From Trueperella pyogenes (GTDB taxonomy: Bacteria > Actinomycetota > Actinomycetes > Actinomycetales > Actinomycetaceae): a stretch of 64,000 nucleotides of DNA. The stretch is taken from NCBI RefSeq assembly GCF_001070855.1, contig NZ_JVLH01000009.1, positions 248,001 through 312,000 of the forward strand. The letters run 5' to 3'. How positions within the stretch are numbered: position 1 is the first letter of the stretch; the number at the start of each line of letters is the position of its first letter. The notes below the pieces were generated by a model. The model did no database searches. It was not told where the DNA came from and saw only the letters and a program-made list of their open reading frames with translations. Positions 1 to 64,000 of the stretch are shown here, piece after piece. A program made the translations under genes and the position numbers.

Positions 1-1
1 G

Positions 2-1144
2 AGCCTTGCAGAGACTGCGAAGAGCTTGATCTTAACCTCTGGTGCTCAGGCCCTGCAGTACGGTTCCGGTCAAGGCTGGGAACCTCTACGCGAGCAACTT
101 GTGAGCGTGATGACCTATGACGGAATCATTGGCGCCGACCCCGACGACGTCGTGATCACTACCGGCTCACAGCAAGCCCTTGACCTCATGGCAGAGCTTT
201 TCATCAACGCGGGCGATGTTGTTTTGGCTGAGTCTCCTTCGTATGTGGGCGCTCTGGGATGTTTCCGTGCTCGCCAGGCCGATGTTGTTCACGTTGATTT
301 GGATGAAGATGGCCTGATTCCCGAGGCCTTGGAAGAGACGATCCGTCGCCTAAAGTCTGCCGGTCGCGCGATCAAATTCCTCTACACAATTCCGAATTTC
401 CAAAACCCTGCTGGCGTGACCTTGACTCTTGAAAGGCGTCAACGCATTGCAGAGATTTGTATGCGTGAGCATGTGCTGATCTTGGAAGACAATCCCTACG
501 GTTTGCTCGGCTTCCATTCAGATCCTCTGCCGGCTATTCATTCTTTCTCCCCCGAGGGTGTTGTCTACCTGGGCTCGGTTTCTAAGATGTTTGCTCCCGG
601 TATGCGTATTGGATGGGCGCTCGCCCCCCACGCTATCCGCGCAAAGCTGATCTTGGCCTCGGAAGCAGCTATTTTGTCGCCCGGCATGTTCGGACAGATG
701 TTCCTGTCCAGCTATCTGAACAATTACGACTGGTATGGCCAGGTAAAGGTCTACCGGGCAATGTATGCCGAGCGCTGCAAAGCGATGTTAGATGCTCTTG
801 ATGAGTACATGCCTGAGTGTTCGTGGACCAAGCCTGTCGGTGGCTTTTACACCTGGGTAACGCTGCCTGAGGGCTTGAATGCTCGCAGCATGCTTCCCCG
901 CGCTGTGAAGGCGCAAGTTGCCTACGTTTCAGGTACTGCTTTCTACTACGACGGTCGCGGAACTGATCACATGCGTCTATCTTTCTGCTATCCGGAACCG
1001 GATCGCATTCGTGAGGGTGTCCGCCGCCTTGCTGGGGTCGTCAATGCCGAAAAACAATTGGTCGACATGTTCGGTGTTGCCCCTGAAGAAGATGCTGAAT
1101 TTTTAACTAACCGTCATGACGGTTCTGTTCACACCGAAGACTGA
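2..1144 (+). CDS. PLP-dependent aminotransferase (fold type I), 5'-truncated
   Basis: The reading frame is open to the first base of the window, so the N-terminus lies outside. Visible are the fold-type-I segment 'LQYGSGQGWEPLREQL', the 'NFQNPAG' loop, the PLP lysine in 'GSVSKMFAPGMRIGW' and a C-terminal small domain. The layout matches the LysN/2-aminoadipate and MocR-catalytic-domain group, which transfers amino groups between an amino acid and a 2-oxo acid in the cytoplasm. The substrate cannot be read from sequence. The Ddl-type ligase starts 15 nt downstream behind AAGGAG, so the two are probably cotranscribed. This pair next to parB recurs in related actinobacteria, as far as I recall. 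Confidence 0.85.
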   Translation, partial: SLAETAKSLILTSGAQALQYGSGQGWEPLREQLVSVMTYDGIIGADPDDVVITTGSQQALDLMAELFINAGDVVLAESPSYVGALGCFRARQADVVHVDLDEDGLIPEALEETIRRLKSAGRAIKFLYTIPNFQNPAGVTLTLERRQRIAEICMREHVLILEDNPYGLLGFHSDPLPAIHSFSPEGVVYLGSVSKMFAPGMRIGWALAPHAIRAKLILASEAAILSPGMFGQMFLSSYLNNYDWYGQVKVYRAMYAERCKAMLDALDEYMPECSWTKPVGGFYTWVTLPEGLNARSMLPRAVKAQVAYVSGTAFYYDGRGTDHMRLSFCYPEPDRIREGVRRLAGVVNAEKQLVDMFGVAPEEDAEFLTNRHDGSVHTED

Positions 1145-1159
1145 CAAGGAGAAACCCTC

Positions 1160-2110
1160 ATGTCCGCTCAATCTTTGAAGGTGCTTATTGTCGCCGGAGG
1201 TCTGACCCACGAACGCGATGTTTCCGTGCGTTCGGGGCGACGTGTTGCAAATTCGCTGGTCAATCAGGGTTTTGCGGCCAAGGTTGTCGATTTTGATCAA
1301 AACCTTCCCTCGGCAATTTCGGATTTTCAGCCCGATGTTATTTGGCCGCTTGTGCATGGCTCCATCGGTGAAGATGGATCCTTGCAAACCCTTCTTGAAG
1401 GAATCGGAATTCCTTACGTGGGTTCAACTCCCGCCCAAGCGATGCTCGCATCGAATAAGCCCACTGCCAAGGCTTTGGTTGGCTCCGCAGGGCTTGATAC
1501 CCCCGGGTGGATCGCTCTTCCCCAGCTTCTGTTCCGCCAGCTTGGCGCACAGAATGTTCTGAAGATGATTGAGGCCGGACTGAGCTTTCCTTTGGTTGTT
1601 AAGCCTTCCTCGGGTGGATCAGCCCTGGGGATGTCAAAGGCCTACGACGCCAGCGATCTTCGCTCAGCGATGGTTGATGCCTTCTCTTATGAGGAGCACG
1701 TCATGCTCGAGCGCTACGTTGCCGGACGTGATATCGCGGTTTCGGTCATCGATTTAGAAGATGGCCCTCTTGCGCTTCCTCCCGTCGAGGTAGCTACCGA
1801 TGATGGGCACTACGACTACGAAGCTCGCTACACAACCGATGAGAGTGAATACTTCGTCCCCGCTCGGCTGAGCGACGACGAGATGACCGATGTCCAGTCT
1901 GCGGCAATTCAGATTCACGAGCTCTTGGGCCTGCGTGATCTTTCACGTATCGACTTCATCGCTGATGAAGACGGAAACTTCTGGTTTATCGATGCGAATG
2001 TTTCGCCCGGTATGACTGATACCTCGCTATTCCCTCAGGCCGCCGAAGCGACGGGCTCTTTCGACGAGATCTGTGCATCGATTGTCCAGTATGTCGCACA
2101 GCGTGCATAG
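1160..2110 (+). CDS. D-alanine--D-alanine ligase-type ATP-grasp enzyme
   Basis: 316 aa, the usual Ddl length. N-terminal 'GGLTHERDVSVRSG' is the Ddl substrate loop, 'KPSSGGSALGMSK' the ATP-grasp glycine loop, and 'FIDANVSPGMTDTSLFP' the C-terminal metal/phosphate signature in which the family reads E-x-N-x-x-PGMT. The acidic residue here is Asp instead of Glu. Ddl joins two D-alanines with ATP for peptidoglycan. Whether this copy makes D-Ala-D-Ala or another dipeptide is open, because its motifs are slightly divergent. ATG start behind AAGGAG, 9 nt spacing. Ends in a strong terminator hairpin. Confidence 0.8.
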   Translation: MSAQSLKVLIVAGGLTHERDVSVRSGRRVANSLVNQGFAAKVVDFDQNLPSAISDFQPDVIWPLVHGSIGEDGSLQTLLEGIGIPYVGSTPAQAMLASNKPTAKALVGSAGLDTPGWIALPQLLFRQLGAQNVLKMIEAGLSFPLVVKPSSGGSALGMSKAYDASDLRSAMVDAFSYEEHVMLERYVAGRDIAVSVIDLEDGPLALPPVEVATDDGHYDYEARYTTDESEYFVPARLSDDEMTDVQSAAIQIHELLGLRDLSRIDFIADEDGNFWFIDANVSPGMTDTSLFPQAAEATGSFDEICASIVQYVAQRA

Positions 2111-2153
2111 CTGCCTCCACCAGAACATTTTCGCTCTATAGTTTCGGGCTACA

Positions 2154-2195
2154 AGTTTGGGGCTGCACCACCATGGTGTAGCCCCAAACTTTATT
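2154..2195. terminator. Intrinsic terminator between convergent ddl-like and HAD genes
   Basis: A 17-bp stem with one G-T pair (arms 2154-2170 and 2174-2190) and a 3-nt loop is followed by TTTATTCT on the plus strand. It lies between two convergent genes and could serve both. Confidence 0.85.
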
Positions 2196-2204
2196 CTCAT
2201 GCTT

Positions 2205-2840
2205 TTAAAGAATGCCCAGTTTCTTCAAGTCTTCTCTTACAGCATCGACGTTTTCCCAGGTCAGAGCATGTATATCAAGATACTCCGCAGCCTTGACGTA
2301 CTCTGATCGATCGTCAATGTAGAGAAGTTTGTCTGGCTCTCGTTGGGCCGAAGCAAGCGCTTCTCGATAGATCCCTCGATTCGGTTTTGTGATACCGACA
2401 TGCGAGGAGAAGATCATCGGACCGTTGATATACCTTTGAGCCCAAACGCTTTCCATCACTACCGATGCGTGCGTCGCGGGCATATTCGTAAGCAACCCTA
2501 AGTGATACCCCACACTTCTCAGGTCACTGAGAAGATGTGCCGCCGCTTCGTCGATAGCGTGCATACGCGAAGCATCCGCGGTCACCAGCTTATGGATTTG
2601 ATCTTCTGATGGTTGGGGTAGGCCGCAATCTCCTGCAACTGAATCCCAGAACTCTAGATCCGACATTCCTTCGTCATATGTGTCGCGATGTGCCCACACG
2701 GCTTTATCGACCAGCGACACGCATTCTGCAGAGTCATCAAGGCCAATAATCGATGCAAATTCTCGCGGGTCCGGACGTTGGCTAACTAAGACTCCTCCGA
2801 CATCGAAGAAAATTAGTTCAGTATTGAGCTCGTCAGCCAT
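2205..2840 (-). CDS. HAD-superfamily hydrolase (YihX/epoxide-hydrolase-N-type)
   Basis: 211 aa. Motif I is 'FFDVGGVLVS', with the nucleophile Asp but Gly at the +2 position, as in YihX-like sugar-phosphate phosphatases and haloacid dehalogenases. Motif II is 'LLTNMP', the motif III lysine is in 'GITKPNRGIY', and motif IV is 'LLYIDDRSEY'. It probably dephosphorylates a small cytoplasmic metabolite, substrate unknown. Start: GGAGG lies 9 nt before this ATG, whereas the in-frame TTG three codons upstream directly abuts the GGAGG. It interrupts the aminotransferase/ddl-parB neighbourhood as a single gene. Confidence 0.8.
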   Translation of the reverse strand: MADELNTELIFFDVGGVLVSQRPDPREFASIIGLDDSAECVSLVDKAVWAHRDTYDEGMSDLEFWDSVAGDCGLPQPSEDQIHKLVTADASRMHAIDEAAAHLLSDLRSVGYHLGLLTNMPATHASVVMESVWAQRYINGPMIFSSHVGITKPNRGIYREALASAQREPDKLLYIDDRSEYVKAAEYLDIHALTWENVDAVREDLKKLGIL

Positions 2841-3105
2841 GTATGTCAACCTCCGCCTCTATTCTCTCGCATGACTGTCGATTCAAACAAATTGACCAGT
2901 GTGAATCTCACGTTCAATACTGTTGTAATTCCTCCGAACTAACTTCGAGTACTCGCGCGGCTTGTAACTGCTTTTGACCTTCGCCTCCCTTATTTCAACA
3001 GGGCTTCCATGCACCTGCTGTACCTATAACTACTCACGCTGATCTTCAGATCTTTATGCAAAGCATGATTCAGGGAAGCTATCACTCATGCTGATATCAA
3101 ACACT

Positions 3106-3137
3106 GTGGGCGATGTTTCACGTGAAACATCGCCCAC
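3106..3137. promoter_or_regulatory. parS site 1 inside a 32-bp perfect palindrome
   Basis: The 16-bp parS TGTTTCACGTGAAACA spans 3114-3129 and is extended on both sides so that 3106-3137 is a perfect inverted repeat with no loop. It lies just past the 3' end of parB, about 6 kb from oriC. ParB binds parS and spreads from it to form the segregation complex. The rest of the 2841-3207 gap shows no gene. Confidence 0.93.
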
Positions 3138-3207
3138 TAGCTGGTGATTGCATTGCTCAGTTATCTAAAAGCGATCACATCCAGCACAACTGAATTCAAG
3201 TTATGCT

Positions 3208-4521
3208 CTATTGCCTGTTCGCATGCGGAATGAGAAGATCAGCAAGACGTTGCAGATCATCCGAACCTGCAAACTCGATGATGATCTTCCCCTTTCTCTT
3301 TCCCTCAGAAACAGTTACGCGTGTATCCCAGGCATCCGCAAGCACCTGGCTCATATGCTCGCCAAGCGGCGATGAAACCTTGACTCGCTTCAGTGAAGGC
3401 TTCGAAGGGCGCTGTACAGATCCAAGACGAACTAGTTCTTCAGTGGTTCGAACAGATAAACCTTCAGCAATGATCCGATTAGCAAGGATCTCCATATCTT
3501 CTGGCGTAGATAGGCCAAGTAGTGCTCGCGCATGTCCTGCTGACAAGACCTGCGCTGAGACCTTCTTCTGCACCGAGGCGGGGAGCTTTAGCAGCCGGAG
3601 AGTATTTGCAATTTGCGGGCGCGAACGCGCAATTTTCTTTGATAGCTCTTCCTGTGTGGCCCCGAAATCAGCCATGAGCTGCTGATATGCAAAAGCCTCT
3701 TCCAAAGGATTCAGCTGCGCTCGATGCAGGTTTTCAAGCAGTGCATCGCGGAGCAAGTCTTCATCTTCAGTGTGTCGAACGATGGCAGGGATCGAATCAA
3801 GCCCAGCAAGTTCGCTTGCGCGCAACCGTCGTTCACCCATAATGAGCTCATACCGAGCCTCTGGCTTTTCCTCGAGGAAGCTCTTGAGCATCTCAGAAGG
3901 CTCCTCATTAAGGGGAATGCGCCGAACCACAATCGGCTGCAAGACACCGACTTCTCGAATCGAAGCCGCGAGTTCGTTCAGGTCGTCTTCGTCGAAAATT
4001 TGGCGAGGCTGACGCGTATTGGGAACAATTTGTTCAAGCGGAATCTCCGCAAATGTAGCACCAGGCACCTGCATCAAATCCGATGTTTCACGTGAAACAT
4101 CATCAGTCAAAGGTGTTGCAGTGCTTATATTGTGCGCATGCGCTCTATCTTGCTTCGAACGCGAGGAAGACACACTTTGAGTCGAACCGGTAGTCTGCCC
4201 GGCCCCAGATGCAGACGCAACCTTCTCATCTGCTGAAGCGGTGCTACCTGCGGCTTTCGCACGTGCCTTACGCTGAGTTGATGACTTGGCCTTCTCCGAT
4301 ACCGACTGAGACGTTCGAGATTTCGGCTCAAGCAATTCACGGGCGGAACCTCCACGCACTGTCCCGGACGATTTACGCTCACCAGGGAAAAGAACATCGA
4401 GGGGTCGCTTGGCCACATCTTCGGGCTTTTCAGTTTGGGCTGGGGGGATGAGCGCACCTAAACCACGCCCTAAACCTGTACGTCGTTGGGGCTTATGAGT
4501 TGATTCTGATTGCACGGCCAT
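3208..4521 (-). CDS. parB: Chromosome-partitioning protein ParB
   Basis: 437 aa. The N-terminal 'GLGRGLGALIPP' box contacts ParA. After a low-complexity Ser/Ala/Lys linker (roughly residues 30-150) come the CTP-binding ParB/Srx domain with 'GERRLRASEL' and 'ENLHRAQLNPLEEA', the helix-turn-helix 'TQEELSKKIARSRPQIANTL' that reads parS, and a C-terminal dimerisation segment. ParB is a CTP-dependent DNA clamp that loads at parS and segregates origins together with ParA. Longer than the minimal family because of the linker. ATG chosen over a GTG two codons upstream; no clear Shine-Dalgarno for either. A parS site is embedded in the coding sequence and encodes VSRET. Confidence 0.95.
   Translation of the reverse strand: MAVQSESTHKPQRRTGLGRGLGALIPPAQTEKPEDVAKRPLDVLFPGERKSSGTVRGGSARELLEPKSRTSQSVSEKAKSSTQRKARAKAAGSTASADEKVASASGAGQTTGSTQSVSSSRSKQDRAHAHNISTATPLTDDVSRETSDLMQVPGATFAEIPLEQIVPNTRQPRQIFDEDDLNELAASIREVGVLQPIVVRRIPLNEEPSEMLKSFLEEKPEARYELIMGERRLRASELAGLDSIPAIVRHTEDEDLLRDALLENLHRAQLNPLEEAFAYQQLMADFGATQEELSKKIARSRPQIANTLRLLKLPASVQKKVSAQVLSAGHARALLGLSTPEDMEILANRIIAEGLSVRTTEELVRLGSVQRPSKPSLKRVKVSSPLGEHMSQVLADAWDTRVTVSEGKRKGKIIIEFAGSDDLQRLADLLIPHANRQ
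4084..4099. promoter_or_regulatory. parS site 2 (within parB)
   Basis: Exact TGTTTCACGTGAAACA inside the parB reading frame. The palindrome extends to 20 bp (4082-4101). Confidence 0.93.
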
Positions 4522-4562
4522 GCACACTTACCAATCTCGCAAATACTGAATGTTAACTACAT

Positions 4563-4578
4563 TGTTTCACGTGAAACA
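4563..4578. promoter_or_regulatory. parS site 3 (parA-parB intergenic)
   Basis: Exact TGTTTCACGTGAAACA, 42 bp upstream of the parB start, in the 189-bp parA-parB gap. Its place suggests that ParB can also autoregulate its own transcription (inference). Confidence 0.93.
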
Positions 4579-4710
4579 GCAAAATGTGTATCGAGCAAGC
4601 AAAAATGCGTTTTCACAGACGCGTTCTCCTGAGAAAAAGAATCAGGGCTCAACCGCCTATCAAAACGATCGAAACCCTGAAAAAGTGATTTAAATGAGCA
4701 AAAAGAGATA

Positions 4711-5580
4711 TTACTTCGCCAAGCGATGACTCAACTCGTAGGCAGCCCTGCGATAGGCAAGTGAGCCGGCGCCATTCGGATCGTAGGTGATAACGCTCTG
4801 CCCATAGCTTGGCGCTTCGGAGACACGAACCGAACGAGGAATGACAGTCTGCAACGTTTGCTCAGGGAAGTGTGAACGTACCTCATTCTCAACTTCCTCA
4901 GATAAGCGCGTACGCTTGTCGGCCATCGTGAGGAGCATAGTTGAAACATGTAGTTTTGGATTGAGGTCTGCGCTGATGCGATCAATGGTCGACCACAGCT
5001 GACTCAAACCTTCAAGCGCGTAGTACTCAGTCTGAATCGGAATCAAAACCTCATCAGCTGCAACCATCACGTTCAAGGTCACCAGACCAAGCGAGGGCGG
5101 ACAATCAATAAGGATCAGATCGATTTGCTGATACGCCTGAACGAAGTACTCAACGGCATCAGCAAGACGGAACTCCCTACGCTCAAGATCAACAAGCTCA
5201 ATTTCCGCGCCTGAAAGATCGATAGTAGCCGGGCACACCCACAGGTTATCCATCTCGGGGCAGGCTTGAAGAACTTCACCGATCGTCAATTGACCGGTGA
5301 TGACCTCATACGTCGAAGGCGTCCCAGGACCATGAGCAACGCCAAGAGCACTCGATGCGTTACCTTGAGCGTCAGCGTCGATGACAACGACCTTCAGACC
5401 TGCCAACGCAAAAGAAGCTGCAAGATTGACAACCGAAGTAGTCTTACCAACGCCACCCTTTTGATTCGCTACCGCAATGACACGTGTCGACGCGGGTACG
5501 CCAAACTCAGCCGTTTCAAGGAACTCTCGATCCTGAAAATTCCGCGTAATTTGGTCCGAAAGTGGGGTATCGCCGGCCAT
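4711..5580 (-). CDS. parA: Chromosome-partitioning ATPase ParA (Soj)
   Basis: 289 aa, typical of Soj/ParA. The deviant Walker A 'NQKGGVGKTTSVVNL' has the signature lysine, 'VVVIDADAQGNASSALG' is A', and 'LILIDCPPSLGLVTLNVM' is Walker B. It forms ATP-dependent dimers on nucleoid DNA and pulls ParB-parS complexes apart. The ATG at 5580 is preferred because AGAAAGG lies 11 nt upstream; an in-frame start 11 codons earlier lacks a ribosome site. Located between rsmG and parB as in nearly all actinobacteria. Confidence 0.96.
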   Translation of the reverse strand: MAGDTPLSDQITRNFQDREFLETAEFGVPASTRVIAVANQKGGVGKTTSVVNLAASFALAGLKVVVIDADAQGNASSALGVAHGPGTPSTYEVITGQLTIGEVLQACPEMDNLWVCPATIDLSGAEIELVDLERREFRLADAVEYFVQAYQQIDLILIDCPPSLGLVTLNVMVAADEVLIPIQTEYYALEGLSQLWSTIDRISADLNPKLHVSTMLLTMADKRTRLSEEVENEVRSHFPEQTLQTVIPRSVRVSEAPSYGQSVITYDPNGAGSLAYRRAAYELSHRLAK

Positions 5581-5677
5581 AAAACACAAGCCTTTCTCAC
5601 ACGTCAATGACACAAGTGTAGGCAGTCATGCCCGCGAGAGAAAACCGAGGACACACCCGTGGAAAAGAAATGAGGAA

Positions 5678-6349
5678 TTAGGAACGAAGTCTCTTCGCAA
5701 CAACGACGTAAGTCGAATCGTCTTCCATTACCGAGGGAACCTCATGGATCTGAGCACTCAGATGATGACGCTTCAACTCGACAGCAGCAGCCTCGACTTC
5801 TTCGCTCGCACGGCGCCCCTTGAGAGCGACAAGAGAACCACCGGGAGCAATGAGCTTTGAAGTCATACGCACGAGCTTCGTCATATTCGCCAATGCACGT
5901 GCTGTCACCACATCGGCCTTGCCCTTACCGCGCAGTTCCTCGGCACGAGCCTGATGAATGCTGACATTGTCCAAACCAAGAGTATCCACAACATCAGCAA
6001 GCCATTCGCAACGTCGCGCCATGGGCTCAGCAAGATGAACATCAAGATCTGGGCGGCAAATCGCAATAACGATCCCAGGGAAGCCTGCCCCGGAACCGAC
6101 ATCCAAAATCTGTCCCTTCTTGGGAAGAAAATCCAAGACGGCGGCAGAGTTCACCAGGTGCCTCGACCAGAGTCGGGGGAGCTCGCGCGGACCGATCAGC
6201 CCGCGGAGCTCACCTTCCTCAACAAGCATGTTCGCAAACTCGGCAATGTCTGGATACGCCAGACCAAAAAGCTCTCGAACCTCAGGTCCGGGAACCTCAA
6301 GTTCAAACTCATTTTCGGCCTCGCGAGGGGAATTACCGAGCGCGTCCAC
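5678..6349 (-). CDS. rsmG: 16S rRNA (guanine527-N7)-methyltransferase RsmG
   Basis: 223 aa. The SAM-binding motif I 'ILDVGSGAGFPGIVIAI' and 'LAEPMARRCEWL' are RsmG features, as is the upstream 'LPRLWSRHLVNSAAV' substrate segment. It methylates G527 of 16S rRNA; loss gives low-level streptomycin resistance in other bacteria. The GTG start follows the khpB stop directly and has AGGAGG 5 nt upstream, so translation is coupled. Confidence 0.95.
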   Translation of the reverse strand: MDALGNSPREAENEFELEVPGPEVRELFGLAYPDIAEFANMLVEEGELRGLIGPRELPRLWSRHLVNSAAVLDFLPKKGQILDVGSGAGFPGIVIAICRPDLDVHLAEPMARRCEWLADVVDTLGLDNVSIHQARAEELRGKGKADVVTARALANMTKLVRMTSKLIAPGGSLVALKGRRASEEVEAAAVELKRHHLSAQIHEVPSVMEDDSTYVVVAKRLRS

Positions 6350-6886
6350 TCAGGCCTCCTCGGCCTCGTCGGCGGAGTCAGAATCGGCGTCAGCATCCTC
6401 AACAGGAAGGATCACAACGCGACGACGGGGCTCAACACCCTCGGACTCACTGCGAAGGCCCTCGGAAGCAACAACGTCGTGGCAGACCTTGCGCTCGAAG
6501 GGGTTCATGGGCTCAAGCTTCTGAGGCTCACCGGTCGCGCGAAGTCGCGCAATTGCCTCGTGAGTGAGGTCCTGAAGATCAGCCTTACGATCGGCACGGA
6601 AGCCCGCGATATCAAGCATCAGACGCGAACGCTCGCCGGTCTCGGTCTGAACAGCAAGGCGCGTGAGTTCCTGAAGGGCGTCAACAACTTCACCGTCTTC
6701 GCCAACAAGGTGATCCAGAGCAGAGGGATCTTCCGAAATGATCTCTACTGATGCGCGGCCATTCTCGACATCAATCTCAATGTCGCCGTCGAGGTCAGCG
6801 ATATCCAGCAGTTCTTCCAAGTAATCGGCAGCGAGCTCGCCTTCTTCCTCAAGGCGCGAGAGCTCGTTTGTCGTTTCTTCGCTCAT
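6350..6886 (-). CDS. khpB: KH-R3H RNA-binding protein KhpB (Jag)
   Basis: 178 aa. An acidic N-terminus leads into a KH-like domain (about 35-95), then an R3H domain holding 'PMNPFERKVCHDVV' and 'GLRSESEGVEPRR'. Jag/KhpB binds single-stranded RNA and influences cell elongation and division in Gram-positives. It sits between yidC and rsmG, as Rv3920c does in Mycobacterium. The C-terminal tail is Asp/Glu/Ala-rich. Confidence 0.92.
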   Translation of the reverse strand: MSEETTNELSRLEEEGELAADYLEELLDIADLDGDIEIDVENGRASVEIISEDPSALDHLVGEDGEVVDALQELTRLAVQTETGERSRLMLDIAGFRADRKADLQDLTHEAIARLRATGEPQKLEPMNPFERKVCHDVVASEGLRSESEGVEPRRRVVILPVEDADADSDSADEAEEA

Positions 6887-6940
6887 GTTTATCCTCCGTA
6901 GGGGTTTGATGCCTCAGGCATCGAATGGTCTATGGGCGCC

Positions 6941-8242
6941 TCAGCGCTTCTTCTTCTTTGCAGCGGCGCGGCGAGCCTTGCGGCGTTCCTGGCGCTTGCG
7001 CTCGAGCTCTGCGGCTACATCATCTGACGAGGCCTCGGAAGAAGCAGTCTGTCCGCCACGAGCGCGAACCTGACGCTGGGCCTCTTCACGCTTAGCGGCA
7101 GCCTCACGACGTTCTGCTGCGCGCTCAGTCGCAACCTTGACACCCTTCATCCAGACCTCATCAGGAAGGGTCGTCCACTCTTGCATGGACAGGTTGCGGT
7201 AAACAGAAACGATCTCTCCGGCACTCATGGCCTCCGGGAAATCAGAGGCGATCTTCTGACGCTTGGCGCGGCTGCGAACCTCGGTCAGCGTGGTCTCGTT
7301 AAGAACCTTGAGTTCATCAGATCCATCGGCCAGATCGCGACGCTTCTCGTCGTAGTCCGCGAAGAAGGGACGTGCCCACGACTGGTAGGCATCCTGACGC
7401 TTGGCCAAGAGTTCTTTGTAAGCAGCGGAGTTCGGATTCGGAATATTCTTAATCACCCACAGCATCTGCAGGTAGCCCCAAATGCCCGCGGTCGTCGTGT
7501 AGATCACGACACCCATCTGGAAGAACAGGCCCGAGAAGATGAACATGAAGGGCATGAAGTACATCATCATGCGCTGCGAACGAACCATGGGGTTGTTTGG
7601 ATCCTGGTTCTGCGGCATGTTCTTCGTCATCGTCAGCCGGATGGTCAAGAACTGCGTTGCAACCATAACAATGATGAAAATGACGAAGACCAGAGTCGGC
7701 AGCGACATGAGCTGCGCGTCGCGAATGGTGTGCGACAGCGGGACACCGAAGACCTGGGAGGCATCAATTTCGCTGGCGACCGACTGAGTGATCGGACCCA
7801 GTGAATCAATGTGGCGCGAACCGACCGAGTAGGTGTTTTCAGCAAGTGCGTGGATTGCGTAGATCGCGCGGTACATCGCGAAAAGAACGGGCAGCTGAAC
7901 AAGCATCGGCAAGCAGGACGCGAAGGGGTTCACTCCGTACTTCTTATTGAGTTCGGAGATTTCTTGCTGCATCCGCTGGCGCGAGGCGACGTCAGTCTTT
8001 CCCTTGTACTTCGCCTGAATCTTCTGCATTTGGGGCTGAACAATGGAGGTGCCCCTCATGCTCTTCAGCTGCTTGAGGTACAGCGGGATGATGAGCACGC
8101 GCACAAGAACGGTCAGCAGGATGATGGAGATAATCCATGCAAGTCCTGCACCTGAACTCATTCCAACAAGCAGAAGCAAGTCGTGAATTCGAATCCACAG
8201 CCATGCGACTGCGACAACGAAGGGATAGAGAATGGAATCCAC
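6941..8242 (-). CDS. yidC: Membrane protein insertase YidC
   Basis: 433 aa. The N-terminal membrane segment (about 5-28), 'LAWIISIILLTVLVRVLIIP' and a cytoplasmic coiled hairpin ('QPQMQKIQAKYKGK') followed by 'NPFASCLPMLVQLPVLFAMY' are the YidC/Oxa1 core. The C-terminus is a long Lys/Arg tail ending RRAAAKKKKR, which would contact the ribosome. It inserts membrane proteins alone or with SecYEG. GTG start with AAGGAG 7 nt upstream. It lacks the periplasmic P1 domain of Gram-negatives, as expected. Confidence 0.95.
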   Translation of the reverse strand: MDSILYPFVVAVAWLWIRIHDLLLLVGMSSGAGLAWIISIILLTVLVRVLIIPLYLKQLKSMRGTSIVQPQMQKIQAKYKGKTDVASRQRMQQEISELNKKYGVNPFASCLPMLVQLPVLFAMYRAIYAIHALAENTYSVGSRHIDSLGPITQSVASEIDASQVFGVPLSHTIRDAQLMSLPTLVFVIFIIVMVATQFLTIRLTMTKNMPQNQDPNNPMVRSQRMMMYFMPFMFIFSGLFFQMGVVIYTTTAGIWGYLQMLWVIKNIPNPNSAAYKELLAKRQDAYQSWARPFFADYDEKRRDLADGSDELKVLNETTLTEVRSRAKRQKIASDFPEAMSAGEIVSVYRNLSMQEWTTLPDEVWMKGVKVATERAAERREAAAKREEAQRQVRARGGQTASSEASSDDVAAELERKRQERRKARRAAAKKKKR

Positions 8243-8253
8243 AGGAGATCTCC

Positions 8254-8631
8254 TTATGATGCGCGGGGGACACCGCTCGTGTCCGCGTGGTGCTCGGCTC
8301 CTGCCGAGAAGTCTTGATTATTCATGCCCATCACGGGCCGTGCCCAAGGATCGTCGAATCCGGCCCAATCTGCCGGAGGGACCCAGGCCTCGCCAGTCCA
8401 CTTGCCGCGAGCGGGAACTTCATCGACCCCGCCAAGGCTCCACGGATTACAACGAAGGATGCGCCACACGGCCAGGATTGTCCCTTTGACGAGGCCGTGG
8501 GTGTGCAATGCGCCCAAAGCGTAGCTTGAGCAGGTGGGGTAGTAGCGACAACGCGGGGCACACATGGGGGAGATGAAACGCTGGTAGAAACGCACCGGAA
8601 GAATGGCAATGTACGCAAAAGGAGAGCTCAT
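8254..8631 (-). CDS. yidD: Membrane protein insertion efficiency factor YidD
   Basis: 125 aa. '[20 protein letters not shown]' followed by '[12 protein letters not shown]' is the YidD signature with the invariant cysteines, then '[17 protein letters not shown]'. The roughly 50-residue C-terminal extension is poorly conserved. It assists YidC-dependent insertion at the membrane. The ATG overlaps the rnpA stop as ATGA, so this start is used and not the longer upstream frame. The stop lies 11 nt before the yidC start. Confidence 0.93.
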
Positions 8632-8996
8632 GGGCGACCTCCCTCCCGATGATCCCATTTCTTCCATGCACGGCGAAGAACTTGGTCTAATTCTTCCCCA
8701 AGTTCGCACGAACTTGCACCCAAGGCGTCATGCTTAACGCGAACAACGACACGTGCTCCCTGAGGAAGTGCGCTCAAGCGTTCTTTCATGAGGTGACGCA
8801 ATTGCCGTTTAACTCGGTTACGTCCAACCGCTCGTTTAATTTGGCTTTTAGGTACGACGAAACCGACGAGGCGTGAATCACTATCCTCGTCGGTTCGACA
8901 ATGCACAATGAGCCTTTGCTGACCCGCGCGCGATCCGCTTCGGATTGCGAGGCGGAAGTCCGCTGGATTCACCATGCGGTTCGAGCGGGGCAACAC
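8628..8996 (-). CDS. rnpA: Ribonuclease P protein component
   Basis: 122 aa. Begins with the family's 'LPRSNRM' and carries the RNR motif in '[15 protein letters not shown]'. This basic protein binds RNase P RNA and helps remove the 5' leader of pre-tRNAs. GTG start, 11 nt after rpmH, overlapping yidD by 4 nt at the end: one rpmH-rnpA-yidD-yidC transcript is likely. Confidence 0.94.
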
Positions 8997-9007
8997 CTCG
9001 CGAAAGC

Positions 9008-9148
9008 TCAGGCGGAGAGGCGGGCGCGGCCCTTGCGACGGCGTGCAGCCAAGATTGCGCGGCCAGCGCGGGTGCTCATACGCAGGCGGAAGCCGTGCGT
9101 CTTCGAACGACGACGGTTGTTCGGCTGATAAGTCCGCTTGGTGGTCAC
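9008..9148 (-). CDS. rpmH: 50S ribosomal protein L34
   Basis: 46 aa, highly basic: '[20 protein letters not shown]', then '[19 protein letters not shown]'. GTG start with GAGGAG 7 nt upstream. Structural protein of the large subunit; the standard neighbour of oriC and rnpA. Confidence 0.97.
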
Positions 9149-9285
9149 TGATATCTCCTCGAATTGGTCATGGACAGTGTGCGCCGCAATTAGGCACACA
9201 TACGAACTGACAGCGTACGGGTTTTTGGCCGTTCCGTCAACGAAAGAGCGCCGTACCACACTGAGTCCACACCTGTGGAAGCAGG

Positions 9286-9472
9286 TGTGGATAAATTGGG
9301 GGTTAGTTATCCACATGCGAAGTTATCCACAGAGCTGTGGACAAAGGTCTTTTCTTTTTGGCACAAGGGTGAGGTGTTGTAACTACACAAATGTCATTTG
9401 GGGATTAAATATCCACAGGTCTATCCCCAGCTGTGGAAAACATGACATGCTTGTAAAGTTATCGGTGGATAA
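9286..9472. other. oriC part 1: DnaA-box cluster upstream of dnaA
   Basis: The 383-bp rpmH-dnaA gap has exact DnaA boxes TTATCCACA at 9307-9315 and 9323-9331 (plus) and 9286-9294 (minus). One-mismatch boxes lie at 9336-9344, 9409-9417 and 9464-9472. Between them is a T-rich run ('tcttttctttttgg', 9348-9361) that could melt. No gene is seen. DnaA binds these to open the origin. Confidence 0.85.
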
Positions 9473-9531
9473 TGATTCGCAACCGATATCATTTCTCGTG
9501 TCCTATCTCACGTCAGCTTTCGGAGGTTCCC

Positions 9532-10977
9532 GTGTCGATCGATGCCCTTACTCAGGCTTGGTCTGAGGCACTGTCGCAAAACTCAGATCTGCTGGGACCC
9601 GCAGCCATGTCTTACCTGCGTTCAGCAAAGCCGCTGGGCGATATTGACGGCACGATCCTCATCGCAGTTCCCAATGACTTCGCCAAGAAGTGGATTGAAA
9701 ACAACGGTGCAAATGACCTCACGCAAGCACTTGCTGCAATTCTTGGTCGAAGTGTTCGACTGGCAGTGACCATCGACCCCACTTTGTATGCACAAGAAGA
9801 AGCGGTAGAGGAAAGTTCCTCCACGGCCTCGGAAATTGCGGAAAACAGCGCCTCTACTTCACAGGCTTCTGCACAGCTCAGCCAAACTTCCGGCAGCACG
9901 GGAAGCCCTCAACTAGCAATCGATACCGCCAGTACACATCTCAATCCCAAGCACACTTTTGACACCTTCGTCATTGGTCCTTCGAACCGCTTCGCACACG
10001 CTGCAGCTTTTGCGGTATCAGAAAGCCCGGGACGTGCATACAACCCCCTGTTCATTCACGGTGGTTCCGGACTGGGGAAGACCCACTTAATCCACGCAAT
10101 CGGCCACTACACGCTGTCACTTTTCCCGCAGATGCGTGTGCGCTACGTGAACTCTGAGGAATTCACCAACGACTTCATCAACTCGGTGCGTGAAGAAAGC
10201 ATTGAGGAATTCCAGAGGCGCTACCGCGAGGTCGACGTTCTGCTCATTGACGATATCCAATTCATTCAGGGCAAAGAGCGTACGGTGGAAGAGTTCTTCC
10301 ACACCTTTAACTCTCTGTACAACGCGGGAAAGCAGATCGTTTTGACCTCAGACGTACCGCCTCGTGAACTCGATCTGGAAGATCGAATCCGTTCGCGCTT
10401 CGCGGCTGGCCTTTTGGTCGACGTCCTTCCTCCCGACTTGGAAACCCGTATCGCAATCTTGCAAAAGAAGGCCAGTGCGGAAAATATCGAAGTTGATCCC
10501 CGGGTTCTGGAATACATTGCCCAGCGAATTTCTTCGAATATCCGCGAACTGGAAGGCGCCCTGGTGCGAGTTGCAGCCTTCGAATCCCTGTCGAAAGAAC
10601 CGGTCACCGTTTCGATGGCAGAGATGCTCTTGAAGGATTTTGCTTCCGACCCCCAGGACACCGAGGTCACACCAACGCTGATTATGAGTCAGACCGCGAC
10701 GTATTTCGGCGTGACGATTGACCAATTGTCGTCCTCGGACCGTTCGCATGTCGTCGTCGAGGCGCGTCAGATTGCGATGTACCTGTGTCGTGAACTCACT
10801 GATCTTTCGCTTCCGAAGATTGGCGCTGCATTCGGCGGACGCGATCACACAACCGTGATGCACGCGAATAAGAAGATTGTGGGGTTGATGGCGGAAAAGA
10901 GGGAGACCTTCAACTACGTCACTGAATTGACCAACCGCATTAAGCAGGCCGCACGCCAGTCGGCGACTCTCAACTAA
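9532..10977 (+). CDS. dnaA: Chromosomal replication initiator DnaA
   Basis: 481 aa. An N-terminal DnaB/DiaA-interaction domain is followed by a Ser/Gln-rich linker (about 90-135), an AAA+ domain with Walker A 'GGSGLGKTHLIHAIG' and Walker B 'VLLIDDIQFIQG', and the C-terminal DNA-binding signature 'GGRDHTTVMHANKKI'. It binds DnaA boxes and unwinds oriC. GTG start chosen because GGAGG lies 5 nt upstream; the earlier in-frame ATG at 9472 has no ribosome site and overlaps DnaA boxes. Confidence 0.97.
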   Translation: MSIDALTQAWSEALSQNSDLLGPAAMSYLRSAKPLGDIDGTILIAVPNDFAKKWIENNGANDLTQALAAILGRSVRLAVTIDPTLYAQEEAVEESSSTASEIAENSASTSQASAQLSQTSGSTGSPQLAIDTASTHLNPKHTFDTFVIGPSNRFAHAAAFAVSESPGRAYNPLFIHGGSGLGKTHLIHAIGHYTLSLFPQMRVRYVNSEEFTNDFINSVREESIEEFQRRYREVDVLLIDDIQFIQGKERTVEEFFHTFNSLYNAGKQIVLTSDVPPRELDLEDRIRSRFAAGLLVDVLPPDLETRIAILQKKASAENIEVDPRVLEYIAQRISSNIRELEGALVRVAAFESLSKEPVTVSMAEMLLKDFASDPQDTEVTPTLIMSQTATYFGVTIDQLSSSDRSHVVVEARQIAMYLCRELTDLSLPKIGAAFGGRDHTTVMHANKKIVGLMAEKRETFNYVTELTNRIKQAARQSATLN

Positions 10978-11006
10978 AAACTGGACGTTTCGGGGTGCAA
11001 ACTTCC

Positions 11007-11206
11007 TTTCCACAGAAGCTGTGGAAACTGTGGTGAAACATCACCGATCGCTTGTGCATGGCGCAGAGCAATTTGTGGAGAAAAACAACAGAACAATTTT
11101 CGTCCACAAAAACGTGTAGTTCGTTCACACACAGATTCACATATTCATCCACGAAAGAAGTGCTGTCATTTCACGGTAAAAATGGGTTTTCCACACAATC
11201 CACATA
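11007..11206. other. oriC part 2: DnaA-box-like repeats between dnaA and dnaN
   Basis: The 394-bp dnaA-dnaN gap has no gene. It carries an inverted pair TTTCCACAG/CTGTGGAAA (11007-11027), TTTTCCACA (11187-11195) and several further TCCACA/TGTGGA half-matches, in AT-richer sequence. In many actinobacteria this gap is the functional oriC, so the origin may be bipartite here. Confidence 0.65.
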
Positions 11207-11371
11207 GCCGATGATGATGACGAACTTTAGTTCAAGACAAATAACAAAAAATCGCCAACATCAGTTAGGCCTCGAGCTCAGACTCGTTAAGGTGTAATTC
11301 TCAGTTTCCTTGACGCCTACAGCCAGGTAAACTGACCACGGTATATCTACATTCAGTTCCAAGGAGAATCC

Positions 11372-12505
11372 ATGAAGTTCACCGTCGCCCGCGACGTGCT
11401 TGCAGAAGCTGTTTCATGGACAGCGCGTGTACTTCCTACCCGTCCCGCAAGCCCCATCCTTGCTGGTATGCGAATCTCAGCTCAGGGTCAGGAACTGACT
11501 CTGTCCTCCTTTGACTACGAAGTTTCTGGAAACTCGCGTATTCCCGCTTCAGTAGATGAAGAAGGCGAAGTCCTGGTTTCGGGTCGACTTCTTGCAGATA
11601 TTTCAAAGTCCCTGCCCAACAAGCCAGTCACCATCGAAGTTGATGGACAAAAAGTTTCTCTTTCCTGCGGTTCCTCGCACTTCACCTTGGCAGTCATGCC
11701 TATCGATGAATACCCGCTTCTTCCTGCACAGCCTCAGGTTGCGGGTTCTGTAGATTCGCAGGTTTTTCAGCAGGCCGTTGCTCAGGTATCGATCGCAGCT
11801 TCTCGCGATGAAACTCTTCCGCTTCTTACCGCCGTACGCGTCGAAATCGATGGCGATAACATCACGCTTTTGGCAACCGACCGCTACCGCTTGGCCATGC
11901 GCGAGCTCAAGTGGGATTCAGTTTCCGATATGTCCGAGGCCGCACTGGTCAAGGCACGCATTCTTCAGGACGTCGCAAAGTCCATGACTTCGGGTGCAAA
12001 GGTCGAAATCGGTCTGTCGCAGGAATCTCAGCCGGGCGCTTCTTCGCTGATTGGCTTCCAGGCCGGTGGACGCCGCACGACATCAACCCTGATGGATGGT
12101 GACTACCCGCCGGTTCGCCGTCTCTTCCCCGAAACGACCACCATACAAGCAATCGTCGAGCGTCACACTTTGCTCGAAGCAGTGAAGCGTGTTTCCTTGG
12201 TTGCCGAGCGCAAGACCAGTGTTCGCCTGTCCTTCTCTGATGGTCAGCTTGTTCTTGAGGCTGGCCAGGGTGATAACGCCCAGGCTTCTGAAGTTGTTCA
12301 GGCGCAACTTATGGGCGATGACATCGCGACCGCGTTTAACCCGCAGTACCTCAGTGAAGGTTTGTCGGTCATGGATACCGAGTATGTTCGCTTCGGTTTC
12401 ACCCACCCGACGAAGCCCGCTGTCATCACCGGTCAAGAAAAGGCTGATGGTGGAGAGTCGACTGACTTCCGCTACCTGCTGATGCCAATCCGCTACGGAA
12501 TCTGA
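11372..12505 (+). CDS. dnaN: DNA polymerase III beta sliding clamp
   Basis: 377 aa with the three-fold clamp repeat. Recognisable are the start 'MKFTVARDVLAEAVSWTARV', 'SSHFTLAVMPIDEYPLLP' and 'LLATDRYRLAMREL', and the C-terminal 'YLLMPIRYGI', close to the usual LMPIR end. It encircles DNA and tethers polymerase III. AAGGAG 7 nt before the ATG; recF begins 12 nt after the stop. Confidence 0.97.
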   Translation: MKFTVARDVLAEAVSWTARVLPTRPASPILAGMRISAQGQELTLSSFDYEVSGNSRIPASVDEEGEVLVSGRLLADISKSLPNKPVTIEVDGQKVSLSCGSSHFTLAVMPIDEYPLLPAQPQVAGSVDSQVFQQAVAQVSIAASRDETLPLLTAVRVEIDGDNITLLATDRYRLAMRELKWDSVSDMSEAALVKARILQDVAKSMTSGAKVEIGLSQESQPGASSLIGFQAGGRRTTSTLMDGDYPPVRRLFPETTTIQAIVERHTLLEAVKRVSLVAERKTSVRLSFSDGQLVLEAGQGDNAQASEVVQAQLMGDDIATAFNPQYLSEGLSVMDTEYVRFGFTHPTKPAVITGQEKADGGESTDFRYLLMPIRYGI

Positions 12506-12517
12506 TCTGGAGTTTGT

Positions 12518-13678
12518 GTGCGAGTTTCGCACGTTGCGCTGGATGATTTTCGTTCATACCGTCATGCGGTAGTGGAGTTTGCGCCGGGAACGACAGTCCT
12601 TTTGGGCTCAAATGGTCAGGGAAAGACCAATCTTGTCGAGGCTGTTTCCTACCTTTCCGCATTCTCCTCCCACCGCGTGAGTGCCGAACAAGCCCTGGTG
12701 CGTTTACCGCTTTCCCCTGATGAAGCTCAGCCCGGTGGGGCAGTTGTTCGGGTCAGGCTGGTGACCGCAGGAGAGCGCGAAACAGTTATTGAGCTTGAAA
12801 TTGTTCGTGGAAAAGCGAATAGGGCGAAGGTTAATCGCACCCAAGTTCGACCGCGCGAAGTTCTTGGCCTGCTTAAAAGCGTGGTGTTTTCGCCGGAAGA
12901 TCTTCAAATTGTTCGCGGTGACCCGCAGGTTCGTCGCCAGTTCTTGGACGATCTCCTCATTCAGCAGCACCCGCTGATCGCGCAGGTAAAAAGCGATTTT
13001 GACAAGGTTGCACGTCAGCGTGCGGCCTTGATGAAGAGTGCTCAATCGCAGTTACGCCGGGGTTTTACTCCCGACTTTTCAACAGTAGAAGTTTGGGATG
13101 ACACCTTCGCCCAGCTCTCTGCGCAGCTCAGTCTTGCGCGCGTGGGACTAGTTGAGGAACTTCGTGGTCCCGCGGCCCACGCCTATGAGGAAATCGGTGG
13201 ATCGCCTCGGAAATTGGATATCGAATTCCTTGCTTCCCAGGGGAATTGCCCGGTCGGTGGGGACTTGGCCACGATTACGGGTGAACTCAAGGAAATTTTG
13301 GCCTCATCACGCATGAAGGAAGCCGAAAGGGGGGTGAATTTATTCGGTGCACACCGCGACGATTTAAAGCTCACCCTTGGTGGCATGCCCGTGAAAGGTT
13401 ATGCAAGCCACGGTGAGACATGGTCGGTTGCTCTTTCACTACGTTTGGGCGCTTTCGAGCTTCTTTCTCGAGATGGGGATACCCCGATCCTTATTCTCGA
13501 TGATGTATTTGCAGAGCTTGATTCGTCGCGCAGAGCGGGATTAACCCGTATGATTACCGAAGCGGAGCAAGTATTAATCACGGCAGCGGTCGCCGATGAT
13601 GTTCCGCAAGAATTACATGCTCAGGTTCATGCAGTCCATTGGGATCCTGAGCTTGGAACGGTGGTCGGTGATGAGTGA
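12518..13678 (+). CDS. recF: DNA replication and repair protein RecF
   Basis: 386 aa SMC-like ATPase. Walker A is 'LLGSNGQGKTNLVEAV', and near the C-terminus come 'GAHRDDLKLTLGG' and the signature/Walker B 'PILILDDVFAELDSSRRAGL'. RecF with RecOR loads RecA at gaps. GTG start. The last 8 nt overlap the next gene. Confidence 0.96.
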   Translation: MRVSHVALDDFRSYRHAVVEFAPGTTVLLGSNGQGKTNLVEAVSYLSAFSSHRVSAEQALVRLPLSPDEAQPGGAVVRVRLVTAGERETVIELEIVRGKANRAKVNRTQVRPREVLGLLKSVVFSPEDLQIVRGDPQVRRQFLDDLLIQQHPLIAQVKSDFDKVARQRAALMKSAQSQLRRGFTPDFSTVEVWDDTFAQLSAQLSLARVGLVEELRGPAAHAYEEIGGSPRKLDIEFLASQGNCPVGGDLATITGELKEILASSRMKEAERGVNLFGAHRDDLKLTLGGMPVKGYASHGETWSVALSLRLGAFELLSRDGDTPILILDDVFAELDSSRRAGLTRMITEAEQVLITAAVADDVPQELHAQVHAVHWDPELGTVVGDE

Positions 13679-14321
13679 ATTTTCCGATTTCGAATACGCT
13701 TCTGCTGCACTACGACGTGTACAAGCCAGAGCGCAGGCCCAGGGCCACTACCGCGTTCCTCTGCGGTCACGACGCAGAAGCGTGAGTGGACAAAGTGAAG
13801 AATTTGCCGAGGAAATTTTGCTCGATGATGAGCAAGAAGCTTCGGAGGTCAACCTTGATCCTCAAGCTGATCCAGATGGTGAATTTAGCGCGCTGTCAAC
13901 GGTCGTTTCTCGGGCTGGAAGTCGTTGGATCAAAATGCCTGGAATGGCTCCTATGCGGCGAAAATACCGCGAGCCGAAGAAGCTGGGCCTGACAATTGAT
14001 TCTTTAATCGCCTCGCGCGGGTGGCAAGAACACACACGGGCGGGAGATCTGATGGCGCGATGGAGCGATATTGTCGGCGATGAAATCGCTGAGCACTGCT
14101 CCATTGAAACAATTGATGATCACCGCCTGATTGTTCAATGCGATTCCACTGCGTGGTTTAAGCAACTTCAGCTACTTCTGCCGCGCCTAGAACGTACGAT
14201 TGCCGAGGCCGTGGGTGAGGGTGTCGTGCAGCAGGTGATCTTGCGTCCACCGGCCTCTCCTTCGTGGAAAAAGGGTCGTTTATCGGTGCCCGGACGAGGT
14301 CCTCGCGATACCTACGCCTAG
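13671..14321 (+). CDS. DciA-type (DUF721) replicative helicase-operator protein
   Basis: 216 aa. An Arg/Gln-rich, probably disordered N-terminus precedes the DUF721 fold: 'WSDIVGDEIAEHCSIETIDD', 'LIVQCDSTAWFKQLQLLLPR' and 'LERTIAEAVGEGVV'. DciA proteins bind DnaB and help load it; the Mycobacterium orthologue is Rv0004, in the same place between recF and gyrB. The ATG overlaps the recF stop by 8 nt, implying coupling. Confidence 0.85.
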   Translation: MSEFSDFEYASAALRRVQARAQAQGHYRVPLRSRRRSVSGQSEEFAEEILLDDEQEASEVNLDPQADPDGEFSALSTVVSRAGSRWIKMPGMAPMRRKYREPKKLGLTIDSLIASRGWQEHTRAGDLMARWSDIVGDEIAEHCSIETIDDHRLIVQCDSTAWFKQLQLLLPRLERTIAEAVGEGVVQQVILRPPASPSWKKGRLSVPGRGPRDTYA

Positions 14322-14522
14322 TTTCTGAACGTGTGACTGGTCACAGCCTCAAAAACGGCTATATTTCGCGGATAATTCCTGTGAGTGATTCTTCCTCATA
14401 GAGGTGTCAATCAGGGCTTTCCCCCTGCCTTTTCGGTAGAATGGTAACGGTTGTTTTATTGCTACTGCGCCATTTTCGGGCAGTGCACACCCATGCGGGT
14501 GAAGAATGAGGGGAGCCATTAG

Positions 14523-16553
14523 GTGGCTGAATCGCAAGAACCAACAGTCGATGACGGATCCGACGGCTATGGCGCGTCAGATATTACCGTCCTCGAAGGT
14601 TTGGAGGCGGTGCGTAAGCGCCCCGGTATGTACATCGGGTCAACCGGTGAGCGCGGCCTACATCACCTGGTGTATGAGGTTGTAGATAACTCCGTTGACG
14701 AGGCCTTGGCTGGCTACGCGGACCACATTGAGGTCACGATCCTGGCCGATGGTGGCGTTCGCGTCGTCGATAACGGACGCGGTATTCCCGTTGACGAGCA
14801 CCCGACCGAGCACAAGCCAACGGTTGAGGTCGTCATGACCATCCTGCACGCGGGCGGTAAGTTCGGCGGCGGCGGTTACGCAGTTTCCGGCGGTCTTCAC
14901 GGTGTGGGTATTTCGGTTGTGAATGCCTTGTCCACGCGTGTCGACACGGAGATTCGCAGGCAGGGATACGTATGGCGGATGTCCTTTGCTAACGGCGGCC
15001 ACCCCATTACCGAATTGGTTCGTGGTGAAGAAACCACTGAAACCGGAACGACGCAAACCTTCTACCCGGATCCCGAAATCTTTGAGACCACCGTCTTCGA
15101 TTTCGAAACCCTGCGTCAGCGCTTCCAGCAGATGGCATTCCTCAACAAGGGACTGCGTATCACCCTGACCGATGAGCGCGAAACTGCCACGGATGAAGGC
15201 GACGAAATCGCCGGAGACGAGCAGGCCTCGGAAGAAAAGCACAAGGGATTCCGCCAGGTTTCCTACATGTACGAGCACGGTCTGCGTGACTACGTGGAAT
15301 ACCTGGATTCGGCAAAGAAGATCGAAACGATCAACGCTGACATCATTGACTTCGAAGCGGAAAACGACGAAGGCACCATGAGCGTGGAAATCGCCATGCA
15401 GTGGACCACCGCGTATTCCTCGTCGGTTCACACCTTCGCAAACACCATCAATACCACCGAAGGTGGCATGCACGAAGAAGGTTTCCGTACCGCGCTGACC
15501 TCCTTGGTGAACCGCTACGGCCGTGAAAAGGGCATCATCCGCGAGAAGGATGACAACCTGACCGGTGATGATGTTCGCGAAGGTCTGACGGCCGTTATTT
15601 CGATCAAGCTCACCGAGCCCCAGTTCGAAGGCCAGACCAAAACCAAGCTGGGCAACACCGAAGCGCGAACCTTCGTTCAGCAGCAGGTTTACTCCAAGCT
15701 CACCGACTGGTTCGATGCGCACCCGGCGGATGCCAAGGCCATTATCCAGAAGGGCCAGGCAGCTCAGGCAGCGCGCGTTGCCGCTCGAAAGGCGCGCGAA
15801 GCTACTCGCCGTAAGGGCGTGCTGGAGTCAGCCTCGATGCCCGGTAAGCTGCGCGACTGCTCTTCACGAGTTCCCGAAGAATGCGAAATCTTCATCGTCG
15901 AGGGTGACTCCGCAGGCGGCTCAGCCGTTGGCGGACGCGACCCCGAACACCAGGCAATTCTGCCGATCCGAGGCAAGATTTTGAACGTGGAAAAGGCTCG
16001 CCTGGACCGCGCACTGAGCTCGGATACGATTCGCTCCCTGATTACCGCATTCGGAACGGGAATCGGCGAAGACTTCGATCTGGCGAAACTGCGCTACGGC
16101 AAGATCGTCATCATGGCCGACGCCGACGTTGACGGTCAGCACATTGCAACCCTGTTGCTCACCCTGCTGTTCCGCTACATGCGTCCCCTGGTTGAACAGG
16201 GACACACCTTCATTGCTATGCCTCCGCTGTACCGCATCAAGTGGTCCAACGCAGAGCACGAATTTGCTTACTCAGACAAGGAACGCGACGAGATGCTTGC
16301 CGCGGGAGCCGCAGCAAATCGCAGGCTTCCCAAGGAAGGTGGCATCCAGCGCTACAAGGGTCTGGGTGAGATGAATGATCACGAGCTGTGGGAAACCACC
16401 ATGGATCCCGAGCACCGCATCCTCAAGCAGGTCACTCTCGAAGATGCAGCAGATGCCGATGAAACCTTCACCATCTTGATGGGCGACGACGTCGAGAGGC
16501 GCCGCACGTTTATCCAGCGCAACGCCACCGACGTGCGCTTCCTCGACATCTAA
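14523..16553 (+). CDS. gyrB: DNA gyrase subunit B
   Basis: 676 aa. The GHKL ATPase domain has '[20 protein letters not shown]' and '[11 protein letters not shown]', then the transducer. The TOPRIM domain has '[14 protein letters not shown]', '[16 protein letters not shown]' and '[14 protein letters not shown]'. With GyrA it introduces negative supercoils using ATP. GTG start behind AGGGGAG. The 201-bp gap before it contains an A/T-rich stretch with TAGAAT (14437-14442), a possible -10 element. Confidence 0.97.
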
Positions 16554-16561
16554 AGCCCAGC

Positions 16562-16592
16562 GACGAGGCCACAACGCATGTGCGGCCTCGTC
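16562..16592 (+). other. Stem-loop between gyrB and gyrA
   Basis: Perfect 9-bp stem GACGAGGCC/GGCCTCGTC around a 13-nt loop, with no following T-run. It could be an RNA processing or attenuation element of the gyrBA transcript. Confidence 0.5.
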
Positions 16593-16618
16593 AGTAGAAA
16601 ACGAAACGAAGGACCAAA

Positions 16619-19225
16619 GTGAGCGACGAACAAACAGTCGATGCCGGACACATCCGCGACGTCGAACGTATTCGCCAGGTCGACCTGCAGAAGGAAATGC
16701 AGCGCTCCTATCTCGACTACGCCATGAGCGTTATTGTCGGACGCGCGCTGCCCGATGTTCGTGACGGACTCAAGCCCGTCCACCGCCGCATCCTCTACGC
16801 GATGTACGACGGCGGTTACCGTCCCACCTCTTCATTCTCAAAGTCATCGCGCATCGTTGGTGACGTCATGGGTAACTACCACCCCCACGGCGACGCAGCG
16901 ATCTACGATGCACTTGCGCGCCTGGTGCAGCCCTGGTCTTTGCGCTACCCCTTGGTCGCTGGTCAGGGTAACTTCGGTACCCCCGGTAACCTGGGCCCCG
17001 CAGCACCTCGTTACACCGAATGTAAGATGGCCCCTCTGGCCATGGAGATGGTCCGCGACATCGACGAAGAATGCGTTGATTTCCAGGACAACTACGATGG
17101 TCGCAACCAGGAACCGACCATTCTTCCCTCGCGTTTCCCCAACGTCTTGGTCAATGGTTCGGAAGGTATCGCCGTCGGTATGGCGACCCGTATTCCCCCG
17201 CACAACCTGCGTGAGGTTGCGCGCGGCGTGCAGTGGGCGCTTGAGCACCCCGAGGCCTCGCGAGAGGAACTTCTTGAGGCCCTCCTCAAGCTGATCCCCG
17301 GTCCCGACTTCCCAACGGGCGCAACCATTTTGGGACGTCGCGGAATTGAAGACGCATACCGTACCGGACGCGGTTCCATCACTCAGCGCGCGGTTGTCAA
17401 CGTGGAGGAAATTCACGGACGCCAGTGCCTGGTGGTCACTGAGCTTCCCTATCAGGTCAACCCCGACAACTTGGCTGACAAGATTGCTCAGCTGGTTCGT
17501 GATGGTCAGATCCAAGGTATTGCGGATATTCGCGATGAAACTTCCGGCCGTACCGGTCAGCGACTGGTCATTGTCCTCAAGCGTGATGCAGTTGCCAAGG
17601 TTGTTCTGAACAACCTGTACAAGCGCACTTCGCTGCAGGAAAACTTCTCGGCGAACATGCTTGCGCTGGTCGACGGTGTTCCGCGAACCCTGTCGATTGA
17701 CGGCTTTATCCGCCACTGGGTTGCCCACCAGATCGAAGTGATTGTGCGCCGCACGCAGTTCCGTCTGCGTAAGGCTCAAGAGCGTCTGCACATCTTGGAC
17801 GGTTACCTCAAGGCCCTGGATGCATTGGACGAGGTCATTGCCCTGATCCGTCGTTCACCCACGGTCGATGAGGCACGTAGCGGCTTGATGGAGCTGCTGG
17901 ATGTTGATGAGATCCAAGCCGACGCGATTCTGGCCCTGCAGCTGCGCCGACTGGCAGCTCTGGAACGTCAGAAGATCTTGAATGAGCACGCCGAACTGCG
18001 CGCCCGCGTTGAAGATCTGCAGGACATCTTGGCCAAGCCCGAGCGTCAACGTGCAATTATCTCCGAAGAACTTGGCGAAATCGTTGAGAAGTTCGGCGAT
18101 GAGCGTCGCACCACCATCGTTCCCTTCGATGGGGAAATGTCGATGGAAGACCTCATCCCCGAAGAGGATGTTGTCGTCACCATCACCCGCGATGGTTTCG
18201 CAAAGCGCACTCGTACTGACAACTACCGCTCCCAGAAACGAGGCGGTAAGGGCGTTCGCGGCACCCAGTTGCGCGGCGATGACGTGGTTGAGCACTTCTT
18301 TGTCACGACCACGCACCACTGGCTGCTGTTCTTCACGAACCTCGGTCGCGTATACCGCGCGAAGGCCTACGAGATTCCCGAAGGCGGTCGCGATGCTAAG
18401 GGCCAGCACGTTGCAAATCTTCTGGCATTCCAGCCCGAAGAGCGCATTGCGCAGGTCCTGGCAATCCGCACCTACGAGGACGCACAGTACTTGGTGCTGG
18501 CAACGAAGTCCGGCCTCGTGAAGAAGACCCCGCTGGAGATGTACAACTCTCCGCGAAGCGGCGGCATTATTGCCGTTAACCTGCGTGAGGACGAAGAGGG
18601 CAAGCCGGATGAGCTGGTTTCGGCTCAGCTGGCTAATGCCGATGACGATCTGCTGCTGGTGTCTCGCGATGGTCAGGCCGTGCGCTTCGCCGCGACGGAC
18701 GAGCAGTTGCGACCCATGGGTCGTTCGACCTCCGGCGTTCGCGGTATGAAGTTCCGCGGCGATGATGAGCTCTTGGCCATGGATGTTCCTCGCGAGGGAA
18801 CGGACCTGCTGATCGTGACCGATTCCGGTTACGCCAAGCGCACTCCCATTGAGGAATACCCGACCAAGGGTCGTGGAACCATGGGTGTACGCGTGGGTCG
18901 TCTGGTTGAAGAGCGTGGCGGACTTGTTGGTGCGCTAGTTGTTGATCCTGAAGAAGACATCATGGTCATCACCGAGTCCGGCAAGCTGGTCCAGGTCAAT
19001 GCCTCGGATGTGCGCCCGACTGCGCGTAACACCATGGGTGTCATCTTTGCTCGTCCCGATGGGGACGATCGCATCATTGCAGTGACTCGTAACCCCGAGC
19101 GCGACATTGATGAAGAAGAGTCTGAGGAGGCGCAAGCACAGGACAATTCTTCGCAAAGTAATGACGAAACCCCTGCTGAGGATGTAGCGTCAGAGCATGA
19201 CGACTCACAGGAGGTCCAGGAATGA
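16619..19225 (+). CDS. gyrA: DNA gyrase subunit A
   Basis: 868 aa. The N-terminal breakage-reunion domain has the catalytic tyrosine Y132 in 'PRYTECKM', and the C-terminal beta-pinwheel carries the GyrA box as 'QKRGGKG'. In the quinolone-resistance region the sequence is '[10 protein letters not shown]': Ala93 stands where E. coli has Ser83, as in mycobacteria, which is associated with lower intrinsic quinolone sensitivity. The acidic Glu/Ser/Asp tail after about residue 825 is extra. GTG start with AAGGA. Overlaps the next gene by ATGA. Confidence 0.97.
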
Positions 19226-19614
19226 GTGATCACGCATCGAACGACCGCGATGACCTTCCCCGCCAGGTAGACCTCGCCATTGTGCGAGTGGACCCCTGGG
19301 GAGTCATGAAGGTTGCCTTCCTGCTCAGCGTGGCATTGGGTATCGCACTGGTTGTTGCAGTCATGATCCTGTGGCTCATGCTCAACGCCATGCATGTCTT
19401 CGCCTCGGCGGAAAGCTCCCTGCAGTCCATTGGCGCATCGCAGATGGTCTCGCTTCTGGATTACGTCAGGCTTCCGAAGGTCATGGCCTACACGACTCTC
19501 ATTGCGGTCATGAACGTTGTTCTGCTGACTGCACTGTCGGCCTTGGGAACCTTCCTGTACAACTTGGTCGCCTCGCTGGTCGGTGGCATCAAGGTGACAC
19601 TGATGGATGAGTGA
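19222..19614 (+). CDS. DUF3566 membrane protein
   Basis: 130 aa. After '[20 protein letters not shown]' come two membrane segments (about 32-54 and 90-120, the second containing '[20 protein letters not shown]'). This is the DUF3566 family, represented by Rv0007 directly after gyrA in Mycobacterium; its molecular role is not established. Translationally coupled to gyrA by ATGA. Confidence 0.88.
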
Positions 19615-19629
19615 GCTTTAAGTTCCACT

Positions 19630-19664
19630 GTGTGGGGGTTGGTGCGCGGCACCGACCCCCACAC
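19630..19664 (+). terminator. Terminator-like hairpin after the gyrBA-DUF3566 operon
   Basis: 16-bp stem with one G-T pair (arms 19630-19645 and 19649-19664) and a 3-nt loop. No T-run follows, so it may act as an RNA-stabilising or factor-assisted end. Confidence 0.65.
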
Positions 19665-19795
19665 GTGTATTCAGGCCATTCTTCTGGTGGTTCAACACGG
19701 TGATCACTAATGAGTGGGCGACGTCACCAGAAAACAATTTTGCGTGAGTCACCATGCGCATGTACTATTTAACGCGTGCCTTTCGGCATGGCAAT

Positions 19796-19872
19796 GGGCC
19801 TATAGCTCAGTAGGTTAGAGCGCAGTCCTGATAAGACTGAGGTCGGTGGTTCGAGCCCACCTAGGCCCACCA
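19796..19872 (+). tRNA. tRNA-Ile (GAT)
   Basis: Cloverleaf with acceptor GGGCCTA/TAGGCCC, anticodon stem CAGTC/GACTG with loop CTGATAA (anticodon GAT) and T-arm GGTTCGAG. The 3' CCA is encoded at 19870-19872. Confidence 0.97.
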
Positions 19873-19901
19873 TCCGCAGGAACAATTGAGCGGAGGCTCC
19901 C

Positions 19902-20039
19902 ATGAAGAAGTTTGTGAAAACTCTTTCACTAGTGGCATGTGCTGCTGTCGTGGGGCTTGTGATCCGGCAGGTCTGCCAGGATCTTTCCGACAATGAGGAA
20001 CTGTGGACATCCGTTACGGATGACATCTCGCAGGCGTAA
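19902..20039 (+). CDS. DLW-39 family small membrane protein
   Basis: 45 aa: a basic start 'MKKFVKTL', a hydrophobic stretch 'SLVACAAVVGLVIRQV', and a polar C-terminus with 'NEELWTSVTDDIS'. This matches the actinobacterial DLW-39 micro-proteins found next to tRNA-Ile/Ala downstream of gyrA; the D of 'DLW' is E here. GGAGG lies 6 nt before the ATG. Function unknown. It lies between two tRNA genes and is easily missed because of its size. Confidence 0.8.
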   Translation: MKKFVKTLSLVACAAVVGLVIRQVCQDLSDNEELWTSVTDDISQA

Positions 20040-20057
20040 GCTTGGGGGAACCCCTTT

Positions 20058-20130
20058 GGGGCTATGGCGCAATTGGTAGCGCACCTGCTTTGCAAGCAGG
20101 GGGTTACGGGTTCGAGTCCCGTTAGCTCCA
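20058..20130 (+). tRNA. tRNA-Ala (TGC)
   Basis: Acceptor GGGGCTA/TAGCTCC with one G-T pair, anticodon stem CTGCT/AGCAG, loop TTTGCAA (anticodon TGC), T-arm GGTTCGAG. CCA is not encoded. Confidence 0.97.
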
Positions 20131-20135
20131 CAACC

Positions 20136-20163
20136 AAAGGTCCAGCTTCGGCTGGGCCTTTTT
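20136..20163 (+). terminator. Intrinsic terminator of tRNA-Ala
   Basis: 10-bp stem AAGGTCCAGC/GCTGGGCCTT with a TTCG tetraloop, running into a T-rich tract. Confidence 0.92.
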
Positions 20164-20305
20164 CTTGTGTACGGTGTCTAGTCTGGTATTCGGAAACCGC
20201 GCATGTAGTACCGCGTTTAACACCGCACGTGGATACGGCGCATAGCGCATAGCAGCGCATAGCTCGCAGCGAGATCACACGCACGTCAGACGGTTTTAGC
20301 GCGTC

Positions 20306-20381
20306 CATTCCTGGTTTAGCTCACTCACCTACCACCTTAAAACGGCAATAGGCCCGGAATGGGTGAGCTAAACCAGGAATG
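20306..20381. repeat. Long inverted repeat between tRNA-Ala and the DAG kinase gene
   Basis: Perfect 19-bp arms (20306-20324 and 20363-20381) around a 38-nt spacer. The 20164-20431 gap also contains three copies of GCGCATAG or CGCATAG (20239-20262) and a direct repeat GGCGGTGTTTA. No gene is seen. It may be the end of the minus-strand kinase transcript or a remnant of a small mobile repeat. Confidence 0.7.
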
Positions 20382-20431
20382 TGGGGAGAAAGAGGCGGGA
20401 AAGTGAGAAGGCGGTGTTTACCCGGCGGTGT

Positions 20432-21607
20432 TTAGCCCGCGATCAACAGCGCGCCCTGATCGATGCGCACAGCAACCTTCGCACTGCGGCCAATAGCATC
20501 CCCATCGACCTCAACAACGGCAGGTTGATCCAGTTCAAGCTCGCATTCGCGTACCTGCCTGATTGAGAGATCGGCAGGGGAGACAGGCGTATTAACCTGC
20601 GGAAGTCCAAGGCTTTGACTAAAGACCTTCAAGGACAGATCGGCCCAACCGACCAAGCCAACCTGCGTATCCACAGCGACGACATCAAGCAATCCGTCAT
20701 GCAAGGAGGCCTCGGGAGCCAAGGTGATCACCGGTAAATCTCCGCAGTTTGCAAAGAGTACGCAACGGGCGGTGAACTCCGAAGAATCATCGCCACCGTG
20801 AGCGGCCTGTCCACGAAGACGGGCACCCATGCGAGGAACATCCAGTGAATTAATTGCCGAAAGTACGTAGGCAGCCCAGCCGATATTCTTCTTGAGCTCA
20901 GGATCTGTCTTCGACATGGTCTCACCATCGAAGCCCATCCCAGCCAAGGTCACAAAGGGGAATTCATCCTCTAAGGCCAGCGCGGCCTCGTCAGAGGAGG
21001 AAGGATGCGAGGAGGTCACGCCTGCCAGCAGCTTTCCTTCACAGGGAAGGTCAAAACGCTCCTCGGGATCAACCATGCGAAGCCAGGCGAGATCAACTCG
21101 GTGGGTTGACTCCCCAAGCGCAACCGCGAGTGCATCAAGGGGGGAATCCAGCGGAAGCCCAAGATTACGGGCCAAAACATTGCCAGTGCCCTCGGGAAGA
21201 ATACCCATGCGCACTCCGGTGTGGGCCAAGCCCGCGGCAACAGCGCGAACTGTTCCGTCTCCGCCGGCGGCAATGACATGCGTTGCGCCAGCTCGCACAG
21301 CCTTGCGCGCCTGAGAAACACCTGGGTCGGCGATGCTTGTCTCAATGAAATGAATGTCACGCACGCCAAGCGCACGCGCATCCATTGTGAGGGAGTTGCG
21401 AAATTCCTGCGGATCATCATGTTTGGAAGGATTAAAAACCACCCAAGGGCGAATGTTTTCGGCAATGCTCGGAGGCAGTGAAATTGCCGAACGATGCGCA
21501 CGACGTGACCGTGACTGAATGAAGTACTTTGCACCTGCTGTGACGCCTGCTCCGGCAATTCCTGCGAGGGCAATCAGGTACGGTGACGGTGCACGAAACT
21601 TTCGCAT
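20432..21607 (-). CDS. Diacylglycerol kinase-family lipid kinase
   Basis: 391 aa. One N-terminal membrane segment (about 8-28), then the DAGK catalytic fold: 'VVFNPSKHD' (where the family reads NP..), 'VIAAGGDGTVRAVAAGL' and 'LPEGTGNVLARNLGLPL', the nucleotide-binding GGDGT and GTxN motifs. The family phosphorylates diacylglycerol or related lipids at the membrane. The frame stays open further upstream over serS, but the coding character starts at this ATG and a TACACT -10 lies 6 nt before it, so the mRNA is probably leaderless. Confidence 0.87.
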   Translation of the reverse strand: MRKFRAPSPYLIALAGIAGAGVTAGAKYFIQSRSRRAHRSAISLPPSIAENIRPWVVFNPSKHDDPQEFRNSLTMDARALGVRDIHFIETSIADPGVSQARKAVRAGATHVIAAGGDGTVRAVAAGLAHTGVRMGILPEGTGNVLARNLGLPLDSPLDALAVALGESTHRVDLAWLRMVDPEERFDLPCEGKLLAGVTSSHPSSSDEAALALEDEFPFVTLAGMGFDGETMSKTDPELKKNIGWAAYVLSAINSLDVPRMGARLRGQAAHGGDDSSEFTARCVLFANCGDLPVITLAPEASLHDGLLDVVAVDTQVGLVGWADLSLKVFSQSLGLPQVNTPVSPADLSIRQVRECELELDQPAVVEVDGDAIGRSAKVAVRIDQGALLIAG

Positions 21608-21613
21608 ACTCAA

Positions 21614-21619
21614 AGTGTA
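21614..21619 (-). promoter_or_regulatory. Leaderless-type -10 of the DAG kinase gene
   Basis: TACACT on the minus strand, 6 nt before the ATG, so transcription would begin at the start codon. No ribosome site is visible. Confidence 0.55.
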
Positions 21620-21675
21620 AAGGGCACTGAGCTCACAGCACAGACATTTGTCGGCACTGACATGCTTCAGTGAAC

Positions 21676-21681
21676 TAAGAT
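21676..21681 (+). promoter_or_regulatory. Leaderless-type -10 of serS
   Basis: TAAGAT, then GGCCCC, then ATG. There is no Shine-Dalgarno. Confidence 0.55.
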
Positions 21682-21687
21682 GGCCCC

Positions 21688-22968
21688 ATGATTGATGTGC
21701 GTTCACTGCGTGAAAACCCCGAGCCCGCACGCGCCTCACAGCGCGCTCGCGGAGCTGATCCCGCCCTTGTTGACCAGATTCTTGAAGCCGACGTTGCCCG
21801 TCGCGAGGCCCTCCAGAACTTTGAGGCCCTGCGCGCGACGCAAAAAGAGGTGTCCAAGTCCGTGGGTCGCGCATCCAAGGAAGAACGCCCCGCCATTCTT
21901 GCGCAGGCAAAGGAACTTGCTGAGGAAGTGAAGGCAGCCGAGGCCGCTGCAAACGCTGCCGATGCCGAGGCCGATCGCCTGGCCCGCCTGCTCCCGAACC
22001 TGGTCCTCGATGGAGTTCCCGTGGGCGGCGAGGATGACTATGTTGTCCTGCGCCACGCAGGCCCGGAGCGTCGTGACTTTGCCGCCGAAGGCTTTGAACC
22101 CCAGGACCACTTGGCACTGGGCGAAGGCCTTGATGCGATCGATACCAAGCGCGGAGCGAAGGTTTCTGGCGCACGCTTCTACTACCTCAAGGGAATTGGT
22201 GCCCGCCTCGAGCTGGCTCTGATGACCATGGCCATGGATCAGGCACTCGCCAACGGCTTCGTGCCCATGATGACCCCGACCCTGGTGACCCCGCAGGTCA
22301 TGGGCGGTACCGGCTTCCTCAACGAGCACTCCGAAGAGATCTACTACCTGCCCGCCGATGACCTGTACCTGACAGGTACCTCCGAGGTTGCGCTCGCCGG
22401 CTACCACGCCGATGAGATCCTTGATCTGTCGGATGGCCCCAAGCGCTACATGGGTTGGTCGACCTGCTACCGTCGCGAAGCCGGTTCGGCCGGTAAGGAT
22501 ACTCGCGGCATCATCCGCGTCCACCAGTTCAACAAGGCTGAGATGTTCTCCTACTGCCGTCCCGAGGACGCAGAAGAAGAGCACGCACGCTTCCTGGCTT
22601 GGGAAGAAGAGATGCTGGCCAAGGTTGAGCTGCCCTACCGCGTGATTGATACGGCCGCCGGTGACCTCGGTACTTCTGCTGCTCGTAAGTTTGACTGCGA
22701 GGCCTGGCTGCCCACTCAGGAACGCTACATGGAGGTCACCTCGACCTCGAATTGCACGACCTTCCAGGCACGCCGACTGGGTATCCGTGAGCGTCGCGAA
22801 GATGGCATGACCGCTGTCGCAACCCTCAATGGCACCCTTGCTACGACCCGTTGGCTGGTTGCGATCCTTGAGAACCACCAGCGCTCTGATGGCTCAATCT
22901 ACGTTCCCGAAGCAATGCGCCCCTACCTCGGTGGCCTCGAGGTTCTTGAGCCCGTCGCTGCAAAGTAA
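21688..22968 (+). CDS. serS: Seryl-tRNA synthetase
   Basis: 426 aa class II synthetase. The N-terminal long coiled coil (about 30-105) reaches the variable arm of tRNA-Ser. Class II motif 2 is '[20 protein letters not shown]' and motif 3 is around '[12 protein letters not shown]'. It charges tRNA-Ser (and tRNA-Sec where present). The ATG has no ribosome site but an appropriately placed -10. A HAD hydrolase follows 9 nt after the stop. Confidence 0.97.
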
Positions 22969-22977
22969 CGAGGCTGC

Positions 22978-23886
22978 GTGACCAGCTACTTAACGGCACC
23001 GCTGAGCGGTGAAGCTCCCCGTCCTTTCGAGGAGCTGGTGGGGGAGGCGCTCAATGCGCTTCCTTCCACTTTCCCGCGTGATATCGCGCAGGTGATGGTC
23101 GCCCTGGACATCGATGGGACAATTTTGAGTCCCAGCGGTGCCAGCGCACAGGTCGTTGAATCGATTGCTGCATTGAATCGGGCCGGTGCGCAGGTCGTTA
23201 TCGCGACAGGCCGCTCAATGGGTGCGGTCCTGCCCGTTCTCCCGCTGCTGGGCTTCCGCCGCGGGTGGATCGTCGCATCGAATGGTGCGATCCTTGCTCG
23301 CGTTCACGAGGCCGGGTATGAGATTGTGCATCGCCATGAGTTTTCGCCCGCCGAGGTCATTGACGAGGCATTGATGGCTCTTCCGCATGCGCGTTTCGGT
23401 GCTGAAGACCGTAACCTTCGCTTGATTTCAACAGGTTTTCCCGAAGGGGAGATCGTTGAAGACACCGAGTTGGTGAGCGTTGACGAACTTCGTTCGATGC
23501 GCACGCCCAAGCTTGTCATTCGTGAGCCCGCTTTGGACCGCGATGCTTTCGAAAGCATCTTGTGTGCCCTGCCCTTTGCAAAGACTCACGAGGTTTTCGT
23601 CGGCTGGACCTCCTGGGCTGATATCAGTTCACTCGGGGTGACGAAAGCCAGCGGACTTGATGAACTTCGACGGGATCTCTCGCTTCCCGTTGAAGGAAGT
23701 GTCGCTATTGGCGACGGCACGAACGACATTGCCATGATTCAGTGGGCAGCCTTTGGAGTTGCCATGGGTGGTGCCACAGACGAAGTTCGCATTCACAGTG
23801 ATTTCGTTGCGGCAGCAGTCGAAAACGATGGTGCGGCCGCCGTCATGCAGGCAATTTTGCGCTGGTGCGCAGCCACGGCCTCGTGA
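22978..23886 (+). CDS. Cof-type HAD hydrolase
   Basis: 302 aa. Motif I 'VALDIDGTILSPSG', motif II 'VVIATGRS', and motif IV 'AIGDGTNDIAMIQWA' with the Cof-type 'TKASGLDELRRDL' lysine region. The long insertion between II and III is a C2-type cap. It probably acts on phosphorylated sugars or cofactors; the substrate is unknown. GTG start, GAGG about 4 nt upstream. Same layout (serS then HAD) as in many actinobacteria. Confidence 0.86.
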   Translation: MTSYLTAPLSGEAPRPFEELVGEALNALPSTFPRDIAQVMVALDIDGTILSPSGASAQVVESIAALNRAGAQVVIATGRSMGAVLPVLPLLGFRRGWIVASNGAILARVHEAGYEIVHRHEFSPAEVIDEALMALPHARFGAEDRNLRLISTGFPEGEIVEDTELVSVDELRSMRTPKLVIREPALDRDAFESILCALPFAKTHEVFVGWTSWADISSLGVTKASGLDELRRDLSLPVEGSVAIGDGTNDIAMIQWAAFGVAMGGATDEVRIHSDFVAAAVENDGAAAVMQAILRWCAATAS

Positions 23887-23902
23887 AGGGGAAGAAAACC
23901 GC

Positions 23903-23908
23903 TACGAT
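23903..23908 (+). promoter_or_regulatory. Leaderless-type -10 of the DUF5926 gene
   Basis: TACGAT, then AGCCCC, then ATG; 6-nt spacing as at serS. Confidence 0.55.
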
Positions 23909-23914
23909 AGCCCC

Positions 23915-24796
23915 ATGGGAAAAGCCTCACGTCGTAAAAAAGTAGCAGTCAGCGCAGATCGCCCGGCATACCGCCCCCCGATCCCCTTCGTGGAACGTCC
24001 TTTTGAAGGACTTCCCAACGAAGTCGAACTGGTCGCAATGCGCGAAATCATCCCCTGCGCAACGCTGAGCGGTCGCACCACTGAAGAACACGGCGGTGCA
24101 GACTTCGACATCGTTACCCTGCTGCCCGATGGCCATCCTGCAATGATTCGCCCCGATGGACGTATCCTTGTTGGCCTGCAGACTCGTTCGAACTCGGGCG
24201 ATCTCTCACACGACGTTGCGGCAGCTCTTCTTGCTGCTCTTCAAGCACAGTCCGACGGTGTTGACGGCGTCATCGACATTGATGTGCGCGAACCCGCCCC
24301 TCGCCTTCAGGACATTGTTGATCCGAAGGCATTTGGCGATATGGAGATCGTTGCCGATTTCGGTTATTGGTTCGACCCGAATCAGGAACTCACCCCCGAA
24401 ATGCGCGATGCTCTTGAGCAAAACCGCGCCGACGTTGTTCCTACCGCTGCAGTGCCCGGTACAGAAGGCATGTACTGGTGCGAAATGAACCGCAACTTTG
24501 TTCGTTACGTATCTGCCGCCCCTGAGCACAAGCTTTTTGATGCGCTTGCTCGCCTGCAGGCAGCTGGAAATGCCCGATTGGGAGAAGGCTCCCGTTTTGT
24601 CGGTGCATTCCGCGCATGCGGTCTGGCAATTCCGGTTTTCGAGCTCGCTGAAGGCGCTTCTGCAGAAGATGTTGCCGCAGATGCGAAGGCTCTTGCGGAA
24701 AACGTTGAGAAGGCGCTGAAGGAAACCACCCCGCTGAGTGCAGACGAACGTCGCGCGCGCCAGGGCCTCGTTTCCCGTCAGGTCACGATTCGCTAA
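23915..24796 (+). CDS. DUF5926 family protein
   Basis: 293 aa soluble protein opening with the basic 'MGKASRRKK'. The body contains 'ALEQNRADVVPTAAVPGTEG' and 'YWCEMNRNFVRYV', and resembles the actinobacterial DUF5926 family as I recall it. No catalytic motif is recognised and no membrane segment or signal peptide is present. The ATG is favoured over the open upstream frame, which overlaps the HAD gene, because of the -10 element placed for a leaderless message. Confidence 0.65.
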   Translation: MGKASRRKKVAVSADRPAYRPPIPFVERPFEGLPNEVELVAMREIIPCATLSGRTTEEHGGADFDIVTLLPDGHPAMIRPDGRILVGLQTRSNSGDLSHDVAAALLAALQAQSDGVDGVIDIDVREPAPRLQDIVDPKAFGDMEIVADFGYWFDPNQELTPEMRDALEQNRADVVPTAAVPGTEGMYWCEMNRNFVRYVSAAPEHKLFDALARLQAAGNARLGEGSRFVGAFRACGLAIPVFELAEGASAEDVAADAKALAENVEKALKETTPLSADERRARQGLVSRQVTIR

Positions 24797-24819
24797 GGAG
24801 AGGCGGCACTTGAGCGGGA

Positions 24820-24825
24820 TAGACT
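24820..24825 (+). promoter_or_regulatory. Leaderless-type -10 of the GT2 gene
   Basis: TAGACT, then AACAGA, then GTG. Confidence 0.5.
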
Positions 24826-24831
24826 AACAGA

Positions 24832-25680
24832 GTGACTCCCGTTCAATCCGTCGAACCCTCACCTTCCCAGAAGGTCGCTGCGATCATCTGTGCCCACAAT
24901 GTGGGTCGGCAGATCGCCTCAACTGTTCGTGCATGCCGCGCAATCCCAGGCGTTGACCTGCTGATTGTCATTGATGACGGCTCGGATGACGAAACCGGGA
25001 AGTATGCGCGCGCCGCCGGTGCGGTTGTCGTTCGCCATTCCGTTCCCCGAGGCCGGGCCTCGGCACGCGAAACGGGAGTGAAAGTCGCAGCAATGCGCGA
25101 TCCCGTGGACGCTCCCGGACGCCATATCCTCTTCCTCTCTGGAGACTTGGGGGAGAGTGCCGTTGATGCCGCATTCCTTGTCGAAGCGATCTCCAGTGGG
25201 CGCGCGGATCTGGCGTGTGGCGTGCCCGCGGACTTGAGCGTCTCCGATGGGAAGTCACGGAAGGGGACCTCCGCTCAGCGCCTAGCTCACAATACGATCC
25301 GTCGCCAGACCGGTTGGGATTGTCAGGCGCCGCTTTCCCCAGAAATGTGCCTGACTCGCGAGGCTTTGAATTGCATCATGCCTTTCGCAAATGGTTACGG
25401 CCTAGAGCTGGACCTGAAGGTACGACTGCTTTCTGAAGGAATGACAGCCATTGAACTGCCCTGCGCTTTCGAGCATACGGGCGATGATCACAGTCTGGTC
25501 GAGCTCAACCCCACGACAGGTTTCGCCGATGTGTCGTGGACGTCAGCAATGCTGGCCTTACGCAAAGTGCGCCTGCGCCGTCGCTTCCGAACCCCTGTCT
25601 CTCTTCAACGCTTGGGTGCCCCCTACCCTGATCCCGAGCACACTCCCGTATCCCAATCACCCGCAGGAGAAACCAGTTAA
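24832..25680 (+). CDS. Family 2 glycosyltransferase
   Basis: 282 aa. GT-A fold: 'VAAIICAHNVGRQIASTVRA' at the N-terminus, 'LLIVIDDGSDDET' for nucleotide-sugar binding, and 'LFLSGDLGE' in the place of the DxD metal site, so the second acidic residue is displaced. Soluble, with no membrane segment. The donor and acceptor are unknown. It overlaps the next gene (TAATG), whose product is a multi-spanning DUF2079 protein, so the two probably act together on a surface glycan. Confidence 0.78.
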   Translation: MTPVQSVEPSPSQKVAAIICAHNVGRQIASTVRACRAIPGVDLLIVIDDGSDDETGKYARAAGAVVVRHSVPRGRASARETGVKVAAMRDPVDAPGRHILFLSGDLGESAVDAAFLVEAISSGRADLACGVPADLSVSDGKSRKGTSAQRLAHNTIRRQTGWDCQAPLSPEMCLTREALNCIMPFANGYGLELDLKVRLLSEGMTAIELPCAFEHTGDDHSLVELNPTTGFADVSWTSAMLALRKVRLRRRFRTPVSLQRLGAPYPDPEHTPVSQSPAGETS

Positions 25681-27134
25681 TGTCTGAAAAAGGTACCCGT
25701 TTGCGTACATCCCGCGCGCTAGCGGCCTATCTTCCCGCTGCACTTTCCGTTGTCCTGGGCGCCTGTCTGTACATCACCTTCTCGGTGGGCCAGTGGCGTT
25801 CGCTGACCGTCCCCTCATGGGATCTGGCTATTTTCACCGAGGCAGCGAAGTCCTATTCCCACTTCTCCGCGCCGATCGTGCCCGTGAAGGGGCCGGGTTA
25901 CAACCTTCTGGGTGATCACTTCCACCCCATCTTGATTCTTCTGGGGCTGGTCTATCGCTTCTTCCCCTCGGGACTAACCCTGCTGGTTGTTCAAGATCTG
26001 TTGATTGCGGTTTCTGCATGGCCGCTGGTTCGCCTTGCAAGCAAGCAGGCCGGGTGGCTTCTTGGGACATTCGTTGGGATTGGGTATGTCATCGCATGGG
26101 GTTTCCAGGGTGCTGTTGCCTCTCAGTTCCATGAGATTGCTTTTGCTGTTCCCCTTCTTGCGTGGGCCTCTGCCGCATTTGTTGAGGGTCGCTGGGTTGC
26201 CGTGATGGCATGGTCGGCGCCTTTGGTGTTGGTGAAGGAAGACCTTGGCCTCACCGTCATGATGATCGGCCTCGTGTTGGCCTGGCGAGGCCGAGAGAAT
26301 GAAAAGTCCTTCACCTATCCCTTGTTTTTCGCGGTCTTTGGACTTCTTGCCTTCTTCGTGACTGTCAAGCTGCTTTTGCCCGCTTTCAACGCATCGGGCA
26401 CATGGGCCTACAGCTTGGATGGAAGCAACAATCGCGGGGATGTCACTCTGATTGAGCGCGCGCTGTGGCCTGCCCAAAAGTATGGCGTGATTGCCATGGT
26501 GATTTTAGGGGCCGGCATCATTGGTATGGCATCCCCCTGGTTCTGGGTCATCATGCCAACAATTGCCTGGCGTTTTTTGGGATCCGTTGACTACTACTGG
26601 GATTGGAAGCACTGGCACTACAACGCGATTTTGATCCCCATCCTCTTGGGTGCCTTGCTGGATGTTCATCACCGGTGGTCTTCGCAGCAGGATTCTTCGA
26701 TTTCCCGAGGCTGGGGCTGGGTAACCAGTACGCAGCGTCCCTTGGTGGCAACAATTGCATTGGCACTGCCCTGCGCCGCGGCTTTTGTGACCGCTCCACA
26801 GCTTCCGATGTGGCAGATGATGAATCCAGGTTTTGGAACGCTGAGTCCTCGAATGACCCAGGCTCAAGAGATCAATGAGCTCATCCCCGAGAATTCGAAG
26901 GTCGAAACTGATCTCACCCTGCTGGCCTACTTGGTTCCACGCCACGAGGTGTATTGGGTGGGATCCGCTAAGAATGTTGACGTCGACTATGTCGTTGTCG
27001 ACCAACGAGGAGCCGCCTGGGGAGACAAGAAGAATGTCGATGCCGTGGCTTACGCGCAGGGTGCGCATCCGGGGCATAGCTTTGAATTGGTTTATAACCA
27101 GGGCGGTTTCCAGGTCGCTAAACGCATCAGCTAA
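25680..27134 (+). CDS. DUF2079 multi-spanning membrane protein
   Basis: 484 aa with about ten hydrophobic segments. The DUF2079 signature shows as 'WDLAIFTEAAKSYSH' near the N-terminus, 'LLGDHFHPILILLGLVYRFF' and 'SQFHEIAFAVPLLAWA', with a charged 'LVKEDLGLTVMMIGL'. The family has a GT-C-like topology with an acidic residue in the first external loop, so a polyprenyl-sugar-dependent transferase role is an inference. Coupled to the upstream glycosyltransferase. Confidence 0.8.
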   Translation: MSEKGTRLRTSRALAAYLPAALSVVLGACLYITFSVGQWRSLTVPSWDLAIFTEAAKSYSHFSAPIVPVKGPGYNLLGDHFHPILILLGLVYRFFPSGLTLLVVQDLLIAVSAWPLVRLASKQAGWLLGTFVGIGYVIAWGFQGAVASQFHEIAFAVPLLAWASAAFVEGRWVAVMAWSAPLVLVKEDLGLTVMMIGLVLAWRGRENEKSFTYPLFFAVFGLLAFFVTVKLLLPAFNASGTWAYSLDGSNNRGDVTLIERALWPAQKYGVIAMVILGAGIIGMASPWFWVIMPTIAWRFLGSVDYYWDWKHWHYNAILIPILLGALLDVHHRWSSQQDSSISRGWGWVTSTQRPLVATIALALPCAAAFVTAPQLPMWQMMNPGFGTLSPRMTQAQEINELIPENSKVETDLTLLAYLVPRHEVYWVGSAKNVDVDYVVVDQRGAAWGDKKNVDAVAYAQGAHPGHSFELVYNQGGFQVAKRIS

Positions 27135-27181
27135 TGCGCTTTACTGGAATTGATTGAGCGTCATATCGGTCAAGACACACG

Positions 27182-27211
27182 GGTGCCCCCGCGAGAAATC
27201 GCGGGGGCACC
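27182..27211. terminator. Bidirectional hairpin between DUF2079 and copA
   Basis: Perfect 13-bp GC-rich stem (27182-27194 and 27199-27211) with a GAAA tetraloop between convergent genes. No T-run on either side. Confidence 0.75.
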
Positions 27212-27229
27212 ACGTATGAGAGTGATACT

Positions 27230-29674
27230 TCAGTGCGCGCGGCGCAACCTCATGGAGTTGAGGACAACACATACCGAAGACATGGCCATCGCAGCCGAAG
27301 CGAGCATCGGGTTGAGAAGCCCGAAAACCGCGAGCGGAATCACGATGACGTTGTAGAAGAAGGCCCAGAATAGGTTCTCTTTGATGACCTTGAGGGTCGC
27401 ACGCGAAATACGAATCGCAGCGGCAGCCATCGTCGGATCCGAGCTCACCAGCGTCATATCCGCAACAGCGATCGCACTATCCGCACCCGAACCCATGGCA
27501 ATACCCAAGCCTTGAGTCGAGGCCTGTGCCAGAGCAGCCGCGTCATTAACGCCGTCACCCACCATGGCTACCTGGTGGCCTTCTTCTTGAAGGCGCATCA
27601 CCGCATCGCGCTTATCTGCGGGAAGAACTCCTGCAATAACCGAGTCAATCCCGACCTGCGAAGCGACAAAACGTGCTGCAGATTCGTGATCACCAGTGAG
27701 CAAGGTCGGAGTGATACCCAAGGCCTTAAGCTGGGCAATCGCATCCTTCGATGACTCCTTCACCGTGTCACGCACAACGAATGCACCCAGAAGCACGCCA
27801 TCAAGGTGCTCGGGAAGTTCGCGCGTTTGAGGTGTGAGTGTCGCTGTGGATGCTTGAACAGAGGCAAGTCGACGCGAACGTACCTGCGGCTCATATCCCG
27901 CTGCCTTCACGACCTCTTCAAGCTGAGCATCGCTGTAATCGTGCTTGAGGGTAATTCGAGCGCTCTCAGTTGCCAGGTTGACCTGCGCATGAACACCATC
28001 GAGCTTGCCCAACTTGCGCTCAACTCTGCGAACGCAGGAAGCACAGGTCATGCCGCCCACGGCCATATCGACGATGATCCCACCATCCTCGTCCTCTTGC
28101 GTGGGCTCCGAAGCCTGCGTCGGGTCCGTATCACCGGCGGAGGAAGTTTCCTGCCAGCCCTCAACGCGCGCGCTGGCCACAACGGTCGCTCCCGTGGCCT
28201 CGGCCTCGGAGATCGCGGAAAGCGCGGACTGAGGAAGGGAAATACCAAGCTCACCCAGCCAGCTCACGCGGCCGGCCAGAAGGAGTGCGCCGTCTTCGGC
28301 AAGCGCGGAAACCCCAAGTCCGGGGTGGTTGCGCAGCTCGCGAACCGGGTGCGAGGGAAGCTCGCGCTCGTGGGCAGCTGCAGTGAGCGCGCGGGCAATC
28401 GGGTGCTCCGAGGCCGACTCCAGCGAGGCGGTCACGCTGAGTGCATCCTCGCCGGCCTGGGCATCGGGAGAATTCGCGCTTCCATCGGGAAGGATCACGG
28501 ACTCCAAAGACATGGCACCCTTCGTTAAGGTGCCGGTCTTATCAAGGAGGATCGTGTCGATGCTGCGCGTGCGCTCAAGGACCTCAGCGGAAGAAATGAG
28601 GATACCCATCTGCGCGGCCTTGCCCGAACCCACAAGGAGTGCGGTTGGCGTAGCCAGACCAAGAGCACAGGGGCAGGCAACAACCAGTACAGCGACGGCT
28701 GCGGTGATTGCGCTTTGAACGCCAGCTCCGGCAATGAGCCATCCCGTCAAAGTCAGTAGGGAAAGCACAATGATCGTTGGAACGAAGACCGAAGAAATAC
28801 GGTCCGCAAGACGTTGGACCGGGGCCTTTGTTGCCTGGGCCTCGGTAATCATCTGGCCGATGTGAGCCAGCTGAGTTTCGGATCCAACGGCGGTTGCGCG
28901 GACGATCAATGCTCCCGAGGTGTTGAGGGTCCCTCCGGTGACCGTGCTACCAGGGGATACTTCGCGGGGAAGAGATTCACCCGTCATGAGCGAGGTATCC
29001 AAAGCGCTGGAGCCCTCTTCAACGATGCCATCGGTTGCAACCTTGTCTCCGGGGCGAACCTGGAAGAGGTCTCCGACGCGAAGTTCAGCTGCGGGGATGG
29101 TGCGGAACTGGCGATCCGCGCCACTTCCTTCAACGAGGATTGCGTCCTTCGCACCGAGCTCAAGAAGAGAACGCAAGGCATCACCGGAGTGGTAGCGCGT
29201 CCGTGCCTCCATCAGTCGGCCGGCTAGAAGGAAAGTAACGATTGCGCAGGCACCCTCGAAGTAGATTTCTGCGTGCGTTGCGTGGCTGCTCGCGGGGATG
29301 AGCGACATATGCATCCGCATGCCGATCATGCCTGCGCCGCCAAAGAGCAGGGCATACCACGACCACAGGCTCGAGGCGATGACGCCGAGGGAGACCAGGG
29401 TATCCATGGTCGAAGATCCATGGCGTCCCGCCTGGAGGGCAGCGCGATGGAAGGGGGCGGCACCCCAGATCACGACGGGTAGCGAGGCGAAAGCGGCGAC
29501 CCACTGCCAGCCGGGGAACTGAAGTGGAGGAACCATGGACAGGCCCAGAACGATGATGGTGAAAGGGAGGGTCACAAGGAAGCGGTTGCGTAGATCCGCA
29601 GCGCGGCGCAGCAGGCCGTCTCCTAAATGTTCGCTCTCAGTATCAGTTGATGTGCGGTGAGTTTTGGTAGTCAT
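27230..29674 (-). CDS. copA: Copper-exporting P1B-type ATPase with an internal HMA domain
   Basis: 814 aa. Core motifs: actuator TGES (231-234), metal-site CPC (334-336), phosphorylation DKTGT (378-382), N-domain HP (424-425), TGDH (660-663), GDGVND (706-711), and copper-type 'FFYNV' and 'MAMSSV' in the last membrane helices. It exports Cu(I) from the cytoplasm using ATP. Unusually, there is no N-terminal metal-binding domain. A complete HMA domain (534-596, 'GGMTCASCVRRVERKLG', Cys544 and Cys547) is inserted between N-domain strands 'ATVVASARVEGW' and 'GVLLGAFVVRDTVK', flanked by Asp/Glu/Thr-rich linkers. Last gene of csoR-copZ-copA. Confidence 0.93.
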   Translation of the reverse strand: MTTKTHRTSTDTESEHLGDGLLRRAADLRNRFLVTLPFTIIVLGLSMVPPLQFPGWQWVAAFASLPVVIWGAAPFHRAALQAGRHGSSTMDTLVSLGVIASSLWSWYALLFGGAGMIGMRMHMSLIPASSHATHAEIYFEGACAIVTFLLAGRLMEARTRYHSGDALRSLLELGAKDAILVEGSGADRQFRTIPAAELRVGDLFQVRPGDKVATDGIVEEGSSALDTSLMTGESLPREVSPGSTVTGGTLNTSGALIVRATAVGSETQLAHIGQMITEAQATKAPVQRLADRISSVFVPTIIVLSLLTLTGWLIAGAGVQSAITAAVAVLVVACPCALGLATPTALLVGSGKAAQMGILISSAEVLERTRSIDTILLDKTGTLTKGAMSLESVILPDGSANSPDAQAGEDALSVTASLESASEHPIARALTAAAHERELPSHPVRELRNHPGLGVSALAEDGALLLAGRVSWLGELGISLPQSALSAISEAEATGATVVASARVEGWQETSSAGDTDPTQASEPTQEDEDGGIIVDMAVGGMTCASCVRRVERKLGKLDGVHAQVNLATESARITLKHDYSDAQLEEVVKAAGYEPQVRSRRLASVQASTATLTPQTRELPEHLDGVLLGAFVVRDTVKESSKDAIAQLKALGITPTLLTGDHESAARFVASQVGIDSVIAGVLPADKRDAVMRLQEEGHQVAMVGDGVNDAAALAQASTQGLGIAMGSGADSAIAVADMTLVSSDPTMAAAAIRISRATLKVIKENLFWAFFYNVIVIPLAVFGLLNPMLASAAMAMSSVCVVLNSMRLRRAH

Positions 29675-29745
29675 TCTGAGCGATTCTGTCGTGTCTGGTT
29701 CATGGGATATCCGGGGGCACCTGATGGCGCCCCCGGATGAGGAGA

Positions 29746-29991
29746 TCAGAAATCGCGAGCGATTCCGACCAGTTCGAAGCCGGCCTCGGAAACAGCGTCA
29801 CGCAGAGCGTTGTCATCGAGTTCGGTGTTGGTGACAACGGTGGCCTTGGAGGTTGCGCCGGAGTTGAGGATGACCTCGACGTTCAGGACGCCGGGGACCT
29901 CGCTCAGTTCTTCGGTGACAGATGCGACGCAGTGTCCGCAGGTCATTCCGTTGATTGAGAGTTCGACGGTACGATCAATTTCCTGTGCCAT
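29746..29991 (-). CDS. copZ: Copper chaperone, HMA domain (CopZ-like)
   Basis: 81 aa. Single ferredoxin-like HMA domain with 'INGMTCGHCVASVTEELSEV', the Cu(I)-binding Cys pair. It shuttles copper to CopA and possibly to CsoR. The ATG is favoured because GAAAGG lies upstream; the longer frame is not needed. 50 nt after csoR and 71 nt before copA. Confidence 0.92.
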   Translation of the reverse strand: MAQEIDRTVELSINGMTCGHCVASVTEELSEVPGVLNVEVILNSGATSKATVVTNTELDDNALRDAVSEAGFELVGIARDF

Positions 29992-30041
29992 GATGGCGCC
30001 TTTCTTTGGTGGTGGAAAAGTGGAGAGACGTATGCGCACGC

Positions 30042-30326
30042 TTAGGACTTCACCAGTCGCGCGATTGCCTTTGTAGCTTCTTGGATCTTTTCGCGTCCTT
30101 CTTCTTCGCTGTGTTGAGCGGCGTGAAGAACGCAGTGATTCATGTGGTCTTCAAGGAGTCCCAATGCGACGGAGTCCAGTGCGGACTGCACTGCAGAAAT
30201 TTGAGTGAGGACATCAATGCAATAGGTGTCCTCTGCAACCATGCGTTGCAGCCCCCTTAGCTGGCCTTCAATTCTGCGAAGGCGCTTGAGGTACTGCTCG
30301 GTTTCTTCGGTATATCCGTGAGTCAT
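30042..30326 (-). CDS. csoR: Copper-sensing repressor CsoR
   Basis: 94 aa four-helix repressor. The Cu(I) ligands are at the classic positions Cys36 ('EDTYCIDVL'), His61 and Cys65 ('DHMNHCVLHAA'); the helix 'KRLRRIEGQLRGLQRMV' is the basic DNA-contact region. Copper binding releases DNA. GGGAGG 8 nt before the ATG. Heads the csoR-copZ-copA operon under its own palindromic operator. Confidence 0.95.
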   Translation of the reverse strand: MTHGYTEETEQYLKRLRRIEGQLRGLQRMVAEDTYCIDVLTQISAVQSALDSVALGLLEDHMNHCVLHAAQHSEEEGREKIQEATKAIARLVKS

Positions 30327-30349
30327 TGTGTTCCTCCCTACGCTTCAAA

Positions 30350-30370
30350 ATATACCCCCGGGGGGTATAT
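30350..30370. promoter_or_regulatory. CsoR operator
   Basis: Perfect palindrome ATATACCCCC-G-GGGGGTATAT, 24 bp upstream of csoR. It fits the TACCCC...GGGGTA pattern of CsoR sites. It sits between csoR and the divergent hydrolase gene, but nearer csoR. Confidence 0.85.
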
Positions 30371-30469
30371 GTGTCAATAGGAAATAAAGATGGGGAAACT
30401 CTCGTTGAATCAATCCGTACGCAGATGCACGTCAGGGGGCTTAGGCTTGCACCTAGGGAAGGAGAGGTA

Positions 30470-31867
30470 ATGAGACGACAACACCACCGCTCGTATTACG
30501 CACGGCGTCGTGTGCCGGGCTCTTTTACTTCCCTCTACCTGCGTGCGAAAGTTATCCCGCTTGCACCCAAACTGCTCTCCGCGCTCGCGGTTGCGGGGGC
30601 CTCGACACTGGGATTTCTTCCATCGGATATTCGCTCGCGTCTGCGGATGGAATCAGATCGTCTGGGCGAACAGGTATCAGAACAATCCCAATCGATCTTT
30701 TTCCGGGACCCCGGATTGGACACACTTTTCGTACGTGTTCTCTGTGGCATCGCAGGCAGTGCCGGGAAGATCGTTCACGCAGCAGCGGCACTGGACTCTG
30801 TTATTGGATTGGATCGCACAGGCAAACTTCAACGCTTGGCGCAGGTGACGCCTCGTGATGGCTTTGAAGCTCTGATGGCGGGGATGCTCATTGTCGGTAC
30901 TTCACTGGGGCAAATGACCGGTGGAACCGCACACGCAGATAAGTATTTTGATTCTGATCGTGGCCAGGATTTTATTGAGATTCCAGGGCGACCGCATTCC
31001 CAGGTCAAGCGTCTTTGGGCACCGCGCTCGCTCCAAGATTTGGCTGCGGATATCGATGACATGTATTGGGCTGGAACCTATGGGCAGTCCATCAAAATCA
31101 CGCGCGTAGGCCAGGGGAAGACACGTCGTTGGCTCGTGTCAATTCCCGGAACACAGCACTTTGATACTCCATCAACCCCCAACCCGGCAGACATGGAGGC
31201 CAATATTCGAGAGGCATTGGGAATGCCCTCGTCTATGCGCGCAGGCATTATTCTGGCACTTCACCAAGCGATGAATGAAGAAGGAGTCGACCCTGAAGGC
31301 TTTGCTACGGAGCCAGTGATGCTTGCCGGTCATTCTCAGGGCGGTCTGATCGCGGTGAATTTAGGAAGCCTATCTGCGCAGGAAATAGGAATTGATGTTC
31401 GTGCGATTCTTGCCATGGGAGCTCCCGCCAGGAGAACACGAATTCGTCCAGAAATTGTCATGGTCGATATTGCCCATGATCAGGATGTTGTTCCATCCAC
31501 TGATGGAACACCGGCTCGCGCCCCTGATCATCGGATCATGGTGGGACGAAAGCTCATTCAGCCACGACTGCGTGCCCTGTACTATGCGCATTCCTCATCG
31601 ACGTACACCGAAACGGTGGGACACCTTGAGCGTCGCAGTGCCATCACTCAGTGGGATCGAGTCGGGCAGGCGGTTCGCACGCTCCAAGCGATGCTCCCAC
31701 AGGGCGATGAGCCTACCCGCGTGCGCATCTATGACGTCTGGCAAGAGCTCGATGACCCAAATTCGGGGGTTTGGTCGCGGGTGAAAGGTATCCATTCTCG
31801 GCAACTCACCAGTAATGCACAAGAGACTGATGACAATCACGATGGGGTGACGCATGGACGCGAATAG
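30470..31867 (+). CDS. Lipase-like serine alpha/beta hydrolase (paralogue 1)
   Basis: 465 aa. A basic N-terminus (Arg/Tyr/His-rich) is followed by hydrophobic segments at about 33-50 and 133-150. The hydrolase part has 'VSIPGTQHFDTPSTPNPADM', nucleophile elbow 'AGHSQGGLIAV' (Ser289), a probable acid in 'HDQDVVPSTDG' and His374 in 'YYAHSSSTYTETV'. It shares these blocks and their order with the hydrolase at 34310, so the two are paralogues. Substrate unknown; a lipid or acyl ester is plausible. ATG with AAGGAG 6 nt upstream chosen over a longer frame reaching csoR. The stop overlaps the next gene. Confidence 0.8.
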   Translation: MRRQHHRSYYARRRVPGSFTSLYLRAKVIPLAPKLLSALAVAGASTLGFLPSDIRSRLRMESDRLGEQVSEQSQSIFFRDPGLDTLFVRVLCGIAGSAGKIVHAAAALDSVIGLDRTGKLQRLAQVTPRDGFEALMAGMLIVGTSLGQMTGGTAHADKYFDSDRGQDFIEIPGRPHSQVKRLWAPRSLQDLAADIDDMYWAGTYGQSIKITRVGQGKTRRWLVSIPGTQHFDTPSTPNPADMEANIREALGMPSSMRAGIILALHQAMNEEGVDPEGFATEPVMLAGHSQGGLIAVNLGSLSAQEIGIDVRAILAMGAPARRTRIRPEIVMVDIAHDQDVVPSTDGTPARAPDHRIMVGRKLIQPRLRALYYAHSSSTYTETVGHLERRSAITQWDRVGQAVRTLQAMLPQGDEPTRVRIYDVWQELDDPNSGVWSRVKGIHSRQLTSNAQETDDNHDGVTHGRE

Positions 31868-32459
31868 ATCACTCAAGCGGATCTTGGGGATGATGAATGG
31901 CTCTGCGCTCCAGCGCATCTCGGACGATATCCCACGGATTTCGAATCCCCTTGGCCTTGCAGCTATGGGAATCGCAACGCTCGGAGTGGGAGCTGCGCTT
32001 ACGCGTCTGCGGCCAAGCGATAGGGAAGGACGTTCTCAGCGCTTCGCCCGCATGATCGAGGCAAGGCTTCGCGCAACCCTAGAAAAGCAGGTTGCGCGGG
32101 GTGAATACGGCAATGTGAATTCCGCTCCATGGGATGTCGACCGCTGCGAGGTTCAGGTTAACGAAGGCTTTGGGAAACCAACCATGGTTTGCTTCACTGT
32201 AGTGATGACGGCTGGCACCGAAGAGCTAGCGGAAGACCTTCGTACGCGAGCTGCGCAGGGTTTACTTGCTGCAGCTGTAGAAGCAGCCTGGCGTAATCCC
32301 GAAATTGCACCGATTGTCATTGAAGGCAAGCTGCAAAGCGGTGATCAGGAAATCGCTGACATGCGCGCTTTGGGCTACTCTTCCCTGCAAGTACGCCCCG
32401 AAGAGCTCTTTGAACGCTTGGGGGCACCCGCATTTGATAGTGGCTGGAGGCCCGTCTAA
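31854..32459 (+). CDS. Uncharacterised single-span protein coupled to hydrolase 1
   Basis: 201 aa, not recognised. A membrane segment at about 32-52 ('LGLAAMGIATLGVGAALTRL') follows a short N-terminus. The remainder is soluble, mixed alpha/beta with 'VCFTVVMTAGTEELAEDLRT'. It overlaps hydrolase 1 by 14 nt, so it is translated from the same message and may anchor or chaperone that enzyme. Its stop lies only 7 nt from the convergent purB end, with no hairpin between them. Confidence 0.65.
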   Translation: MDANRSLKRILGMMNGSALQRISDDIPRISNPLGLAAMGIATLGVGAALTRLRPSDREGRSQRFARMIEARLRATLEKQVARGEYGNVNSAPWDVDRCEVQVNEGFGKPTMVCFTVVMTAGTEELAEDLRTRAAQGLLAAAVEAAWRNPEIAPIVIEGKLQSGDQEIADMRALGYSSLQVRPEELFERLGAPAFDSGWRPV

Positions 32460-32466
32460 ACCAGCA

Positions 32467-33933
32467 TTATTCTGCGCTGATCCAATCGACCATATCGGGT
32501 GCATAACCCGTGTAGGTCTCAGGAGTGAGCTCCATGAGTCGTTGCTTCTGGTCTTCGGGTAAATCCAAAGAAGATACAAACTCACGTAGACGCTGGATAT
32601 CAATATCGTGTCCGCGGGTCAGTTCCTTCATGCGCTCGTAGGGGTTCTCCATGCCGTCGCGCCCCTCAAGGGAGGCAAGACGCATGACCTGCTGGATGGC
32701 CTCGGAAAGAACTTCGGGATGCTGTGCCAATTCCTCAGCCATGACCCGTGAATTCAGTTCGATTCCCTCTAAACCGCGGGTCAAATTATCGATCGCAACA
32801 AGTGAGTGCCCCAAAGCCACCCCGATATTGCGCTGAGTTGAGGAATCCGTCAGATCGCGCTGAAGCCGTGATGTCACCAAAGTTTGGGCAAGGGTTTCCA
32901 ACAGCGCGCAGGAAATCTCGAAATTAGCCTCGGCATTCTCAAAACGAATGGGGTTGACCTTATGCGGCATCGTCGAAGAGCCGGTCGACCCTTGTGCACC
33001 AAGCTTTTGGTGGAAATAACCCAAAGAAATGTAGGTCCAGCAATCCGTCGAAAGATTATGAGCAATGCGTCCGAAGCGCGAAATATCGCTGTAGAGCTCA
33101 CTTTGCCAGTCATGAGACTCAATCTGAGTCGTCAGCGGGTTCCACGTCAGACCGAGGCGCTCCACAAAATCCTTCGTAAGAAGCGGCCAGGGAACCTGGG
33201 GTAGTGCAACGCGGTGAGCAGCCCAAGTTCCAGTGGCTCCGTTCATCTTGCCCAAGTATTCCGCGTCTTCAATTCGTGACAGCTGGCGAGAGAGGCGATA
33301 GGCGAAAACCGCCAATTCCTTACCCATAGTGACCGGAGTTGCCGGTTGACCGTGGGTGCGCGCGAGCATGGGAACATCCGCACCATTTTGAGCCAATTCA
33401 AGAAGTCGCGAATGCAGCGCCTGTGCACGAGGCAACCACACTTGGCGAACGGCAGCTTGAACATTGAGGGCATACGAGAGGTTATTGATGTCCTCCGAGG
33501 TTGCAAAAATATGGACCAGCGGACGAAGCGAGGGAAGTACAGTGTCAGGTCCGAGAACATCGCGAGCTGCCTCGAGGCGATGATCAATGTAGTACTCGAC
33601 TGCCTTCACATCGTGGCGAGTTTCAGCTTCGATCTGAGCGAGTTCGGCAACGGAATCCGCGTTGAAATTCTGAGGAAGTGCACGCAGATAATCCAATTCC
33701 GCATCAGAGATTTTGGGTGCATGAGCGATGATGCCCCGTCGCAGCAACTCAATCATCCACTCAATCTCGACAAAAATTCGGGTTCGATTGAGTGCAGCTT
33801 CTGAAAGGTACTGAGTCAGTTCTTGGGTTTGAGGGCGGTAGCGACCGTCCAGTGGAGAAAGCGCCTGGCCAGTTGCTGCTAGGTCTGCGTATCCCATTTC
33901 GGGCGAAAACATGGATCCTTGCTGCGAAGTCAT
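32467..33933 (-). CDS. purB: Adenylosuccinate lyase
   Basis: 488 aa. Starts with 'LSPLDGRYRPQTQELTQYLS', contains 'ARTHGQPATPVTMGKELAVF' and the fumarase/ASL signature 'GSSTMPHKVNPIRFENAEA'. It cleaves SAICAR and adenylosuccinate, releasing fumarate, in two steps of purine synthesis. It is an E. coli-type PurB. A single gene on the minus strand between the two hydrolase loci. The ATG lacks a good ribosome site. Confidence 0.95.
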   Translation of the reverse strand: MTSQQGSMFSPEMGYADLAATGQALSPLDGRYRPQTQELTQYLSEAALNRTRIFVEIEWMIELLRRGIIAHAPKISDAELDYLRALPQNFNADSVAELAQIEAETRHDVKAVEYYIDHRLEAARDVLGPDTVLPSLRPLVHIFATSEDINNLSYALNVQAAVRQVWLPRAQALHSRLLELAQNGADVPMLARTHGQPATPVTMGKELAVFAYRLSRQLSRIEDAEYLGKMNGATGTWAAHRVALPQVPWPLLTKDFVERLGLTWNPLTTQIESHDWQSELYSDISRFGRIAHNLSTDCWTYISLGYFHQKLGAQGSTGSSTMPHKVNPIRFENAEANFEISCALLETLAQTLVTSRLQRDLTDSSTQRNIGVALGHSLVAIDNLTRGLEGIELNSRVMAEELAQHPEVLSEAIQQVMRLASLEGRDGMENPYERMKELTRGHDIDIQRLREFVSSLDLPEDQKQRLMELTPETYTGYAPDMVDWISAE

Positions 33934-34069
33934 GTCTTAATCATCTCAGACCGAGGCCGTGCTGCCACGGGACCACGTTTTGAAACCTTGTATTCACGCA
34001 CAGTCGTGACGGGTTATCGGTGTTTTCCACAGAAATTGTGATGCGTCTGAATCGAGAAAAGAGTCTTCA

Positions 34070-34075
34070 TACTCT
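34070..34075 (+). promoter_or_regulatory. Leaderless-type -10 of the WXG100-like gene
   Basis: TACTCT, 7 nt before the ATG at 34083. Confidence 0.4.
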
Positions 34076-34082
34076 GACACGT

Positions 34083-34313
34083 ATGTGGATGTTCACGGTA
34101 TGTCAGTCGCTTCAGGTAATAGCAGACAATTGTGCGGATATCGCAGCGACGATGAATGAATTTTCTCTGTCGTCATGGACTGGGAACGGAAGTGAAGGTG
34201 CGCGCGCAGAAATTGATCAAATTGCGAAGGGATCGAATTCTTGGTCCGCACTGGCATCGCAGCTGAAAGAACTTGCGCAATTAGAAATGGCAAGTCTGGA
34301 GGGACAGTCATGA
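34083..34313 (+). CDS. WXG100-like small protein
   Basis: About 76 aa, all-helical, with the WxG turn in 'LSSWTGNGSEGARAEIDQI' between two helices, and no signal peptide. This is the ESAT-6/WXG100 layout of type VII secretion substrates and partners. The start is uncertain: ATG at 34041 and GTG at 34020 are in frame, none with a ribosome site, and 34083 was chosen for the TACTCT box. Coupled by ATGA to the large hydrolase, suggesting the pair form a heterodimer. No T7SS machinery is in this window. Confidence 0.6.
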   Translation: MWMFTVCQSLQVIADNCADIAATMNEFSLSSWTGNGSEGARAEIDQIAKGSNSWSALASQLKELAQLEMASLEGQS

Positions 34314-35941
34314 GCGATGAATCCGTGTCGTGGATGCTTGTCACTTCTTCACAGACGCGCATCGATACTGAAGCACTGGTGGATGATGTCCTCTCAATGA
34401 GGAAAATCAAAGATGCCTGTGATGAGCAGTTGAATATGCTCGCTGGGATGATCCAAGACTTGAGGATTCACAAGTGTGGAGAGCTGGCCGACCACTTTTA
34501 CTCGCTTGGCGCGCACCTCAGTGAGCGGATGGATAGTTGCGCGAAAAAGCTTGCCTATGTTGCGCGGATCCACTCTGGTGCCGAGGCCGATGTCCGAGCA
34601 TACCAGCGCACCTGCGCCCGCTTAGACAGCGGTTTGGGAGTAAATATCTGGGGCGGTGGCTTAGTACTCTCGCAAAAGATTGGACGTTTTGGAAAGTACC
34701 TGAATCCAAACCTTCCCTTTCTCATGGCACCTGTTGGATTGGTTCATGGAGGGGCGGTTGTTGCAGCCCACGGCTATTCCTTTGTCCATCAACCAAAAGA
34801 TGCAGAGCTGGGTATCCGGACCCAGTATGACGTTGGCGAAGTGGCCAGAATGCTCAGTGGTACGAATTCGCACAAGAATGCAGAAGTGACGCGCGATGCC
34901 GCAGCCCAAGCATCAACCTTCTATGCGGCGATGGGCTGGTTAATGTTTGGCCGACACAGGGGAGTGAAGGTCTCAGCCCAGACACTTCCAGCGACTGCCG
35001 GCGAGGGAGCTGCATCGCGTACCCGGGTATTGGAAGGTGTTGCTGATGGCGGAAAAGTACGCACATACTGTGGGCCTTTCGGTGTTGCCCTCTATGCGGC
35101 TCATAGCGTTATTGCCTACCCCAAACACACGCCGACGGTCCAACAGGCAAACTCGGGAATCGTGCAAGGTGGGAATGGCGAAGCTCCCCCTCATGTGAAC
35201 ACGCCACTTCAGGCCTCGGCAGCCCTTGAGAGGATTGGGGAATTGCGCTCAAGCGCGGATGAAGGCCAGATCGAAATCCTTCAGCATGTCACTACAGATG
35301 AACAGGGTCAGGAACGCCGTTCGTGGTCCGTCATGATCCGAGGAACACAGAAATGGGGACCCGGTGAGGATAATCCTCAGGATATGCTGACGAACCTTCA
35401 GGCGGTTGGCCAATCTGACTCGGATCAGCTTCGTGCGGTGAAAACGGCCATGGATATGGCGGGAATTCGCAGTGATGAACCCGTTGAGTTCATAGGGCAT
35501 TCACAAGGAGGAATCATCGCTGCTCAGCTGGCTTCCGAAAGCGATATTCGCGCACGCTACAGCGTGGCCTCGGTTCTAACAGCGGGATCTCCCGTCGCAG
35601 GTTTTCACCCAGATCCTGGTGTCCCCATGCTCAACATGGAAAATACACGCGATATCGTTCCCGCCCTTGATGGTGCGGCAAATACGAATCGGGAAAATGC
35701 GCTCACCTTGCATTTTGATAGCGAACACCTGGATGTGAAGCAGGGCAGTGACAATCCCATTGCAGCACACGACATCGGGACCTATACGCAGGCGATCCGT
35801 GAATGCGAGCAGGTGAATCCGCAACAGAACCCCAATATTGGGGAAGTAATGCGCTGGGAAGAACAAAGAAGAACTCGGCTAGGTATCACCGATACGACGC
35901 AAACGCGTTCCTATATCTTTGATACCCGCCGAGTGACGTGA
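34310..35941 (+). CDS. Lipase-like serine alpha/beta hydrolase (paralogue 2) with helical N-domain
   Basis: 543 aa. Residues 1-105 are helical and contain many Cys/His, resembling an LXG/WXG-type N-domain. A hydrophobic segment lies at 136-155. The hydrolase part has 'VMIRGTQKWGPGEDNPQDML', 'FIGHSQGGIIAAQLA' (Ser398), Asp448 in 'TRDIVPALDG' and His487 in 'AAHDIGTYTQAI', a complete triad. Motifs match hydrolase 1. GGAGGG 6 nt before the ATG and ATGA overlap with the WXG100-like gene. It resembles a secreted lipase of T7SS type in layout, which is an inference. Confidence 0.78.
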   Translation: MSDESVSWMLVTSSQTRIDTEALVDDVLSMRKIKDACDEQLNMLAGMIQDLRIHKCGELADHFYSLGAHLSERMDSCAKKLAYVARIHSGAEADVRAYQRTCARLDSGLGVNIWGGGLVLSQKIGRFGKYLNPNLPFLMAPVGLVHGGAVVAAHGYSFVHQPKDAELGIRTQYDVGEVARMLSGTNSHKNAEVTRDAAAQASTFYAAMGWLMFGRHRGVKVSAQTLPATAGEGAASRTRVLEGVADGGKVRTYCGPFGVALYAAHSVIAYPKHTPTVQQANSGIVQGGNGEAPPHVNTPLQASAALERIGELRSSADEGQIEILQHVTTDEQGQERRSWSVMIRGTQKWGPGEDNPQDMLTNLQAVGQSDSDQLRAVKTAMDMAGIRSDEPVEFIGHSQGGIIAAQLASESDIRARYSVASVLTAGSPVAGFHPDPGVPMLNMENTRDIVPALDGAANTNRENALTLHFDSEHLDVKQGSDNPIAAHDIGTYTQAIRECEQVNPQQNPNIGEVMRWEEQRRTRLGITDTTQTRSYIFDTRRVT

Positions 35942-35957
35942 TGTGTGCGAGGAAGGA

Positions 35958-36341
35958 TTAATCCTTCTTGGATGCTCCAGTCAGGCTTCCAAAAAGCGAA
36001 GAGACAACAGCGGTGATAATCGCGCCGATAATTGCCGCTCCAATCCCAGAGACAGAGAAAGGAAGACCCAAAGAGTGGGCAACTCCGCTTGCCACCATGA
36101 AACCGATGCCATTAGTCACCAGAGCAAAGAGTCCGAAAGTGAGGATGTACAGGGGGAAGGCAAGGATTGAAACCAGTGGGCGCACAATCGAATTCACAAT
36201 GGTGAAGACCAAGGCGATTAGGCCCAGCATGATGACTGTTTCAGTCAGGGTTGTGCCCTGTGCAATGACGATTCCAGGAACAATTTTGGCTGAGACCCAC
36301 AGTCCCAAGCCAGTTCCGATAAGACGCAGAATAAAGTTCAT
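35958..36341 (-). CDS. PF04020 (phage holin family 4-like) membrane protein
   Basis: 127 aa with four hydrophobic segments: 'LIGTGLGLWVSAKIVPGIVI', 'VIMLGLIALVFTIVNSIVRP', 'LYILTFGLFALVTNGIGFMV', 'AAIIGAIITAVVSSLFGSLT'. The family name is historical; most members are chromosomal membrane proteins of unknown role. The ATG at 36341 is chosen over one 5 codons upstream because a GATAAT box sits 7 nt before it. Confidence 0.8.
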   Translation of the reverse strand: MNFILRLIGTGLGLWVSAKIVPGIVIAQGTTLTETVIMLGLIALVFTIVNSIVRPLVSILAFPLYILTFGLFALVTNGIGFMVASGVAHSLGLPFSVSGIGAAIIGAIITAVVSSLFGSLTGASKKD

Positions 36342-36374
36342 GCGCTTAATTATCACTTATCGCTGAGCAAAGAA

Positions 36375-37172
36375 CTATGCGACGATCGCCATAACTGCGC
36401 TAAACATCAAAACGCAGGCCAGATATTCGCCGATCCCAATGACCGCGGGGCGAAGTTTGATCCGTGACGAATTTTGTAATGCGGGAACAATGATCGCTCG
36501 CGCAGAAAGCACAGTAAAAGCGATCAACGACCAGAGCGGAACCACGTGGGTCACAACGCCGACAAGGCCTGCCACGAGTGTCGCTAGGTGCCAGGCAATA
36601 CAGACGACGAACATCCGTGTGTCCCCGGCGCCTCGGATTAACGATCTGACGTAGAGAGTGGCACCCAGCATGTATGCCGCAATCGCCGCCGCCGCACACC
36701 AGAGTTTGAGTGGTGAATAGTCCTCAGCAATAACCCACACTGACAGCGGATAGGTGCATGAACTGGCCAAAACGCTGGCAATGTGTGAGGGGAGTGAGCG
36801 GCGGCGCTTTCTCCAGGCCTCGAATGTTGCAATTGCGCAGAAGATGGTTACGGGGATTAGGATTCGCGCGACAGGACGCGGGTGAAGAATGATGACTGGG
36901 ATCCCGCATACGGCCGCGATTGCTGCCCAGGTCGCCATCGCCGGTAGGTAGGTTTTGCGGCGTTGAGGTGCGGCGGCCATGTACAGGGTGAGTGCGTGAT
37001 AGCTGCAGTAGGCCGCTGTCCACGCGGCAAGTAAAAGGAACTGAATGGGCTGAGGTTTCAGGGTGCAGATTCCGACAGCGATGGGGAGGGCAGTCATTAC
37101 CCACGCGCCGTGCTCATTTGAGAGCCATCCTCGGCGAATAAGTGAGCGCATCCGTGATCCTCTTTGAGCCAT
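36375..37172 (-). CDS. YwiC-like family membrane protein
   Basis: 265 aa. After the basic start comes the family hallmark 'GWLSNEHGAWVM', then about eight membrane helices. YwiC-like proteins are common in actinobacteria and have no assigned reaction; the NEHG/AW motif recalls polyprenyl-transferase-like folds (inference). TACACT lies 7 nt before this ATG, supporting a leaderless message and this start over a frame reaching the BASS promoter. Confidence 0.75.
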   Translation of the reverse strand: MAQRGSRMRSLIRRGWLSNEHGAWVMTALPIAVGICTLKPQPIQFLLLAAWTAAYCSYHALTLYMAAAPQRRKTYLPAMATWAAIAAVCGIPVIILHPRPVARILIPVTIFCAIATFEAWRKRRRSLPSHIASVLASSCTYPLSVWVIAEDYSPLKLWCAAAAIAAYMLGATLYVRSLIRGAGDTRMFVVCIAWHLATLVAGLVGVVTHVVPLWSLIAFTVLSARAIIVPALQNSSRIKLRPAVIGIGEYLACVLMFSAVMAIVA

Positions 37173-37179
37173 GGGCAAC

Positions 37180-37185
37180 AGTGTA
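37180..37185 (-). promoter_or_regulatory. Leaderless-type -10 of the YwiC-like gene
   Basis: TACACT on the minus strand, 7 nt before the ATG. Confidence 0.5.
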
Positions 37186-37306
37186 GTGCCCCTATTCACT
37201 AAGGCAAACCTAAGAAAACCGCGAATTCTGTGCCGGCGCTCACCGACATCCCATTCACTGAGACGTACTTTTTCTGAAGTGGGGCAACAGCGCAATAGTT
37301 ATAGGT

Positions 37307-38299
37307 ATGTCAACAAACGATACACGCGAAGAACATGCTCCATCCTCGGTTGCTTCAAAGCCCGAGCTCTCTCAGGAAGACCGCTCTGCACGCATCGCGG
37401 TCACCGTATTCCCACTCATTATTATCGCAGCATTCGCTCTTGGTCTGATTTTCCCGACCCAGGCAGCAAAGCTCACCTCGGGTGTGAATATTGGCCTGGG
37501 CATCATCATGTTCGGCATGGGCCTGACCCTGACCCTTCCCGACTTTGCACTTGTCGTGAAGCGTCCCCTGCCCGTCATTGTCGGTGTTATCGCACAGTAT
37601 GTGATCATGCCAGGAGTTGCTTTCCTCCTGGCCAAGCTGCTTCACCTTGATCCGGCAATCGCAGCCGGCGTCATCCTGGTCGGGTGCGCCCCGGGTGGAA
37701 CCGCCTCGAATGTCATCTCTTACCTGGCAAAGGGCGACGTTGCGCTCTCGGTTACCATGACCTCGATCTCCACCCTTCTGGCACCCCTCATGACCCCCCT
37801 TCTCACCAAGTGGCTGGCCGGTCAGTACATGCCTGTTGATGCAAAGGCTATGGCTCTCGCGATCGTCCAGATCGTTCTGATCCCCGTCATCGCAGGCATC
37901 GTTGTCCGTATGCTTGCTGGCCGCTACGTTGAAAAGATCCTCCCGGCACTTCCCTGGATCTCTGTCCTTGGCATCTCCTACGTGCTGGCAGCAGTCGTTG
38001 GTAAGTCCGCCGACAAGATCATGGAATCCGCACTCATCGTCTTCGTCGTGGTCATCCTCCACAACCTGCTGGGCTACTTCTTCGGATACTTCGCAGGCCG
38101 TATCTCAGGCGGCGATTACCGTGCAGCTCGCACGACCGCAATTGAAGTTGGTATGCAGAACTCGGGTCTGGCAGCCGGCTTGGCAACGAAGTACTTCAGC
38201 CCCGAGGCGGCCCTTCCTGGCGCTGTCTTCTCGGTGTGGCACAACCTTTCCGGTGCACTATTGGCCATGTTCTTCCGCCGTTTCGGCAAGCAGGGCTGA
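37307..38299 (+). CDS. Bile acid:sodium symporter (BASS) family transporter
   Basis: 330 aa with about ten membrane helices. Family signatures: 'FGMGLTLTLPDF' in helix 2, 'GCAPGGTASNVISYLAKGDV' in the first discontinuous helix, and 'EVGMQNSGLAAGLATKYFS' in the second. BASS proteins take up organic anions (pantoate, 2-oxo acids, steroids) with Na+. The substrate cannot be told. No ribosome site is clear; an AT-rich 'AATAGTTATAGGT' precedes the ATG. Confidence 0.9.
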   Translation: MSTNDTREEHAPSSVASKPELSQEDRSARIAVTVFPLIIIAAFALGLIFPTQAAKLTSGVNIGLGIIMFGMGLTLTLPDFALVVKRPLPVIVGVIAQYVIMPGVAFLLAKLLHLDPAIAAGVILVGCAPGGTASNVISYLAKGDVALSVTMTSISTLLAPLMTPLLTKWLAGQYMPVDAKAMALAIVQIVLIPVIAGIVVRMLAGRYVEKILPALPWISVLGISYVLAAVVGKSADKIMESALIVFVVVILHNLLGYFFGYFAGRISGGDYRAARTTAIEVGMQNSGLAAGLATKYFSPEAALPGAVFSVWHNLSGALLAMFFRRFGKQG

Positions 38300-38372
38300 A
38301 CGAGCGCTGAGGAAGTACCCGCCAGCATCACAGTTCTACTTTCGCGTCGGAATGGTACCGGCCTGAAACTTG

Positions 38373-38411
38373 TGGGGCGACGCAGCGAAGATCGCATGCG
38401 TCGCCCCATTT
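38373..38411 (+). terminator. Terminator of the BASS transporter gene
   Basis: 12-bp perfect stem TGGGGCGACGCA/TGCGTCGCCCCA with a 12-nt loop, followed by TTTG. Confidence 0.8.
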
Positions 38412-38494
38412 GTATGTCTGGCACGCTGCAGTCGGGCTTTTACACCCACCATAATTTTCGGATGCCCAGCAGTGCCGGAACACCTAAGACGCTC

Positions 38495-39691
38495 CTAGTT
38501 GTGGTTCCCCGAACGAGGTGTGTGCGCACCTTCCGAAAATGCCTCGATAGTCACCCGAGGATCAAGCGGACGGCCGGCGCGAGTTTCGGCGCGCAGGTGC
38601 GAAACGACGGCCTCGAGACTGCCGCAGGCATCGGCAACCGCCTTCTGACGCTGATAACCCACACCAATGCTGCGCATCGTTGAAATGAAATCCAACTCTT
38701 CTGCGCAATCAAGGTCCTCAGCAACAGGGCGCAGTTTTTCAATCATTTCATCCAGCAGTTCGTCGATGTGACGCTCATTGCCGTGAATGTCTTCAATCAA
38801 AATCGCGTCCATCCCGTAACGCGCCGCACGCCACTTGTTTTCAGCCAAGAACCACGGCGAGATGGTTGGAAGTTCTTCGCCTCGATCAAGAGCTCGTGAA
38901 CCGTATTCAACCAAGCAGTGAATAAGTGCGGCGATCGCTCCAATCTCTGCCGCGTTGCTGGAAGAATCGCAGACGCGCACTTCCAGTGTGCCAAGCCTGG
39001 GCGAGGGCCGAATATCCCAACGGATCTCATCGAAATTCGAAATGATGCCGGTGTGCATCATGTCGCGAGTGTAGTGTTCCAATTCCTCCCAGCGGGTAAA
39101 CAGCTGAGGGACACCCGCAGTGGGAAGCTGCTGGAAAACCATCGCGCGATTGTCGCAGTAGCCCGTGTCCGTTCCCGCCCAATAGGGTGACGAGGCCGTC
39201 AGCGCTTGGATTCGCCCGAGCTGAGTGGAGAGGAAGGCAAGAAGAGGGAGGACCTTAGCGCGCTCCTCAATCCCGACGTGAACATGCGTGCCAAAAATCA
39301 GCATTTGGCGACCCCAGAACTGGGTGCGATTGACTAATTCGGCATAGCGTTTTGAGTCTGAAACTCGCTGATGAGCAGGGTTGGCAAATGGGTGAGAGCC
39401 AGCGCTTGTGAGGTCGACGCGAAGTGCCGATGTGATCGGCTCAAGCATCTCTAGGCCCTCATTGAGATCGGCAATGGCATCGCGGACACGAGTCTGTTTG
39501 CGAGAAACTAACTCCACTGTATTGCGCAGCATTTCACCGTGAACAAGCGTATTTCCCGGATATTGCGCGCAGACTTGAGTGATGATTGCCTGTGCGCATT
39601 GACGGAGGTCTTCAGAGTCGATATCGATGAGCTGGAGTTCCCACTCAACACCGAGTGTTGAACGTTCAGATTGTGCGAACGAGATGGCCAT
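38495..39691 (-). CDS. GCS2-family carboxylate-amine ligase (YbdK-like)
   Basis: 398 aa. 'TLGVEWELQLID' supplies the metal-binding Glu residues, then 'VHGEMLRNTVELVS', 'IFGTHVHVGIE' and 'GTLEVRVCDSS'. The GCS2 family makes gamma-glutamyl amides (glutamate plus an amine or cysteine, ATP-dependent). The true acceptor is unknown; YbdK has only weak glutamate-cysteine ligase activity. GGGGGAG 3 nt before the ATG. It follows an amidotransferase gene by 12 nt, so the two form an operon. Confidence 0.85.
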   Translation of the reverse strand: MAISFAQSERSTLGVEWELQLIDIDSEDLRQCAQAIITQVCAQYPGNTLVHGEMLRNTVELVSRKQTRVRDAIADLNEGLEMLEPITSALRVDLTSAGSHPFANPAHQRVSDSKRYAELVNRTQFWGRQMLIFGTHVHVGIEERAKVLPLLAFLSTQLGRIQALTASSPYWAGTDTGYCDNRAMVFQQLPTAGVPQLFTRWEELEHYTRDMMHTGIISNFDEIRWDIRPSPRLGTLEVRVCDSSSNAAEIGAIAALIHCLVEYGSRALDRGEELPTISPWFLAENKWRAARYGMDAILIEDIHGNERHIDELLDEMIEKLRPVAEDLDCAEELDFISTMRSIGVGYQRQKAVADACGSLEAVVSHLRAETRAGRPLDPRVTIEAFSEGAHTPRSGNHN

Positions 39692-39703
39692 AGCTCCCCC
39701 TGC

Positions 39704-40471
39704 TCAGGCTTGTTGGTAGCGGTGGATAAAGGATGCCAATAGGTCGTGGGCGGGTTGAGTATTCGCAGCGTCGCAGCGCGCAACTACCGCGGGTTTCTCT
39801 TCTGCAGGATAGTAGGTGTCACCATAGGTCTCAATGCGTAGATGCATCCCTTCTCGCGTAATTTCCGGGTGAAATTGTGTGCCATAGATGTTCTTTCCCC
39901 AGCGGAGGATCTGGACGTGGCAGCGAGTTCCGGTCGCCAGAAGTTCGGCTCCCTGTGGAATAGATCCAATTGCATCGGCGTGGCCGGTGTAGGCGTGGAA
40001 TTTTGGTGGAAGCGTGCCGGTCAGGGGGTCGGCAAGTCCGGCCTCGGTTAAAGAAATTTCGGGGGCCTGGAGATCCTCAGAGAAGCCCTCAACGATGGGT
40101 GCTCCCGAGGTTCGAGCCAGGGATTGCAAGCCAAAACAGATGCCGAAAGTCGGGAAATCGCGCTCCAGAAGGATGGATGTTAAGGCATCGATTCGTTCTT
40201 CAACGCGTAGGTGCTCGGGAGTCTTTTGCTCATGCGGGTGCTCGAAACCGAAAGGAGAGCCGGTAATGATGACACCCGAATACTGGTCTAAGTCGATATC
40301 GCTGGCCGGGTGCGGTGAAGCGGCATCAACTAATGGAAGTGGGTGAAGATCGCTGTCACTGAGCTGACCGATTGCCTTCATCGACGCCAGTTCGTCTCGC
40401 GCAAGAATGCCGTCTGGTCGGCACACGGCCACCAGGAAGGGTCGAGAATGAGCGGGTCGAGAAGCGTTCAT
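39704..40471 (-). CDS. Class I glutamine amidotransferase-like protein
   Basis: 255 aa. Nucleophile Cys in 'TFGICFGLQSLAR', His/Glu pair in 'IYGTQFHPEITREG', and the oxyanion segment 'GVIITGSPFGFEHPHEQ'. This is the stand-alone GATase/gamma-glutamyl-hydrolase type that acts on free glutamine or gamma-glutamyl compounds. The neighbouring ligase suggests the pair makes and breaks one gamma-glutamyl compound. TAGCGT lies 6 nt before the ATG. Confidence 0.87.
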   Translation of the reverse strand: MNASRPAHSRPFLVAVCRPDGILARDELASMKAIGQLSDSDLHPLPLVDAASPHPASDIDLDQYSGVIITGSPFGFEHPHEQKTPEHLRVEERIDALTSILLERDFPTFGICFGLQSLARTSGAPIVEGFSEDLQAPEISLTEAGLADPLTGTLPPKFHAYTGHADAIGSIPQGAELLATGTRCHVQILRWGKNIYGTQFHPEITREGMHLRIETYGDTYYPAEEKPAVVARCDAANTQPAHDLLASFIHRYQQA

Positions 40472-40477
40472 AACGTC

Positions 40478-40483
40478 ACGCTA
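40478..40483 (-). promoter_or_regulatory. Leaderless-type -10 of the amidotransferase-ligase operon
   Basis: TAGCGT, then GACGTT, then ATG on the minus strand. Confidence 0.5.
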
Positions 40484-40542
40484 TCAGCCGTATCAAACTG
40501 ATGCGCGCGACGATGCGGAAGATGGGATTGTGTAACGGGTAG

Positions 40543-40574
40543 AAAAAACCCGCAGCACCAAACGATGCTGCGGG
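40543..40574 (-). terminator. Intrinsic terminator of tRNA-Pro
   Basis: On the minus strand a 9-bp stem CCCGCAGCA/TGCTGCGGG with an 8-nt loop is followed by six T. Confidence 0.93.
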
Positions 40575-40581
40575 AATCACG

Positions 40582-40655
<74 letters not shown>

Positions 40656-40736
40656 TGACCGTTTGAGTATAGCCGTCCAAAGCCGGTGCGCAAAATTTTG
40701 TACGCCAAGGTCTGGGGTATTGTCCGTTTCCAGTGT

Positions 40737-41717
40737 TCAGTCGTGAATTGTCAAGATCGAGGCCTCGGGGCGGGTGGCGATACGCACTCGAGCGTAAGGG
40801 GATGTACCCAAGCCCGCGGAAACGTGCAGCCATGCATTCTCGCTGGCACTGGTCTCCCATACGTGCAATCCCTTGCCAAACTCGCGGGGAAGATCGCAAT
40901 TGGTTACCAGGGAGGTCACACCAGGGAGCCCAATCTGACCACCGTGAGTGTGGCCTGCAAGGATCACTTCTGCACCCAAGTGGGTCATTGAGTCGAGCAC
41001 GCGCGTGTAGGGTGCGTGGGTCACACCCATGCGAATAGCTCCAGAGGATAGCCAACTTTGCGATAGCCCAGTGATGGAGTCACGGTTAATGTGCGGATCA
41101 TCGACACCCAGCAGAGCAAGAGGAGCAGGTGCGTAGCTGAACTCGTCGACGTCGGTCGTGGTCTCAGTCTGGTAAGGCTCCACAAGTGCCGAAGAATTCG
41201 ACAAATCCGCCCAGCCCATCGCGCGCAGGTGTGCGGCAAGTTCGGTCCACGGCAGGTCCACCGCGCGCTCGATCTTTCCTGATTCGCGAGGCCGAAGGTA
41301 GCGAGTCCAGCTCTTGGGCTTTGGCGAGTAGTAGTCGTTTGAACCGAAAACGAAGGCTCCGGGGAAATCGGCGAAAATTTCGTGAGCTTGGATCACCATT
41401 TCCAGTGCATCGGGACTACCGAAGTTATCTCCGGTAGAGATCACGTAGTCGAATTGCTCGGTATCGCGAATCTCTTGCAGGAAATCGAGAAGAAATTCTT
41501 GGCCTGCGAAAAGGTGCAGATCGGAGAAATGAAGGACCTTCGCCATTCGGTGATGACTGCGCAGCATGGGCGTTGACAGTGTCGAAAGCGGGACGTCGTA
41601 GTGGCGAAGGACAGGTCGACGCCGCTCGACACTTCCCCAGGCAAGAGCCGCGGTACCACCCAGAGCAAGGGCGGCTGCGCCGCGGAATGCGTGCTTGACG
41701 AGTCGATGTGAAGTCAT
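40737..41717 (-). CDS. Calcineurin-like metallophosphoesterase, membrane-anchored
   Basis: 326 aa. A basic start and hydrophobic 'GAAALALGGTAALAWG' suggest one N-terminal anchor. Metal ligands: 'LHFSDLHL', 'VISTGDNFG', 'VFGSNDYYS' (where the family has GN(H/D)), 'VTHAPY' and 'LAGHTHGGQIGLP'. This is the YaeI/Rv3683-type family; the substrate may be a phospholipid or nucleotide. It follows the PBP gene directly (3 nt gap), the same order as Rv3682-Rv3683 in Mycobacterium. Confidence 0.9.
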   Translation of the reverse strand: MTSHRLVKHAFRGAAALALGGTAALAWGSVERRRPVLRHYDVPLSTLSTPMLRSHHRMAKVLHFSDLHLFAGQEFLLDFLQEIRDTEQFDYVISTGDNFGSPDALEMVIQAHEIFADFPGAFVFGSNDYYSPKPKSWTRYLRPRESGKIERAVDLPWTELAAHLRAMGWADLSNSSALVEPYQTETTTDVDEFSYAPAPLALLGVDDPHINRDSITGLSQSWLSSGAIRMGVTHAPYTRVLDSMTHLGAEVILAGHTHGGQIGLPGVTSLVTNCDLPREFGKGLHVWETSASENAWLHVSAGLGTSPYARVRIATRPEASILTIHD

Positions 41718-41720
41718 TTC

Positions 41721-43898
41721 TTACTCATCCCCATCGTCATCATCATCGTTGTCTCCGGGTTGTTGCTGGCCCTGCGGATTTTGTTGCGGGGCAGGAGCTG
41801 CACTGGGAGTAGGAGCTTGAGTTTGGCGAGGTGCGGCCTGAGGGGTTCCGATATTCGCATTGGGCATGGGCTGGTTGGGTGTCCCCTCCAGAGCTGTGCT
41901 CATATATGGCGCCCAAATGTTTTGACCAACGAAGGTTTCACCGAAGATTTGCGAGTAGTAGCGTCCGTTAATGCGAACGTTTTGAACCGGGGTCGTCGAG
42001 GCGTTGCCGTGACCAACCCACGTCGCGGTGGTGAGCTCGGCGGTCGATCCGGTCAGCCACGTGTTTGCTGAGTCGTCGGTTGTACCAGACTTAGCGGCGA
42101 ATTGGCGACCGCCCGACAAGCGCGTAGCCGTGTAGTACTGGCTTGCCGACTTCGTCAGGGTTGTTGCGACCTTTTGGGCGATCTGCGAATCGATGACCTG
42201 CTTGCAGTTCGCAGAACCTTCCTTAAGAACGTTCTCTTGACGGTCGGTGACCTTCGCGATCGAGTAGGGTTGGCACATCTTGCCGTCGTTGACGAAGGTA
42301 GCGAAAGCGCGTGCCATGTTCAGCGGTGAAGCAGAACTGGAGCCCAAGATGTTACCGGGCACAGCCAAGATTGGTTCGCCGTTTCCGTCATCAATGCCCA
42401 TATCGGCCGCGACTTGGAAGATATTGCAGAAGTTGAGCTTGGACGCCATGTTGACGAAGGAGTGGTTCACCGAAATACCGGTTGCGCCGATGACATTGAA
42501 AGCACCGTCTTTGCCCGCCAAGTCGACAACGTGCCAGCTTTCAGTGTGGACGGGCTCGCCATCACACTTGAAGGAGCCATTGGGGAAGTTCGTTCGCCCA
42601 TCGATGGTTTCATAGCCCGAGCGACCTTCCTTATACCATTCGGCCAAGACAAAGACCTTGAAGGTTGATCCGACCTGGAATGAACCATCAGCCGAATAGT
42701 TCGACATCGTTTCGTCTTCACCCACGCCGTAGACAGTATTTTGGGCCATGGCGACAACTTCGCCTGTCTGGGGGACCAGAGAGACCAAGGCATCGTCCAA
42801 ACCAGAAGCATCGTTGGGTGGAATGGTCTTCGTTAAGGCTTCATAGGCGGCATGCTGCTTCTTCGGATCAAGAGTCGTACGGATGGTCAGGCCACCGGTC
42901 TTAAGAAGACGCTCACGCTCAATAGAGGTCTTACCGAATGCGCTATCGGCAAGGAACTGGCGTACTGCATAGGAACAGAAGTAGGCATTTTCATCGCCAG
43001 CACCCGAACAACCCTCTCGAATCTGAGTGGGGTGAAGCATGTCGCTCACGTTCACGGCCTTTGCTTCGGCTTCTTCGGCCTCGGTAATGACGCCCTGGTC
43101 AGCCATGACGGAAAGGACGGTATTACGGCGCTCCTGCGCGGCCTCGGGGTGCTGAAGAGGGTTGTACTGAACGGGGGACTGGACGAGGCCGGCTAGGAGT
43201 GCGGCTTCGCCGATCGTCAGTTCGTTGGCGGACTTGGAGAAGTAGAGCCGAGAGGCAGCCTCAACGCCATAAGTGATGGGACCGAAAGGCGCGATATTCA
43301 AGTAGCCAGTGAGGATCTGGTCCTTATCCATTTGCTTTTCAACAGCAAGCGCGTACTTGATTTCGCGAAGCTTACGTTCGGTGGTTTGCTCGGTTGCGGC
43401 TTCGACCTGGTCAGCATCGCCTTCCATGTAGCCCTTTTCGGCCAATGCGTTACGAACGTATTGCTGGGTAATGGTCGATGCGCCCTGTTTCCCGCCGTCA
43501 TCGCCGAGGTTGTTGACCATTGCGCGGGCAATGCCCGTGGGGTCGACTCCGTGGTGTTCAAAGAAGCGTCGGTCTTCGATGGCGACGATTGCCTTCTTCA
43601 TGATGGGCGCGATTTTGTCCGAGGGGATGACAATGCGCTGCTTATCGTAGAAACGGGCAATCACTTGGCCGTTCGTATCGAGCATGGTGGACTCGGTTGC
43701 GGGAGAGACAACTTGGATGTCGGTGGGGATCTCGTCGAAGATCTCCATCCCCGCTTTCGCCGTGATTGCACCGGTTCCGACGGCTGGCACTAAGACACCA
43801 GCGCTGACCACACCAACCAGTGTTGATGCCGCCAAGAATGACAGCAAGAGCGCCACCAGCTGTGCGGGTCGAACAAAGCGTGTATGCGACTGAGCCAT
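41721..43898 (-). CDS. Class A penicillin-binding protein (PonA2-type)
   Basis: 725 aa. N-terminal membrane anchor (about 12-38). Glycosyltransferase domain GT51 with catalytic Glu108 in 'VAIEDRRFFEHHGVDP' and 'GASTITQQYVRN'. Transpeptidase motifs: SxxK 'STFK' (411-414), 'SVN' (476-478) and 'KSGT' (603-606). The Gln/Pro-rich tail ends in an Asp run. It polymerises and cross-links peptidoglycan outside the membrane. It is shorter than PonA2 of mycobacteria and has no obvious PASTA domain. TATCCT 6 nt before the ATG. Confidence 0.93.
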   Translation of the reverse strand: MAQSHTRFVRPAQLVALLLSFLAASTLVGVVSAGVLVPAVGTGAITAKAGMEIFDEIPTDIQVVSPATESTMLDTNGQVIARFYDKQRIVIPSDKIAPIMKKAIVAIEDRRFFEHHGVDPTGIARAMVNNLGDDGGKQGASTITQQYVRNALAEKGYMEGDADQVEAATEQTTERKLREIKYALAVEKQMDKDQILTGYLNIAPFGPITYGVEAASRLYFSKSANELTIGEAALLAGLVQSPVQYNPLQHPEAAQERRNTVLSVMADQGVITEAEEAEAKAVNVSDMLHPTQIREGCSGAGDENAYFCSYAVRQFLADSAFGKTSIERERLLKTGGLTIRTTLDPKKQHAAYEALTKTIPPNDASGLDDALVSLVPQTGEVVAMAQNTVYGVGEDETMSNYSADGSFQVGSTFKVFVLAEWYKEGRSGYETIDGRTNFPNGSFKCDGEPVHTESWHVVDLAGKDGAFNVIGATGISVNHSFVNMASKLNFCNIFQVAADMGIDDGNGEPILAVPGNILGSSSASPLNMARAFATFVNDGKMCQPYSIAKVTDRQENVLKEGSANCKQVIDSQIAQKVATTLTKSASQYYTATRLSGGRQFAAKSGTTDDSANTWLTGSTAELTTATWVGHGNASTTPVQNVRINGRYYSQIFGETFVGQNIWAPYMSTALEGTPNQPMPNANIGTPQAAPRQTQAPTPSAAPAPQQNPQGQQQPGDNDDDDDGDE

Positions 43899-43904
43899 AG
43901 GTAC

Positions 43905-43910
43905 AGGATA
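43905..43910 (-). promoter_or_regulatory. Leaderless-type -10 of the PBP gene
   Basis: TATCCT, then GTACCT, then ATG on the minus strand. Confidence 0.55.
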
Positions 43911-44075
43911 CGTGTAGAGGCCTCGGAAAGTGAGAGGAAGAGGTGGATTAGGTCAACGTTCGGTCTCTTTGCCACATTATGGACCAAAGCCGTCCTAATT
44001 TCCCTTATGAAAATTTCATGTGTACTCTCTGAGGAAGAGGTCAATGTTGACCACATGGAGAGGGTGGAGTTTCAC

Positions 44076-44456
44076 ATGATTGATAACCACGATTGGGTTG
44101 AGTATGCCCTGTGTGCCGAAGATGAACCCGACTCCCTGTTTGTGCAGGGCGCAGCTCAGCGTCAAGTTCGTATGCGCTGCATGGAATGCCCCGTGCGCCT
44201 CGAATGCCTTGCAGATGCCTTGCAATCACAGATGTCCTACGGGGTGTGGGGAGGTCTTACCGAACGCGAACGCCGTGTGATTTTGCGCGTTTATCCAGAG
44301 AAGACTGACTGGAGTGAGTGGCTCATGCACTCTCGAGATCCTCTGGCGGTTGAGTTGCGCAAACCGCGAGTTCCCCAAAGCTTGTCGATGAAACATCTTC
44401 GTACAAACGCCAAGGCATTACGTGAGGCATCACTTTCTGTTGCTGCACGTGGCTAA
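44076..44456 (+). CDS. WhiB-family iron-sulfur transcription regulator (WhiB4-like position)
   Basis: 126 aa. Four cluster-binding cysteines C13, C35, C38 and C44 ('MRCMECPVRLEC'), then the turn 'GVWGGLTERERR' (56-67). The C-terminal half is Arg/Lys-rich for DNA binding. WhiB proteins carry a [4Fe-4S] cluster that senses O2/NO and pair with sigma-A. GGTGGAG 6 nt upstream decides this ATG. Divergent from the PBP gene exactly as whiB4 is from ponA2 in Mycobacterium. Confidence 0.92.
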   Translation: MIDNHDWVEYALCAEDEPDSLFVQGAAQRQVRMRCMECPVRLECLADALQSQMSYGVWGGLTERERRVILRVYPEKTDWSEWLMHSRDPLAVELRKPRVPQSLSMKHLRTNAKALREASLSVAARG

Positions 44457-44471
44457 TTGCCGTGAGTGCCG

Positions 44472-44477
44472 TAGGAT
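44472..44477 (+). promoter_or_regulatory. Leaderless-type -10 of the DUF4177 gene
   Basis: TAGGAT, then GGCGCT, then ATG. Confidence 0.55.
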
Positions 44478-44483
44478 GGCGCT

Positions 44484-44645
44484 ATGACTACATGGGAATA
44501 TGCAACAATTCCGCTTTTGACCCACGCAACGAAGGCAATCCTCGATCAGTGGGGAGCCGATGGCTGGGAGCTCGTCCAAGTTGTTCCAGGACCGACTGGT
44601 TCAGATAGCTTGGTCGCATATCTGAAGCGTCCGAAGCAAGACTGA
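44484..44645 (+). CDS. DUF4177 small protein
   Basis: 53 aa: 'TTWEYATIPLLTHATKAILD' then 'QWGADGWELVQVVPGP' and 'LVAYLKRPK', the DUF4177 pattern of a strand, a helix and two strands. Cytoplasmic, function unknown. No ribosome site; the TAGGAT box 6 nt upstream implies a leaderless message. Followed by a strong terminator. Confidence 0.8.
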   Translation: MTTWEYATIPLLTHATKAILDQWGADGWELVQVVPGPTGSDSLVAYLKRPKQD

Positions 44646-44675
44646 TACTGCGGACAATTCTTCGCAATAAACTAT

Positions 44676-44710
44676 CGGGGCCGAGCAGGTTTATCACCTG
44701 CTCGGCCCCG
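44676..44710. terminator. Bidirectional terminator between DUF4177 and crp
   Basis: Perfect 15-bp stem (44676-44690 and 44696-44710) with a 5-nt loop TTATC between convergent genes. Confidence 0.85.
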
Positions 44711-44728
44711 AAGGCATTGGGCTAAAGA

Positions 44729-45412
44729 TTAGCGTGCGCGGCGTGCCAGACGATCGACGTCAAGCAGCGTAACCGCACGACCTTCCAGACGGATCCAACC
44801 GCGCGAAACGAAATCCGCCAAGGACTTGTTGACAGTTTCACGCGAAGCGCCGACCAGCTGGGCCAGTTCTTCCTGAGTGAGGTCGTGAGGAACGTGGATG
44901 CCCTTATCGGTTGCCGTACCAAAACGATCTGCAAGATCGAGCAGTGCTTTAGCAACGCGGCCGGGGACGTCGGAGAAGACCAGATCGGAAAGCGATTCGT
45001 TCGTACGACGCAGGCGCTGGGCCAGTGCGCGGAGCATGTGCTTGGCCAGAGTCGGGTTCGCTTCGACGATCTCCATGAGGTCGCTGTGCAGCAAGTGCAG
45101 CAGGGTTGCGGGAGATACGGCGGTTGCGGTGGTCGAGCGCGGGCCCGGATCAAAGAGCGTCAGTTCACCAAGGATTTCGCCGGGACCAAGGACTGCAAGC
45201 AGGGACTCGCGGCCGTCATTCGAGGTGTGGCCCAGCTTTACTTTGCCTTCGGTCACGATGTACAGACGGTCACCAAGATCGCCTTCTTCGAAGAGGGTTT
45301 CGCCGCGTCGCAGTGTTGTCTGACCCATCTTCTGCTGCAGCGATGCCTGTTGCGCCTCATCGAGTCCACTGAAGAGCGGGACTTGGTTGATGAAGTTTGC
45401 ATCTCCATACAT
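44729..45412 (-). CDS. Crp/Fnr-family transcription regulator (GlxR/Crp type)
   Basis: 227 aa. The cyclic-nucleotide domain has the phosphate-binding cassette 'GELTLFDPGPRSTTATAV', followed by the long dimerisation helix and a winged helix 'TQEELAQLVGASRETVNKSL'. No Fnr cysteines. Likely binds cAMP, as Rv3676 (Crp) and GlxR do. CGGAG 11 nt before the ATG. No clear TGTGA-N6-TCACA operator was found near it. Confidence 0.9.
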   Translation of the reverse strand: MYGDANFINQVPLFSGLDEAQQASLQQKMGQTTLRRGETLFEEGDLGDRLYIVTEGKVKLGHTSNDGRESLLAVLGPGEILGELTLFDPGPRSTTATAVSPATLLHLLHSDLMEIVEANPTLAKHMLRALAQRLRRTNESLSDLVFSDVPGRVAKALLDLADRFGTATDKGIHVPHDLTQEELAQLVGASRETVNKSLADFVSRGWIRLEGRAVTLLDVDRLARRAR

Positions 45413-45593
45413 AAAGCCGGAACTCCGTTCTATTCGCGAGCGCCGCTAGCATGCGCCGCCGACTACTGAGCTGTCCTAATCATGTAAGACGGCAGCCCAG
45501 CACAAAAGAGCCACCGTGTGATAGTCGTAACTATTATGCATGGTGAACGGTCTAAATCACATATTTGCACACAGTTTGCGCAAATTCGTTTCT

Positions 45594-46523
45594 TTAGAGT
45601 TGACTCTCCGCTGCAAAGCGAGCGGATTCCTGAATGAAAGGAAGGATCGCGTGGATCAGAGCCTGAGGGTTTTCTTCCTGTGGGAAATGGCCGCATTCGC
45701 CGACTGCGCGCATGGTGAATTCGCCGCTGGTTGCCTGGACGTCATCAGCAAAGTCAACGTGCGACCATAAACCGTCATCGCGAGCCTGAATCGAAAGCAC
45801 GGGCACCGTCACGCTCCGCGTTAGAACATTCTTTGAGCTAAATGAGGGCCTAAATGTTGCCCGCAGTGACTCCCATGCGGAGCGAACCGCGATGTGACGG
45901 GAAAGAGCCTCGCGGTAGACTTCCGCATTCTCTAGCATTTCCTCGCGGTTAAAAGGCGCAGCCCACTGAGAGATTGAACGGTCGATCCATGCTGAGCGCG
46001 ACGTAAAGAAGGTAACGCGAGGACGGCGCGATAGCAGGGTTGAGAACCAGCGGCCTCGGCCTCGGGAAGAAAGACCACGCAGGAAGTGCAGGCCCAGCGG
46101 ATGAGGGGCACACACCGGCACAATCGCCTGCAAGCCCGCGGGTTTAAGCGCACCGAGCATCCACGCGACCACGCCGCCCATTCCGTTGCCGACAACCGTG
46201 TAGGAAGAAATTCCCAGTGCCGAGGCCACGCCAGCGACGTCCGTCGCCAGCTGGGTGAGCTCGACTTCTCCCGGAGCAAGATCGGAGGTGCCAAAGCCGC
46301 GAAGATCCATTGCGATGGTGCGGATACCGGCCTGTGTGAAGGCGGGAATAACCTCCCGCCACGTCCACCAGGTCATTGGGAATGAGTGAAGGAGGATAAC
46401 AGCAAAAGAGGCATCCTCGGGTCCCGCGTCGACGATATGGAAGGACGCTCCCGAGGCTGAGATCCTACGGTGAACCCAGGGCCCGGGAGCTTCCAATACC
46501 GCGCGAGAAACCTCGGGTTTCAC
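45594..46523 (-). CDS. Alpha/beta-hydrolase fold protein lacking the nucleophile
   Basis: 309 aa, epoxide-hydrolase-like. 'VILLHSFPMTWWTWREVIPA' and 'IAMDLRGFGTSD' are intact, as are 'QARDDGLWSH' (acid) and 'GECGHFPQEENP' (His). The nucleophile elbow, however, reads 'VVGNGMGG': the residue expected to be Ser or Asp is Gly114. Catalysis by the usual mechanism is therefore unlikely, and it may be a binding or regulatory protein. Coupled by ATGA to the upstream acidic membrane protein. The position recalls Rv3670 (EphE) near crp. Confidence 0.8.
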   Translation of the reverse strand: MKPEVSRAVLEAPGPWVHRRISASGASFHIVDAGPEDASFAVILLHSFPMTWWTWREVIPAFTQAGIRTIAMDLRGFGTSDLAPGEVELTQLATDVAGVASALGISSYTVVGNGMGGVVAWMLGALKPAGLQAIVPVCAPHPLGLHFLRGLSSRGRGRWFSTLLSRRPRVTFFTSRSAWIDRSISQWAAPFNREEMLENAEVYREALSRHIAVRSAWESLRATFRPSFSSKNVLTRSVTVPVLSIQARDDGLWSHVDFADDVQATSGEFTMRAVGECGHFPQEENPQALIHAILPFIQESARFAAESQL

Positions 46524-47899
46524 CGCAGACCAGCTGCCTTTTCAGCGCGACGACGTGCGCGGGCGGTGAAGTGTGCACCCGCGGGATTGACGCGCTCTAC
46601 TTGCTCGCGCATCGCCTCTTCATTGCGTCCGCGGCGACGAACCGAATGCGAAAGGGATGCGATGCCAAGCAGTGCAATTCCAAGGAAGAGGAGGCGGCCG
46701 GAGTATCCGGATGCTTGGAGGTGGTGTGCAAGGTTAGCGCCCAAGGCACCGGAATTCTGCAGGAAGTGCAGAACGGAAACCGTGTGTGCCGAGGTAAATC
46801 CGGGGGCGAAAACCCAGGGGAGGCCGGCTGCGAAGAAGCAGAGGCCGCCGATCCATGCACCCAGTGAGGAACGCTTGAATGCTTCAAATAGTGCAATAAC
46901 TGCGACGAATGCGATGGCGACTTCGGTGATAGCAAGCCAGTTGATCACACCGGTTGCTGCCGGATTGCCCTCAGGAAGTGTCATCCGAGCACCGGCATCG
47001 GCAATGAGGTACCAGGTGATAGGCAGAGCAAAGATGCCTAGGGCCAATGAGCTCCAGTGAGCAGCCGCGCGAGAAGGCATTTCAGGAACGACGGTTGCGC
47101 CCTCGAAAAGGGCATCGTCGAGGCTCTCGGGAGTCTCTTGAGGAACGGTACGTTCACCGCTGTCTTCACGAGGCTTCCACGAAGCTTCGGTCGTTGCGCT
47201 TTCCGCTGCCGGAGCAATGAATGCACGCCTACGAACCTGGGTGCTTTCAACCTCGTCCTCGGGTTCCTCGGTGGTTTCGGGCTGAGTAGGTGTGCGGCGC
47301 GAGAGGGCGTCGGGAACCTCGGTCACCGAAGGAGAGTCCTCAGGCTCTTCTTCCGCGGCTTCGGAAGTAGCCGGGATCGTTGTGGTGTGTGCGGAGTCGG
47401 CAGCTTCCTCAGATTCTTCGGGGGATGCATCCTCGGGCTCTGCGTTGTCCTCAGTAGTTTCCTCAGTCTTTTCCGAGGCCGGCTCAGCATCGACGTCATC
47501 GTGGGAAGTGTGCTCAGACTCGGTCACGGTGTCCTCAGCGTGCGCGGAGTCGTGGCTATCGTCGTGCGAGGCTTCTTCGCTCGAGGGCTCGTCTGAAGAG
47601 GATTCCTCGCTCTGCGCATCCTCTTGTTCCTGGGCTGACTCGGGCTCGGCCTCGGAATGCTCAGACGTCGAACGCTGTGCAAGAGCATCGTCCACGGATG
47701 TTGGGGTGACACCCATGTGAACGGGTTCAACCTGACTGGTTTCGGTGACTGATGCGCCACCGACGATGTCTTCGGCTGCAGATACCTCACCGGGAAGGGT
47801 GACTTCTTCACCGGTCAGTGGTGTTTCCTCACCGGTAGGGGTGTGATCGGTATCTTCCGTCACCTTGTCAACGTCTTCCTTGTGTTCCTGATCAGACAT
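46520..47899 (-). CDS. Acidic membrane protein with disordered N-terminal half
   Basis: 459 aa, not recognised. Residues 1-275 are disordered and very rich in Glu, Ser, Thr and Asp. Four membrane helices follow (about 284-302, 320-340, 347-366, 400-418), then a basic tail 'ARARRRAEKAAGLR'. The acidic half has three similar short motifs: 'SVDDALAQR' (68-76), 'VPDALSRR' (195-202) and 'SLDDALFEG' (259-267), probably docking sites. GAGGAGG 5 nt before the ATG. First gene of a pair with the alpha/beta protein. Confidence 0.7.
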   Translation of the reverse strand: MSDQEHKEDVDKVTEDTDHTPTGEETPLTGEEVTLPGEVSAAEDIVGGASVTETSQVEPVHMGVTPTSVDDALAQRSTSEHSEAEPESAQEQEDAQSEESSSDEPSSEEASHDDSHDSAHAEDTVTESEHTSHDDVDAEPASEKTEETTEDNAEPEDASPEESEEAADSAHTTTIPATSEAAEEEPEDSPSVTEVPDALSRRTPTQPETTEEPEDEVESTQVRRRAFIAPAAESATTEASWKPREDSGERTVPQETPESLDDALFEGATVVPEMPSRAAAHWSSLALGIFALPITWYLIADAGARMTLPEGNPAATGVINWLAITEVAIAFVAVIALFEAFKRSSLGAWIGGLCFFAAGLPWVFAPGFTSAHTVSVLHFLQNSGALGANLAHHLQASGYSGRLLFLGIALLGIASLSHSVRRRGRNEEAMREQVERVNPAGAHFTARARRRAEKAAGLR

Positions 47900-47974
47900 G
47901 AGACCTCCTCTTCTCGTGCTGACGATAACGAGAAAACGAATAGTTTTGGGGATTACCCGCCGAGAAGCGCTGGA

Positions 47975-48889
47975 TTATGCGACTTGGTCGGAGTTTGATG
48001 CGTCGTTGGGAGCGTAGCGACGAGCCCAGTAAATTCCCAAGGTCGAGGCCGCAAGGATCATTCCGTAGGCGGAAATAGTCGATGCGGACATCAAAATCTG
48101 GGTTCCCATCGATTTTCCGGGGGTCACGACGGCACCGGAGAGGCTTGTTCCAACGGGAATCAGAAGGAAGGCGGGGATGATGTACATCCATGCGACAACC
48201 TGAGGGCCGATCATTGACCAGCGCGAAACAAGCGTGATAAGTCCCAACATGACGGCAACTGCGATGCCCTCCGATGTGTGCATGGGAGTTTGTGCAATCA
48301 CAGCGTGCAGTCCGCTGGCAGCCATTGGAAGCGAATCGGCAGGCGCACAGCGAACGAGAAGGACGACGGCAATAACTCCCAGTGGAAGTGAAGCCACCGC
48401 CACTGCGATTCGCTCACCCTGGTGGCGTTGAAAGGACACAAGCTGATCGGAATCCGGGCTGTTTTCGCGTGCGCGATGAGTCAGGGCCAAGGCAACGCCG
48501 CCGCCAAAAAGGATTGCAGCTACGCATATGGGGTAGAGATTCCAGGTTTGTGCGGCGGAAATATCGTTGGTTGAAAGGTTTGAGGCCACAAGGAAGTGGA
48601 CCCGGAGGTAGCCAAAGGTCTGCAAGAAACCAATGGCAAGTGCCCATGCGGCAGCAATAAACATGCCAATGGAATTGCGCTCACAGTTGATAGAAATCAT
48701 GGCCAGAAGAATGGCCGAAAAAGCCATGCCGATCATGCCCTCGACCGAGGCCAAAGGGACGCCAATCGCAGCTCGCGCCTGAAGATCTGCGAGCGACATT
48801 CCCATGAGGATCAGGGCAAGGGGCGCAAAGATGACAGCGAAGATCGCTGGACGCAAGATAGCGCCGACCGGGAGGGACAATCTGGACAT
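47975..48889 (-). CDS. Uncharacterised multi-spanning membrane protein
   Basis: 304 aa with about eight hydrophobic segments ('ILRPAIFAVIFAPLALILMG', 'MAFSAILLAMISINC', 'ICVAAILFGGGVALALTH', 'IAVAVASLPLGVIAVVLLVR', and others). No family recognised. Located between the acidic membrane protein and a HAD phosphatase, all on the minus strand; gaps are short enough for an operon. Confidence 0.65.
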   Translation of the reverse strand: MSRLSLPVGAILRPAIFAVIFAPLALILMGMSLADLQARAAIGVPLASVEGMIGMAFSAILLAMISINCERNSIGMFIAAAWALAIGFLQTFGYLRVHFLVASNLSTNDISAAQTWNLYPICVAAILFGGGVALALTHRARENSPDSDQLVSFQRHQGERIAVAVASLPLGVIAVVLLVRCAPADSLPMAASGLHAVIAQTPMHTSEGIAVAVMLGLITLVSRWSMIGPQVVAWMYIIPAFLLIPVGTSLSGAVVTPGKSMGTQILMSASTISAYGMILAASTLGIYWARRYAPNDASNSDQVA

Positions 48890-48907
48890 ATATCAAGTAT
48901 GCCGGTA

Positions 48908-49759
48908 CTAGCTGGGAATTGAGCGGCGTGCCCAATAGCCGATGCCTATTCCCCCTGCCAAAGCAATGGGGATCATTGCACGGGCAAGGCGGGCGCGCTT
49001 TCGACCCCGGATTCGCACTGTTCGCGTAAAGGACAGAGTCGGCCATTCGCGCTCGCGTGCAACCGCCGCAAGCGCTCGATCGGGATTCACTGCCCTTGGG
49101 TTTCCCACTAATTCGAGCATCGGCAGGTCAGAGATGGAATCGCTGTACGCAAAAGACTCATTCAAGTCCCAGCCGCGCTCGCTGGCTAGAGCTGCGCAGG
49201 CCTGGGCTTTTCCTTCCCCGTGGTTGAAATGGGTGATGGTTCCGTCGGCCAAGCCGTCCTGACCCTGCCCGACGATCGTGGATAAAGCATCGGGGATCGA
49301 AAGCAGGTGCGCAATGGGGCGAACGATCTCTAGTGGTGAGGCAGATGCGATGACAACGTGGTGACCCAGGAGTCGATGGTGATCGATCAGTGCCAATGCT
49401 TCCCTGTAACACAGAGGTGCAATCGTTGAATTTGTCACGTTATTGACGATTTTTTCAACGTGCTGTGGATCCCAGCCTCGAGTGAGCTCCCCCAAGGCAT
49501 GCATCATCGAGCGCATTCGTTCATCATCAGCACCCGTGAAGAGGTAGGGAAGTTGGACAAGGGTTGCCCGTAGGGAATCCCAGCGGCTCATGACTCCCGC
49601 GTGAACCAGCGGGCTGCTCAGCGCCATTGCCGAGGCCGTGGCCAAGATGGTCTTGTCAAGATCGAAAAAGGCCGCGATACGGGTATCACCTTCTAGGTGT
49701 TGGTTGGCGCCGGGCAGGGTTGGCTTTGGAATTCCTGTGTTGTCATTGAGGATGCTCAT
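48908..49759 (-). CDS. HAD-IB phosphatase with a C-terminal anchor
   Basis: 283 aa. Motif I 'AAFFDLDKTILATAS', motif II 'HHVVIASASPLEIVRP', and motif IV 'FAYSDSISDLPMLELVG'. This is the SerB-like HAD-IB group (PF12710). A C-terminal hydrophobic helix 'IPIALAGGIGIGYW' suggests membrane attachment. In Mycobacterium the corresponding gene is Rv3661, beside the Tad cluster. AAGG upstream favours this ATG over a GTG 3 codons earlier. Confidence 0.85.
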   Translation of the reverse strand: MSILNDNTGIPKPTLPGANQHLEGDTRIAAFFDLDKTILATASAMALSSPLVHAGVMSRWDSLRATLVQLPYLFTGADDERMRSMMHALGELTRGWDPQHVEKIVNNVTNSTIAPLCYREALALIDHHRLLGHHVVIASASPLEIVRPIAHLLSIPDALSTIVGQGQDGLADGTITHFNHGEGKAQACAALASERGWDLNESFAYSDSISDLPMLELVGNPRAVNPDRALAAVAREREWPTLSFTRTVRIRGRKRARLARAMIPIALAGGIGIGYWARRSIPS

Positions 49760-49794
49760 CGTTGACACCTTGGCTTAATGCGGAAACAGCAGTG

Positions 49795-49831
49795 TTATCC
49801 ACAGGGGTGGGATTGGCTCTAGTTTTCCACA
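49795..49831. promoter_or_regulatory. DnaA-box pair in the HAD-IB/Tad divergent promoter region
   Basis: Exact TTATCCACA at 49795-49803 and TTTTCCACA at 49823-49831, 40 kb from oriC. Confidence 0.6.
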
Positions 49832-49882
49832 GATTCCGCGGACGTGGTGGTATTGCGCGAAAAGAAAATTCACGCTTGCACC

Positions 49883-50881
49883 ATGAAGAGCGAAGGTTAC
49901 GTTGCATTTTGGGCACTTTCTCAAGGTGCTGAGCAATCATTGCGTGCGGTCTGTGCTCTGGTGGGGATTAATACTCGCGAGTGCCACCCAGAAGAATGTG
50001 AGCACACAGAATTCCGTGTTGAGGAAGTGATCTGCGCTGTCCTTGGTAGGAGCGAAGATCGAGCCCGGTGGGAGCACCGCGGAATCCACGTGTTGGTGAT
50101 TGGAGATTCGCTGCGTCTTCCAGGTTGTGAGAAGGCGATCGGGCAGCTGATCCTTGCTGATCACGCGCGTCGGCAGGCTATGGTTCCGCCGTATTCTTCT
50201 CACCTTTGTGTGGGAATCGCAGGTTGGAGCGGGGGAGTAGGGGTCTCTGCTCTTGCCTGGGATCTGTGCGTGGACACGGGAAGTGTTTTGGTGAATTGCT
50301 CGGGACCTGGACCCGCACGAGGCCGTGGCGGACACATCCTTGTTCCCGAGGATGGGCAGGTGGCTTGGTCGCGCTTGAGTAGAGGCGAGCGTTATTTCCT
50401 TCCCTCGATCGCGAATAGTCTTCCCTGCGCTCAGGGGGTGTCTTTTATTGGCGGAGATTCACGCGGCTATGCCGATTCTGATGACTCGCGACTCCCGGGG
50501 CTTCTTGCCGCTTTGCGTGAAACTCGCAGTGTGGTGTGTGATCTGGGGAAATGGGGAGCGAAGTGTGAACAGACTGCGAGGAATTTTGATGCGCTCATTC
50601 TTATTGGTCTGGGAGATGCTGTTGGAGCTGCGCGTCTGTGTGCTCTCAGTGCGTCATTTCCATTTCCATGTCGAAGTTTTCTCTTAATCGCGCCACCTCC
50701 ACGTCGTGGATTCTTTTCACGAACTCCACTTAGTGGACAAATCTCATCGACTCAAATCTCTCAAATTACCCACACCAAAGGAATGGGGGTGTATCCAGCG
50801 GGGATGAGGCCTCGGCAGGGGCGGAAAGGAAGACGTGCCCGCTTGCGACTGTGGGAGCAGATTGTGGAGCGCACGCAATGA
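49883..50881 (+). CDS. ssd: Septum-site-determining-like / CpaE-type protein (Ssd)
   Basis: 332 aa. The N-terminal part is receiver-like. A MinD/CpaE fold follows with a degenerate P-loop, 'GIAGWSGGVGVSALAWDLC': the Walker lysines are gone and GGVGVS replaces GGVGKT. The C-terminus is basic. It corresponds to Rv3660c (Ssd), first gene of the actinobacterial Tad locus. It probably localises the pilus or secretion ATPase rather than hydrolysing ATP. Start uncertain: this ATG fits the family start, but a GTG 13 codons upstream is possible. Overlaps tadA by ATGA. Confidence 0.75.
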   Translation: MKSEGYVAFWALSQGAEQSLRAVCALVGINTRECHPEECEHTEFRVEEVICAVLGRSEDRARWEHRGIHVLVIGDSLRLPGCEKAIGQLILADHARRQAMVPPYSSHLCVGIAGWSGGVGVSALAWDLCVDTGSVLVNCSGPGPARGRGGHILVPEDGQVAWSRLSRGERYFLPSIANSLPCAQGVSFIGGDSRGYADSDDSRLPGLLAALRETRSVVCDLGKWGAKCEQTARNFDALILIGLGDAVGAARLCALSASFPFPCRSFLLIAPPPRRGFFSRTPLSGQISSTQISQITHTKGMGVYPAGMRPRQGRKGRRARLRLWEQIVERTQ

Positions 50882-52017
50882 GCCTGATCGACGATTGCCT
50901 TGTAGCAGCGCATTCGGGAAAGGAGGACAACCAAGCCGCGATACCTATCAAAGCTGTTGGGATGGGAATCGATGAGCTTGGTACGCATTTGGAAGAACTC
51001 GAAGCTCGCTTTAATGGCTTGGGAAAGATCTTGGCTCCCTTGATTCACCTTCCCGGAATTACAGATATTTTGGTGAATTCCAGACAGGTGTGGGCCGACT
51101 GCGGGCAGGGGGTTCAGCCGGCTGGATGCTCTTTTGACAGTGAAGAAGAAGTACGTGAACTAGCCGTCACAATGGCAGGAATCTGCGGAAAGCGTTTAGA
51201 TGATGCGGCTCCGATCGTCGATGGAGTCTTACCCATGGGGATTCGTCTTCACGCGGTTATCCCACCACTTTCTGGTGGGGGAACTCTGATTTCCCTGAGG
51301 ATTCCGGCAAGAAATGGGCTCAGCATTGAGCAGATGCGTGCGATGGGAAGTATAGACGACACCTCATATCAGGTGTTGATGCGTGCCCTTGATATGCGCT
51401 GCAACATCCTCATTTCTGGTGCGACAGGGAGTGGGAAAACCACTCTGCTTGCTGCACTTTTGGGCACTTTGCCCGACAGTCAAAGACTGATCTGCATCGA
51501 GGAAATGAGCGAGCTAAATCCTCAACATCCCCATGTTGTTCACCTTCAGGCCAGACAGGCTAATGCTCAGGGACGCGGGGAAGTGACTCTTTCGGAACTG
51601 GTTCGAGCTGCCATGCGAATGAGGCCGGATCGCATCGTTTTAGGGGAATGTAGAGGTATCGAAGTTCGCGACATTATGACGGCTTTGAATACCGGGCACC
51701 GCGGAAGTTTTGCCACGATTCACGCGAATACCCCCGCAGAAGTTCCCGCCCGACTTGCAGCGCTGGGAGCGCTCGCGGGAATGGATGCTCGGGCAACGGA
51801 TCTGCAGGCAAAGGCGGCATTTCAGCTAGTTGTCCATATGGAGCGTGTTGCTCATGGTCCAAAGCGTGGCACCCGCCAGCTGACTCAGATTGGGATTTTT
51901 GGGATGGAAGATGGGGTACTTGCGTGTACCTGTGCCTATCGATGTGATTGCCGAGGCCGTGGGAAGCCCGGACCCGCGTGGGAAGGACTGCGCGCATTGC
52001 TCACTGAGGACCCCTGA
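50878..52017 (+). CDS. tadA: Tad secretion ATPase TadA/CpaF
   Basis: 379 aa. 'LVNSRQVWADCGQGV' in the N-domain, Walker A 'LISGATGSGKTTLLAALLG', the Asp box near 'LICIEEMSELNP', Walker B 'RPDRIVLGECRGIEV', and the His box 'TGHRGSFATIHANTPAEV'. A type II/IV secretion hexameric ATPase that powers Flp pilus assembly or secretion. Its C-terminus has a Cys-rich stretch 'ACTCAYRCDCRGRG'. Coupled on both sides (ATGA, TGATG). Confidence 0.93.
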   Translation: MSLIDDCLVAAHSGKEDNQAAIPIKAVGMGIDELGTHLEELEARFNGLGKILAPLIHLPGITDILVNSRQVWADCGQGVQPAGCSFDSEEEVRELAVTMAGICGKRLDDAAPIVDGVLPMGIRLHAVIPPLSGGGTLISLRIPARNGLSIEQMRAMGSIDDTSYQVLMRALDMRCNILISGATGSGKTTLLAALLGTLPDSQRLICIEEMSELNPQHPHVVHLQARQANAQGRGEVTLSELVRAAMRMRPDRIVLGECRGIEVRDIMTALNTGHRGSFATIHANTPAEVPARLAALGALAGMDARATDLQAKAAFQLVVHMERVAHGPKRGTRQLTQIGIFGMEDGVLACTCAYRCDCRGRGKPGPAWEGLRALLTEDP

Positions 52018-53054
52018 TGCAGGCCAGGACATTTCGTCGTGTTCTGATGTGGGATCCGCATCCATTGGCGCGTGGGCAGCAGCGATTCTGGTCGAATCTA
52101 CAACGCGTGCAGACTCTTTCGTGGAGGGTAAGTACTTCATATTCCGGAATTAGTGAAGCGGCTCAATCTCTGCGAAAAGTCAGTGCTTTGGTTCGTGCTG
52201 GGTTGCCCGCGCGTGATGCATGGCTGCAAGTGGGAGAGGGAGAAGAAGGAGTGCCCTATGGGGTTGCTTCCATTGTTCTCAAACAGGCTGGAGAGCACGC
52301 GCGTATGGTTACTGCAGCCTGCGCCGTCTCCTACGAATTAGGTGCTCCTTTGTCAGCAGTTTTGGATGCTTTGGCGCAAAACTTCGATGATATTGAGAGC
52401 ATTCAAAAGGCGCGGCGAGTTGCTGGGGCAGGCCCCGCCCTATCCGCAAAGATCCTCAACTTACTGCCACTGCTGGCACTGGTCGCGGTATTCATCATGG
52501 GGATTAACCCATTTCCTGTGCTTGTTGACGGGGGAGTGGGTTCGATGTGCGCACTCATCGGGCTGTCATTCTTGGGAGCGGGTCGATGGGTCTCACTACG
52601 TCTGATACGCCGATCGTCATATCAATGGGAGGAGAGCGCTCAGGAAGATATCGCAATCATCTCTGAGCTGGTAATTGCTGCATTGGATTCAGGAGTCTCC
52701 ATTCCTCGAGCTTTGGAGTGCATTGGATGTTCAGCGCGAATTGAAGAGCTGGTGAGAGTCGCCAGTTGTTTGACTCTTGGTGTGAGATGGAATCGTGCCT
52801 GGGAGGGATGCAGTGAGGGGATAACAAGGATTGCCGAGGTGCTACGAGAAGCATGGGCGCGTGGAGCATCAGTTGATCATCAGTTGCATGCCTTAGCGGA
52901 AGCGAGCAGAGATCAAAGACTTAGTGATGCGCGTGCTGGAGCAGAGGAATTGGGAGTGAAATTGGTTGTGCCCTTGGGACTACTGATGTTGCCAGCCTTC
53001 ATCTTCCTAGGGGTTGCACCGGTACTTCTGACAATGGCTCGAAATAGCTTCTAA
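52017..53054 (+). CDS. tadBC: Fused TadB-TadC inner membrane platform protein
   Basis: 345 aa. Two T2SSF-like halves lie in one chain. The N-half (about 50-180) has 'SALVRAGLPARDAWLQV' then membrane helices 'LLPLLALVAVFIMG' and 'SMCALIGLSFLGAGRW'. The C-half (about 210-340) has 'VIAALDSGVSIPRALECIG' and ends in 'LVVPLGLLMLPAFIFLGVAP'. TadB and TadC are separate genes in most bacteria, including Mycobacterium (Rv3658c, Rv3657c). Forms the membrane base for the pilus. Confidence 0.8.
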   Translation: MQARTFRRVLMWDPHPLARGQQRFWSNLQRVQTLSWRVSTSYSGISEAAQSLRKVSALVRAGLPARDAWLQVGEGEEGVPYGVASIVLKQAGEHARMVTAACAVSYELGAPLSAVLDALAQNFDDIESIQKARRVAGAGPALSAKILNLLPLLALVAVFIMGINPFPVLVDGGVGSMCALIGLSFLGAGRWVSLRLIRRSSYQWEESAQEDIAIISELVIAALDSGVSIPRALECIGCSARIEELVRVASCLTLGVRWNRAWEGCSEGITRIAEVLREAWARGASVDHQLHALAEASRDQRLSDARAGAEELGVKLVVPLGLLMLPAFIFLGVAPVLLTMARNSF

Positions 53055-53069
53055 GAATTCACCTGAATG

Positions 53070-53106
53070 CTATCCACAGTTTCTGTGTGTCGACGATTCA
53101 TCCACA
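53070..53106. promoter_or_regulatory. DnaA-box-like pair between tadBC and the pilin gene
   Basis: CTATCCACA (53070-53078) and TCATCCACA (53098-53106), each one mismatch from TTATCCACA, in the 130-bp gap before the DUF4244 gene. Confidence 0.4.
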
Positions 53107-53184
53107 ATTTTCGAGGCTGCGAAGATTTACGAGAGCTTCTTGGCGCACTCTCAAGACATGGGAACGAAGAGAAAGGAAAGGCCC

Positions 53185-53391
53185 ATGTCGACGGAAGAAA
53201 CACTTCACGACGATCGTGATCCCAAGAGTGAAATGATGACAGATCCAGAAGAAGGATCGACAACGGTCGAATATGCGATTGGGGCATTGGCAACAGCGGG
53301 TTTTGCCGGTTTGCTCTTAGTGGTTTTAAAGTCCGGTGTCGTTCAATCTGCCCTTGAACAGCTCATTAGCTCTGCATTGAGCATTTCATGA
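53185..53391 (+). CDS. DUF4244 Flp-type pilin
   Basis: 68 aa. A charged leader of about 24 residues, then 'EEGSTTVEYAIGALATAGFA' and a hydrophobic helix ending 'LEQLISSALSIS'. The Gly-Ser/Glu+5 layout is that of type IV pilin-like processing sites. This is the actinobacterial DUF4244 major pilin candidate (Rv3656c position). GAAAGG upstream. Overlaps tadE by 4 nt. Confidence 0.85.
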   Translation: MSTEETLHDDRDPKSEMMTDPEEGSTTVEYAIGALATAGFAGLLLVVLKSGVVQSALEQLISSALSIS

Positions 53392-53777
53392 AACTAAGGT
53401 GCGGCCGCTCAATGCCGTCATCCGAAACGCATTCGGATGACGGCATGGTCAGCGTTGAAATTGCTCTGGGTACCTTTTCGATAGTCATCATGATTGCACT
53501 TGTCCTTTCAGTCTTTGCTGCTGCCATGACCACCCAGAATTTGTGTACTGCACTTTCGGCGGGCATTCGCGAAAGCGCTCGCGGAGGGAACGGGCAGGAA
53601 ACTGCGCGCGTGATGTCTGCACCGATAGCTGGGGCCCACTTTGAGTTTTCCGCAGACGAAAAGTGGATCTACGGCAAAGCGCAAGCTCCCTATAGGGGCC
53701 CCGCGGGAATGATCGGCTTGAACTCGCAATGCAGATATCAGATGTTGCGCGAGAGCACTGTGGTTGGCGGTGATTGA
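53388..53777 (+). CDS. tadE: TadE-like minor pilin
   Basis: 129 aa. 'DDGMVSVEIALGTFSIVIMI' then a hydrophobic helix and a secreted C-terminal part with 'LCTALSAGIRESARGG', typical of TadE. A perfect hairpin (53412-53446) overlaps codons 9-20. Alternative starts are the ATG at 53412, at the hairpin base, and the one at 53445, just inside its right arm. Coupled to the pilin gene by ATGA. Confidence 0.8.
   Translation: MKLRCGRSMPSSETHSDDGMVSVEIALGTFSIVIMIALVLSVFAAAMTTQNLCTALSAGIRESARGGNGQETARVMSAPIAGAHFEFSADEKWIYGKAQAPYRGPAGMIGLNSQCRYQMLRESTVVGGD
53412..53446 (+). promoter_or_regulatory. Perfect 15-bp hairpin at the start of tadE
   Basis: Arms ATGCCGTCATCCGAA and TTCGGATGACGGCAT around a 5-nt loop ACGCA. 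No T-run follows. It lies 21 nt after the pilin stop and inside the tadE frame. Confidence 0.85.
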
Positions 53778-53779
53778 GA

Positions 53780-54274
53780 ATGGGTGAGAAGACTGATCCG
53801 GATGAAGGATCCGGGACAATCATGTTGGTTGGAGTTCTGGCTGCCCTAGCCGTTCTTACCTGCAGTGCGCTGGCCTACATTGCTCTTCTTGCGGCGGGGA
53901 ATCGAGCCCAGAATATTGCGGATCTCAGTGCCTTGGCGGGAGCAGATATTTCCGCAACAGCTCAGTGGGAGTCGGTTGAGGAAAAAGCCTGTCGTGTAGC
54001 AAATGAGGTTGCTCAAGAAAACGGGGCAATGCTGAGCTCATGTCACTGTGAAAGCATCGACACGATCGTCACAGTGCGTGTGAGCAGTGGCTGGGGATGG
54101 AATGTCTTTCGCTCGGCTCGAGCGGGAGTTGATGATGAAAGTGCTGTAGATGCACTTGAGGGGCCTGCCCCCCGGCCGGCCCCTCAAGCATCCCATCAAC
54201 ACAGTGCGAGTTTCCCGAAAAGTCTTTCGGTGTGGCATCCCCACTTAAGCGGGGTCCAACTCTCGATGACTTAA
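53780..54274 (+). CDS. TadG/Rv3654c-like membrane protein
   Basis: 164 aa. 'DEGSGTIMLVGVLAALAVLT' opens a membrane helix, followed by 'AAGNRAQNIADLSALAGADI', the actinobacterial Rv3654c-type Tad accessory motif with a conserved Cys pair later ('SSCHCES'). The last roughly 45 residues (from 'VDDESAVDALEG') are Pro/Ser/His-rich and read through a strong hairpin, so this tail may be recent. ATG chosen over a TTG two codons upstream. Ends 26 nt before the convergent helicase. Confidence 0.72.
   Translation: MGEKTDPDEGSGTIMLVGVLAALAVLTCSALAYIALLAAGNRAQNIADLSALAGADISATAQWESVEEKACRVANEVAQENGAMLSSCHCESIDTIVTVRVSSGWGWNVFRSARAGVDDESAVDALEGPAPRPAPQASHQHSASFPKSLSVWHPHLSGVQLSMT
54156..54187. other. Hairpin within the 3' end of the TadG-like gene
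   Basis: Perfect 10-bp stem TTGAGGGGCC/GGCCCCTCAA around a 12-nt loop, inside the reading frame and 87 nt before its stop. It may be a former terminator. Confidence 0.55.
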
Positions 54275-54300
54275 ATATAGGAAGTCATACTGTGTGGATA

Positions 54301-56742
54301 CTATTTTGTATCTGAAAGTTTTCTGGGAATTTCTTCGAAAGGTGAATGTTCGACAAGGAAGCCTAAAAGGAGCTTTGCACCGACCTTTGAGAGCGGTTCA
54401 TTCCCGTTTCCACACTTCGGAGACTGGATGCATCGGGGGCACCCGTCATGGCATTGGCACTCGGAAACAGCCTGATAGGTACGCTCCATCCATTCGCGTG
54501 CATGGGCGAAACCGTAATGCGCATAGCCCGCTCCACCCGGATAAGCATCGTGAACAAAGACAGTTGGTAAATCGGTATCCGTGTGGAGATTTGTCGAAAG
54601 CCCACCTAAATCCCAACGGTCGCAATTTGCTAGTAGGGGAAGAAGGGCGATCGAAGCATGCTCTGCTGCGTGGAGCGCCCCTAAGACATCGCCTTTATCG
54701 ATTCCGATCGCTGCCATTGTCGCTGGACTCAAGGTGTACCAGCAGGCCTGGGTGCGTAAAGTGCGTTCGGGCATATCGAGTTGAGTATTTGAGATGTATT
54801 CCAGCCCCGGAAGTCGAAGGAGGTCAAAATCGGTGACCTGACGGGTGACATCAACAGTCCCTCGATACCAGTGAACAAGAGAATCTGGGCTGACCCATTC
54901 TTCACCAACACTGATAACCCGCAATGAGGTTGCGTCTTGGGCCCTAGTCCTGAGCGGTGTGCGAACTTCTTCGACATAGGCGATGCGTGTGGGGCCTTCT
55001 TCGAGAGAGAGGACGTGGAAGGTTCGTCCCTGGTGCACGTAGATCGCATCGGGAAACACCTGAGAATCTGCAGAATCTTGGGGAACAGAACCGATGATGC
55101 TTCCACTTCGAGTGTCGACAATTTGAACATCACCACCACTGCCGCGGATCTGGATTTCCTCCCATGGACCATCAGAAGAGCTGACATTCCATCTCCAGCC
55201 TCCACTTCGGTGGACTAGGAGCCCTTCCTGACCGAGCTCAGCTAAAAGAGCAGGAGCTCCACTTCCGAAAACAGATACCGCCTCGTCCTCAGGGAGAGGG
55301 AGTTCGGCCGCGGCTGCGCACAGGTGATCGCGCAAAACCCACGGGTTTTGAGGATCTAATACCGCTGCCTCGACAGGGGAAAAAATCTCATCGCTGTGAT
55401 GAACAAGGAAAGAATCAAGGGGGTTGTCGCCGGCAATAAGAACAGAAATACCATCTGCCCCGGCACGTCCGGAGCGCCCAACCTGTTGCCAAAATGATGC
55501 GCGAGTCCCAGGCCAACCCGCGGTGATAGTGACATCAAGCCCAGAGATGTCGATACCCATTTCTAAGGCTGAAGTCGTTGCAAGTGCACGTAATCGACCC
55601 GAACGCAGTGCAGATTCTAGGGTTCGGCGTTCTTCGGGAAGGAAGCCTCCTCTATACGCAGCGACGGTCGAGGCTAATTCTGGAACGTCGCGGAGTTTGT
55701 CGCGGGTTTGGGCGGCGACGGCCTCGGCACCACCGCGTGAGCGAACAAAGGTCAGCAGGCGTGCATTGGCACGAATGAGTTCTGCACATAGAAGCGAAGC
55801 CTCGGTTTGGGCGGAAAGACGCTGAGTTGGAGCTTCAAGAACCGTTTCTTCGCCGGCCTCGGCGCTGCGAAGAGCAGAAAGGAAGGCATCAATTGATACA
55901 TCCTCTTCACGCGGAACCTCGCGGCCCTCCCACATAAAGATGTGGTGAGTTCCGCGCCCGGAAGTATCGTCCGTGATCGCATCGACGTTCTCGCGGCCAA
56001 TCATTGTCTGAGCAACGGATTGCGGATCGGCCAAAGTCGCGGACATCATAATGACCTGGACGTCTGCACCAAGGTGGCGTGCAATTCTTAGAAGTCGGCG
56101 TAAAACCAGAGAAATGTGGCTACCGCTGACTCCTCGCCACTGATGCATTTCGTCAACAATCACGTAGCGCAGCGATGCCAAAAAACGAGTCCAACGCTCA
56201 TGTCGTGGGAGCATGACGTAGTGCAGGTAGTCAGGGTTCGTCAGGACGATATCGGCGTTTGCGCGAGCCCATTCCTTGGCTTCACGGGGAGTATCCCCAT
56301 CGGCAAGTGCAAGGGCAGCGCCATGTTCGAGGCCGTCAACAAGACGGTTCAGTGAATGAAGCTGGTCTGCTGCAAGTGCTTTGGTTGGTGAGAGGTAAAG
56401 GCAACTTGGACGCCGGTGAATATCGGAGATTCTGTTTGACTCATCTGCTTGAACCAAGTCAGAAAGAATCGGTGTCCAGGCGACCAAAGACTTGCCCGAG
56501 CCTGTGCCGGTCGCAATGACAACATCGTGTCCAGAATGGATCGACTCAAGGGCTTGCACTTGGTGAAGCCACGGTTCATCGACTCCGCTTTGGCGCCACG
56601 CAGATACGACAGGGGTGGGAATCCACTCGGGCCACGCTGAAGTCAGGGCATCTTGCGCAGGAAGGCAGCGGTAATCGACAAACTGACCCTGTGTGCCTCG
56701 GGAACGAATGATCTCGAGCAGGTCCTCAGAGTGTGAATCCAT
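54301..56742 (-). CDS. MrfA-like DEAD/DEAH helicase with a DUF1998 Zn-binding C-terminus
   Basis: 813 aa. Walker A 'ATGTGSGKS' (77-85), DEMH box (197-200), motif III 'MMSATLADP', motif VI 'QQVGRSGRAGADG', and a C-terminal Cys cluster 'ECQCHDGCPRCIQSPKCGNG'. This is the YprA/MrfA family (Rv3649 in Mycobacterium), which in Bacillus acts in repair of mitomycin-type DNA damage. TGATG overlap with a YbjN gene upstream, so it is cotranscribed with two YbjN proteins. Confidence 0.9.
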   Translation of the reverse strand: MDSHSEDLLEIIRSRGTQGQFVDYRCLPAQDALTSAWPEWIPTPVVSAWRQSGVDEPWLHQVQALESIHSGHDVVIATGTGSGKSLVAWTPILSDLVQADESNRISDIHRRPSCLYLSPTKALAADQLHSLNRLVDGLEHGAALALADGDTPREAKEWARANADIVLTNPDYLHYVMLPRHERWTRFLASLRYVIVDEMHQWRGVSGSHISLVLRRLLRIARHLGADVQVIMMSATLADPQSVAQTMIGRENVDAITDDTSGRGTHHIFMWEGREVPREEDVSIDAFLSALRSAEAGEETVLEAPTQRLSAQTEASLLCAELIRANARLLTFVRSRGGAEAVAAQTRDKLRDVPELASTVAAYRGGFLPEERRTLESALRSGRLRALATTSALEMGIDISGLDVTITAGWPGTRASFWQQVGRSGRAGADGISVLIAGDNPLDSFLVHHSDEIFSPVEAAVLDPQNPWVLRDHLCAAAAELPLPEDEAVSVFGSGAPALLAELGQEGLLVHRSGGWRWNVSSSDGPWEEIQIRGSGGDVQIVDTRSGSIIGSVPQDSADSQVFPDAIYVHQGRTFHVLSLEEGPTRIAYVEEVRTPLRTRAQDATSLRVISVGEEWVSPDSLVHWYRGTVDVTRQVTDFDLLRLPGLEYISNTQLDMPERTLRTQACWYTLSPATMAAIGIDKGDVLGALHAAEHASIALLPLLANCDRWDLGGLSTNLHTDTDLPTVFVHDAYPGGAGYAHYGFAHAREWMERTYQAVSECQCHDGCPRCIQSPKCGNGNEPLSKVGAKLLLGFLVEHSPFEEIPRKLSDTK

Positions 56743-57362
56743 CAGAGCCCGAAAGCGGCGCCACTATGAGCGGAGCGACCCTCGGCCTCGCTATCAGTGG
56801 AAGCAGAGCTACCCGGCTGGGGCTGCGCGAAGGACTCAGCGGGGGCCGAGGCCTCGGGCGAAGCAGAATAGGGAGCCGCCTCCGGAGCGACCCAACCCAA
56901 GGTCTGAGTTGCGGCCTCTTGCATGTAGCGGATTGCGTCAATTCCGGTTGAAATGCCAGCGCCCAAGTGGTCGGTGAGCTGCTGGTCCGATAGGCCGGCA
57001 GAAGTGTCAACGGCGAAATCGGCACATACCTGAAGAGAGCCGGCGGGATCTAGCATCCAATAAACCGTTGGGAAATACTTCTCGCGGTTCCATGAATCAG
57101 CTGCGGCGAAAAGTGGATGGCCGGCCTTTTCGGCGTCAAAGTCGGTATCCCAGACCGCGCGAATCGACAGGAATCGCTCGGAAGAATCCATGCTGAGTAG
57201 GAAAGGTACCCCGTCGAAAACGGCGCCAGCAGCGCGGTTTTCCGCCAAAACATCAGCTTGGAACTGCAGCTCAGAAAGCGTGCGCATTAAGCGATCGAAA
57301 GTCACTTTGTACGGCGTGATCGAATCCTTGGGTACGGGATAGGGTCCCGGAAGCGTGCTCAT
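56742..57362 (-). CDS. YbjN domain protein (second of pair)
   Basis: 206 aa. YbjN-like fold with 'FLLSMDSSERFLSIRAVWDT', 'WNREKYFPTVYWMLDPAGSL' and 'LSDQQLTDHLGAGISTGIDA'. The C-terminal 50 residues are disordered, Ala/Ser/Pro/Glu-rich. YbjN domains resemble type III secretion chaperones and are common in actinobacteria; their role is unknown. Overlaps both neighbours. Confidence 0.72.
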   Translation of the reverse strand: MSTLPGPYPVPKDSITPYKVTFDRLMRTLSELQFQADVLAENRAAGAVFDGVPFLLSMDSSERFLSIRAVWDTDFDAEKAGHPLFAAADSWNREKYFPTVYWMLDPAGSLQVCADFAVDTSAGLSDQQLTDHLGAGISTGIDAIRYMQEAATQTLGWVAPEAAPYSASPEASAPAESFAQPQPGSSASTDSEAEGRSAHSGAAFGL

Positions 57363-57859
57363 GATCGATCTCCCTGGTGGAGCGAGATGGTGTTCGCCTC
57401 GCTAGATGACTCTTGATCCGAATCTTGATCACTCCACGTGACGAATTCGGGAAGGGTTTCTTCAAGATCAGAGAAGAATCCCATAATCATCGACATTGAA
57501 GTTTCGAAGAAGGTATCGAGCTGGGCTTCCGAAAGACCGTTTGTCGCAACGATGTCGCATTCGGCGATCAGCCCGTAGCGTCGGCCATCTTCGAAAGGAG
57601 CCAAGTACGCCTTCGGGCCTGTACGCGTTGCATTACAGCGCCGAACTTCTTCAGTGAGCGACGCAAATTCGGCATCATCGTTGGCAATTCCACGCCAGTG
57701 CGCACGCAATTGCAGGATGTGGGGGTTCGATGTGTTCCAGAAATAGATCGCATTTCGTGTCGGAACAGCGAGCTCTTCGTCTGAAGATTCACCAAAATTC
57801 AGATCGTGACCGTGCAAGACAGCGCGAATGCGGTCGGTATTGACCGGAGAAATCGACAC
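57359..57859 (-). CDS. YbjN domain protein (first of pair)
   Basis: 166 aa. Same fold as its neighbour: 'ILQLRAHWRGIANDDAEFAS', 'EVRRCNATRTGPKAYLAPFE' and 'LSEAQLDTFFETSMSMIMGF', without the central insertion. The C-terminal 25 residues are acidic/Ser-rich. The Arg/Asn pattern suggests the pair bind each other. ATGA coupling to the next gene. The 264-bp gap upstream (57860-58123) holds no gene. Confidence 0.72.
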   Translation of the reverse strand: MSISPVNTDRIRAVLHGHDLNFGESSDEELAVPTRNAIYFWNTSNPHILQLRAHWRGIANDDAEFASLTEEVRRCNATRTGPKAYLAPFEDGRRYGLIAECDIVATNGLSEAQLDTFFETSMSMIMGFFSDLEETLPEFVTWSDQDSDQESSSEANTISLHQGDRS

Positions 57860-58123
57860 GTAGCACCCCTGATCCGAGTCGGTAGTGGCAGTGAGTCGCA
57901 GTGACTCACGCCTGTTGACTCCTCCACTCTAACCGAATGACCGGAGCGCGGCTCGAGATAGAAGCTTGAGAATGCGACAAAATGTTACCTCAATCAACCG
58001 AGGAAAAACCAAGTGTTCCAATAGAAAATGCCCCAGATGGGTGACTAAAATAAGACCTTCGAAGTACGCGAAACGAAACAGTTGCCACCCAAATTGGTTG
58101 TCGCACGAGGGAAGGGGGAGACA

Positions 58124-59254
58124 ATGAGCGACCGCATTCCCGGTTATCCTGATCCTTCCTTTAATTCCGAAGAATCCGAGGCCTACGCACCCTCAGAGGA
58201 TGCTGCAGAGGTTCCGGAAGCCCTCGCGGCCTCGACCTCTTCAAGGCGATTCTCTGGCCCCCAGGGCTCGGGGAGTACTACTTCTGAAACCCCCTCTTCT
58301 GGTGCTGGACGGCGACCGAACATTCGCCAATCAAGCCCGCGTGGTGGTAGTGCGCGTACCGGTGTGGGTGCTGCTCGGAGCGCCCCAAGGACTGTGGCTC
58401 CCGGCTATCGCCCTCGCCTCGTGCGTCGACTTTTTGCTGCGGGAGGGTGTGTGCTCTTCAGCATCCTTGTCGCTTGGGTTGCCGTCTTCACTGTTACAGG
58501 CCAGGCGATTGACACCTTGTCGATGGAAGCTGCCATGCGCTGGGCGGAGCCCTTAGGCGCTGTGGGAAGCACCGTAACGCACATTATTTCGGTTCCTGCG
58601 ATGGTCGCTGTTGGTGGCCTGATTGTCTTGATTGCGTGGTTGCGCCGTCGTCCAACACTGGCTGGTCGCGCTCTGGGCATGATTGTTGCGGCTAATACGA
58701 CGACTCAGGTTGCGAAGCTGCTCATTGATCGCCCGGATTTCCACGTGTCGGCAGCCATTTTGAATTCGCTTCCTTCGGGGCATACGACAGTTGCAATGTC
58801 CCTTGCTCTGGCATTGGTGATGATTGCTCCCGAATGGTTCCGAGGCCCCGCAGCATGGATCGGGTATATCTGGACATCCTTGGTGGGTATCTCCGTCATG
58901 GTTTTTGGCTGGCACCGCCCCGCCGATGTTCTTGTCGCTATGGCAATCTGTGGTTTTTGGGCACTGATCTTGTGTCCGCTGGAGACCCGCGTTCGCCACG
59001 GCGTGCCCGTCCAAAAAGCTATGGCTGTCATTGCAATGGCCAGCGCACTCATCACAGTTTTGGGAGTTGTCTATTCTGTGTGGGCACTTACTCCCAATGA
59101 TCTGGCACAAATGGGTTCGGGCGGAATCACCTACGCAGAATTTTTGGATGCTCTTCCGCGTCGTGCGCATATTCTTGCCGGGATTTCATCTTTTGCCGTT
59201 GTCGCTGTTGCAGGTTTTGTTATTCACGAGGTTGACCGACTCTCGGCGAAATAG
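58124..59254 (+). CDS. PAP2-family membrane phosphatase
   Basis: 376 aa. A Ser/Gly/Arg-rich disordered N-terminus (about 100 residues) precedes six membrane helices. Phosphatase motifs: 'KLLIDRPDF' (K-x6-RP type), 'LPSGHTTVAMSLALAL' and 'VFGWHRPADVL' (S-R...H...D type). PAP2 enzymes remove phosphate from lipid phosphates such as undecaprenyl pyrophosphate on the outer face. AAGGGGGAG 3 nt before the ATG decides the start. Confidence 0.85.
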   Translation: MSDRIPGYPDPSFNSEESEAYAPSEDAAEVPEALAASTSSRRFSGPQGSGSTTSETPSSGAGRRPNIRQSSPRGGSARTGVGAARSAPRTVAPGYRPRLVRRLFAAGGCVLFSILVAWVAVFTVTGQAIDTLSMEAAMRWAEPLGAVGSTVTHIISVPAMVAVGGLIVLIAWLRRRPTLAGRALGMIVAANTTTQVAKLLIDRPDFHVSAAILNSLPSGHTTVAMSLALALVMIAPEWFRGPAAWIGYIWTSLVGISVMVFGWHRPADVLVAMAICGFWALILCPLETRVRHGVPVQKAMAVIAMASALITVLGVVYSVWALTPNDLAQMGSGGITYAEFLDALPRRAHILAGISSFAVVAVAGFVIHEVDRLSAK

Positions 59255-59411
59255 TCCCGTTTTTGAGTCAAAAGCGCGCTCGCTTTGGTTTCATTTAACT
59301 TATTCGCAAGCTATTCAGATACTCGCGCAATGCGTTCACCCACTTTCGTAATTTGCGCATTTTTGTCGAATGACAACACGCCGCATGTCGTAGCTATACC
59401 TTCTCCGCAAC

Positions 59412-59457
59412 CACTAGATATTGTGGGACGCGTTCGTCTCGCGCACTAGATATTGTG
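59412..59457. promoter_or_regulatory. Tandem NrdR boxes upstream of nrdDG
   Basis: Two identical CACTAGATATTGTG boxes at 59412-59425 and 59444-59457, start to start 32 bp (three helical turns). This matches the NrdR consensus ACACTATATATAGTGT in sequence symmetry and spacing. NrdR represses ribonucleotide reductase genes when dATP is high. The rest of the 59255-59499 gap is AT-rich promoter sequence. Confidence 0.88.
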
Positions 59458-59499
59458 CCCCCACCACGATGTCTGTGTTGAAGCTCGGAAAGGAAAACC

Positions 59500-61371
59500 G
59501 TGACTACATCTCCCACAACACGCTATGACATCGATGCGATCTCGACCGTCGAGGAATACCTTGACCGCTCCGATTGGCGCGTTAATGCAAACGCCAATCA
59601 GGGCTACTCGCTGGGTGGCTTGATCTTGAACTCTGCCGGCAAGATGATCGCCAACTACTGGCTGGAGCGCGTCTATTCCCCCGAAGCGGGAGCAGCGCAC
59701 CGCAGCGGTGATATCCACATCCACGATCTCGATATGTTCGCGGGTTACTGTGCGGGATGGTCGCTCAAGCGACTGATCCAAGAAGGTTTCAACGGGGTCA
59801 GCGGTGCCATCGCCTCGGCACCCCCGAAGCACTTCTCTTCGGCGTGCGGACAGATCGTGAACTTCCTTGGAACTTTGCAAAACGAATGGGCGGGAGCGCA
59901 GGCCTTCTCCTCCTTTGATACATACATGGCCCCCTTCGTTCGCCTGGACAACATGACCTACGAGCAGATCGTCCAGAGCATGCAGGAATTGATCTACAAC
60001 CTCAACGTTCCTTCGCGCTGGGGCAGCCAGTGCCCCTTCACGAATCTCACCTTCGATTGGACCTGTCCGGATGATCTGGCCAATGAGCACCCCCTCATTG
60101 GCGACGAAGTTGTGGACTTTACTTATGGCGAGCTCCAAGAGGAAATGAACCTCATTAACCGCGCCTTCATTGAGGTCATGACGGGGGGAGACGCAGATGG
60201 CCGTGTCTTCACTTTCCCGATTCCGACCTACAACATGACTCCCGATTTTGATTGGGAGGGCGAAAATGTTGACGCGCTTTTCGAAATGACCGCAAAGTAC
60301 GGCCTTCCCTACTTCCAGAACTTCATTAATTCCGACTTGGATCCCCACATGATCCGCTCGATGTGCTGCCGCCTGCAGCTAGACCTGCGCGAATTGCTCA
60401 AGCGCGGCAATGGTCTCTTCGGTTCCGCAGAGCTGACGGGCTCCATCGGTGTCGTCACAATCAATATGGCGCGCCTGGGCTACCGTTTCGCGGGCGACAT
60501 GGACGGCCTTGTCAAGGAATTGGATCACTTGATTGACCTGGGTTCGCAGACCCTGGAAGCCAAGCGTGAAACCATTCAGTTCCACATGGACCGCGGCTTG
60601 TTCCCCTACTCGAAGCGCTACTTGGGACACCTGAACAACCACTTCTCAACCATTGGCGTGAACGGCATGAACGAGATGGTTCGAAACTTCACGGGAGACC
60701 AGTACGACATCACCGATAAACTCGGTTTTGAGATGTGCTGCTCGGTTCTCGATCACATCCGTGAGCGCATGGTTGAACTCCAAGAGGCAACCGGCCACAT
60801 GTACAACCTCGAGGCGACCCCGGCCGAAGGTACAACCTACCGCTTCGCGAAGGCCGACCGCCTCCACTACCCGGGCATCCTTCAGGCCGGCACCGATGAG
60901 CAGCCCTACTACACGAACTCCTCGCAGCTTCCAGTTGGCTATACCGACGATCCCTTCCAAGCATTGGAAGATCAGGAAGTTTTGCAGGGCAAGTACACGG
61001 GCGGCACTGTTTTGCACCTCTACATGGGCGAGCGTATGAGCTCGGGTGCGGCCTGCAAGGAGATGGTGCGTCGTTCGCTGACCGCATTCAAGGTCCCTTA
61101 CATCACCATCACCCCGACCTTCTCGATCTGCCCTGTGCACGGCTACCTTGTGGGCGAGCACTGGACCTGCGAGAAGTGCGCCGAGGCCCACCCCGACCGT
61201 GAACCACAAGAGTGTGAGGTCTGGACTCGAGTCATGGGCTACTTCCGCCCCGTGAAATCCTTCAATATCGGAAAGAAGGGGGAGTACAACGAGCGCACCA
61301 TGTTCTCTGAGGCTGCGGCTTCGGATCATGGTGAACTGGTCAGTGCTTTCCCGCCGGTAGATCAGCGATGA
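59500..61371 (+). CDS. nrdD: Anaerobic ribonucleoside-triphosphate reductase
   Basis: 623 aa. Contains 'SGDIHIHDLDMFAGYCAGWS', 'VPSRWGSQCPFTNLTFDW', a C-terminal zinc site (C544, H547, C557, C560) and the glycyl radical Gly580 in 'VWTRVMGYFRPV'. It makes dNTPs without oxygen using formate or thiols. It is shorter than E. coli NrdD because the N-terminal ATP-cone is missing, so allosteric activity control by dATP may be lost, leaving NrdR. GTG start with GGAAAGG upstream. ATGA overlap with nrdG. Confidence 0.96.
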   Translation: MTTSPTTRYDIDAISTVEEYLDRSDWRVNANANQGYSLGGLILNSAGKMIANYWLERVYSPEAGAAHRSGDIHIHDLDMFAGYCAGWSLKRLIQEGFNGVSGAIASAPPKHFSSACGQIVNFLGTLQNEWAGAQAFSSFDTYMAPFVRLDNMTYEQIVQSMQELIYNLNVPSRWGSQCPFTNLTFDWTCPDDLANEHPLIGDEVVDFTYGELQEEMNLINRAFIEVMTGGDADGRVFTFPIPTYNMTPDFDWEGENVDALFEMTAKYGLPYFQNFINSDLDPHMIRSMCCRLQLDLRELLKRGNGLFGSAELTGSIGVVTINMARLGYRFAGDMDGLVKELDHLIDLGSQTLEAKRETIQFHMDRGLFPYSKRYLGHLNNHFSTIGVNGMNEMVRNFTGDQYDITDKLGFEMCCSVLDHIRERMVELQEATGHMYNLEATPAEGTTYRFAKADRLHYPGILQAGTDEQPYYTNSSQLPVGYTDDPFQALEDQEVLQGKYTGGTVLHLYMGERMSSGAACKEMVRRSLTAFKVPYITITPTFSICPVHGYLVGEHWTCEKCAEAHPDREPQECEVWTRVMGYFRPVKSFNIGKKGEYNERTMFSEAAASDHGELVSAFPPVDQR

Positions 61372-62093
61372 GCCTTGCGACTTTGAGGGCCTCGGACCTG
61401 CAAATCGCGGGTCTGAGCCCCATGTCCAGCGTCGATTGGCCGGGAAAATTCGTGGCGACGGTATTCGCCCAGGGATGCCCCTGGGCATGCCCGTATTGCC
61501 ACAATCAGGCGATCATCGATCCGAAAATTCCCGGGGTAGTGTCCTGGGAGAAAGTTGAGGACCTGCTGGGCCGTCGAGTTGGTCTGCTGGACGGGGTGGT
61601 CTTCTCCGGTGGCGAGGCCACGCGCCAGTTGGCCCTTCTGCCGGCCATGCGGCGCGTGCGCGATTTGGGCTTCGAGGTTGGTTTGCACACCGCGGGTCCT
61701 TATCCTTCGCGTCTGCGTGAGATTTTGCGTTCCGACCTGGTTGATTGGGTGGGCATTGACATTAAAGCGATGTCGGGTCCTGCGTACGAGGCCGTGGCCG
61801 GGCGCCCCAATGCGGGGCCGAAGGCGTGGGAGAGCCTGGGAGAGGTGCTGGATTCGGGTGTTGCCTATGAGGTTCGCCTGACGGTGTATCCGGATGGTCC
61901 TTCCGATGCACGCGAGGTTGCCTTGTGCGTCAAGGACTTGGGTGCAACGCATTTTGCACTTCAGCAGGCGCGTGCCATGGGCACTGCAGAAGGTTTCAAT
62001 GCGGGGGATCGCGCGTGGGACATGGAAGTCGAGGCGATGGCTGAAGACATCAAGAAACTTGGGTTTGAATCCTTTGAATTCAGGCCTGCATAA
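61368..62093 (+). CDS. nrdG: Anaerobic ribonucleotide reductase activating protein
   Basis: 241 aa radical-SAM enzyme. 'FAQGCPWACPYCHNQ' is the CxxxCxxC [4Fe-4S] site, 'VVFSGGEATRQLALLP' the GGE SAM motif, and 'WVGIDIKAMSGPAYEAVAGR' follows in the barrel. It generates the glycyl radical in NrdD. It is longer than E. coli NrdG (154 aa) and belongs to the larger type used in actinobacteria. Confidence 0.93.
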   Translation: MSLATLRASDLQIAGLSPMSSVDWPGKFVATVFAQGCPWACPYCHNQAIIDPKIPGVVSWEKVEDLLGRRVGLLDGVVFSGGEATRQLALLPAMRRVRDLGFEVGLHTAGPYPSRLREILRSDLVDWVGIDIKAMSGPAYEAVAGRPNAGPKAWESLGEVLDSGVAYEVRLTVYPDGPSDAREVALCVKDLGATHFALQQARAMGTAEGFNAGDRAWDMEVEAMAEDIKKLGFESFEFRPA

Positions 62094-62189
62094 AACAACG
62101 TGCTCGGCGACTCTGTGTTTGGGGGAGCGTCGAGTGTGTGAGCGGCCGCTATGCGCGCTGAAGTGGGGTTGAGCGTGCGGTGCCGCAGC

Positions 62190-62225
62190 GTTGCCGGGAG
62201 TGCTTTAAGCTGCACTCCCGGCAAC
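62190..62225 (+). terminator. Terminator hairpin after nrdDG
   Basis: 14-bp perfect stem (arms 62190-62203 and 62212-62225) with loop TTTAAGCT. T-rich but broken tail. The rest of 62094-62379 shows no gene. Confidence 0.75.
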
Positions 62226-62367
62226 TGCTATCTTCTGGTTTCCAGATAAACGAAGCGCAGCTATCAAGCAGGGAGCACTTCCATTGATTGCTGTTATCAC
62301 CCTGATTCTGACAATGGTGCTCTACTGAAATTCGGCGTAATTCATGCGCAAAGTGCCATTCGTGAAG

Positions 62368-62373
62368 TAGGTT
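62368..62373 (+). promoter_or_regulatory. Leaderless-type -10 of the LytR_C gene
   Basis: TAGGTT, then AGTCCT, then GTG. Confidence 0.5.
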
Positions 62374-62379
62374 AGTCCT

Positions 62380-62973
62380 GTGAGTGCACCACAACCCCAA
62401 CTGTCCCGCCGCGAACTCTATCGCCGCGAACGCCAGCTTAAGCAGAATTCGGTCTTCTCGATCGTTCTTTCGGTGATGGCTGGACTCAGTGTCCTCAGCC
62501 TTTTGGTGCTCTCGGGAATTCTTCCTATCCCCTTCCTTAACGGCTTTTCCGCAAAAGTTAAGTACGCCTCGACAGGGGATATTCCCTGCCCTAGCGAGGA
62601 AACTCAGCCTCTGGCTACGTCCTCGATCAAGGTACAGGTTTTCAATACGACATCGCGCTCGGGTGTTGCACGCGATGCGTCAGACATGCTCAAGAGCGTG
62701 GGCTTCCAGGTGGCAGATCCTTCGAATTCCTCACCTGAATACGCGGGTTCTGCTCAGATTCAAGCAGGTCCCCAATCTGTTGATGCCGCATACACCGTCG
62801 CGCGTTTCTTCCCCTCATCGCGAGTGACCTTGACCGATAACACCGAACCGGGAGTGACCGTCCTTCTGGGCTCGCTCTACAACGGTGCCCTGACCGCCGA
62901 GGATCTGCAGCGCGTTCAGGAAAATCACGATGACCTTAAAGGTCCCAGCACCTGCTTGGCGCTGCGGAAATAG
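62380..62973 (+). CDS. LytR C-terminal domain protein
   Basis: 197 aa. A basic N-terminus 'RRELYRRERQLKQ', one membrane helix (about 26-48, 'SIVLSVMAGLSVLSLLVLSG'), then an external LytR_C domain 'IKVQVFNTTSRSGVARDASD' and 'GFQVADPSNSSPEYAGSAQI'. It lacks the LytR-CpsA-Psr catalytic domain. Stand-alone LytR_C proteins are common in actinobacteria, with a probable wall-associated role. GTG start with TAGGTT 6 nt upstream. Confidence 0.83.
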   Translation: MSAPQPQLSRRELYRRERQLKQNSVFSIVLSVMAGLSVLSLLVLSGILPIPFLNGFSAKVKYASTGDIPCPSEETQPLATSSIKVQVFNTTSRSGVARDASDMLKSVGFQVADPSNSSPEYAGSAQIQAGPQSVDAAYTVARFFPSSRVTLTDNTEPGVTVLLGSLYNGALTAEDLQRVQENHDDLKGPSTCLALRK

Positions 62974-62999
62974 CTGAGATCCACCCGCGCGGGTGAGAT

Positions 63000-63554
63000 T
63001 TAGAAATGTGCCTGCGAAACGTCGGGTAGCGAATCCAAATACGCCAACGCAGCCGTGATCAGTGCACGGCGTTCCTGTGTGGTCAGATCGTAGGAATTGA
63101 TGTGGTCGTGCACCCACAGGCCGTCGGCAATGATGTACAGCAGGTAGATATCTGGATCGGCCAAAATTTCTTCGCGAGGAAGCAACCAGGGGCCTAAGAT
63201 CTCATCCCACACCTCGGCGCCCTCTTCGCGCGTATGGGTATCGAGCGCCAAAAGAAGGTCTGCGCGGGTCGCGCTTTGCGAGAGTACTTCCACGACGGCG
63301 CGTAGGCGTTCGCGGGCCGATAGCTCCTCGGGAGGGGCACCCGCGGCCTCGAGAAGGCTTGCCCTCCATGACGAGGCCAAGTGCTCGTTGAGCGCCAAAA
63401 GTAGCGCAGTGCGGGAGGGGAAGTGGTAGAGAAGTCCGGATTTAGACATTCCCGAGGCCTTCGCGAGGGAGTCGTAGGTCAGTGCGTCCAGGCTCTTCTT
63501 ATCGATGATCTCCAAGGCGGCCTGGATGAGCTGCGATTTTTTACTCGTGCGCAT
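63000..63554 (-). CDS. TetR/AcrR-family regulator
   Basis: 184 aa. N-terminal helix-turn-helix 'LTYDSLAKASGMSKSGLLYH' and 'FPSRTALLLALNEHL'. The C-terminal ligand domain contains 'LYIIADGLWVHDHINSYDLT'. It overlaps the end of the MFS exporter gene by 14 nt, so it is the distal gene of that message and probably represses it. Confidence 0.88.
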   Translation of the reverse strand: MRTSKKSQLIQAALEIIDKKSLDALTYDSLAKASGMSKSGLLYHFPSRTALLLALNEHLASSWRASLLEAAGAPPEELSARERLRAVVEVLSQSATRADLLLALDTHTREEGAEVWDEILGPWLLPREEILADPDIYLLYIIADGLWVHDHINSYDLTTQERRALITAALAYLDSLPDVSQAHF

Positions 63555-64000
63555 ACTTGGTCTCCTTCGGATTGTCTTTGAGAAGTACGGCTGTTGCGAT
63601 TGCAGCGCTCAGGGCAACTGCGATCGCAATGGATAGTGTCCATGTATAGGCGGTATCGATGGCGCTTGCAGCCATGGGTGCAAGAACTGGGTCATGGGCA
63701 GAAACGTCCATGTTGTGGGCGACTTCGGGGGCCGCATTGAGAGTGTAAAACAGCGACATCAGTGAACCCAAGACCGCCACCGAAAGCATCGTTCCAAACT
63801 CGTAGGAAACCGATTCGATTGCCGAGGCCATGCCGGTCCGGCGGGCTGGGGCTGAACCGATGATTGCAGTTGAGGTGACGCTCATAGCCAGGCCAGTTCC
63901 CGTACCTAGGAGTGCGAGCGCGATCATGAAGATGAGGAAGAGGTTTTCCTTGATAGCGATGATCGCAATGATTCCGGCGATGCTTGCAATGACATAGCCG
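63541..64000 (-). CDS. MFS drug exporter (DHA2/QacA-like), 5' end outside window
   Basis: The frame is open to the window end, so only the last roughly 153 residues are seen, with about four membrane helices ('IALALLGTGTGLAMSVTSTA', 'VSYEFGTMLSVAVLGSLM', 'AYTWTLSIAIAVALSAAI'). The segment 'SAPARRTGMASAIESVSYEF' is typical of 14-helix DHA2 exporters. Substrate unknown. Confidence 0.8.
   Translation of the reverse strand, partial: GYVIASIAGIIAIIAIKENLFLIFMIALALLGTGTGLAMSVTSTAIIGSAPARRTGMASAIESVSYEFGTMLSVAVLGSLMSLFYTLNAAPEVAHNMDVSAHDPVLAPMAASAIDTAYTWTLSIAIAVALSAAIATAVLLKDNPKETKYAHE

Follow-up and report, generated by a model that had tools for sequence, protein, structure and literature searches.

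The window, the 64,000-nucleotide stretch of DNA analyzed here from a genome of 1.92 Mb, carries a copA gene downstream of copZ and a copper repressor gene of the csoR/ricR type, all on the minus strand. The features of the locus are as follows:

27230..29674, minus: copA, copper-exporting P1B-1 ATPase of 814 aa with an internal HMA and no N-terminal HMA
28667..28675, minus: CPC transmembrane copper site, residues 334–336
28529..28543, minus: DKTGT phosphorylation motif, residues 378–382
28154..28195, minus: strand segment preceding the insert, TGATVVASARVEGW, residues 494–507 (set by alignment anchors; strand by homology)
28079..28153, minus: N-side linker, residues 508–532, Glu/Asp/Thr-rich and poorly conserved
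27887..28075, minus: internal HMA of CopA, residues 534–596 (PF00403 at 538–595)
28034..28054, minus: GMTCASC metal-binding motif of the internal HMA, residues 541–547 (C544, C547)
27806..27877, minus: C-side linker, residues 600–623, poorly conserved
27767..27805, minus: final strand segment of the N-domain, which returns to the P domain, LDGVLLGAFVVRD, residues 624–636 (by alignment with LpCopA)
29746..29991, minus: copZ, separate copper chaperone with a single HMA (from ATG; a longer GTG reading starts at 30039)
30042..30326, minus: csoR/ricR-type copper repressor (PF02583, 9.7e-32)

The copZ product matched the Pfam HMA model PF00403 at 1.3e-14 (scanned as 29746–29994). The best NCBIfam match of the repressor was RicR, at 133.2 bits, which is under the cut-off of 175. 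CopA itself scored 482.2 bits against the NCBIfam copper ATPase model TIGR01511, compared with a cut-off of 397, placing it by profile in the P1B-1 class, and CPC, TGE, DKTGT, SEHP and GDGxND are all present in the usual order. Judged from its sequence, it is probably a working copper exporter. A metal-binding domain at a terminus is typical of the P1B-1 class, but not essential; the sole HMA of this CopA is internal. The closest named relative that we found was Actinomyces marseillensis, with a CopA identity of 95%.

Pfam placed PF00122 at residues 186–355 and PF00403 at 538–595 (E 5.7e-12; 46.3 bits against a gathering score of 24.8), the latter falling among two matched PF00702 stretches (best piece, 612–718). 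A score above gathering and a CxxC pair together identify the insert as an HMA domain. An earlier sequence-only reading had described a complete HMA with CxxC at residues 534–596, lying inside the nucleotide-binding domain of a CopA with no N-terminal HMA, between a strand ending near residue 507 and one starting near 625. All of this was borne out: the residues correspond exactly to 27887–28075 on the minus strand, cysteines occupy positions 544 and 547, the flanking segments are 494–507 and 624–636, and Pfam detected no N-terminal HMA in the 814-aa protein. When CopA was aligned with LpCopA (3rfu), the first piece ended at CopA residue 471 and the second restarted at 624, with the 624–636 segment aligned from LpCopA residue 541 on; the HMA is thus extra sequence relative to LpCopA. 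The same reading had called the linkers Asp/Glu/Thr-rich on both sides, which held for the acidic N-side linker but not for the C-side linker of the window CopA. Over 57 relatives, the linkers are rich in Ala, Ser, Pro, Thr and Gly, with 14.6% Asp plus Glu.

The insertion site was defined in an alignment of the window CopA with 116 other proteins. Between two fixed anchors, 48 of 58 proteins with an N-terminal HMA have 26 residues, forming two strands joined by a short turn (e.g., DGATAVVVAWEGRARGVLVLRDEVKA), whereas the same segment is 132–220 residues long in 58 internal-HMA proteins, with the HMA at the same turn in every one. This difference in length shows that the HMA replaces the turn of the last β-hairpin in the N-domain, the second strand of which leads back to the P domain. 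Several relatives with an N-terminal HMA have low-complexity inserts in the same turn, of 7 (L143, L144), 19 (L191), 33 (L154), 35 (L155) and 57 (L192) residues, which marks the turn as tolerant of insertions. Published N-domain structures are described, in the accessible text of PMC5089723, as a six-stranded sheet with loops of varying length.

Of 213 genomes of the family (Actinomycetaceae), 207 had a CopA-like match (E ≤ 1e-60), and at least 61, from 9 of 36 genera, had the internal-HMA CopA. This count includes 55 genomes with a single unbroken match to an HMA-plus-P profile (model positions 2–3 to 132–133 of 133) and six more identified by direct reading (G159, G149, G169, G176, G081 and G084), but not G150, in which the HMA sits in a second, frame-shifted piece. 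The genera are g1, g10, g17, g20, g21, g24 (2 of 4 genomes), g25, g30 (5 of 6) and g35; Actinomyces marseillensis, Schaalia georgiae and, with a broken frame, Pauljensenia hongkongensis are named carriers. Proteins were read from 26 of the other 27 genera (g6 excepted), and 25 of these genera have an N-terminal HMA; in the proteins read from g19, no HMA of any kind was found. The recurrence of the layout across so many genomes excludes chance or assembly error as its source, the latter being an outcome that the sequence-only reading had named as fatal to its claim; the spread over nine genera, and an origin at least twice (see below), go beyond what it had proposed.

Among 178 distinct proteins scanned, 58 had an internal HMA, and a second HMA was found in none of these 58. 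Since the classifier demanded CPC, DKTGT and GDG[VIT]ND within one frame, the presence of those three motifs in 58/58 is by selection. It missed L224 (added later, including to the fourth core tree) and the frame-broken L138/L003. L224 (G127, genus g21) is an internal-HMA CopA with CAC replacing the CPC copper motif. In L003/L138 (Pauljensenia hongkongensis, G150), copA is split over two overlapping frames, the second of which encodes the HMA; the break may be a sequencing error, as the genome is listed as 70% complete.

Outside the family, no further case stood among the matches listed. In a sample of the order (396 genomes), the unbroken matches listed were all within the family, and in overlapping samples of the class (394) and phylum (396), in which the window's genome was the only family member among those listed, the sole full-length match listed was the window's own. 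As these searches used one model and the best rows, distant internal HMAs or very long linkers would escape them at class and phylum level. Two long partial matches, G354 and G780, turned out to have their HMA at the N-terminus. A scan of named genomes with peptide patterns kept 80 loci, and none of the 75 proteins read from L003–L080 had an internal HMA. Among the plasmid matches listed, at least 12 of 4062 matching records covered ≥80% of the HMA-plus-P query; an internal HMA was present in none of seven records read (six of these and the two-piece match H21). On the Methylobacterium nodulans plasmid pMNOD02 (L283), a stretch coding for an HMA occupies its own frame directly downstream of a P-type ATPase gene and adjoins IS6-family transposases.

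Conservation differed sharply along the protein. Over 54 rows, leaving out the window and three near-copies, the median identity to the window CopA was 65% for the HMA, in line with 61–75% for those transmembrane, A and P parts that were measured. The N-domain, at 35%, was the least conserved of the folded parts, and the two linkers had 8 and 22%. Linker lengths (minimum/median/maximum) in 57 proteins were 20/33/81 aa on the N-side and 25/38/87 aa on the C-side. Against three close relatives, the HMA had a dN/dS of 0.02–0.04, a value that rests on one or two amino-acid substitutions in each pair, compared with 0.02–0.06 for the catalytic parts; a fourth, more distant pair was saturated. CxxC is kept in 58/58 internal HMAs, and the proteins that carry them keep TGD in 58/58, TGE in 57/58, SxHP in 55/58 and GxG in 56/58. 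These comparisons indicate that the HMA is under strong purifying selection while the linkers are free to drift. The low conservation of the N-domain could reflect co-adaptation with the HMA, a point against the tethered-sensor reading proposed below.

With copZ directly upstream and both genes encoding HMA domains, one conceivable origin of the insert is a fusion of CopZ into CopA. However, the internal HMA of the window was at best 45% identical to 90 CopZ windows versus 66% to N-terminal HMAs, and in the HMA tree, which has 65 columns, long branches and an unsettled bootstrap, the 12 CopZ rows (11 drawn at random) formed their own group at 99/100, with the internal HMAs among the N-terminal HMAs of CopA. 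A CopZ fusion is therefore rejected as extremely improbable, as the sequence-only reading had supposed, and identity and tree together indicate that the internal HMA descends from CopA-type N-terminal HMAs.

Genus g24 contains both layouts, with an internal HMA in L135 and L136 and an N-terminal HMA in L192 and L199. In core trees built without the HMA, L192 is sister to the internal pair (100 in the first tree, 100/100 in the second), and the N-type L199 lies outside all three (99/91 in the third). The internal HMAs of g24 are 75–78% identical to the N-terminal HMA of L192, with which the HMA tree groups them (99/93), and at best 61–62% to an internal HMA of the main group, which disfavors transfer from the main group into g24. 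A tree constrained to a single clade of all internal-HMA rows (35 of 63) was 173 log units worse and was rejected by the AU test (p 4.5e-8), whereas the 33 rows without g24, a grouping chosen after the tree had been seen, could be joined at a cost of 3.8 log units (p 0.448; not rejected). Taken together, the AU test, the placement of g24 and the HMA identities indicate that the HMA has relocated at least twice within the Actinomycetaceae, between the same two places. As L199 lies outside, N-terminal to internal is the simpler direction in g24, an argument from parsimony.

The main internal-HMA group did not form one clade in the free core trees. The first, second, third and fourth of these require 3, 4, 6 and 4 layout changes, respectively (two forced by starred branches in each), and they differ in where they place g24, Bowdeniella and L120. 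The first tree was built without L199, L200, L203, L204 and the duplicate L081, and the second without near-duplicates and far outgroups. The HMA tree requires nine layout changes, six of them forced by starred branches; the extra changes may be noise or further moves.

Some individual genes deserve mention. L199 (G132, g24) has 112 residues from DKTGT to GDGxND, where about 200 are usual; most of its N-domain is gone, in frame, and it is possibly a decayed gene. In L192 (G133, g24), copA carries a DNA repeat in its N-terminal linker and again in the hairpin loop of the N-domain (locus positions 1351–1500 and 2932–3114). We considered intragenic recombination through this shared repeat as the mover of the HMA, but the repeat is merely dispersed in G133, with 29 matches at up to 2 mismatches, compared with none in a reversed-pattern control of the same genome and none in its three congeners. 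Its presence at both sites shows that both accept insertions, not that it moved the HMA. Of the six g30 genomes, only G187 has a canonical N-terminal-HMA CopA (L190); this protein clusters with CopAs from other genera and well away from its own genus, suggesting replacement by gene transfer.

We propose, at a probability of roughly 0.6, that the internal-HMA proteins are working CopAs in which the regulatory HMA was relocated, at least twice, from the N-terminus to the hairpin turn of the N-domain and carries out its usual job from a new tether. A conserved HMA and metal site on drifting tethers fit a mobile domain held by a flexible double tether. At low copper, the cycle would be slowed by the apo HMA, docked on the cytosolic domains with the A/N interface as a possible site; copper binding, or hand-over from CopZ, would release the HMA. 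The relocation implies that what the job requires is a flexible tether close to the A/N/P headpiece, not covalent attachment to the first transmembrane helix. The conserved HMA lacks that attachment and cannot act through it, which favors sensing or autoinhibition. More tentatively, the HMA may have hopped, independently and at least twice, to the same turn and could then regulate through the headpiece from its new anchor on the N-domain, without an N-terminal tether, possibly through metal-gated movement of the N-domain or nucleotide access.

Next to sensing and autoinhibition we place a copper relay, in which CopZ passes Cu(I) to the tethered HMA, which hands it on to the membrane entry site, the tether having merely moved. 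A CopZ match lies near copA at 57 of 58 internal-HMA loci, compared with 40 of 46 N-terminal-HMA loci, flanks permitting (a CsoR match at 33 of 58 and 20 of 46, respectively); the long linkers could reach the membrane face; and the invariant CxxC fits copper delivery as well as sensing. Delivery by metal-binding domains (MBDs) is cited for yeast Ccc2 and human ATP7B in the accessible text of PMC11970713. According to the same text, however, one CopA receives copper at the membrane domain directly from its own organism's CopZ, isolated MBDs could not deliver in vitro, and delivery by the LpCopA MBD is argued against, making a relay rather unlikely here. The sequence-only reading had proposed that metal binding directly gates ATP binding, with copper on the internal HMA altering the hairpin or covering the ATP cleft and so controlling ATP affinity. 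The position of the insert, between the last two strands of the N-domain, and the strong conservation of the HMA speak for such gating. Poorly conserved linkers of 20–81 and 25–87 residues, however, would transmit little strain, and the ATP-site motif SxHP and a GxG are nearly always kept. A rigid gate is thus unlikely, and a tethered copper sensor or autoinhibitor is favored over it; docking of the internal HMA that blocks the cycle is possible. Direct gating, possible though unsupported, ranks below the relay. Finally, the HMA might have landed by neutral drift in a permissive loop, its position being without consequence and the domain being kept only through its fusion. The inserts that the turn takes in several relatives, including the dispersed repeat in G133, would suit this, but the low dN/dS of the HMA, its invariant CxxC, the lack of any further HMA in the same CopA and the repeated relocation, at least twice, to one site make it improbable.

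The tethered sensor that we favor has a partial precedent in LpCopA, for which the accessible text of PMC11970713 proposes that at low copper turnover is blocked by an N-terminal tail between the A- and N-domains, with the CxxC core as the sensor; the AxxA and SxxS forms were about 70% less active. Because this inhibition resides in an N-terminal tail, and because the LpCopA MBD is called non-ferredoxin-like (PMC10973460, accessible text), transfer of the model to internal-HMA CopAs is uncertain. In the proposals that the same text makes for eukaryotic pumps, the first MBD extends the A domain structurally, and the membrane platform can serve as a docking site for another. It calls the role of these domains enigmatic, the reports on binding, transport and autoinhibition being in conflict.

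Natural domain permutations such as the internal-HMA CopAs bear on the role of the HMA in copper pumps, and g24, with both layouts in one genus, offers close natural pairs for comparing HMA positions. Models derived from N-terminal domains comprise delivery, sensing, autoinhibition and a structural link of the A domain to the first helix. We found no report of the internal layout in titles and abstract openings, a search that most subscription journals fell outside, so that, although an earlier mention is possible, this is apparently a CopA variant not described before.

The CopA of the window shares with canonical CopAs (LpCopA, 3rfu; AfCopA, 3j09) the make-up of a Cu(I) pump with CPC, TGE, DKTGT, HP and GDGxND and one CxxC HMA, and its csoR–copZ–copA gene order is that of canonical bacterial CopA. 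Unlike in these proteins, where the HMA is N-terminal, the HMA lies in the hairpin turn of the N-domain and there is none at the N-terminus. The metal-binding domains of human ATP7B and rice HMA4 are likewise HMA units of a copper pump, but they are N-terminal, whereas that of the window CopA is internal. N-terminal placement is called typical in the accessible text of PMC10973460, and the numbering proposed there, with minus for N-terminal and plus for C-terminal MBDs, has no slot for an internal one. Closest in having an HMA in a non-standard place are CopAs with C-terminal HMAs, mostly from Bacillota (e.g., L029, L035 and L038); an N-terminal HMA followed by one or two C-terminal HMAs recurred at several loci among L029–L076. 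In those proteins the HMA is appended in addition to the N-terminal one, whereas in the window CopA it is the sole HMA and interrupts a catalytic domain.
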